This document shows positions 1 to 37,189 of a stretch of DNA of 37,189 nt, piece by piece. The stretch is from contig CALZIH010000001.1 in NCBI GenBank assembly GCA_945787305.1, forward strand, positions 1 to 37,189, read 5' to 3'. A model generated the notes under the pieces. It had not been told where the DNA came from, searched no databases, and saw nothing but the letters and a program-made list of their open reading frames with translations. This DNA comes from an uncultured Desulfobulbaceae bacterium (lineage in GTDB: Bacteria > Desulfobacterota > Desulfobulbia > Desulfobulbales > Desulfobulbaceae). Made by a program: the position numbers and the translations under genes. Numbering within the stretch: the first letter of the stretch is position 1; the number at the start of each line of letters is the position of its first letter.

Positions 1-99
1 CTGTTTATGGGCTATTACCTGCTCAGTGGCTGGAGCTCAGGCAATGAGTTCCAGGAAAAAATGAGCGCCCATCAGGAAAAATTTTCCCAGAGCAAATAA
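1..99 (+). CDS. C-terminal fragment of a small membrane protein, possibly a CcoP/FixP N-terminal-domain-like cbb3 oxidase subunit (5' end outside window)
   Basis: Frame 1 reads ...LFMGYYLLSGWSSGNEFQEKMSAHQEKFSQSK*, stop TAA at 97-99; followed by the ccoGHIS cluster. Confidence 0.5.
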   Translation: MFMGYYLLSGWSSGNEFQEKMSAHQEKFSQSK

Positions 100-166
100 G
101 ACAACTCATAGCCGGTTTATAATATTATTTGCTCTAATTCAGAATATGGAGCGTAACATGTCTGTA

Positions 167-196
167 GTCGGTGGCGAGGCATTTTGCGGTACCGAT
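167..196 (+). repeat. Dispersed hairpin element, copy 1
   Basis: gtcggtggcgaggcattttgcggtaccgat: TCGGT/ACCGA arms, same 5' arm as copies at 2085 and 13633(-). Confidence 0.6.
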
Positions 197-279
197 AAGT
201 AAGGCGTTGTGTAACCAATTGCAAGAGAAGGGAATTCTTCATATTGCTCTGCTCTTGTCTTAACAGTTAACGGTTTGGT

Positions 280-311
280 ACCGGGCGGGATTCTTCTCGC
301 CCGGTTTTTTT
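280..311 (+). terminator. Rho-independent terminator-like hairpin directly abutting the ccoG start codon
   Basis: accgggcg-ggattcttct-cgcccggt (8-bp stem) followed by a T tract up to position 311; ATG at 312. Confidence 0.75.
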
Positions 312-1553
312 ATGAAACAGAATAACCGACTCCTCGGTCCGTGGCGTCGACGCCTTCAATGGGCTTTTACCTTGCTTCTCCTGGGCCTTCCCTGGTTGGA
401 GGTCAACGGAAAAAGCCTGTTGCGCATCGACATCCCTGAACTCCGCCTTTTCCTATTCGGCCAGGTTCTGCGGATTGAGGAATTGTACCTTGTCCTGCTC
501 TTCACCTTAATTTTTATTCTCGGCTTCCTTCTGGTCACCGTTGTTTTTGGCCGAGTCTGGTGTGGTTGGTTCTGCCCACAGACCACCTTGTCGGATGTTG
601 CCGAATGGATGGCCAGGCATCTTGGTCTCAAGGTGCGACACCACAAGTTACATGGTTCTCTCTGGAGCAAAGTTCTGCTGCAGGGGGGCTATCTTTTGCT
701 CGCAGCTCTGGTGGCCTCCAATCTCCTCTGGTACTTCATCCCACCGAGACTGTATTTTGTTCGTCTCTTCGCCTTTGATTTACACTATGCCAGCTGGATC
801 ACCCTTGGCGTAACCGGCCTGATTGTTTACCTTGATCTAGCTCTGGTGCGGCGAATGATGTGCAGAGATTTCTGCCCTTACGGACGCTTCCAGACCGCTC
901 TTGTCGACAAGTCGACATTGACCTTGCATCTCCCGGAAACTGAATTGGAGCATTGCATAGAATGCAGTTCGTGTGTGCGCACCTGCCCGATGGGAATCGA
1001 CATCCGACACGGTTACCAGGTGGAATGCATCAACTGTGGCCGTTGTCTTGATGCCTGCCGCAAGGTAATGGAAAAACGTAACCGACCGGGACTCATTCGC
1101 TACACCTTTGGCTTGCATGGAGAGAGCGTAAAAGGGCTGCTGAATCCACGGACCCTCCTCATAGGTTTGGCAATGCTAGCTTTGCTGGTGATTTTATCCA
1201 TCGCCTTGGTCGAGCGCCCGGCTGCATCCCTTAAGGTCGCCGTATCGCATACAGTCCCATCACGAGAACTGGCAGATGGTCGAATGGGCACCTTTTTTAA
1301 TGCATGGGTAAATAATCGCAGCCAGGAGACAACGGTTTATACCCTGCATGCCCGTCAAAAAGATTCAGGCGGTGCACTTCCTCTTAAGGGGCAGGTACGG
1401 GCCGAAATGGGTGCCGGGGAGAACCGGCGCCTCGACTTCGTCTTGGTGGCGCCGAACGCAGAGCCTCTGACTGTTGAATTCGTACTGGTCGATGGAGACG
1501 GGCAAGAGTTATCGGTTGCCGAAGCATATGTTGGAATAACTCATTCAAAGTGA
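312..1553 (+). CDS. ccoG: Cytochrome c oxidase accessory protein CcoG/FixG (polyferredoxin)
   Basis: GRVWCGWFCPQTTLSDVAEW, CIECSSCVRTCPMGIDIR, CINCGRCLDAC motifs; C-terminal Ig-like domain. Confidence 0.95.
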   Translation: MKQNNRLLGPWRRRLQWAFTLLLLGLPWLEVNGKSLLRIDIPELRLFLFGQVLRIEELYLVLLFTLIFILGFLLVTVVFGRVWCGWFCPQTTLSDVAEWMARHLGLKVRHHKLHGSLWSKVLLQGGYLLLAALVASNLLWYFIPPRLYFVRLFAFDLHYASWITLGVTGLIVYLDLALVRRMMCRDFCPYGRFQTALVDKSTLTLHLPETELEHCIECSSCVRTCPMGIDIRHGYQVECINCGRCLDACRKVMEKRNRPGLIRYTFGLHGESVKGLLNPRTLLIGLAMLALLVILSIALVERPAASLKVAVSHTVPSRELADGRMGTFFNAWVNNRSQETTVYTLHARQKDSGGALPLKGQVRAEMGAGENRRLDFVLVAPNAEPLTVEFVLVDGDGQELSVAEAYVGITHSK

Positions 1554-1557
1554 CAGT

Positions 1558-2019
1558 ATGACTGAACCCAGAAAAAAGAATGTCTACCCGCTAATGATAC
1601 TGCTGATGATCGGCGGGTTTATCCTTTTCTTAGCCTGGTCTGCATTTCAGGCCGCCGGCCTTGGCAGCAAAGTCACCGATCCCGACTATTACAGCAAGGG
1701 GTTGAAATACAATACCACACAGGTTGAGAAACGGGCAGCAGAGGTCCTTGGCTGGAACGTTGAGACCCGGCTCAAGGGACGTAAGCTTGAAATTCGTCTC
1801 ACTGACCAGAAGGGTGAGGACGTTACAGGTGCGGGCGGTTCGCTCTATCTGGCAATTCCCGGTACAGCTGAGAATATTCACCTGCCCCTGCAGGAGGTCA
1901 CTTCCGGCCTATACAAGGTCAGTTTCAAGGACAACATTAGCGGCTCTATCCAGGCTCGTCTTGAACTGGAGCGGGAAGGCGCGCGGCTTTATCGGTTGTT
2001 GTTGCTCAACCTTGATTGA
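1558..2019 (+). CDS. ccoH: FixH/CcoH family protein
   Basis: N-terminal TM segment, DPDYYSKGLKYN motif, position between ccoG and ccoI. Confidence 0.9.
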   Translation: MTEPRKKNVYPLMILLMIGGFILFLAWSAFQAAGLGSKVTDPDYYSKGLKYNTTQVEKRAAEVLGWNVETRLKGRKLEIRLTDQKGEDVTGAGGSLYLAIPGTAENIHLPLQEVTSGLYKVSFKDNISGSIQARLELEREGARLYRLLLLNLD

Positions 2020-2084
2020 CTCTTAAGAAATTCAAAACGCCCTCTGCACAGTACTGAAATTCAATGAATGTTAACCTTTCCGCA

Positions 2085-2113
2085 GTCGGTGGCGCGGCTT
2101 TTGTGACACCGAC
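2085..2113 (+). repeat. Dispersed hairpin element, copy 2
   Basis: gtcggtggcgcggcttttgtgacaccgac with perfect GTCGGTG/CACCGAC arms; preceded by ttaacctttccgca. Confidence 0.65.
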
Positions 2114-2118
2114 AATCT

Positions 2119-4521
2119 TTGATAGCTGGAAATGACCATGATTTCCGTGATGCTTTATATCGAATGAACCTTCCAGAGACCTGCATTCACTGTCAGGGGT
2201 GCCGGGGAGCGTATGCCGTAATCACAGGAGCCGGGCTTGATGCATTCTACGAGAAGAGGGCGTGGCAAGAACCGGGAATACCTGACGGTGCCTATGCAAC
2301 GATCTACACCGATGAATACCTTGAAACCTTTACCCTTGACTGCAATGATAACAGTCGGGAAATTTCGTTTATTGTCTCGGGTATTCGATGTGCCGCCTGC
2401 ATCTGGCTTATAGAGTCCATTCTCGGTAAACAATCGGGGGTTAAGGACGCAACGGTCAATTATGGAACCCATAGGGGACGCGTCCGTTTTGATCCGGAAC
2501 ATACATCACCGGCTCTCATCTTCAAAGCTATCATCAGTTTGGGTTATGTTGTAAAGCCTTTCACCCAGGATGAAGCACGTCGTATGCAGGAACAGGAAAG
2601 CAGGGCTCTGCTCATTCGTTTTGTCACCGCCGCCTTTCTGTCCATGCAGCTCATGGGATTTTCACTGGCGCTGTATGGTGGCTATTTTAAAGGAATAGAT
2701 CCGGAGACAAAGGCGTTGATTCAGTACTTTGCCGCCCTGGTGGCTACGCCGGTGGTCTTTTTTTCCGGGGCGCCGTTTTTGCAAGGCGCTTGGCGCAGTA
2801 TCCTGAACAGGTCGCCGAACATGGATCTGTTGATAGCACTTGGCGTCTTGACGGCCTATTTTTACAGTTTTGTCGCCCTTTTTGTTGGCGGTGAGGTGTA
2901 TTTCGAAACCTCGGCAATGATTATTACCCTGATCTTGCTTGGTCGAATCTTTGAAAACGGTGCCCGCCGGAAAGCCCTTTCCGGCGTAGACAGTCTGCTC
3001 CAGCTTGCACCCGATACTGCTCATCTTGTCCAGGGAGATGAAACGATTCCGGTCCCAAGCAGCCGTTTGCAGGTTGGAGATACTATTCTGGTCCAACCGG
3101 GGGAGCGATTTCCTGTTGATGGGATACTGATGAATATGGAGACCGAAGTCGATGAATCGGTTCTCACAGGAGAAGCAGCATCGGTTCTCAGGAAGCCGGG
3201 GGAAACAGTCTGTTCAGGAGCAATGAATATTTCTACCGCCATACGGGTGGAGGTGGTACAAACTGCTGCCACCTCGTTTATGGCCCGTATTGCTCGAATG
3301 GTTGAGGAGGCGCAAAACAGGAAAGCACCGGTTCAGGGCCAGGCCGACAGGGCAGCAGGGATATTTGTCCCCTCGGTGATACTCATCGCGCTGGCAACCG
3401 GTATCTTCTGGTTTTTCTTCTCTCAAGATCCTGTTGCACCTTTTTTATATGCCGTGTCGGTTCTTGTTGTTGCCTGCCCATGCGCACTGGGTTTGGCAAC
3501 GCCCACTGCAATCCTTGTCGCAACAGGTGTTGCGGCTGAAAAAGGGATCCTTTTTCATGGAGGAGATACTCTGGAGGAAACCGCCCGTCTAACAGTTGCC
3601 GCCTTTGATAAAACTGGCACCTTGACTGAAGGTGACCCGCAGGTGGTAGCAATTGATTCAAACCAGGGTGATGAACGGTCGCTGCTGACCTTGGCGGCAA
3701 GAGTTGAAAGTGGCTCGAGTCATCCCATTGCCCGTGGAATTTTGCGAAAAGCCCGACAGGAAGGAATATACTCAGGTGGCGAGGGAGGGAAGATACTTCC
3801 AGGTAAAGGCGTGGTTTTGGAAACAGCCGAGGGCCTTCTCGCTGCTGGCAACCGTGATTTTATGAAAATAAATGAAATAGCCATGCCGGAAACCGAACCG
3901 TCCATTTTTTCCGAAGTGCATGTAGCTTTGGCCGGGAAATATCAGGGATGTGTATTTCTTGAAAATCGGTTGCGACCGGAAGCAGCCGAGGTCGTCAGAA
4001 AAATCAAACAGTTTGGCTTGCACACCCTTCTCCTTACCGGCGACCATGCACTTTCAGCTAAGCGAGTTGTGGCTGAGACAGGTATTGATCGATATACTTC
4101 CGGCATGAGCCCCCAGGGAAAAACTGATCGGATACGGGAAATGGCTCACAATGGCGAAACAGTACTGATGATCGGCGATGGTGTCAATGACGCTCCAGCC
4201 CTCTCGGAGGCGGCCGTAGGCTGTGCGATGGGGAGTGGGACCGATATTGCACTTGAAACCTCTGACCTTGTTTTAATGCGCAACAATCTTGAGCAGTTAC
4301 CCATGGCGATTGAGCTGGCAAGGAAAACAATGCGGATTATTCGTCAGAACCTGTTCTGGGCTTTCAGCTATAACTTGGTGGCAATACCTCTTGCGACCAC
4401 GGGAAAGCTCGCGCCGGTCTACGCTGCTGCGGCAATGGCTGCCAGTTCCATTCTGGTGGTTGTCAATTCTCTCCGGCTCAAAAGAATTGGCGTGGTGAAA
4501 AACTCGTCAGAGGGTAGGTAA
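2119..4521 (+). CDS. ccoI: Cu-type P1B ATPase CcoI/FixI (start may be TTG 2119 or ATG 2164)
   Basis: CIHCQGC, GIRCAACIW HMA, ACPCALGLATP, DKTGTLTEG, MIGDGVNDAPAL. Confidence 0.95.
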   Translation: MIAGNDHDFRDALYRMNLPETCIHCQGCRGAYAVITGAGLDAFYEKRAWQEPGIPDGAYATIYTDEYLETFTLDCNDNSREISFIVSGIRCAACIWLIESILGKQSGVKDATVNYGTHRGRVRFDPEHTSPALIFKAIISLGYVVKPFTQDEARRMQEQESRALLIRFVTAAFLSMQLMGFSLALYGGYFKGIDPETKALIQYFAALVATPVVFFSGAPFLQGAWRSILNRSPNMDLLIALGVLTAYFYSFVALFVGGEVYFETSAMIITLILLGRIFENGARRKALSGVDSLLQLAPDTAHLVQGDETIPVPSSRLQVGDTILVQPGERFPVDGILMNMETEVDESVLTGEAASVLRKPGETVCSGAMNISTAIRVEVVQTAATSFMARIARMVEEAQNRKAPVQGQADRAAGIFVPSVILIALATGIFWFFFSQDPVAPFLYAVSVLVVACPCALGLATPTAILVATGVAAEKGILFHGGDTLEETARLTVAAFDKTGTLTEGDPQVVAIDSNQGDERSLLTLAARVESGSSHPIARGILRKARQEGIYSGGEGGKILPGKGVVLETAEGLLAAGNRDFMKINEIAMPETEPSIFSEVHVALAGKYQGCVFLENRLRPEAAEVVRKIKQFGLHTLLLTGDHALSAKRVVAETGIDRYTSGMSPQGKTDRIREMAHNGETVLMIGDGVNDAPALSEAAVGCAMGSGTDIALETSDLVLMRNNLEQLPMAIELARKTMRIIRQNLFWAFSYNLVAIPLATTGKLAPVYAAAAMAASSILVVVNSLRLKRIGVVKNSSEGR

Positions 4522-4524
4522 ATT

Positions 4525-4695
4525 ATGCTTCAATCTACAGTCATACTCATTGTCCTGTCGCTCTTTATAGGTGTTGGGGCCTGGTTGGTCTTTCTCTGGG
4601 CGGTAAATAAAGGCGAGTTTGATGACATTGAACGTCCGAAGTACCGGATGCTTGACGATGAAGATATCCAGGATAGGGACAGTGAAGAAAAGTAA
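4525..4695 (+). CDS. ccoS: CcoS, cbb3 oxidase maturation protein (56 aa; missing from the supplied ORF track)
   Basis: MLQSTVILIVLSLFIGVGAWLVFLWAVNKGEFDDIERPKYRMLDDEDIQDRDSEEK*; single TM then GEFDD..RP/M pattern; directly after ccoI. Confidence 0.9.
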   Translation: MLQSTVILIVLSLFIGVGAWLVFLWAVNKGEFDDIERPKYRMLDDEDIQDRDSEEK

Positions 4696-4712
4696 GCATA
4701 AGGTGGTTGTTA

Positions 4713-5390
4713 ATGATTGATCCGGTTTACAGTATCGTCTTGAGCACGGCCTTTTTAGGTTCCGGGCATTGTATCGGTATGTGCGGTCCGATTGTGGCGG
4801 CTCTTTCCCTGTCGCCCCAGGCCAAAAGAAAAGGAGTCCTGTTTCACCTTTGCTATAATACCGGTCGCATTACAACCTATGTCTTCATTGGGGTTCTGGC
4901 CGGCTGGCTGGGATCACTGCTCAACAAGACGGAAACATTTTCAATGGTGTCCCACTCCATTTTGTTGCTGACAGACGTGTTTATTATTGCCCTGGGGCTG
5001 GCAACGATCGGGATATTTGAGCGAATCCGCATCATACCGCTTGAGTTTCCAGGCATTATCCGGGCAATGACCAACTCAGTTTCGCGATTACAGAAGCTTC
5101 CTGTAGTCTTTTCTGCCTTCCCGATCGGCTTGATAATGGGTTTTTTACCCTGCGGATTCCTCTACGCGATTGCCCTTGCCGCTGCAGGAAGAGGATCTCC
5201 GTCAAAGGGCGGGCTTATCATGCTGGCCTTTGGTCTCGGTACGCTTCCGGCGCTGTTTCTCTTTGGCAGCGCCGTCCACTGGCTCACAACAACGGTGAGA
5301 AGGGAAATGCTGCGCTGGGCAGGTGTATTGGTGGTATGTATGGGATGCTACAATCTGTATCAGCATATACAACTGATGGGGTCGCTTTAA
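4713..5390 (+). CDS. Sulfite exporter TauE/SafE-type membrane protein of cbb3 clusters (CcoS-adjacent)
   Basis: GSGHCIGMCGPIVAALS, HLCYNTGRITTYVFIG, GFLPCGFLYAIALAAA; ATG at 4713. Confidence 0.88.
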   Translation: MIDPVYSIVLSTAFLGSGHCIGMCGPIVAALSLSPQAKRKGVLFHLCYNTGRITTYVFIGVLAGWLGSLLNKTETFSMVSHSILLLTDVFIIALGLATIGIFERIRIIPLEFPGIIRAMTNSVSRLQKLPVVFSAFPIGLIMGFLPCGFLYAIALAAAGRGSPSKGGLIMLAFGLGTLPALFLFGSAVHWLTTTVRREMLRWAGVLVVCMGCYNLYQHIQLMGSL

Positions 5391-5530
5391 CAAATTGATA
5401 CCCTGTAGTTACAGGCTGCGCGGGGTGTGTGGCCAGCCAGTTCGTTGCCACTTCGTTGTTCAAGAAACAAGCGGTTGAATTCCTTAGGCACCTTGAAAGG
5501 CGGAGGCGCTTTTTCATGGGAAGTATTACG

Positions 5531-5570
5531 CGATGCTGCAACAGCTGGATTACTGGCTGGTGCAGCATCG
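5531..5570. terminator. Long hairpin between convergent genes, possible bidirectional transcription stop
   Basis: cgatgctgca...tgcagcatcg (10-bp perfect stem) extended by an inner cagc/gctg; no strong T tract. Confidence 0.5.
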
Positions 5571-5589
5571 CTTACCGGAAACTAGAGGT

Positions 5590-8146
5590 TCAGCTCACAT
5601 ATAGATCATCCAACACCGTAAACAGCTTGACTCTGGCATCTTCAAACTGTACCATTTTCGCTTTCGCCTCATCCGTCCGTTCCCTGTTGTACAGGTCGAC
5701 AATTTCTCGGGCAGTGGTATGTACCTTTTCATGATGCAGGCCAAGCGTTGCATATAATGGATGAGCTGTGATTTCCGGCCCAACATTGTCATACCAGCGA
5801 CCGAATTCGCAATCGTGGTGACCCACCACTTCGGAAGCCTGCAACTTCTTCAGTCCCTGCATTACTGCTTCAAGACGTAATTTCCAGTTCAGGTGCGCCG
5901 TCTTAACCGCTCCGATGTCAAACGGCACTTTCCGGAGAGTAAACTGGAGGGCTTCTCGATCGAGCTTGCCGGCGATTGACTGTAACTCCTTTGAAAATTC
6001 GCGGACTTCGATGCTGTGAATGGCAATTTCATTGGCAGTGCCGCTTACCTTGGCAATATCCCTGGACAATTCGTCGTTCACTGTTGCGGCCTGGGCAATG
6101 TTCTGATTGACCTCCTCGATACCGGCTGCGGCCTGGGCAACATTGTCGGCTATCTCCTGGCTGGCCCCGGATTGTTCTCCAACGGCCATGGCAATACTGT
6201 CGACAACTTCACTTGTTTTGTTAATGGTAGCCGTAATGCTGTTGATGACTTTGACCGTCTCATCGGTGGACTGTTGGACGCCGTCAATGCGATCTTTTAT
6301 TTCCCTGGTTGACGCTGTAGTCTGCAGGGCCAACTCTTTAATCTCGTTGGCTACAACGGCAAAACCCTTGCCGGCTTCTCCGGCTCGAGCTGCTTCAATG
6401 GTTGCGTTGAGAGCCAGAAGATTTGTTTGATCAGCGATTTCATTGATTGTTTCGGTCACCTTGTTAATTTCCTCGGCCGATTGCCCTAGTGCAACAACAC
6501 TGTTCGACGCATTGGCAGCTTCTGGAACTCGCCTGATCGGTGTTGGATGCAATTTCACCGATGGTCGATGTCATCTCTTCGGCTGCCGTTGCAACCATGT
6601 TGACGTTGATGCTCGATTCTTCCATGGCGGCAGCGATGGCGTTCATGTTGGTGCTCATCTCTTCAGCTGCATATGTTGTAGTACTTGCCGTTTGCTGCAG
6701 GTCCTCTACGCCGGTTGCCAGCTCTTTAGAGAGTTGGCTCAGGCTATTGGAGGAAAGGTTGAGGGTTCCTGCATCTCCTTTTATCCCAAGGAACAGCCTG
6801 CCAAGTTTTTCACTCATACCGCTAAGAGAATTGGCAAGTTCCCCCACTTCACCATTGGTTTTGCTGGTAAGACGACTGGTAAAATCACCGGCTGCAACAG
6901 TTTCTGCAAAGGAGACGGAATCCTTTATTCCGTTGACGATGAAATAATTGCTAAAAAACCGTACTGCAAAGACAAGGAAAAAGAAGACGACTGTTCCCCC
7001 CATTAAGGCATTAAAAAAGAGCTTGTAGGTGGTGGAGGCAATCTGTTCGGCTTTGGCGGCAGCAGCGGTATCAATAGAATCGATATATACTCCTGTTCCC
7101 AAAATCCAGCCAAGGGGTTCAAAGTAGCGCACGTAAGAGAGCTTGGGCTGTTCCTTGCTTAAACCGTCCGGTGTCGGTTTCGGCCAGTGGTAATCAACAA
7201 ATCCTTCGCCGCTTTTTTCACTGACCTCAACAATTGCCTGGAACAGGTTCTGCTCTTTTCCCATTGCACAATCGTATTTCTTGTCGTCCAGCACCTTGCC
7301 TTCGAGTTCCGGGGCGGTGGGGTGCATTATCATTGTTGGGTATGGTGTTCCTATATCGTTGATCCAGAAATACCCCTTATCGTTGTTATAACGCATTGTT
7401 GCAATATCATGTTTGGATTTTTCCACCGCCTCTGTCAATGCGTCATCTACATAGATTCCTGTGCCAATTATCCAGTCCCATCCTGGGATTAAACGCACAT
7501 AGGAGAGCTTGGGCTGCTCCTTGGTCAAACCGTCCGGTGTCGGTTTCGGCCAGTCGTAATCAACAAATCCCTCGCCGTTTTTTTCACTGACCTCAACCAT
7601 TGCCTGGAACAGGTTTTGCTTTTTTCCCATTGCACAATCATATTTCTTGTCGTCCAGTACCTTACCGTTTAGTGCGGGAACGGTGGCATGCATTACCATT
7701 TTCGGGAATGGCTTGCCGGTATCGTTAATCCAGACATAGCCGGTGCCGTTACTGTAACGCAACTCGCCAATAGCATTGGCGGAACGGGTCCTGGCTTCCT
7801 CCTCGGTGATAGTCCCCTTGAGGGCAAGTTCCCTATTTTTTTCTATGATACTCTGGGCCAGGTCAATGATATTCACCAGGACTGGTCCATATTGCTTTTC
7901 CAGCCACTGTTTATCCTGGCTGTTATTGTAATTGGTCTCTAGGGCTTGATAGGCGATATCTAAATAATTTTTCAGATTTTGCTCGACCTGGATATGTTGT
8001 TCCTTTTTAAAGGTGCTCAGGGAGACTTGTCTGTCTTTTGAAATAATGATATATTGAACAGTTCCAACTGCCAGTGAAAATATAGTCAGCGCCGTGCAAA
8101 TCATGATAAAGAGTTTCGTTTGCAGTTTCATTTTCTTTCCTTGCAA
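5590..8146 (-). pseudogene. Methyl-accepting chemotaxis protein, double Cache_2 sensor + MCP signalling domain + C-terminal CZB zinc-binding domain, interrupted by an apparent frameshift near 6525-6540
   Basis: ORF 6464-8146(-) ends ...[13 protein letters not shown] then loses homology; ORF 5590-6558(-) resumes at [61 protein letters not shown] HxxW..CxFGRWY..HPLY..H..H. Confidence 0.85.
7141..7666 (-). repeat. Intragenic tandem duplication, Cache_2 units of about 366 nt period
   Basis: 7141-7300 and 7507-7666 are nearly identical (about a dozen mismatches in 160 nt by eye). Confidence 0.85.
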
Positions 8147-8385
8147 AGTTTATTTGATTCTAAACGGTGATATGTATTTCTCTAGTGGCTTGAGAAAAGG
8201 TTGCCACATCTAAAACATCTTTCAAATCAACAGTTGTACACCATGATCACGGTATGTTTTCATGGCATGCGGTACAGAAAACTGTGATTTACAGTGGCCT
8301 TGTCGTCGGTTTGCCAACATCAACAATTTTCGATAAAACCACCCTGGAGTACACACTCCTTGTGTATGTTCTGTTCTGGTCCATA

Positions 8386-9459
8386 TTAATCATCAGGGTC
8401 ACGAAACCGTTCCCTGACATGTAAAACATCTTCCATGTTGGCCAGGAAAATATTGACAAGTTCCGGGTCAAAATGATTTCCTTTACCCTGGCGAAGGATT
8501 TCCACCGCCGAAACAACCGACATGGCCTCCTTGTATACACGTCTGCTTGTCAGGGCATCAAAGACATCCGCCACCGAAGCAATTCTGGCCTCTATAGGAA
8601 TTTTCTCTCCGATAAGGCCATCGGGATAACCGCTGCCGTCATATTTTTCATGGTGCCCACGGGCAATAACCGCCCCGACTTGTAACAAGGCGGCCTTTGA
8701 ATCGGAAAGAATACGATACCCAAAAAGAGGGTGCTCCTTCATGAGGGCAAATTCATTGGGGGTTAGACGCCCTGGCTTAAGTAAAATTGCGTCGGATATG
8801 CCTATTTTTCCTACATCATGCAGCTGACTCGCCAGGCGAATCAACTCGGATTGTTTTTTTTCATAACCCAATCCCTTGGCGATAATCATGCAATAATGAC
8901 TCATGCGCAACGTATGTTGAGCGGTCTCGTCATCACGAAATTCTGCGGCCTTGGCAAGGCGCAGGACCGTTTGTTCGCTGGCAACCGCCAGTTCCTGTTT
9001 GGCCTCCTCCAGTTTCAGCGTACGATGCAGAACAAGCTCTTCAAGCTTTTCATTCTGTTCCTTATTGGCCAGTTCAAGATAGCGCCACCTGAGAGCGTTA
9101 AAAACATTTATCAACAGTTCGTTACAACTCACCGGCTTAATCACATAGGCATAGGCACCCATTTCCAGCGCCTGTACCGCAACCTTACGATCATCAATGG
9201 CCGACGCCATGATCACGGCCAAGTCCTCATACTGCCTACGAATCTCTCGTAACAAATCGATACCAGTGATCCCCGGCATGTTGACATCTGTAACCACGAG
9301 AGAAAAAGGTTCCTGTTGCAGCAGTTCCAAGGCCTCTTCACCACCGGCGGCCGTCTGGCAGGAGAAGTTTTCATTCTCAAGAAAGAGACTGAAAACATGT
9401 CGCACATTGGGCTCATCGTCTACTATCAGAATGTTATGTTCGGCTGTCTGGAGGGCCAC
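8386..9459 (-). CDS. Response regulator with HD-GYP phosphodiesterase output (RpfG-like)
   Basis: ILIVDDEPNVRHV..VVTDVNMPGITGIDLL..KP receiver; LASQLHDVGKIG and HHEKYDGSGYPDGL HD-GYP motifs. Confidence 0.95.
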   Translation of the reverse strand: MALQTAEHNILIVDDEPNVRHVFSLFLENENFSCQTAAGGEEALELLQQEPFSLVVTDVNMPGITGIDLLREIRRQYEDLAVIMASAIDDRKVAVQALEMGAYAYVIKPVSCNELLINVFNALRWRYLELANKEQNEKLEELVLHRTLKLEEAKQELAVASEQTVLRLAKAAEFRDDETAQHTLRMSHYCMIIAKGLGYEKKQSELIRLASQLHDVGKIGISDAILLKPGRLTPNEFALMKEHPLFGYRILSDSKAALLQVGAVIARGHHEKYDGSGYPDGLIGEKIPIEARIASVADVFDALTSRRVYKEAMSVVSAVEILRQGKGNHFDPELVNIFLANMEDVLHVRERFRDPDD

Positions 9460-10363
9460 AATATGTTCTCTTTGAAATTTTTCTCTTAATCGCTGAAAGG
9501 TATATCTTTCTACACCGGGAACAGAATAATTTTCACCATAGCCAACTATTCAACAAGCTGTATCGTGTTTACATAAATAGAAAAACTTAATCTGTCTCCC
9601 GGATTGGTGAAAAAAATCAGTCCCCTACTTCGGGCCGCATTGGAATTTTCTTTCAAGCTGAGTTTTGATGGTAATCACATTTTTCTTTGTCTATTTTCAG
9701 AGGCGAACAATCCTTATCCACTATTTTCAAAACGTTTTGAAACCTCCCTTACAGAGCAAGATGTAAGCCAGAGAAACAACTTCGAGCAAAAAACACGGGA
9801 ACAGCACTTCGGTAAGGTTTTCTCAAAAAAATGGTCTGCAAAAGGCGCGTTTAAGGAACGGTTTGCATGTTGCTTCAATAGTGCAGTTGTTCGCAAAATG
9901 GAACAGATGTGCTGGTGTAGCTCAACGAGGTTTTAGGCCACTGGAGCAAATCCTGATGAACATCCATTTGAAACAATACACTGCGAGACAAGGTTTAGGG
10001 ATGCCGCCATGGCTGGAAGGAATTTACCAGGCACAACAAACCACAGCTCTGATTCTAGGACTTTTTGATAACAAAGGGGTATTTTAGCGAAATCAACAGA
10101 CAGGAAGGCAAGAGCGGGGATAGAAACAGGGGGGAACACCTCAACGAGATACTATATTTTTAAGGCTCTGCGCACTTTCTCGAGGTACATACTACAGCCC
10201 CTTGGGTATACGGCTCCGACTATATTTTCGAGTCAACAGGGTGAGGGGGCAAACTCCGTAACCACGTACCCTTGGCCTGATCTGTGCTCATCGGCCCTGG
10301 TGTCTGGGTAATTACCTGGAAACTGGAGGAAGAGAAGAGCACTTTGTAAACAGGGGCAAGCGG

Positions 10364-10804
10364 CTACGGGCGGACGGCACGGACATAGCCCGTCTTGCCT
10401 GTTTCATATCGCCTTTCCGGTTCGCATTGATCAGAAATAGCCCAGGCCCCGATCATGCCAACGCCATCCTTTTCTCCCGACCAATAGTTGCCCTCTCTAT
10501 CCAGAAAAATATCCCCATTTTTATGGAGGTCAAAAAGAAAGTTGAGGTCATACAACTCATAGATGGTTGGTAACCGCCAATCATTATAGCCGCCAAGGGT
10601 TAATTTTTCAGCAAAGGCATTGGCTTCCTCAAAGCTCTTGAAGCGAACAGTCTTTTTCAGCTGCCACATCCGGCCGGTATGTGTGTCCTGAAAAATACCC
10701 GGCGCAGAAATGATAAAACGGTTGTTCTCTCCATACTTGCCGGCGCATCCGAACATGGCGAATAACAGAATCGGCAGCAAACAGGTAATTATTTTTTTAT
10801 ACAT
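10364..10804 (-). CDS. DUF1566 (Lcl C-terminal-like) lipoprotein
   Basis: MYKKIITCLLPILLFAMFGCAG lipobox; DTHTGRMWQL...GGYNDWRLPTIYEL...GNYWSGE...GYVRAVRP; ATG at 10804. Confidence 0.75.
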   Translation of the reverse strand: MYKKIITCLLPILLFAMFGCAGKYGENNRFIISAPGIFQDTHTGRMWQLKKTVRFKSFEEANAFAEKLTLGGYNDWRLPTIYELYDLNFLFDLHKNGDIFLDREGNYWSGEKDGVGMIGAWAISDQCEPERRYETGKTGYVRAVRP

Positions 10805-10886
10805 TATTGGTTCTCTTGTCGGTAAAATTTGGATGGTAGATAAGGGGGTAATGCAAAAGATAGATGTTGACGGTGACGGCAGCTGA

Positions 10887-13058
10887 TTAGTCTCCGTCTT
10901 TCGCTTGGGTGTTGGTAGAGTCCTCAGGGACACTTGTCTCCTTTTTGGATCTGTGCAAGAGGGCATGGTCAAATTGAACAACACGGTTACGTCCTTCCTC
11001 TTTGGCGTGGTATAATGCAATATCGGCAAGCTTAAATGCTTCCCATATTCCCTGGTCCGGTGCTTCCGGGAAATTGGCGATGCCGATAGACATGGTCATT
11101 CGGATGGTGTGACCAGGGATTCGGAATTTATACTGTTGCACTTCTTTTCTGATTCGCTCCGCCATTTCCCGCGAGGTTTCCTGACCACTGTCAAGCAAAA
11201 GAATCATAAATTCCTCTCCACCAAAGCGAATCACCATGTCGGCTTCACGAACGGCATTGAGGAGTATTTTTGCCAACTGTATTAACACTTTGTCCCCGGC
11301 ATCGTGACCGTAGGTGTCATTAACGTCTTTGAAGTGGTCCAGGTCACACATCAAAACGCAAATGCTGCTGTTTCTTCGTTTAATGCCGGAGACCATCCGG
11401 TCAAGGTTGTTTTCAAGATAGTGCCGGTTGTAGAGGCCGGTCAGTTGGTCTTCCGTTGCCATGATCTTGAGTCGATTGGCGAGGCGCTTGGCCTGGAGGA
11501 CAGGCAGTGCTTCGGCAATGTAATGGCGAGCCTGGGTAAGGGCTTGCAGAGCGTTTCGTTGTTCCTCTTCGCTTAAACCGGGCAGAAAGACAAATTGAAC
11601 AATGCCTATTATCTGCCCGCTGACCTGCATGGGAACACAAACATAGCGTATTTGTTCCCCAAGGGGAAAAAAGGAGCAGGTGTGGGGATCGGAAAAGGAA
11701 GAGACCATTGCTCCTGTGCGCCTGGCTCGGCAGTCTTCATTGAGGCTGACTTCAGGGATTCCCTGGAAGTTGTCTTCAAGGTGCCGCAGGATGGAAACCA
11801 TCTCTTTCTTGTTTTCCAATGCTTCAAAAATAATGAAGTTTTTCAGGTGGAGTTTGTAGTAGAAGGTCCGTGCCAGACGTTGGTAAATTTCATCGCTGGT
11901 ATCATCGGCTTCGACAGCCTGACGAAAGACTGCCAGCTCGCGTAAACGTTTTAAGAGGTTTTCAATGGCGGTGGCGACCTGGCCGATTTCATCCTGTCTG
12001 CCATCGGTCATGGAGGTAAGCAGATCGGAAAATTCTCCTTCAAACTCACTCTCTTTACGCAGGCCTGTCAAGATGCGAGTCATCTTTTGCAGCAGATCAG
12101 AAAAAGCTAACAGGGGCTTGACCATGGACTGGTTAAGAAGAAGGGCAATCAGTGCCAGCATAAAGGCCGCTAGCACAAGGCTGATGGCCATGAAAATCAA
12201 GTTGTTTCTGGCTAGTCTCAGAACCGAATCCATTGTCGTTGATGACGATTCGGCTTGGGTAATCGAAGCGGAAGCAATATTTGTCTTGATGTCGACGATT
12301 ATCTTTTCGATTTCATTCTTGGTTGCCAGCGTTTCACCGCGGATGTTAATAATGGCGGTAACGGTTTGCTTAAGATCGGAGAAGTTTTCCAGAATGTTGT
12401 CGATGAATTTTTGCTGTTCAGCCGGAAGTTGCTGGGCAATGTTTTTTAATTCGTTTTCAGTGGCGTTAAAAAGCGCTTCATATTCCTGGACAGTCCGTTG
12501 CAGCTTCTTGGGTTCACTGGTCAACAGAACCGTATTGTAGAGATGATGATGCTTCAGGCAGGTGTCGGAGGTCAGGTTCTGGATCTGAAAAATGAATTGC
12601 GCACCTGCAGATTGTAGTAATCGATCGGTTGCCTGGACAATATTTCGTTCTGCCCGAAATATCTCATCGTCTTTACCACGCAAGTCACCTGTTCGTTTTT
12701 GCAGGATCAGCAGTTTTTTTCGAAACGTTTGCACTTGATCCTTTATTTCTGCAGACAATGTGTGCTGTAGTGTGTTGATCTTGGAAAGAATATTGTTGAA
12801 GGTATCAGTTTTGCCTGAGTGCATATACAGGGGGAGGCCTGCTTCAATTTCTCTCAGGAGCTGGGTGTTGGCAAAATTATTTTTCAGGTTGTCCTGCAAA
12901 TCGATGGCCGTTTGTTGCAGGGCATTTTCCCGCTGGTTGAACTGCCGGATACGCCATGTACTCAAACCGCCCAGCAGAAGCATGGATACGGTAGCGCTGA
13001 TAATAATTGCCCGTAGCTGAGTACGTAAGGTCCAGCGACCTTTTCGTTCAACAGGCAT
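10887..13058 (-). CDS. Membrane-bound diguanylate cyclase (GGDEF)
   Basis: Periplasmic loop + HAMP-like region + GGDEF: RFGGEEFMILL with RxxD I-site (READ) 5 residues upstream. Confidence 0.93.
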   Translation of the reverse strand: MPVERKGRWTLRTQLRAIIISATVSMLLLGGLSTWRIRQFNQRENALQQTAIDLQDNLKNNFANTQLLREIEAGLPLYMHSGKTDTFNNILSKINTLQHTLSAEIKDQVQTFRKKLLILQKRTGDLRGKDDEIFRAERNIVQATDRLLQSAGAQFIFQIQNLTSDTCLKHHHLYNTVLLTSEPKKLQRTVQEYEALFNATENELKNIAQQLPAEQQKFIDNILENFSDLKQTVTAIINIRGETLATKNEIEKIIVDIKTNIASASITQAESSSTTMDSVLRLARNNLIFMAISLVLAAFMLALIALLLNQSMVKPLLAFSDLLQKMTRILTGLRKESEFEGEFSDLLTSMTDGRQDEIGQVATAIENLLKRLRELAVFRQAVEADDTSDEIYQRLARTFYYKLHLKNFIIFEALENKKEMVSILRHLEDNFQGIPEVSLNEDCRARRTGAMVSSFSDPHTCSFFPLGEQIRYVCVPMQVSGQIIGIVQFVFLPGLSEEEQRNALQALTQARHYIAEALPVLQAKRLANRLKIMATEDQLTGLYNRHYLENNLDRMVSGIKRRNSSICVLMCDLDHFKDVNDTYGHDAGDKVLIQLAKILLNAVREADMVIRFGGEEFMILLLDSGQETSREMAERIRKEVQQYKFRIPGHTIRMTMSIGIANFPEAPDQGIWEAFKLADIALYHAKEEGRNRVVQFDHALLHRSKKETSVPEDSTNTQAKDGD

Positions 13059-13595
13059 GGCAGGGGAGGGTGGCAGACATGGTATTGTTCATAGTATTCG
13101 CAAGTGATGCATTCCGATAAATATGCTTGCACGCAAGGGATAGTTATTGTTTTTCGTGTTTTTGAGTGGCATTGGACAATGCAGATTACCAATTGCTACG
13201 GCTTTTTACCCCTGCAGCGCAAGGATTACTGACCCTGTGCACAGGTTTAACTATACCACGCCGAAGAAATAATTAGAATGGTTAGGGGTGAAAAAAAGGA
13301 AAAACAGTGACGCTGTGTTACCTTGGGGCGACAGGTCGGGCTTTGTGCAACTGGTAAAGGGCTTGTTTTAAAAGAAGAAAACCTTTCCGGCAGGGAGTTT
13401 GAGCTCGATTTTGCAGGTTGTTCTTTTTTGTTATGACAGGTTTATGTCAATGATCAATGGGGGCGGCATAAGGTGAATTCAATCTTGGTATAGTGGTCAT
13501 ATACTTTCTAATTCAAGGCACCCTCCATCGTAGTCAAAATATATCCTGAGTAATCGATCTAAATTTTGACGCGTGTTTATCTGCATGATATGTCT

Positions 13596-13633
13596 GTCGG
13601 TGTCGTAGTGTCGTACAAAGCCTCGCCACCGAC
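13596..13633 (-). repeat. Dispersed hairpin element, copy 3
   Basis: Minus strand gtcggtggcgaggctttgtacgacactacgacaccgac, arms GTCGGTG/CACCGAC; preceded by acaacctttccgcc as in copy 2. Confidence 0.65.
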
Positions 13634-13706
13634 GGCGGAAAGGTTGTAACTTTTTGTGTTTTCGTAGATTGCGAACGGCGATTTGGATTTTTTACGAGTC
13701 CATCAA

Positions 13707-14309
13707 CTATTCCCGTCTTATTTTTTCGACATCTGTGGTGATCTCGATTTGACCGACGAGGTGATTGTACATTTCTGAGAGTTGATCGCCTTCACCGGCA
13801 TTCAGCATCTGTACTATCTCCTGTAGTTTTTCTGCTGCACCGGGATAATGTTGTTTGCTTGCCAGTTGCAGCCATGCTGCTGCAAGAATCTGTTTGTCTC
13901 TTTCTTTTTCATTGTCCAGGTACAGGATGGCCAGGAGGTACTGAGCCATTGCCCAACCTTGTCTTGCCGCCTGCCCGTACAATTTTTCGGCCTTCTGTAT
14001 ATCTTGTTTTACACTGTTGCCAAAGGCATATTTCATACCGAGATACAGACAAGCTGCGGGTAAGTTTTGCTGAGCCGATCTGGTGAGCCAGAGAATCGCT
14101 TGTTGGCGGTCACCTGCAATGAGGTTGCCTTCGTCATACATCATGGCCAGGCTGAATTGGGCTTGCGCATCCCCCTGGTTGGCAAGAGCAATAGTTTCGG
14201 CGATCAGGTCATCATATTCGCCATTGCTCGTGTAGCCATTCGTCACAACGAGACAGAAGAGGAAGAAGACTAATAAGATTCGGTTTATGGTTTTTGCCAG
14301 GGAGTTCAT
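13707..14309 (-). CDS. Sel1-like repeat protein (start MNSLAK at 14309 or MRKMNS at 14318-14320)
   Basis: QGDAQAQFSLAMMYDEG, PAACLYLGMKYAFGNSVKQD, QGWAMAQYLLAILYLD repeats; N-terminal signal/TM. Confidence 0.8.
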   Translation of the reverse strand: MNSLAKTINRILLVFFLFCLVVTNGYTSNGEYDDLIAETIALANQGDAQAQFSLAMMYDEGNLIAGDRQQAILWLTRSAQQNLPAACLYLGMKYAFGNSVKQDIQKAEKLYGQAARQGWAMAQYLLAILYLDNEKERDKQILAAAWLQLASKQHYPGAAEKLQEIVQMLNAGEGDQLSEMYNHLVGQIEITTDVEKIRRE

Positions 14310-14337
14310 TTTTCGCATGCGAAAAATGAACTCCCTG
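14298..14337. repeat. Perfect 40-bp palindrome without spacer
   Basis: cagggagttcatttttcgca|tgcgaaaaatgaactccctg, 20-bp arms exactly complementary. Confidence 0.95.
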
Positions 14338-14392
14338 TGGGATCGGTTTGTCATTTGATTTGGTGAGTGAAGAACGTTTGCTGGACCGAAAT

Positions 14393-16207
14393 TCAATTAA
14401 GCAGTTTGAGCAATTCGTCAAGGTGGTGTTTGTCGTTAAGCAGCGTTTTCAGGTTTGCTATTGTTTGCTCTGCATTTGCCTCTTGTAAGCGTACCTGGAG
14501 GGTAACTGCTTTTTTTGTTTTTTTGCCTGTCGGCGTAATGTTGAAATCTTGCTTGTTCGCTTTTAGGCCAAAAATATCGTTGCGTAATTCCTCTACCTTG
14601 CTGTTGAAGGCATGGATATTTCCCTGGGGTTGTTTTCCCTTTTGCTGTTGAAGCAAACGGATGAATGTACTGGCCTTTTGTTTTGAATCGATAGACTTCT
14701 CCAATACACTTTGAACCACTGTTGAACCGATTGCCTTTTTCAGTTGTGGGTGAATATCTGATAATAATTTATTGATCTGTAACAGCTGTGGTCGTGTTGG
14801 AGCAAGAGGCTTGATGATTTCCAGATACAGCGCGTCCCGGTCAGAGGGGTCTCGCAGGGGGGCAAGTATTTCTGCTGCAATGGAGAACTGTAAGGTATCA
14901 TTAATTACATCGGAGAGCATCTCGGCTGATTCTCCCCGTTCTCTGATTTGATTAAGTTTTCTGTATTTATGGATGGTGGACTGTGAGACTTTTTTTCCCG
15001 GTTTTCCTATGCCCAGGGTTTCACCAAACTGATCGGCCAGGCGGGCATTATTCAACCCCATGTCTTTGCTTGCCGATTCTAGAAAGTTTCCGATCTCAAT
15101 GGGGTTAAGGTTACGGCGTTTAGTGTTCTCGGCAAGAGAGATGTTGAAAAAATCTTCGGTGGTAAAGTCTTCCTCATTATAGACCTTTGCCTCTATCCAT
15201 TGCCAGCCCAGGCGACGGATTGCCTGGTATCTCCGGAACCCACAGAGGATTTTGTATCTGCCATCTGTTTTTTGTAAAAGCACCAGCGGGTGGAGGAGGC
15301 CATTTTTCTTTATGGAACGGGATAGTTCATCGATATAGGCTTCTCTGGTTAAATCATGTGAGGTATCGTCACCATGAAGGCGGAAAATATATCGCAGATC
15401 CAGCTTACTGACCGTATCAATACCGTTTGTTGCAATTCGTCTGACCAGGGGCATGGATTCGGCAAACAGTGAAAAGACCTGCGCAAGTTTAATAGCTGTC
15501 TGTCCTGCCTGTTGCTCATCGATGAGTAACCCTCCGTTAAGGGTGAGCAGAAGAGAACGGACACTTGGATCAAAAAAACCATCGACATGGTTTTTTTGTC
15601 GAAACACCTGGTTCAAGCTGTAAGATTCGCGACCACAGAGAGGTGATGCTGTATCGGCAAGAGCGGTTGTAAGTCCTTGATCTTCTGTGGCCACGCGTAT
15701 TTTGGTAAGAAGTGATGGCGCAATGGTAGGGCGATGCGGTCTATCATCCACGCCACGCTCACCCTGTCCATAGCCGAAAATGATGTCTGCCTGGGGGGCG
15801 TTATCCTCTGCTCTCTGGAGAATCAGGACAAGCGGCAAGAGATTGTTTTGGCTGATTTCTTTTTGAAATTGTTGTATTCTCAATAGAAAATCATTGGTCA
15901 CTTTTTTCCGTTGTCGTATTGCCCTGATATCTGCCATGTCAACAATGCGCTGTTTATATTTGGCATTAATGACGGTGTAGCAATGGAGATGCTCAGCAAG
16001 AAGGCGTCCGAGAACGGCCAGTGGAGAGGCTGTTTCTGTTGCATTCTCCCTGTGGGCGCAGGGTGCAATCACAAGGAGATTATTTGTTCCAAGCAGGGTG
16101 TCTATTGCCGGTTTATGTGGCTGATTCAAGGGCGTCCCCCTGGCTGGTGCTTGAAAAGAGCGGTTGAGGAATTCCTGTTCCTGCGGCGGTGATGACCTTG
16201 TTTGCAA
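14393..16207 (-). CDS. ParB-like (N-terminal nuclease/CTPase fold) protein with an extra approx. 270-aa N-terminal domain
   Basis: ILCGFRRYQAIRRLGW (cf. GERRxRA) and AENTKRRNLNPIEIG boxes, followed by HTH-like region; N-terminus resembles N-formylglutamate amidohydrolase family. Confidence 0.8.
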   Translation of the reverse strand: MQTRSSPPQEQEFLNRSFQAPARGTPLNQPHKPAIDTLLGTNNLLVIAPCAHRENATETASPLAVLGRLLAEHLHCYTVINAKYKQRIVDMADIRAIRQRKKVTNDFLLRIQQFQKEISQNNLLPLVLILQRAEDNAPQADIIFGYGQGERGVDDRPHRPTIAPSLLTKIRVATEDQGLTTALADTASPLCGRESYSLNQVFRQKNHVDGFFDPSVRSLLLTLNGGLLIDEQQAGQTAIKLAQVFSLFAESMPLVRRIATNGIDTVSKLDLRYIFRLHGDDTSHDLTREAYIDELSRSIKKNGLLHPLVLLQKTDGRYKILCGFRRYQAIRRLGWQWIEAKVYNEEDFTTEDFFNISLAENTKRRNLNPIEIGNFLESASKDMGLNNARLADQFGETLGIGKPGKKVSQSTIHKYRKLNQIRERGESAEMLSDVINDTLQFSIAAEILAPLRDPSDRDALYLEIIKPLAPTRPQLLQINKLLSDIHPQLKKAIGSTVVQSVLEKSIDSKQKASTFIRLLQQQKGKQPQGNIHAFNSKVEELRNDIFGLKANKQDFNITPTGKKTKKAVTLQVRLQEANAEQTIANLKTLLNDKHHLDELLKLLN

Positions 16208-17525
16208 ATACAGCTCCTTCGGAATCGAGCCTTTCGTCTCCCAGAATCAGTTTCAGGATATCCTCTGTCTTAAGCTGTTCTACCGGCTGGGCCGGTGTCA
16301 TTGTCAATTCATCTTCCCCCTCTATTTTATGGAGCAGCTTACCGCCAATCAAGGTTTCACTCATGGCGGAAATCTCTATTGTTGGAATATCGGCAAGAGC
16401 TGTCCGTAATGTCTCCAGGGTGGTTGTTTGTTGAAGGGAAAAATCGATATAGGCGAGTTGTAACATGTCGTAAGCAAGTTGCAGGCGGCGTTGTGGAGTG
16501 AAAGAGCTGCTTAACAGGGAAATGTGTCTGTCTCTGTTTTGTACTGCATAAGCAAGAGCTGCGCCAAGAAGAAGAAAGATCCAGCCGAGATGCAACCAGA
16601 CCAGAAAGAGGGGGACTGTGGCAAAGGAACCGTAGATGGCATTGTACCTGGAGACGCCGATTTGCAGCGTAATATATAACTGCTGGACTGCAAACCAGGC
16701 AACTGCAGAAAAAAGACCACCTATAAAGGCCGCAGAGGTTTTAACTTTGGCATAGGGGAAAAATTGATTCATAAAGGTCAGGCTTCCGACGATGAATACA
16801 AAGGGAAGACCTTTAAAAAGCATCTTCACCAGCCACTCAGAAGGGATGACAGTTGTGATATATCCCATCATTTTTTGACTTTGCAGGATCGCATCCCCTG
16901 CAAAGGCTACATTCAAGGAGATGGGCAGGAGGATCAGGAGTGCAAGGTAGTCCATGATTTTCCGGCCAATGGGACGGTTTTTCCTGCTTTGCCAGATGGC
17001 ATTCATTGTAATTTCAATATTGTGGAGCATCATGAGAACGACAACAATCAGGCCGACGACGCCAAAGGCACCGAGGGCTGCAAAATTGGTCCGATCCACA
17101 TAGTTAAAGATTATCTCAACACCATTACGGAGATGCACCGTGGCCGGAGTAGGGGCTTGCCGGTCCGTAATATCTTTCTCGGGTTGCTGCACGTCCGGAG
17201 GCGTCGGGTTATCGGTTGGTTGATACTGTTGTGCTCCGGAAGGGTCAATGTTATCAATTAAGCGATAGACTGCTATTTTGAGGTCGTTATCACTGCCCAA
17301 TCCTTTGAGGATGGCTGTACTCATCGCCAGCATGGGAACCAGTGACAGTATTATGGAGTAGGTCAGGGCGGAGGCGCGAAGCGAGATGTCGGACTTGAAA
17401 AAGACGTGAACCACTATCAGGAGAATCCGGACCGCTGACCGGCCACAGGCACGGAACCCTGACTCATCAATACGTTGGGTATCAACCCAATCCATGAGCC
17501 GTTTAGGTAGCATTGAGTTTATCAT
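16113..17525 (-). CDS. YihY/BrkB family inner membrane protein
   Basis: [66 protein letters not shown]. Confidence 0.9.
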
Positions 17526-19674
17526 TTCTTGTTCGATTAACCCATTTCTCTATAATTTCAAAAACAATTTCGCGTTTTATGGGTTTGGTAATATAGTCGT
17601 TCATGCCTGCATCGATACAGATTTCACGATCCCCTTTCATGGCGTTGGCGGTCATGGCGATAATAGGGATCGTGTTGAATCCACGATCCCTGAGTGCTTT
17701 AGTCGCTTCAAGACCGTCCATTTCTGGCATCTGGATATCCATAAGGATAAGGTCTATGTTGTGGGGCGCGGCGGTGAATTGCTCTACGGCCTCCCTGCCG
17801 TTACCACTGCTTTCTACCTTGTAACCGGCCTTGGTCAGAATCAGGGTCGCCAGTTTCAGGTTGACGGGATTATCCTCAGCCAGCAGTATTCGTACCGACT
17901 GCTTCATCTCTTCCCGTACCGAATATTGGGTAATCAGCTTGCCCTTGTCTTGTTGATCCTGCTGCATTGCCACTGGTGCAAGCAGTCTTTCCATGGTTTT
18001 AAAGAGTATTTCCCGTCGGGCGGGCTTTGTAAGAAACGCGTCGAAACCCGCCTCTTTGCAACGATGCGCGTTGCGTTCACTGGAGGAGGTATAGGCCAGA
18101 AGTGGAATGGTTGTGGTGACCGGGAGTTCTTTTTTTAGTCTGTTGGCTAGAGAGTAGCCATCCGGTGTGGGCATTTGAATGTCAAGAATGATCAGGTCAA
18201 ACAGGTCGTCTTGTTCGATGGCCCGTTGAATGATTCCCTCCACCTTACTGCTTTGCTGGGTAGCCGTGACCTTGAGATCTGCAGATTGCAGAATATGCTG
18301 TAGGATACTCAGGTTTGTTGCGTTATCGTCGACGATAAGAACGTGTTTATCGCGCAGTGAAACTCTTTTAAAATCCTTGACCTCCTGTTGTTTGGACTTT
18401 TTCATTCTAGCGGTGAAATGAAAGGTGGAGCCTTTACCGGCAACGCTATCGGCCCATACGTTTCCATTCATCAGGACCGCTATTCGTCGACAGATCGATA
18501 ATCCCAGGCCGGTGCCCCCGTATTCGCGGGTTGTTGACCCATCCGCCTGTTGAAAGGCCTGAAAAATACTCTCCAGCTTGTCTTCGACGATACCTATCCC
18601 CGTATCCCGAACCGTTGCGTGGAGGATGATATGCTCATCGCTCTCTTCTTCAACCTGGATTGCAAGTTCCAGTTCTCCTTCTTTGGTAAATTTGGCCGAA
18701 TTACCCATCAGGTTGACCAACACCTGGCGATAGCGTCCCGGGTCTCCCATGACGTTGGCCGGCAGGTTGTCGTCAATTCTGCATAATACCTCTATCGGGA
18801 GCCCGACAACCTTTGGTCTGATCAAGTCACAGACGTCCTGCGCCGTAATTTCCGGGTCAAAGTCAATGCACTCCAGATCGAGTTTGCCTGCCTCAACTTT
18901 CGAAAAATCAAGAATGTCATTGATGAGTGAGAGTAACGCATCGGCACTACGCTTAATGGTTTGGGAAAATTCTATCTGTTCATCGTTAAGCGTGGTGTCA
19001 AGGAGCATATCCGTAAAGCCGATAATACCATTCATTGGCGTTCGAATTTCGTGACTCATGGCGGCCAGAAATTCGCTTTTCGCAACATTGGCTGCTTCGG
19101 CAGCCTTTTTGGCAAAACGCAGTTCTGCGGTCTGCTGTTTGATTTCCTCCTGCAGTCTTTTGGAATAATTGAGTTGTTGTTCCTGTATTTTGAGATAGTT
19201 TTGTTCGTTTTCCGCCATAATGTCCTGGAACTTTCTTTCCAGAACACTGGCCTTACGGTCAAATTGCTTTTTCTGGATGCGAAGACGGGATGCGGTTGCG
19301 TCTATTTTTTTATTGGCAAGGAATAGACGAATGGCAAGACTAAGGATAGAGACCTCGCCTTGTAATTCCGTTGTCGATTTTGTCGGAGAACCCAGAGTGG
19401 TCAACAGGGAAAGTTGCAATTCGGGTACGAAAAATAGAATATATTCCTGATCCTGGTAGGAAATCAACCCCTCGGGAACCTCTTTCCCATGTTGGAGAAT
19501 CAGTCCTATTGCCTGATCGCTTTGTAATGGAAATCGGGGCGAGGCCAGGTGATTATTTTTTTGATCATAGAGGAAATATTGCCGGTCCTTGGTTTCCTGC
19601 TCCAGGTGAGTAAGCAGATCGGTTAGTTCTTGGTTGGTGTCGACTATATCTGAAAAGAGCGAATGCAATGCCAT
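17503..19674 (-). CDS. Hybrid histidine kinase with two C-terminal receiver domains
   Basis: [25 protein letters not shown] HisKA, HATPase [13 protein letters not shown], receivers [12 protein letters not shown] and [13 protein letters not shown]. Confidence 0.95.
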
Positions 19675-19682
19675 GGGGTGCC

Positions 19683-20525
19683 TCAGCTTCCGTAAAGATT
19701 ACGTACCCGTTCAATTTCTTCAGGAAGATCTTCTGCAAGAACTTTGTACTCCTCAACGCTGTGTTGAATATGTTCCGTTAATTGGCTGGAGAGGTGGACA
19801 ATAACCCCCTCTTTCACGGTATTTTCCAGTTGGCTGATGATGTATTCGCTTAGCTGTAAAATGCCGGTGGGTGATTCCGGAGAAATATCTTCCCTGGCCG
19901 TATGGTGGTCACGGATAGCCTCGCATAGCGGTTCCGGCATCTGCCATTCTTGAGCCATCAGGTAGCCGATTTCACAGTGATCTGTGCCTATATGCTCCTG
20001 TTCAAGATCAATGATGGATGGCCCGCCATTTTCAAGATCGTTGTACATCGCAAGGAATGGTTCCTGAGCGCCTTGCCATTCAACGATTAGTCCAATATCA
20101 TGAAGTATGCCGGAAAGATACGCATCGTCGCCGTTGATGGAAAAGATGCGTTCAGCAATCATTTTGCTACAGATTCCTGCAGCCGCACAGTGGATCCATA
20201 ATCGGTCGTGGGAAAAAACAGTATGTTTTCCACTGGCTGTAAACATACCCTTCAGGGCATCAGTCACAGCAATGTTGTGAAGGTTTCTCATCCCAAGGAG
20301 GGCAATGGCACGGGAGACGGAATCAACCTTGTGGACCAGACCATAATAGGAACTGTTGACAAGGGTGAGTAAGCGACCAACGAGGGCTGGATCCAGACTG
20401 ATGATTTCTTCAAAATCGGCCAAGGTTGAGTTTTCGTCATTAATCAGTTGGGCCAGTCGGGTAACGATATGAGGCAGGGTGTTGCCTCTTTTGTATTTTT
20501 TTATCAGTTTGGCGGCGGTGGTCAT
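19683..20525 (-). CDS. HDOD domain protein
   Basis: [62 protein letters not shown]. Confidence 0.9.
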
Positions 20526-20582
20526 GGGTCTAGTTTCTCCCTCTTATGGCAAGTCCGTCATGGAGCAGGCAGGGCCTTAATA

Positions 20583-20921
20583 TCACGTAGCGGTTACTTC
20601 GTTTTTTCTGATGGCTTCTGCTTTGACGCGGTCTAGGAGTTCGGAAAGTACAGGCTTGATATGTTCGCGTAAGTCTCCGGCAACAATAATAAAAAGGAGG
20701 TCGTCGCCGGGGAGAAATCTGCCGGAATGGGCTTCGATAAGAATTTCATAAATACCAGGCTTCTGTTTGTATTCCTGCCGCAGTTGCTCAAGCACGTGTT
20801 CGTCCACAGTGGATTCCAGTAATGTAACATGGCTGTGATCTTTGCGTGACCAATTGCGTACCGTACCGTTATGGATAAGGATCATGCCGACGTTATCGGT
20901 AAAGTCCGGGCGTTTTTTCAT
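20583..20921 (-). CDS. Divergent MoaE-like (molybdopterin synthase large subunit family) protein
   Basis: GMILIHNGTVRNWSRK..., LPGDDLLFIIVAGDLREHIKPVLSELLDRVKAEAIRKNE; the canonical HRxG motif appears altered (AHSGRF). Confidence 0.6.
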   Translation of the reverse strand: MKKRPDFTDNVGMILIHNGTVRNWSRKDHSHVTLLESTVDEHVLEQLRQEYKQKPGIYEILIEAHSGRFLPGDDLLFIIVAGDLREHIKPVLSELLDRVKAEAIRKNEVTAT

Positions 20922-20975
20922 CTCGGCTATGGTTTTGGAAATATCGATGGCGTTCCCCTTGATGTCATGGCTCTA

Positions 20976-22373
20976 TTACAGTGGTTTGCGTTTGGATCTA
21001 TCCCGCAACACGATGATGGTTCTTTGTTGTTCTGCTGTTTTCCCTACCGGCAGTACCAGCTTTTGGCCAACTCGGATAGTCGCTTTGCGGTTCAATTTGT
21101 TTGCTCGAATAAGGTCTCGAGCAGAGACATCAAATTTTCGAGCGATTGAACCGACGGTGTCTCTTTTTCTCACCGTATAGTGCCGGCCCTGGAGTTGTTG
21201 AGCGTGGTAAAATTGTGAGCCCATTTTTCCAACCCGCTGTCGGGTCAATTTTGTGGCCGGCAAGCGCAGGAGGTAGCCCTTGGGAATGAATTTCTTCCCG
21301 TTGAGCACCGGGTCGCGAAGGGCCGGGTTGAGAAGGGCAAAGTCTTGGCGGGAAAGGCGGAAATAGCGGCGAACCCCTTCGGTTTCAGCATAGTTTTCCA
21401 TTCGTAAGCTGATGGTTGCTGAAGGGCGATCCCGGATGAGAGCAGGGTCTTTTTCCAGTTGCCTGGCGACCCGAAGTGCTGCTACAAATTCGGAGTAAAA
21501 GTTGCGGGCAGCAAATTTGAAAATTTTTGTTCGGTGATTTTTAAATATATTTTCATAGGTTTTCTGCTTGCCCAGTGCTCGAACCATGCCCGGCCGACCG
21601 TAATTGTAGGCTGTCAATGCCAACGGCCAGCTCCCTAACTGATCGTAATTGGTTTTTAACAGCCTTGCTGCGGCCTGGCTGGCAAGCATGGGGTCATAGC
21701 GTTCATCGATTACATTGTCGATGGTCATGTACCTTTTTCCTGTCGCCCGGGTAAACTGCCATAGACCGATTGCACTGGCTTTGCTGTGGGCTTGCAGATT
21801 GAAGGAGGATTCGACATGGGGTAGATACGCCAATTCTATCGGCAAATTATGAGCAAGAAAAATTGCCTGGATATCCTGCATATATCTTCCTGAACGGATG
21901 ACCCCCTGGAGAAAGCGGTCCTTCTGACCAATCTGGAGCCTGATGTTATCTTTGGCTTTTAAATATTGAGGATGTTTTTTTTGTGAAAAAAGAGCGGCTA
22001 ACTGTTTTTCTTCCTTGGTCCGGGGTGGTTTTCCGTGGCCGAGGTCGGCCATGATTTTTTTGTATCGATGGCGGGCCAACTTGATCAGCTTTTTATTGAT
22101 ACGACCAGATCCCGGAGTGTTCCAGTCGACAAGGTCGATTACTCCGTATACGAGGCTAAGGTCGTTTTTGTCGTGGAAAATTCCTTGGCGGCTGGTGTAG
22201 GTGCCGTATACTTCTTCCCAGAAATTGACGTTCGGTGCAATGACAGGATATACAGGGAAACGAACGGGTTGTTCCGCCTGTCCTTTTGTCGCTGTGAAAA
22301 GGAGAAACAGACAGAGAAAGGTGATGAATATTCTGTGGAAAAGGACTATGTGTTTCGGGTGGATAATCACCAT
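20976..22373 (-). CDS. MltD-type membrane-bound lytic murein transglycosylase with LysM
   Basis: LPIELAYLPHVESSFNLQAHSKASAIGLWQFTRATGKRYM; LysM YTVRKRDTVGSIARKFDVSARDLIRANKL; ATG at 22373. Confidence 0.92.
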   Translation of the reverse strand: MVIIHPKHIVLFHRIFITFLCLFLLFTATKGQAEQPVRFPVYPVIAPNVNFWEEVYGTYTSRQGIFHDKNDLSLVYGVIDLVDWNTPGSGRINKKLIKLARHRYKKIMADLGHGKPPRTKEEKQLAALFSQKKHPQYLKAKDNIRLQIGQKDRFLQGVIRSGRYMQDIQAIFLAHNLPIELAYLPHVESSFNLQAHSKASAIGLWQFTRATGKRYMTIDNVIDERYDPMLASQAAARLLKTNYDQLGSWPLALTAYNYGRPGMVRALGKQKTYENIFKNHRTKIFKFAARNFYSEFVAALRVARQLEKDPALIRDRPSATISLRMENYAETEGVRRYFRLSRQDFALLNPALRDPVLNGKKFIPKGYLLRLPATKLTRQRVGKMGSQFYHAQQLQGRHYTVRKRDTVGSIARKFDVSARDLIRANKLNRKATIRVGQKLVLPVGKTAEQQRTIIVLRDRSKRKPL

Positions 22374-22697
22374 GTCGGTCTTGACGATCCGATGGGTTGC
22401 TGAGGGTTTCCGGCATGTTGAAAATATCCTAAAGGTTGTTCGAAGAGGAGGTTGGAAAGCTGCACTTTTTCCCATTGCATTTACGCGAAGTTTCGGAGAT
22501 CCTTGTAGCCCGTATGAAGTTTTTGTTTTTGAGATCAACCGGATGTTTTTTAATTATTATATAATGTGAAGGGGTTAGGGCTGCATGGTCTTGAGGATAA
22601 ACTCTCCAGTAGCCTACAATGATAATATCTTATCACAGAGCAGACAAGAAGAAGAAGGAAGTTTTCCGTATCTTTCAACTATTTTTTTTGCGCATTG

Positions 22698-23183
22698 ATG
22701 TATACACCAATTATCGGAACCCTTGGCTATGTTCTCTCGCCAGACTGCAAGCAGGTTTTGCTTGTCCATCGTAATGCCAGGCTCGATGATCAGCACCTCG
22801 GGAAATACAATGGACTTGGCGGGAAAATGAAGGCAGATGAAGATGTGCTTACCTGCATGCGTCGGGAAATATTGGAGGAGGCTGGCCTTGATTGTCATGA
22901 TATGACCCTGCGCGGGACAATTAACTGGAGCGGTTTTGGCGAAAATGGTGAGAATTGGCTCGGGTTTATTTTTTTGATTACCCGTTTTACCGGTACACCT
23001 GCCGCCCATAATAACGAGGGCAGGCTTGCCTGGTATGCTCTTGAGGTACTGGAGACCTTACCGATGTGGGAAGGGGACCGCTATTTTATTCCTTTGGTCT
23101 TTGATCATGATCCTCGCATATTTCATGGGTATATGCCTTATCGTGACGGTCGGCCCTTGAGTTGGGCCTATTCTCGGATCTAA
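22698..23183 (+). CDS. NUDIX hydrolase (MutT/8-oxo-dGTPase-like)
   Basis: GGKMKADEDVLTCMRREILEEAGL fits GX5EX7REUXEEXGU. Confidence 0.9.
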   Translation: MYTPIIGTLGYVLSPDCKQVLLVHRNARLDDQHLGKYNGLGGKMKADEDVLTCMRREILEEAGLDCHDMTLRGTINWSGFGENGENWLGFIFLITRFTGTPAAHNNEGRLAWYALEVLETLPMWEGDRYFIPLVFDHDPRIFHGYMPYRDGRPLSWAYSRI

Positions 23184-23276
23184 AGATGTGCAATTATAAA
23201 CCTCAATGCATTGCCGGTAAAAGGTAACCAGTCACGCGTGGCGGTAACTATCCGTTTTTGATCGTTTATAGTTGTT

Positions 23277-23418
23277 GCAAGCTGGCACAGGTGGCCCATG
23301 TTTCCACTCTCTGCGTCTGCGCTTACCTGCTTCCAGCCGCTATGGCCTCTTTAGGTGGGCAGGAACAACCGCGTGAAGAGGTAAGCGAAGACTCCGTGTG
23401 GTACCTGTGACGGCTTAC
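23277..23418 (+). ncRNA. Candidate 6S-RNA-like rod-shaped RNA
   Basis: Closing stem GCAAGCUGGCACAGGU(23277-23292)/ACCUGUGACGGCUUAC(23403-23418), central bubble, apical stem GUCUGCGCUUACCU(23315-23328)/AGGUAAGCGAAGAC(23379-23392); next to zapBA. Confidence 0.4.
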
Positions 23419-23428
23419 GGTAAAAGAC

Positions 23429-23457
23429 TTGCACTTGGTGCTTAAGGTCTGTATAAT
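23429..23457 (+). promoter_or_regulatory. Sigma-70-like promoter for zapB-zapA
   Basis: TTGCAC - 17 nt - TATAAT (23452-23457) upstream of 23532. Confidence 0.6.
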
Positions 23458-23531
23458 AATAAGTCAGTTAAGTTTTCTTTAATTTCAATAGGTTATCCGG
23501 CTTTGATAGAAAGCTGTTAGGTAGGGAGGAA

Positions 23532-23843
23532 ATGATGGAAGGAAATAGCGAGTTGGCTCGACTGGAGCAGTTTGTTGACAAATTGCTTGTGAAGTATAAT
23601 GAACTCAAAGATGAGTATCATACTGTAAAAGCGACACTTCAGGACCGGGACAGTGAATGTGCCGATCTCAAGGATCAGATTGCTGATCTTTCCAGTGAAC
23701 GAAGTCATGTCGGTGAACGGGTGGCCGGCCTCATTGGTCGTATTGAGCAATGGGAGACTGAGGAGGATGTTCATGTCGAAGGGGAGCAAGAACACGGTGG
23801 CGAGCAGGGCTCCTTGTTTGATGCGGAATCCGAAACCACCTGA
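23532..23843 (+). CDS. zapB: ZapB-like coiled-coil cell division protein
   Basis: Short coiled-coil ORF LARLEQFVDKLLVKYNELKDEYHTVKATLQDRD... directly upstream of zapA. Confidence 0.65.
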   Translation: MMEGNSELARLEQFVDKLLVKYNELKDEYHTVKATLQDRDSECADLKDQIADLSSERSHVGERVAGLIGRIEQWETEEDVHVEGEQEHGGEQGSLFDAESETT

Positions 23844-23866
23844 AAAATCGCATATAGCGGTCTGAC

Positions 23867-24151
23867 ATGGAAGAGCGTCTGGTCAGGTTTGCCTTGTTTG
23901 GTCAAGAGTTTACTTTTTATAGTAATGCTCCAGAGAACGAGGTTGAAGAAGTTGTCGATATTTTACGAAGTGAACTCGAGGGGGCTGACGGTGAGTATGC
24001 CAGTACCATACCTTCAAGTAAGCTGCTGGTACTTGGCTGCCTGCGTATAGCAGCCAGGTATGTCAGTCTCAATAAGGAGTTTGACACCTACCGTAACAGT
24101 CAGGGACGGTCCATTGATCATTTGATTGATAAAATGTCTGATCTTGATTGA
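23867..24151 (+). CDS. zapA: Cell division protein ZapA
   Basis: VRFALFGQEFTFYSNAPENEVEEVVDIL..., LLVLGCLRIAARYVSL. Confidence 0.85.
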   Translation: MEERLVRFALFGQEFTFYSNAPENEVEEVVDILRSELEGADGEYASTIPSSKLLVLGCLRIAARYVSLNKEFDTYRNSQGRSIDHLIDKMSDLD

Positions 24152-24153
24152 AC

Positions 24154-24264
24154 GGAGTTGTGGGTACCTTGGGGGTGCCTTGAACCTATGATGGGGTAGC
24201 CCATTGGCTTGAATACACCTGGCCCGTTTACCTGACATATGGTGTTGTAAGGTAAAAAAACTCC
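24154..24264 (+). ncRNA. Candidate structured RNA / zapA 3' element with alternative pairings
   Basis: GGAGUU..AACUCC and UACCUU..AAGGUA closing pairs; inner AUGGG-guag-CCCAU; competing UUUACCU..AGGUAAA hairpin. Confidence 0.35.
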
Positions 24265-24754
24265 ACATGGTACTCGATTTGTGCACAGGCTTTGCTTACG
24301 GGATCGTACAGGATTTTGCGGATAATTTGAGTGATCTCATGTAATTTATAAATATATCATTTTGTTTCGATTTGACATCTGCTATACTCATAGACGGAAA
24401 GGGGGCAGTATCCTTTTCAGGTTGGACAAACGAATACATTTCGTTGCCGAATCCAGATGATCTCTTGCAAGTCATTGGCATGGCTTGAAAAGGAATCTTG
24501 GTCCGGTGAGCGTGCTGACTCGGAATATAGAGTCGTTAGATAGATTTTTTTGGGTTCCCAGCGCAGTTGGTGATTAATGAAGTATTGAGCCAACTCTCAT
24601 GATGAGGGCAGCCATAGTGGCGGAGAATGGAAATCTTCATTGATTACCAGGAAACGGCACGGGCATTGCCCACCTAATTATATTAGGTTTAATCATTTCG
24701 TTGACACGGCAGGGCGGGGATTCTTTTGCAACAACAGTGACTTATCGCTGTGTT

Positions 24755-24985
24755 TATATAGAGCCGAGCCGGCATCTCGAAGTTAGGGCTACGGGTGAGC
24801 ACTTAGGGCGTAAGTAAGCCCGGTGAATGAAAGAGAATACTGATGCAATCAGGTTTGCCATATATGAGTAATCCACCAGGTAGGCTGTTTGTCGGGCAAT
24901 GGCTAATGGGTGTAAATCCCGTTATACATTCCGACTGTTGATAGCCTGTCGTTGAACAGTCCCGGGCCAATGAGGAGATTTCTTG
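24755..24985 (+). ncRNA. Candidate structured RNA upstream of rny (possible group II intron-like remnant or unknown ncRNA)
   Basis: Nested AGGCU[GUCGG[AUGGG-uguaaau-CCCGU]CCGAC]AGCCU, hairpins CUGAU-gca-AUCAG, GGGC-guaaguaa-GCCC, AGGAGA..UCUCCU; no supported ORF. Confidence 0.3.
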
Positions 24986-25128
24986 TCTCCTGCTTCTCCG
25001 GTTCCGGACAATCAGACCACATCCCTCTTTGTCACCGTACCGTGTGAACTGGCTCGGCCTCTCTGTTTTTTCTCGCAGATTTTTGACCGGAGTACTGTGT
25101 CAGCTGCATAACATACAGGTGTCCACCA

Positions 25129-26694
25129 ATGAATATAAGCGCTACTAGCCTGCTTTTTCTGGGGGTTGCCCTGATTGCCGGTATGGTTGTCGGGTACGTT
25201 CTTCGTAAAAAGCTGGTTGAAGAAAACCAGGAAAACGTAGAAGCTCAAGGGCGGCAGATTGTTGAAAATGCTATCCAGGATGCTGAGAAAATTAAAAAAG
25301 AAGCCCTGTTACAGGCAAAAGAGGAGTCCTATCAGGTAAAACAGGAGGCTGATCGCGAGGCCAAACAGAGTCGGCAGGAGGTTAAAGACGAGCAGCGGAG
25401 ACTGGATAGAAAACTTGATGAAGTGCAAGGAGAGTTGGAGACTCTGGAGCGACGTTCCAACGATCTGCAACAACGTTATGACAAGGTGACTGACCAGGAA
25501 CGGCAGATAAATACCAGGGCAAAAGAGCTTGAGTCCCTTATTGATGAACAGCGGTATAAACTTGAGAAAATTGCTGGTATTGACAGGGAAGAAGCGAAAA
25601 AAGAACTGATGGCCTCTATTGAAAGTGAGGCACGTATGGATGCCGCCAAGCGGCTGAATCGTATTGAAAACGAGATGAAAATCGAGGCGGATCGTAAGGG
25701 GAAAAATATACTTGCCCTTGCTATTTCACGCTATGCTGGCGATTATGTCGCTGATAAAACGGTATCCATGGTTCCGTTACCCAGTGACGAAATGAAGGGG
25801 CGGATTATTGGACGTGAGGGGCGAAATATACGAGCCATTGAAGCGGCAACCGGCATTGATATCATAATCGATGATACTCCGGAAGCTGTTATTCTTTCTG
25901 GGTTCAACCCTATTCGCAGAGAAGTCGCCCGCCTTGCCCTTGAGCACCTTATCTCCGACGGACGTATTCATCCTGCCCGTATCGAGGAGGTGGTTGCTAA
26001 AGTAACCGAAGAGCTCGAAGTTGAAATCCGTGAGGCCGGTGAGCAGGCTACTTTCGATGTCGGGGCCCATGGCATGCATGTGGACTTGATCGAGTTGATT
26101 GGTCGGCTGAAATATCGAACCAGTTACGGGCAGAATATTCTCCAGCATTCTCTGGAAGTTGCTTTTCTTTGTGGGGTTATGGCCGCAGAGCTTGGGCTGG
26201 ATGTCAAAAAAGCCAAGCGAATGGGTTTACTTCATGATGTCGGCAAAGCCGTTGACCATGAAGTTGAGGGCTCGCATGCTATTATCGGCAGGGATTTAGC
26301 TAAAAAATATGGTGAAGCCGAGGATGTAGTGTATGCCATCGGCGCTCATCATGAAGATCAGCCGCCGAAAAGTGTCCTTGATATACTGGTGCAGTCGGCC
26401 GATGCTCTTTCCGGCGCCAGGCCCGGTGCCCGAAAAGAAATGCTGCAGAGTTACGTAAAACGCCTTGAAGATTTGGAAAACATAGCTAATAGTTTTAACG
26501 GTGTGGAAAAATCATACGCTATTCAAGCCGGTCGAGATTTGCGGATTATCGTTGACAGTCAAAAAGTACACGACAATGAAGCAACATTGCTGAGTCGTGA
26601 TATCGCCAAAGCAATAGAAGAGCAGTTAACCTATCCGGGGCAGATCCGGGTTACAGTTATCCGTGAAACTCGGGCGGTGGAGTTTGCCAAGTAA
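25129..26694 (+). CDS. rny: Ribonuclease Y
   Basis: N-terminal TM + long coiled coil, [43 protein letters not shown]. Confidence 0.97.
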
Positions 26695-26707
26695 AATGGA
26701 GAAGAGG

Positions 26708-27925
26708 ATGAAGACCGTTGAGGAACAGATAGCGCTGATTGCCAGGGGAACCGTCGATCTGGTTTCCCGTGAAGAACTGGTAAAAAAGCTGACTCGATGC
26801 CAAGAAACCGGGGAACCAATGGTTATTAAAGCGGGTTTTGATCCAACCGCACCGGATCTGCACCTCGGGCATACTGTTTTGTTGCAAAAACTTCGTCATT
26901 TCCAGCTCCTTGGCCATCATGTACATTTTCTCATTGGCGATTTTACAGGTTTGATCGGCGACCCCACAGGTAAGTCCGACACCCGCCCACCGTTGACCCG
27001 TGAAGACGTGGAACGTAACGCTGAGACATATAAAGAGCAGGTGTTTAAAATTCTTGATCCGGAAAAAACCAAGGTGGTGTTCAATTCAACCTGGTTGGGT
27101 GAATTAAGCTCCTATGATATGATCAGGCTGGCCTCAAAGTTGACCGTGGCAAGGATGCTTGAACGTGATGATTTTAAAAAGCGATTCGAGTCGAACCGGC
27201 CCATTTCCATCCATGAATTTCTTTATCCCCTCATCCAGGGGTACGACTCCGTTGCACTTGCCGCTGATGTAGAGCTCGGCGGAACCGATCAACTGTTTAA
27301 TTTGCTCATGGGGAGGGATTTGCAGAAAAGTCGGGATCAGGAACCCCAGGTGGTCTTGACGATGCCGCTGCTCGAAGGTCTGGACGGGGTGAATAAAATG
27401 AGTAAGTCGCTGGGCAACTATATAGGCATTTCCGAGTCTGCCGATGACATTTTCGGCAAGGTGTTGTCTATCAGTGATGAATTGATGTTCCGTTATTATG
27501 AGCTGCTCAGTGACCTTTCCCTTGCCGATATCGAAACACTTCGTCAGGACATGCAGGCAGGGAAGATTCACCCCAAAGCGGTGAAGATCCGACTGGCAAA
27601 AGAGTTGGTGGCACGTTTTCATGATCAGGCAGCTGCTGATGCGGCAGAACATAATTTTGAGCAGGTGTTTAAGCGGCATGAGTTGCCCGGAGATATTCCT
27701 GAGAAATCTTTTACTACAGACGATACCGCTATCTGGTTGCCTAAATTGTTAGTTGAGGCTGACATGGTAAAATCAACTTCCGATGGTCGGCGGATGATAA
27801 AGCAACGTGCTGTTTCCGTTGACGGGGAAAAGATTGTGAATGTTGATACCGATATTCCTGCTCAGGGCATGGTTCTCCTGCAGGTTGGCAAAAGGCGTTT
27901 TTGCAGGGTGACGTTTGGCCAATAG
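26708..27925 (+). CDS. tyrS: Tyrosyl-tRNA synthetase
   Basis: [49 protein letters not shown] ggagaagagg before ATG 26708. Confidence 0.96.
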
Positions 27926-28028
27926 GGACAAGAGCCGGATATTGATTGCCCAGAGGCTGAGCTTGTAGGCAGGGTAAGGTTGCTTACTCCCCTATAGAGT
28001 AGAGGACTAAATTTCCTTTGTATATAGA

Positions 28029-28061
28029 ACGGTTATTCCGTAGAGGGATAGCCGTTTTTTT
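28029..28061 (+). terminator. Rho-independent terminator downstream of tyrS
   Basis: acggttattcc-gtaga-gggatagccgt (two G-U pairs) + T7. Confidence 0.8.
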
Positions 28062-28110
28062 GATGAAATCAACAGGGTAGAAGAATTTGACCAGAAGATC
28101 CGGGTGATGA

Positions 28111-28155
28111 AACAAAACGGAATTATAGCCCTCTCAATGGTGGAGCTATAATTCC
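28111..28155 (-). terminator. Rho-independent terminator of the Fur-family gene
   Basis: 12-bp perfect stem cggaattatagc/gctataattccg, followed on minus strand by ttttgttt. Confidence 0.8.
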
Positions 28156-28174
28156 GGAGCCTTGCGGCAGGTAC

Positions 28175-28590
28175 TTATTGGATGGAAGAAATACCTTCTT
28201 TCTGCTGGCATTCCACACAAACGCCAGTGAATTCAACATGGTGACCAATAATCTGGTAAGCAGAGCTTTCTGTAGCAGCACTGACAAGCGATTCGATAAC
28301 AGGAATATCGATATCATCTACCTTGCCGCAACAGGAGCAACGAATATGATAATGGGCATCGGTTGTGGCATCAAAACGTTTCTGGGTGCCGCCGACCTCA
28401 AGCTTTAAAATCATACCGTTTTCAGCCATCAGCTCTAGATTACGATACACCGTCCCCAAGCCTATCCTTGGCAACCGTTTGCGGACCATGTCATACACTT
28501 CACTGGCGGTTGGATGTGATTTAACTTTGGAGAGTTCTTCCAGGATAATTTGTCGCTGCGTTGTCAAACGAATCATCGGTGTAGGGGCAT
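28175..28590 (-). CDS. Fur-family transcriptional regulator (PerR/Fur-like)
   Basis: TTQRQIILEELSKVKSHPTASEVYDMVRKRLPRIGLGTVYRNLELMAENG; CSCCGKVDDID; CVECQQK; ATG at 28590. Confidence 0.92.
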
Positions 28591-28738
28591 TCATCTCTTG
28601 CTCTTCGTTGAAAGGGTTGCGGTTCAATGAGAAATTCTGTACCAGGTAACCATTCTCATTCGTTAATGATACACTCTTATTTTTATTTGTCAAGAACGTT
28701 GAATCACGCTTCAGTATTTTTTTAGGTATGTATGACAA

Positions 28739-29755
28739 ATGTTGAAAGTTAGAAATACAATACTTGCATCCCCCCTCCTTCTTGCGCCAATGGCCGGTCT
28801 GACCCATTCGGCCTTGCGTACTTTGCTGCTTTCGTTTGGTGGTATAGGGCTGTTGTCGACTGAAATGCTTTCGGCAAGGCGATTACCGGTGGAAAATAAT
28901 AAGATATCCCCGTACCTGATTACAACAGAGGCAGAACATCCGCTTTCCTATCAGCTGCTGATTACCGACGTGCAGGAGGTCATACCTGCCATAGAAGCGT
29001 TGCATCGTTTTGCGGCAGATTTCATAGATATAAATTTTGGCTGCCCTGCACCGAGGGTTAGAAAGTCGGGTGGCGGGAGTTCGCTCATGTCGAATCCGGA
29101 ATTGGTGCGGGATATCATTCGTACTGCCAGAAAAAGTACCCACCTCCCTCTGTCGGCAAAGATTCGCCTTGGCGAATGTCTTGATGAGTCAACGCTCCGT
29201 GATTTTTGTCTGATGCTACAGGACGAAGGTCTTGACTTGCTTACAGTTCATGCCCGTTTGCGCGGTGAATCGTTTGCCAGGAAACCACGGTGGGAATGGG
29301 TGGGAAAGGTTAAAAAATGGCTGGATATTCCAGTGGTGGCCAATGGCGGGATTTTTTCAGTTGATGATGCGGCCCGCTGTTTGTCGCTTAGCGGAGCAGA
29401 CGGCCTGATGATTGGTCGAGCAGCGGCGCAGAAGCCTTGGCTTTTTGCCGAAATAGCAAGAGCACTCTACTCCGTTGATGTACAGGGCGTATCAATCTGC
29501 CTGCCGCAAATCTATGGGCAATTTGTTGTAGGGCTTAGTCGTTTTCGACCGGAACGTCGTTTGGGCCGTCTCAAGGAGTTCAGTCATTACTTTGCCCTCA
29601 ACTATGCCTTTGGTCATCATTTGGCCATGTCTGTTCAGAAAAGCACGACTGTTGAGCAGGCTTGGCAGCAGGCTACTGATTTTTTTGCCAAAACAGATTC
29701 GAATGGCTTGGCGCAGGTTGCAACGAATGATATCCTGAATGCCATTTCCTCCTGA
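28739..29755 (+). CDS. dus: tRNA-dihydrouridine synthase
   Basis: LAPMAGLTHSALRTLL, DINFGCPAPRVRKSGGGSSLM, VVANGGIFSVDDA, GADGLMIGRAA. Confidence 0.92.
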   Translation: MLKVRNTILASPLLLAPMAGLTHSALRTLLLSFGGIGLLSTEMLSARRLPVENNKISPYLITTEAEHPLSYQLLITDVQEVIPAIEALHRFAADFIDINFGCPAPRVRKSGGGSSLMSNPELVRDIIRTARKSTHLPLSAKIRLGECLDESTLRDFCLMLQDEGLDLLTVHARLRGESFARKPRWEWVGKVKKWLDIPVVANGGIFSVDDAARCLSLSGADGLMIGRAAAQKPWLFAEIARALYSVDVQGVSICLPQIYGQFVVGLSRFRPERRLGRLKEFSHYFALNYAFGHHLAMSVQKSTTVEQAWQQATDFFAKTDSNGLAQVATNDILNAISS

Positions 29756-29789
29756 CTTGTACCATCACTTGTTTTTCTTTTCCAACCGC

Positions 29790-31085
29790 TTAATGCAGCG
29801 CCGGATTAAAGTAGCCGAAACGCAATGAAGGAAACCGTTTCTTTAATCGTTTGTGCCAGTTTGCCATACCCATAGCCGGTCCGCTCGGTGCAAATTCAAT
29901 GGTTTTCAGGTAATACTCCGGATCCATGTTCAGGTTACGGAGTTGAATGAGATCAGGGCGTTCGTTGGCGATCAATTCGCACAGAGCATTATACTCGGTC
30001 GGGTCATCAGTAAAACCTGGCAGTATAAAGTAATTCAGCGAAACATGACGGTTCCTGGCCTTCATGACCGTAATCGACCGGCGAACATCGCCCAAATCGA
30101 ATCCCTTTGGTTTATAATAACGGTAATGGTACTCAGGGCGGGCGCTGTTCATGGATATTCGGATGGAATCCAGCCCGGAGTCGGCTAGCTGTTGAACAAC
30201 ATCGGGTAAGGAACCGTTGGTATTGAGATTGATTGTACCCTTATTGGTTCCAAACCGGATACGTTGAATTGAACCAGCGATGGTTTCCCCCTGAAGAAGC
30301 GGTTCGCCCTCGCAACCCTGGCCAAAACTGACCACAGGTTTGTCGGCATGCTGGAGATGGGGTATGGCTACCTCGGCAATTTCATCCGGGGTAGGGACAA
30401 ACTGGATACGATCCTGAGTGGATTGGCAGCAACCGGATGGCTGTAAAGAAATACAGCCGACGCAGGCTGCGTTGCAAATCGGAGAACAGGGAAGCGGTGC
30501 TTCCCAGCGACCGAGGAAGAAATTGCGGGCTGCCGGGCAGCCATAGGTCAGGCAACATTTTCCTAGATGCTGGATCAGGCGGTTGTGAGGAAATGCCTGG
30601 AGTTTGTCTTTGGTGTTTTTGTTTATGCGCTTCTGGTCAAACTGCACCGGGTCTTGGCGGCGATCAAGATCGCTTCTGAATGCGGCAACATAAAATTTAC
30701 CATCAAGCCAGCCTACGGCCGTATAGGCAAACAAAGGCAACAAGGGGGCATGGTTGGACTCCTGCTGATACGCAGCCGTATAGATCGCTGTGTGGGCCGG
30801 GGCCATAAAAGCTGCGACAGCCTGGACATCCCCGCCTGGGGCATAGGGATTGGCATCGAGCAGGGCCGGTTCCCCGGTTGCAGGTTCAATGCCCACCGGC
30901 AGGCGGCCAGGCAAGGTAAAGAGTTCGCTCCCTTCAGGAAGCTCTATAAGTTCATCAGAAGTTGGACTGCAAAAGATCCCTGCACTACTGCCGGCCATGG
31001 CAAGGCCTTCATATTCAATGATTTCACCTTTGCTGTCGGAAAAAATCAGGTACGGGGTTTTATGCCTTGAAGGCGGGAAAGACAT
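29790..31085 (-). CDS. Radical SAM protein with N-terminal accessory domain and additional cysteine clusters
   Basis: CSPICNAACVGCIS radical-SAM-like motif, upstream KCCLTYGC, downstream SGCC; SFGQGCEGEPLL, NTNGSLPD, ISMNSARPEYHYRYYKP. Confidence 0.85.
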   Translation of the reverse strand: MSFPPSRHKTPYLIFSDSKGEIIEYEGLAMAGSSAGIFCSPTSDELIELPEGSELFTLPGRLPVGIEPATGEPALLDANPYAPGGDVQAVAAFMAPAHTAIYTAAYQQESNHAPLLPLFAYTAVGWLDGKFYVAAFRSDLDRRQDPVQFDQKRINKNTKDKLQAFPHNRLIQHLGKCCLTYGCPAARNFFLGRWEAPLPCSPICNAACVGCISLQPSGCCQSTQDRIQFVPTPDEIAEVAIPHLQHADKPVVSFGQGCEGEPLLQGETIAGSIQRIRFGTNKGTINLNTNGSLPDVVQQLADSGLDSIRISMNSARPEYHYRYYKPKGFDLGDVRRSITVMKARNRHVSLNYFILPGFTDDPTEYNALCELIANERPDLIQLRNLNMDPEYYLKTIEFAPSGPAMGMANWHKRLKKRFPSLRFGYFNPALH

Positions 31086-31115
31086 CGGCTTGGTTTATAT
31101 TTCGGTTGCCTCGTG

Positions 31116-31538
31116 TTATTTGGGCCTGATTTTAGACAGGATTGAGTCGACGGCCTTGTAGACATCAAGGTCATCACCGAATACATCTTGGATATTGGGA
31201 TGATCTATGAGATCTTCAATGATATATTGGGTAATAAATAGGCTGATGAGGTTCGGATCCTGGGTCAGGGAGCGGATTGGGGCAATTTTAAACTGCATAT
31301 CAAATTCTTCCATATCACTCATGGATATTAATTGCTTTTCCATGGATTCCCGGATTGCCTGATCGGAGTTGGTCTCAATGATATGGTGGTCGAGCAGTCG
31401 TTGCACAAGAGCCATTGCTAATTCGGCAGCATTATCCCTGGCCTTGCGCAGCATAAATCGGCGCTCCCTTTCCCGCTTGCGGTCAATGGCATCGATGGTT
31501 TTATTTGTTGAACTACTTGGGTTCATATGGCGGGCCAT
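31116..31538 (-). CDS. Conserved hypothetical protein
   Basis: 140-aa ORF with charged N-terminus, plausible codon usage, between radical SAM gene and glgP. Confidence 0.6.
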   Translation of the reverse strand: MARHMNPSSSTNKTIDAIDRKRERERRFMLRKARDNAAELAMALVQRLLDHHIIETNSDQAIRESMEKQLISMSDMEEFDMQFKIAPIRSLTQDPNLISLFITQYIIEDLIDHPNIQDVFGDDLDVYKAVDSILSKIRPK

Positions 31539-31706
31539 GTTCCTACTCCTTGAAATAAAATGTATCAGTTCGCCGGGGTAATGAGAATTGAATCTACCCT
31601 GAATGGGTATGCATTCGTTCGTACTCCGGGAAAGAAAAAAATCCGTGTCGTATAAGACAACATAACAATCCGGCTTAGGTGCAATGTCGGTATTATGCAG
31701 TGTTCA

Positions 31707-33893
31707 TTAATCGGCATCACTTGTATAGAGTTGGCGAAAGGTTTCCACTGTGGCGGCGGTATCGCTGTCCAGTTGTAGGTCATATTTTTTTACATATTCC
31801 GCTGCCATGCGGTGTGTATTAAAAATCGGTATGTTGAATCGAAGATTGTTAACGGCCATTTGCAAGTATTGCTCGTGGTTATCGTAAAAGAGGTCAAGTA
31901 TTTTTGGCAGCAAGGTGTAAAAAGAGAGTGAATCCTCTGCATAAAGCAGTGAACCTGGATCTTCACTCAAGTTGGCCTCTTCAATCGGGCCTTCAAAACC
32001 GAACTTCCATCCTGTCTGCCCTTCGTGATAACCCTCTACCCACCACCCGTCCATGACACTGATGTTGGGTGCTCCATTCATGGCGGCTTTCATGCCACTT
32101 GTACCGGAAGCTTCAAGAGGTCGCTTGGGGCTGTTGAGCCAGGCATGGACGCCGCAAACCATCATTTTGGCTACCAACATATCATATCCGGGGATAAAGA
32201 TCAGCTTCGCCAGGCCATTGCTCTTTTGGTACAGTTCCTCCTGGTTATCGAGGATAAGCTTGAGTACCGATTTGCCAGGCTCGTCTGCCGGGTGGGCTTT
32301 GCCGGCAAAGACAAAGTTGACCTTTCTGTTTCCCTGGATAAGGATGTCGGCCAGGGTGTTTATATCATCAAAAATGAGATCCGCCCTTTTGTAGGTTGAA
32401 AATCGGCGGGCAAAACCAATGGTAAAGACTCCTGCTTCAAGTTCTGGACTTTCCGGAAGACGGGAGAGATAGTTGGGGGGATCAATCCAGGTCTCCAGCA
32501 TTTGATTGCGATGGCTTGCCAACATGGCATTTATATAGCTGATCAGGGCAAGGTTATCTTCTTGCCAAGCGTTATCGAGATCTTTCGCAAGCTCAGGTGC
32601 TTTATTGGGTATTCCGGTAAAAATCCCAGGATTGTCTCGCCAGCCATTGAGTTGCGCGTGGTTGTCAAAAACTCGAGCCCGGTTTTCACTGATCCATGTC
32701 AGGTGGTGAACTCCGTTTGTTACCGCAGTAATTTTTTGGGCAAATTTAGGGAATTGCCTACGGGTGACATCTCGATGCAGGCGGCTGACACTATTGACAG
32801 CCCGATTTACCCGCATGGCCAGGGCTGTGAAGTTGTAATCGCCAGGAGAGTCATCATCATCTGCCAGCAGGTCAAGGACTTTTTGACAGACCCGGTGGCT
32901 TATTCCGGAATACAGGTCTCGGGGGAAACGGTCGTGGCCGGCTTTGACCGGGGTGTGAATGGTATAAACAATCCGTTCGGCAACTGTGTTGACTGCCTGC
33001 AGGATGTCATCTTCACTCATTTTATTAAAAAATGCTTCACCCAAATTACTTTTTAATTCCTTGAGGATGAGATGCAGGGAAACGGCAACGCCATGTTGTT
33101 CGTTCAAGTGGATGGTGTGGGCGGTAAAACCGAGCGTTTGCATCAGGGGAAGAACACAGGAGCCGAGCATTCGCCTCTGATTGGCTTTCATGGCCGTAGT
33201 TTTAGCGTTGTACAGCTGTTCGGCAGCCTCGATAATCCAAGGGGGAGAGGTTGGAAGGCTATAGTCAATAAGAAACTCAGGTACAAAATAATCAAGTTCT
33301 TCGGAGATCTCCATTTTCATCCAAACCTGCGCCTTGATTTCTTCCGGTTCATCTTTCTGGTTGAAAAATGGAACTGATATTTCAAGGGGAATATCCGGGT
33401 TAATGGGGTCCCGGAGTTGAAACAGTGTAGGGGTTTCCTCCGGGCTCCAATGCGTAGCCTGGTCGATCTGGCCTACTTGAGAATCAACAAACTGGGAAAA
33501 ATATCCCTCTCTATATAGAAGACTGACGGCTACAACAGGGACATGCATGTCAGCAAAGCTTTTCAGTGTGTCACCGGCAAGCACACCGAGTCCGCCGCTG
33601 TAATTCGGTATTTTTCTTGGCCCAAAGAGGTATTTATGAATCATCTTCCTGGCAAGGTCGTCATCACTGTCGCTGATTCCCTGTTCCCTGAGAAAATCAA
33701 GAAGGGGGTGAAAGACATCCGGATCCGCTCCTATTTCCATTGAAATGTAGGCTACCGAGTTGCCATCAACGGCCTGGAGTTTTCCCCAGACCTTGTCGAA
33801 AATGTCTTGGGGAATTCCAAAAAATATTCCGAACTTATTATGTGATATCAGCTCTTTTTCAGTCTGTATGGAGATAGCTTTTTCTGCAGTCAC
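31707..33893 (-). CDS. glgP: Alpha-glucan (glycogen/starch) phosphorylase, GT35
   Basis: VAYISMEIG..., PNYSGGLGVLAGDTLKSFADM, GFARRFSTYKRADLIF, EASGTSGMKAAMNGAPNISVMDGWW. Confidence 0.95.
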   Translation of the reverse strand: MTAEKAISIQTEKELISHNKFGIFFGIPQDIFDKVWGKLQAVDGNSVAYISMEIGADPDVFHPLLDFLREQGISDSDDDLARKMIHKYLFGPRKIPNYSGGLGVLAGDTLKSFADMHVPVVAVSLLYREGYFSQFVDSQVGQIDQATHWSPEETPTLFQLRDPINPDIPLEISVPFFNQKDEPEEIKAQVWMKMEISEELDYFVPEFLIDYSLPTSPPWIIEAAEQLYNAKTTAMKANQRRMLGSCVLPLMQTLGFTAHTIHLNEQHGVAVSLHLILKELKSNLGEAFFNKMSEDDILQAVNTVAERIVYTIHTPVKAGHDRFPRDLYSGISHRVCQKVLDLLADDDDSPGDYNFTALAMRVNRAVNSVSRLHRDVTRRQFPKFAQKITAVTNGVHHLTWISENRARVFDNHAQLNGWRDNPGIFTGIPNKAPELAKDLDNAWQEDNLALISYINAMLASHRNQMLETWIDPPNYLSRLPESPELEAGVFTIGFARRFSTYKRADLIFDDINTLADILIQGNRKVNFVFAGKAHPADEPGKSVLKLILDNQEELYQKSNGLAKLIFIPGYDMLVAKMMVCGVHAWLNSPKRPLEASGTSGMKAAMNGAPNISVMDGWWVEGYHEGQTGWKFGFEGPIEEANLSEDPGSLLYAEDSLSFYTLLPKILDLFYDNHEQYLQMAVNNLRFNIPIFNTHRMAAEYVKKYDLQLDSDTAATVETFRQLYTSDAD

Positions 33894-34160
33894 GAGTTTG
33901 TTTTTATCCAGCTTGTTGAAGGGATTTGTTAGTGGCGCGCACTTTTATATACTGTTTGTTCTATTATGGTTCGATGCTAGCCCGCAAAATACGTATTCAA
34001 GATATCCGAATTTAGAAGGGCTGGTGAGGTTTTGCAAGCTAATTCCTTTTGTCTGAAAAAAATGTTGTATTCCTTTTTCGTTGGAGTAGAATCGCTAACC
34101 GTTGAATAGATGCAGGCTTTTTACTTGCTGGCCGTATTTTTTATTCTGCGGGAGGATGAC

Positions 34161-34682
34161 ATGCGGAAAAACAGATCATTGTGGAAATTTTTTGTCCTGG
34201 TTTTTTTTGTCGGCGTATTGGTCAGTGGTTGCGGGGATAAGACACCGAAACCGGCTAAAACTACAGCTCCAACAGATGGCTTGGGTCCAGAGGAGTCTCT
34301 GGAAACCGAGGCGCCGTCAGTTGCCGCTCTGGTGGAGGGGAGGACGTCCGGTCCAATGTTACCTGTATATTTCCCCTTTGATTCTGACATGATAGGCGGT
34401 GAGCAGGTTGTGCGGGTTGAGAAAAACGCTGATTTTCTAAAAGGGCAGCCCAGTGTTAAGGTGCGTATCGAAGGAAATTGCGATCCCCGCGGCACGAGGG
34501 AATATAATTTAGCTTTGGGTGAAAGAAGGGCACAAAGTGCCAAAAAATATTTGGTGAATCTCGGCGTTGACGGTGGACACCTGACAACGATCAGCTGGGG
34601 TGAAGAAAAGTTACTGTTGTATGGGCACGACGAGTTGTCCTGGGCCCAGAACAGGCGGGCTGACTTTGTGATAATACAATAA
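34161..34682 (+). CDS. pal: Peptidoglycan-associated lipoprotein Pal (OmpA-like)
   Basis: SD ggagg, MRKNRSLWKFFVLVFFVGVLVSGCG lipobox; VRIEGNCDPRGTREYNLALGERRAQSAKKYL. Confidence 0.92.
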   Translation: MRKNRSLWKFFVLVFFVGVLVSGCGDKTPKPAKTTAPTDGLGPEESLETEAPSVAALVEGRTSGPMLPVYFPFDSDMIGGEQVVRVEKNADFLKGQPSVKVRIEGNCDPRGTREYNLALGERRAQSAKKYLVNLGVDGGHLTTISWGEEKLLLYGHDELSWAQNRRADFVIIQ

Positions 34683-34708
34683 GAACGTTCCAAGCACCGG
34701 GCACTTGC

Positions 34709-34740
34709 CGGATAGAGTGTAATGCTCTGTCCGGTTTTTA
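34709..34740 (+). terminator. Rho-independent terminator downstream of pal
   Basis: ccggatagag-tgtaatg-ctctgtccgg + T5. Confidence 0.8.
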
Positions 34741-35014
34741 TTAAGGTCACCTTGATATTTCGTATAAACGCCTTACCTCTATGCCATGTCTGGTCAGCGG
34801 TGATATTTTCTGCAGCCATTGAAGTCTGCGCTTACCTTTTCTCGAATTAAAATTATAATCCTTCAGTGTTCCTTAGGGTAATCCCCCAGTATAGTTCAAA
34901 TTTATTTGTAGTTGCCTATGGGTAGGGTTCCCGGCTAGAATCAAAAGAGTGATTGCAACTGGTTGCCGGTTGCTCTGAATTGATATGTTGTTAACTAATA
35001 ACAAGGAGAGTGTT

Positions 35015-35548
35015 GTGAAAAGTAGAGTACGATTGAGCAGTCTATTGCTGGTTGTTTCGTTTCTGTTGATATCGTTGATGTCCGTGGGTGCTGCTGTTGC
35101 AGCTGAAACAAAAATTGGTGTGATTAATATGCAGAAGGTGCTGGCAAATTCCTCTGCGGGAAAAAAGGCTCAGGAGGATTTGGAAAAAAAGATGAATGAG
35201 CTTAAAGTAACCTTTAAAAAGGATGAGGATGTTCTGTTGGCTCTGCAGAAAGAAATAGAGAAAAAGAGTTCTGCATGGAGTGATGAGATAAAGCAGGAAA
35301 AGGCTATTGAATTTCAAAAGAAACGAAGAGACCTTGGAACCAAGCAGGAAGATGCCAATCTGGAGTTGAAACAACTGCGGGAAAAACATCTGGCACCGAT
35401 TTTGAAAAAACTCGAGCAGGTTGTCAAGGATGAGGCCAAGAAAGGCGGCTACACCATTGTTTTGCCAAATAATGCAGTCCTCTACAATGCTGATGGTGTA
35501 GATATTACTGCCGCTGTTACTGAAGCATTAAATAAGCAATTGAAATAG
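35015..35548 (+). CDS. skp: OmpH/Skp-family periplasmic chaperone (GTG start likely)
   Basis: aaggag SD; signal peptide VVSFLLISLMSVGAAVAAE; KIGVINMQKVLANSSAGKKAQEDLEKKM. Confidence 0.85.
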   Translation: MKSRVRLSSLLLVVSFLLISLMSVGAAVAAETKIGVINMQKVLANSSAGKKAQEDLEKKMNELKVTFKKDEDVLLALQKEIEKKSSAWSDEIKQEKAIEFQKKRRDLGTKQEDANLELKQLREKHLAPILKKLEQVVKDEAKKGGYTIVLPNNAVLYNADGVDITAAVTEALNKQLK

Positions 35549-35567
35549 GATAATTTCGGTTGCTAGA

Positions 35568-36389
35568 GTGAATCCGCTTGAACTTATTGCCCTGACCCCT
35601 AAGAGCAACTGCGGAAAGTGTGGGCACCCGACCTGCCTGGCCTTCGCCGTTGCCGTGACCAAAGGAGGAGCGGCGGCAACCGGCTGTCCCTTCCTTGATG
35701 TAACAGCGTTGCCCGCCGGAATTGGTGGAGGAAGTGAAGAAGGTGGCCTGCCGGCAGTGGAGCGTGGGCAGGATGAACGAGACATGGCCCTGGTGGCCCA
35801 CCTGAAATCCAAAGTCAGAGATCTGGATTTTCAGAAGTTGGCGGCAAGGCTTGGTGCCCAGTGGTCACCTGATGAGCCTGATTGTTTGCGCTTTCATTAC
35901 CTTGGGCGCCGGGTAGTGATGGGGTGTGATCAACTGGTCGTCGATGGCCGACAGCTTGTAGACCCCAGGGATCAGATTTTACTCTATAACTATGTTTCCT
36001 TTGGTGGTGGTCAGGTGCCTGATGGTACTTGGGTAGGTATGGAAAGTCTGCCTAATTCCATTTCAAAAATTCGCACACTGGCCACCTATTGTGAGCAGCG
36101 GATTGCAGAGCGCTTCTCCGGTCGTGGTGGACGACTGCAGGAACTCTGTCGGCTGACTGGGGGAGAGCAAGGTCCAACCGATCAAAGTGCTGATACCGGT
36201 ATGATCATACCGGTATTGCCCTATGTACCGTTGTATCTTCTTTTCTGGGACCATGAGCCGGAAGACGGGTTTGAGGCAAAGGTAAAGGTATTGTTTGACC
36301 ACAATGTTATGGATTTTTTAGACCTAGAATCGTTGGTTTTTGCTGCCGAGCGGCTGGCTGATCGGTTGGCGGAGTTGGACCAGGAATGA
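35568..36389 (+). CDS. Fe-S cluster (CxxCGxxxC..) + DUF3786 domain protein
   Basis: NCGKCGHPTCLAFAVAVTKGGAAATGCP; C-terminal LPYVPLYLLFWDHEPEDGFEAKVKVLFD. Confidence 0.8.
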   Translation: MNPLELIALTPKSNCGKCGHPTCLAFAVAVTKGGAAATGCPFLDVTALPAGIGGGSEEGGLPAVERGQDERDMALVAHLKSKVRDLDFQKLAARLGAQWSPDEPDCLRFHYLGRRVVMGCDQLVVDGRQLVDPRDQILLYNYVSFGGGQVPDGTWVGMESLPNSISKIRTLATYCEQRIAERFSGRGGRLQELCRLTGGEQGPTDQSADTGMIIPVLPYVPLYLLFWDHEPEDGFEAKVKVLFDHNVMDFLDLESLVFAAERLADRLAELDQE

Positions 36390-37189
36390 ACAGAGAAAAA
36401 TTATTACAGGCTGTAGCTCGTTTTCAGGATACCAAAATATTGGTCATTGGCGATGTTATTGTCGACCATTTTGTCTGGGGAAGTGTTTCCAGAATCTCTC
36501 CTGAGGCACCTGTGCCGGTAGTGAATGTCCGTAGAGAGGAGTTGCTTCTCGGTGGCAGTGCGAATGTCTTACGCAACATCGTCTCCCTTGGTGGCAGCGG
36601 TGGCCTCTGTGGTCTGATTGGTGCAGACACTATGGGAAAAGAGTTACTGCGTCTGATGGAGGACTTACCAGCCTCTGCATCCGGATTGGTTGAAGGAATG
36701 CGGCCAACAACAGTAAAAACACGGGTCGTTGCCCAGGGGCAACAGGTCGTTCGTTTTGATAGGGAAAAAATCGGTCCACCAACGGCAAAATCGCTTGATA
36801 AACTCGAGGGATATCTTGAGAAACACCTTGCTGATTATGATGCGGTCATCGTTTCTGATTATGCCAAGGGAGTGGTCAATGAACAGCTGATGATCCGCCT
36901 GCATCAACTGCTGGCGGAAATACGTTTACGGGATAACTGCCCCTTGCCCCTGATTGTTGACCCCAAGCCGGAAAATCTACATCGGTTTATTGGGGCAACG
37001 ATTATAACCCCAAACCATCACGAAGTTGAAAAAATGAGCGGTATGGCGGTCACCGACGACCAGAGCCTGCTGGCTGCGGCCCGCCAGATCAGTGCAGATA
37101 TAGATTGCCGGGCGGTTCTTGTTACTCGAGGTTAGGCTGGAATGGCCCTTTTGCGTGTAGACTATACCCTGGTGACCATCCCGACAATG
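36386..37189 (+). pseudogene. hldE: D-glycero-beta-D-manno-heptose-7-phosphate kinase (RfaE/HldE kinase domain), interrupted by an in-frame TAG at 37133-37135; 3' end outside window
   Basis: ILVIGDVIVDHFVWGSVSRISPEAPVPVV, LLGGSANVLRNI, VIVSDYAKGVV, VLVTRG*AGMALLRVDYTLVTIPTM. Confidence 0.8.

Follow-up and report, generated by a model that had tools for sequence, protein, structure and literature searches.

Among the described systems, chromosomal ParB-parS (ParABS) has in common with the locus reported here a ParB_N/CTPase-type domain, the motifs G-x-R-R and EN-x-x-R-x-x-LNP, and a short palindromic site. Noc and its sites, NBS (PMC8429893, PMC7383237), provide a second point of reference, as an orphan ParB paralogue that has no ParA and that has its own palindromic site unlike parS, which is also the arrangement proposed below. 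KorB-OB and VirB-virS (PMC11790492, PMC10770331) are ParB-type clamps that regulate genes from a distal site, a likeness that would extend to the present case if binding holds. Orphan ParB-type proteins are widespread and most are without a known site. A 2025 survey of the ParB-CTPase fold described orphan ParBs with lineage-specific extra domains (PMC12704722).

The window, by which is meant the whole stretch of 37,189 nucleotides analysed here, comes from an uncultured Desulfobulbaceae bacterium and carries a long perfect palindrome between a gene for a Sel1-repeat protein and a ParB-like gene. The palindrome is best explained, with a probability of roughly three in four, as the predicted loading site of the adjacent orphan ParB-type protein, which would have been lengthened in this lineage by template-switch mutation.

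A perfect palindrome of 40 bp

The sequence CAGGGAGTTCATTTTTCGCATGCGAAAAATGAACTCCCTG occupies positions 14298 to 14337 (no strand assigned) and has arms of 20 bp with no spacer and no mismatch, exactly as the preliminary description had it. The accompanying claim that such a structure is beyond chance in 37 kb was also sound, as about 3e-8 perfect arms of at least 20 bp are expected in the window from its base composition, and dinucleotide shuffles did not yield even one match to an arm. The 40-bp palindrome is thereby confirmed as real and not a chance occurrence. It consists of an 18-bp core at 14309-14326 flanked by two outer extensions of 11 bp (14298-14308 and 14327-14337).

On the minus strand, the Sel1-repeat protein (13707-14318; PF08238, E 3.9e-14) has a signal-peptide-like N terminus (MRKMNSLAK...) and in-frame ATGs at 14318 and 14309. 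The palindrome covers both of these candidate starts, as had been proposed, although the first lies at 14318, the very centre of the palindrome, and not at 14320. The start is probably the central ATG, and an MRK start at the centre of the site can also be read in two relatives (G031 and G023).

The palindrome is present as a single copy in its own genome, a draft of 461 contigs, which tells against a dispersed repeat or mobile palindrome. No tRNA was found that would make it a tRNA-linked attachment site, and there was no PADLOC match to indicate a defence system. A viral origin was set aside, as the viral contigs held no relative of the ParB-like protein and only two of them held the 18-bp site; for a plasmid origin, none of the matches listed covers even 30% of the ParB-like protein and all are below 60% identity. 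A second perfect palindrome, ATACCGGTATGATCATACCGGTAT, of 24 bp, was seen at 36193-36216 inside a coding ORF (35568-36389, plus strand); about 0.002 palindromes of that length are expected per window.

The core travels with a ParB-like gene

The core, TTTTTCGC-AT-GCGAAAAA (14309-14326, no strand assigned), is made up of half-sites at 14309-14316 and 14319-14326 around a central AT at 14317-14318. Another genome of the same genus (G003) has its own palindrome near a Sel1 relative, GGCACCTGTTTTTCGCAGGCGAAAAACAGGTGCC, in which the centre is identical and the outer arms are different. The centre pattern TTTTCGCNNGCGAAAA matches once in each of 7 other genomes of the genus and also in some of the family, and these matches always adjoin the same kind of gene, save for one extra match in G036. 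That gene encodes an orphan ParB-family protein, at 14393-16207 on the minus strand of the window.

Across the order, the ParB-like gene is present in 29 of 263 genomes, and TTTTCGCNNGCGAAAA lies 1-107 bp past its stop codon in 28 of the 28 carriers with an intact 3' end; in G004, where the match to the gene ends short of the 3' end, no site was found. The pattern occurs in only 8 of the 234 gene-less genomes, which is chance level, with a reversed control matching 15 genomes. Fisher's test for the co-occurrence of gene and site gives 8e-31, a value that overstates independence because the genomes are related: the 28 carriers are kin and do not represent 28 independent events. With the shorter pattern TTTCGCNNGCGAAA, the split is 28/28 gene carriers versus 0/10 of the gene-less genomes tested. 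All 28 carriers have the 18-bp palindrome TTTTTCGC-NN-GCGAAAAA with its inner 16 bp exact, and throughout the 56 half-sites of these 28 sites positions 2-8 from the centre are invariant, while the 2-bp centre is mostly AT. Most genomes have a single site, most of those in genus g8 have two and G107 has three; secondary sites with up to two mismatches are only slightly more frequent than with the reversed control.

The ParB-like gene is part of a conserved block on the minus strand with the order MltD-like, 112-aa protein, HDOD, hybrid kinase, YihY, ParB-like, site. Its first gene encodes an MltD-like lytic transglycosylase with LysM repeats (20976-22538; cluster C2, in 18/21 loci), and is followed in the same block by genes for an HDOD-domain-like protein (19683-20525; cluster C4, 17/21 loci) and a hybrid histidine kinase (17503-19674; cluster C0, 21/21 loci), the names or functions of all three being read from sequence. 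A gene for a YihY/BrkB membrane protein (16113-17525; PF03631, E 3e-46), which is a neighbour in 18/21 loci, immediately precedes the ParB-like gene and overlaps with it. Judged from gene clusters, the 21 neighbourhoods share no ParA-like neighbour.

Natural variation in this block shows which gene the site belongs with. Two genomes (G074 and G057) retain MltD-HDOD-HK-YihY but have neither the ParB-like gene nor the site, and in a third (G028), which also lacks both, YihY is directly followed by Sel1. Which genes come after the site also varies: some genomes have Sel1 there, and others have aldo/keto reductase, GAPDH or different genes again. It is thus the ParB-like gene, and not Sel1, that the site accompanies, the core being conserved with the gene upstream of it. 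Because it travels with this ParA-less gene of ParB type, the core is most likely the loading site of the encoded protein and not a Sel1 switch, and of the options listed in the preliminary description, a protein-binding site fits best.

Genus g8 adds a more distant case. In 8/8 gene-bearing genomes a further TTTCGCATGCGAAA lies within or beside the stretch that separates glmS from an RND efflux operon (loci L186-L190 and L176-L178), with flanks that cannot be aligned, and this second site is absent from 7/7 gene-less g8 genomes tested. A remote, conserved site tied to the presence of the gene is the pattern that would be expected of a binding site for the ParB-like protein. The glmS-RND efflux copy in g8 may possibly regulate the efflux operon.

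The ParB-like protein and its predicted site

The ORF spans 604 aa from a TTG at 16207, but the start is probably the TTG at 16129 after AGGGGG, giving about 578 aa and an overlap with the end of YihY; family members are about 580-600 aa long. The ParB_N domain (PF02195, E 5.7e-11 here) was found in 25/25 members, the TIGR00180 score is 67 bits against a cutoff of 58.45, and the best PDB match is Noc 7ng0, the closest solved chains being those of Noc and ParB. In an alignment of the 25 members, the nucleotide-pocket motifs C-G-F-R-R and L-A-E-N-T-K-R-R-N-L-N-P are nearly or fully invariant, and would bind CTP or another NTP. The recognition helix could not be placed, as HTH_ParB matches are weak and limited to 5/25 members (best E 0.003) and neither structure model is good across the ParB region (pLDDT mostly 25-55). 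Judged by its sequence, the protein is a member of the ParB family; its different site and the lack of a ParA neighbour set it apart from canonical ParABS, and the number of sites, one or two, from Noc as defined.

No Pfam family matched the N-terminal ~210 residues (15443-16105, minus strand). A low-confidence model of this part resembles Atu2144, the gamma-PGA hydrolase YnDL and amidase-3 folds, which is offered as a lead only; Atu2144 is one of the N-formylglutamate amidohydrolase-like proteins. Members of the family turned up in this order alone, with none outside it among 396 sampled genomes of the phylum, and those relatives that have names are deltaproteobacterial and Desulfobulbaceae metagenome bins.

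The predicted target DNA of the ParB-like protein is TTTTTCGCATGCGAAAAA. The protein's putative helix-turn-helix, acting as a dimer, would bind the two GCGAAAA(A) half-sites, after which the binding of CTP or another NTP would close a clamp that could slide into the flanking DNA, as do ParB, Noc, KorB and VirB. Such a protein would more likely organise or regulate its own region than segregate chromosomes, because there is no adjoining ParA and only one site (two in one genus).

A canonical ParB and its site are found in these genomes as well. Canonical parS, TGTTTCACGTGAAACA, is present at least once in all 28 carriers, so the ParB-like gene and its site form a distinct second pair, and ParB-type matches of about 300 aa occur elsewhere in the carrier genomes. 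In the genome of the window, canonical parS lies about 1 kb from canonical parB. The new half-site GCGAAAAA agrees with the parS half GTGAAACA at 6/8 positions, and the new site adds a 2-bp centre. In three single-contig genomes the site is 0.77-0.91 Mb from canonical parS, and is therefore not part of a parS cluster. A separate observation concerns G107 (single contig, 5.08 Mb), where TTTTTCACGTGAAACA, which differs from canonical parS by one mismatch, or its complement occurs at 17 dispersed positions, versus 0-1 such near-copies in the other genomes.

Origin of the long arms

The arms of the 28 sites fall into two classes: 17 sites have arms of 8-11 bp and the other 11 have arms of 14-32 bp. 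The 120 extension pairs include no G:U and no mismatch, and past the first mismatch pairing drops to 0.23, versus 0.247 by chance. The outer extensions are not conserved: from one clade to another the arms show no relation in sequence, and they stop abruptly, and the protein tree requires at least six gains or losses of long arms, which occur in several clades. The most informative comparison is that of the sisters G063 and G021, between which the flank beyond the core is conserved, but the gene-side 13 bp of G063 are the inverted copy of that flank, with the ParB coding sequence past the replaced arm unchanged. Such an in-place replacement is a signature of template switching, through which a perfect inverted repeat can arise in a single step (PMC8794818, PMC7202029). 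A nascent strand stalled at the short palindrome would fold back on itself and use one flank as the template for the other. The arms would thereby grow, in perfect pairing and with arbitrary sequence (here by 11 bp on either side), and the Sel1 start inside a hairpin would be a by-product of this lengthening. For the window's own palindrome, the event is proposed by analogy with the G063/G021 pair.

The arms could instead be kept by selection for dyad symmetry in the DNA, for example as a longer protein site or a cruciform, with the core still a ParB-type site. Long arms do recur in several clades, and G007 and G002 have a common palindrome whose arms are perfect despite four two-sided changes, which either repeated switching or selection for symmetry would explain. 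This reading is nonetheless doubtful, given that 17/28 sites, including 7/8 in genus g8, do without long arms and that the arms of different clades are unrelated in sequence and length and end abruptly. The sites provide a natural series of palindromes of varied length around one conserved site, with which to ask whether short palindromes bound by protein seed template-switch mutations.

Other readings of the site

An intergenic site could act on either neighbour, and binding by the ParB-like protein is itself a prediction, so the palindrome might be the operator of another DNA-binding protein encoded elsewhere, with the ParB-like gene a mere neighbour. The probability of this is low, as the site comes and goes with the ParB-like gene throughout the order and the distant second site of g8 is missing too when the gene is missing.

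The preliminary description had also raised a fold-back artefact of sequencing or assembly. For the core this fails, because it recurs in 28 genomes; what could still be said is that fold-back in library or assembly had extended the arms around a genuine short palindrome. Three single-contig genomes and a 20-contig genome all have 8-bp arms, and long arms are confined to assemblies in more pieces (11/24, compared with 0/4; probability by chance about 0.12). Against this, the arm of G063 was swapped between flanks that are unchanged in G021, a read that had folded back would not continue into the right sequence on the far side, and long arms with differing sequences are found in many separate assemblies. 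The arms are thus unlikely to be artefactual.

If the palindrome acted as RNA, it would form a hairpin that switches or tunes the translation of Sel1 or is cut by RNase III. The predicted fold does bear out the earlier suggestion that the initiation site would be buried in the mRNA, with an 18-bp stem and a 4-nt loop over both ATGs (-35 kcal/mol for a 138-nt segment, z = -4.4), and G003 is also long-armed near its Sel1 gene. The comparison of orthologous Sel1 loci, however, went against a translation switch: the arms are just 8-9 bp beside the Sel1 relatives of G012, G031, G011 and G023, and other genomes retain the core with a convergent or unrelated gene as its next neighbour. Together with the lack of any G:U or mismatch among the 120 extension pairs, this makes a function as RNA improbable. 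As for a riboswitch or other known RNA, no Rfam family matched at the gathering score and the lower matches were far under threshold. Finally, a bidirectional intrinsic terminator, related to the combined terminator and leader proposed earlier, would suit a perfect hairpin that immediately follows the final gene of a conserved block, but is highly improbable, there being no U-run past the stem, no T-run in the flanks and no terminator call at the site, while such an element is not expected to conserve a 16-18-bp sequence and the site is absent without the ParB-like gene although the operon end remains.

Other features of the window

Outside the main genes, three diverged copies of an element of about 130 bp were noted at 100-230 (plus), 2010-2130 (plus) and 13580-13710 (minus), with AGTCGGTGGCGAGGC and CACCGACA in common. 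The chemotaxis-receptor gene at 5590-8146 (minus) apparently has a frameshift near 6464-6558 that divides it into two overlapping ORFs, and its sensor region contains a tandem duplication (7128-7410 and 7494-7776, 83% identical).

Comparison with known systems

Placed beside chromosomal ParABS, the present pair differs in having no ParA neighbour, in its other 18-bp site with a 2-bp centre, in the length of its protein (~600 aa with an extra N-terminal domain) and in its coexistence with canonical ParB and parS. The sites of Noc are scattered round the chromosome, whereas here there are one or two per genome, and the half-site and spacing differ. Compared with KorB-OB and VirB-virS, the pair is not plasmid-borne, its site is at the 3' end of its own gene, and no KorA-like partner was identified. 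As to the arms, quasipalindrome template-switch mutations (PMC7202029, PMC8794818) likewise give perfect inverted copies of an arm in one step, but here they would recur, in several lineages, around a conserved predicted protein site.

A tentative and wider proposal is that of a ParA-less, Noc-like second ParB system with an amidohydrolase-like N-terminal domain, co-encoded with the lytic transglycosylase, hybrid kinase, HDOD and YihY proteins, which might load at just one private site, where its own operon ends (and in one genus also at the glmS/efflux site), and couple chromosome position or gene expression to growth of the cell envelope. What has been gained more directly is that an uncharacterised orphan ParB family is now paired with a concrete predicted binding site, so that its function becomes directly testable. 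The orphan ParB-CTPase-fold fusions of the 2025 survey (PMC12704722) share with this protein an orphan ParB joined to a lineage-specific extra domain; the main text of that survey mentions neither palindromes nor Desulfo- lineages, and relative to the fusions it describes, the new element here is the predicted cognate site.
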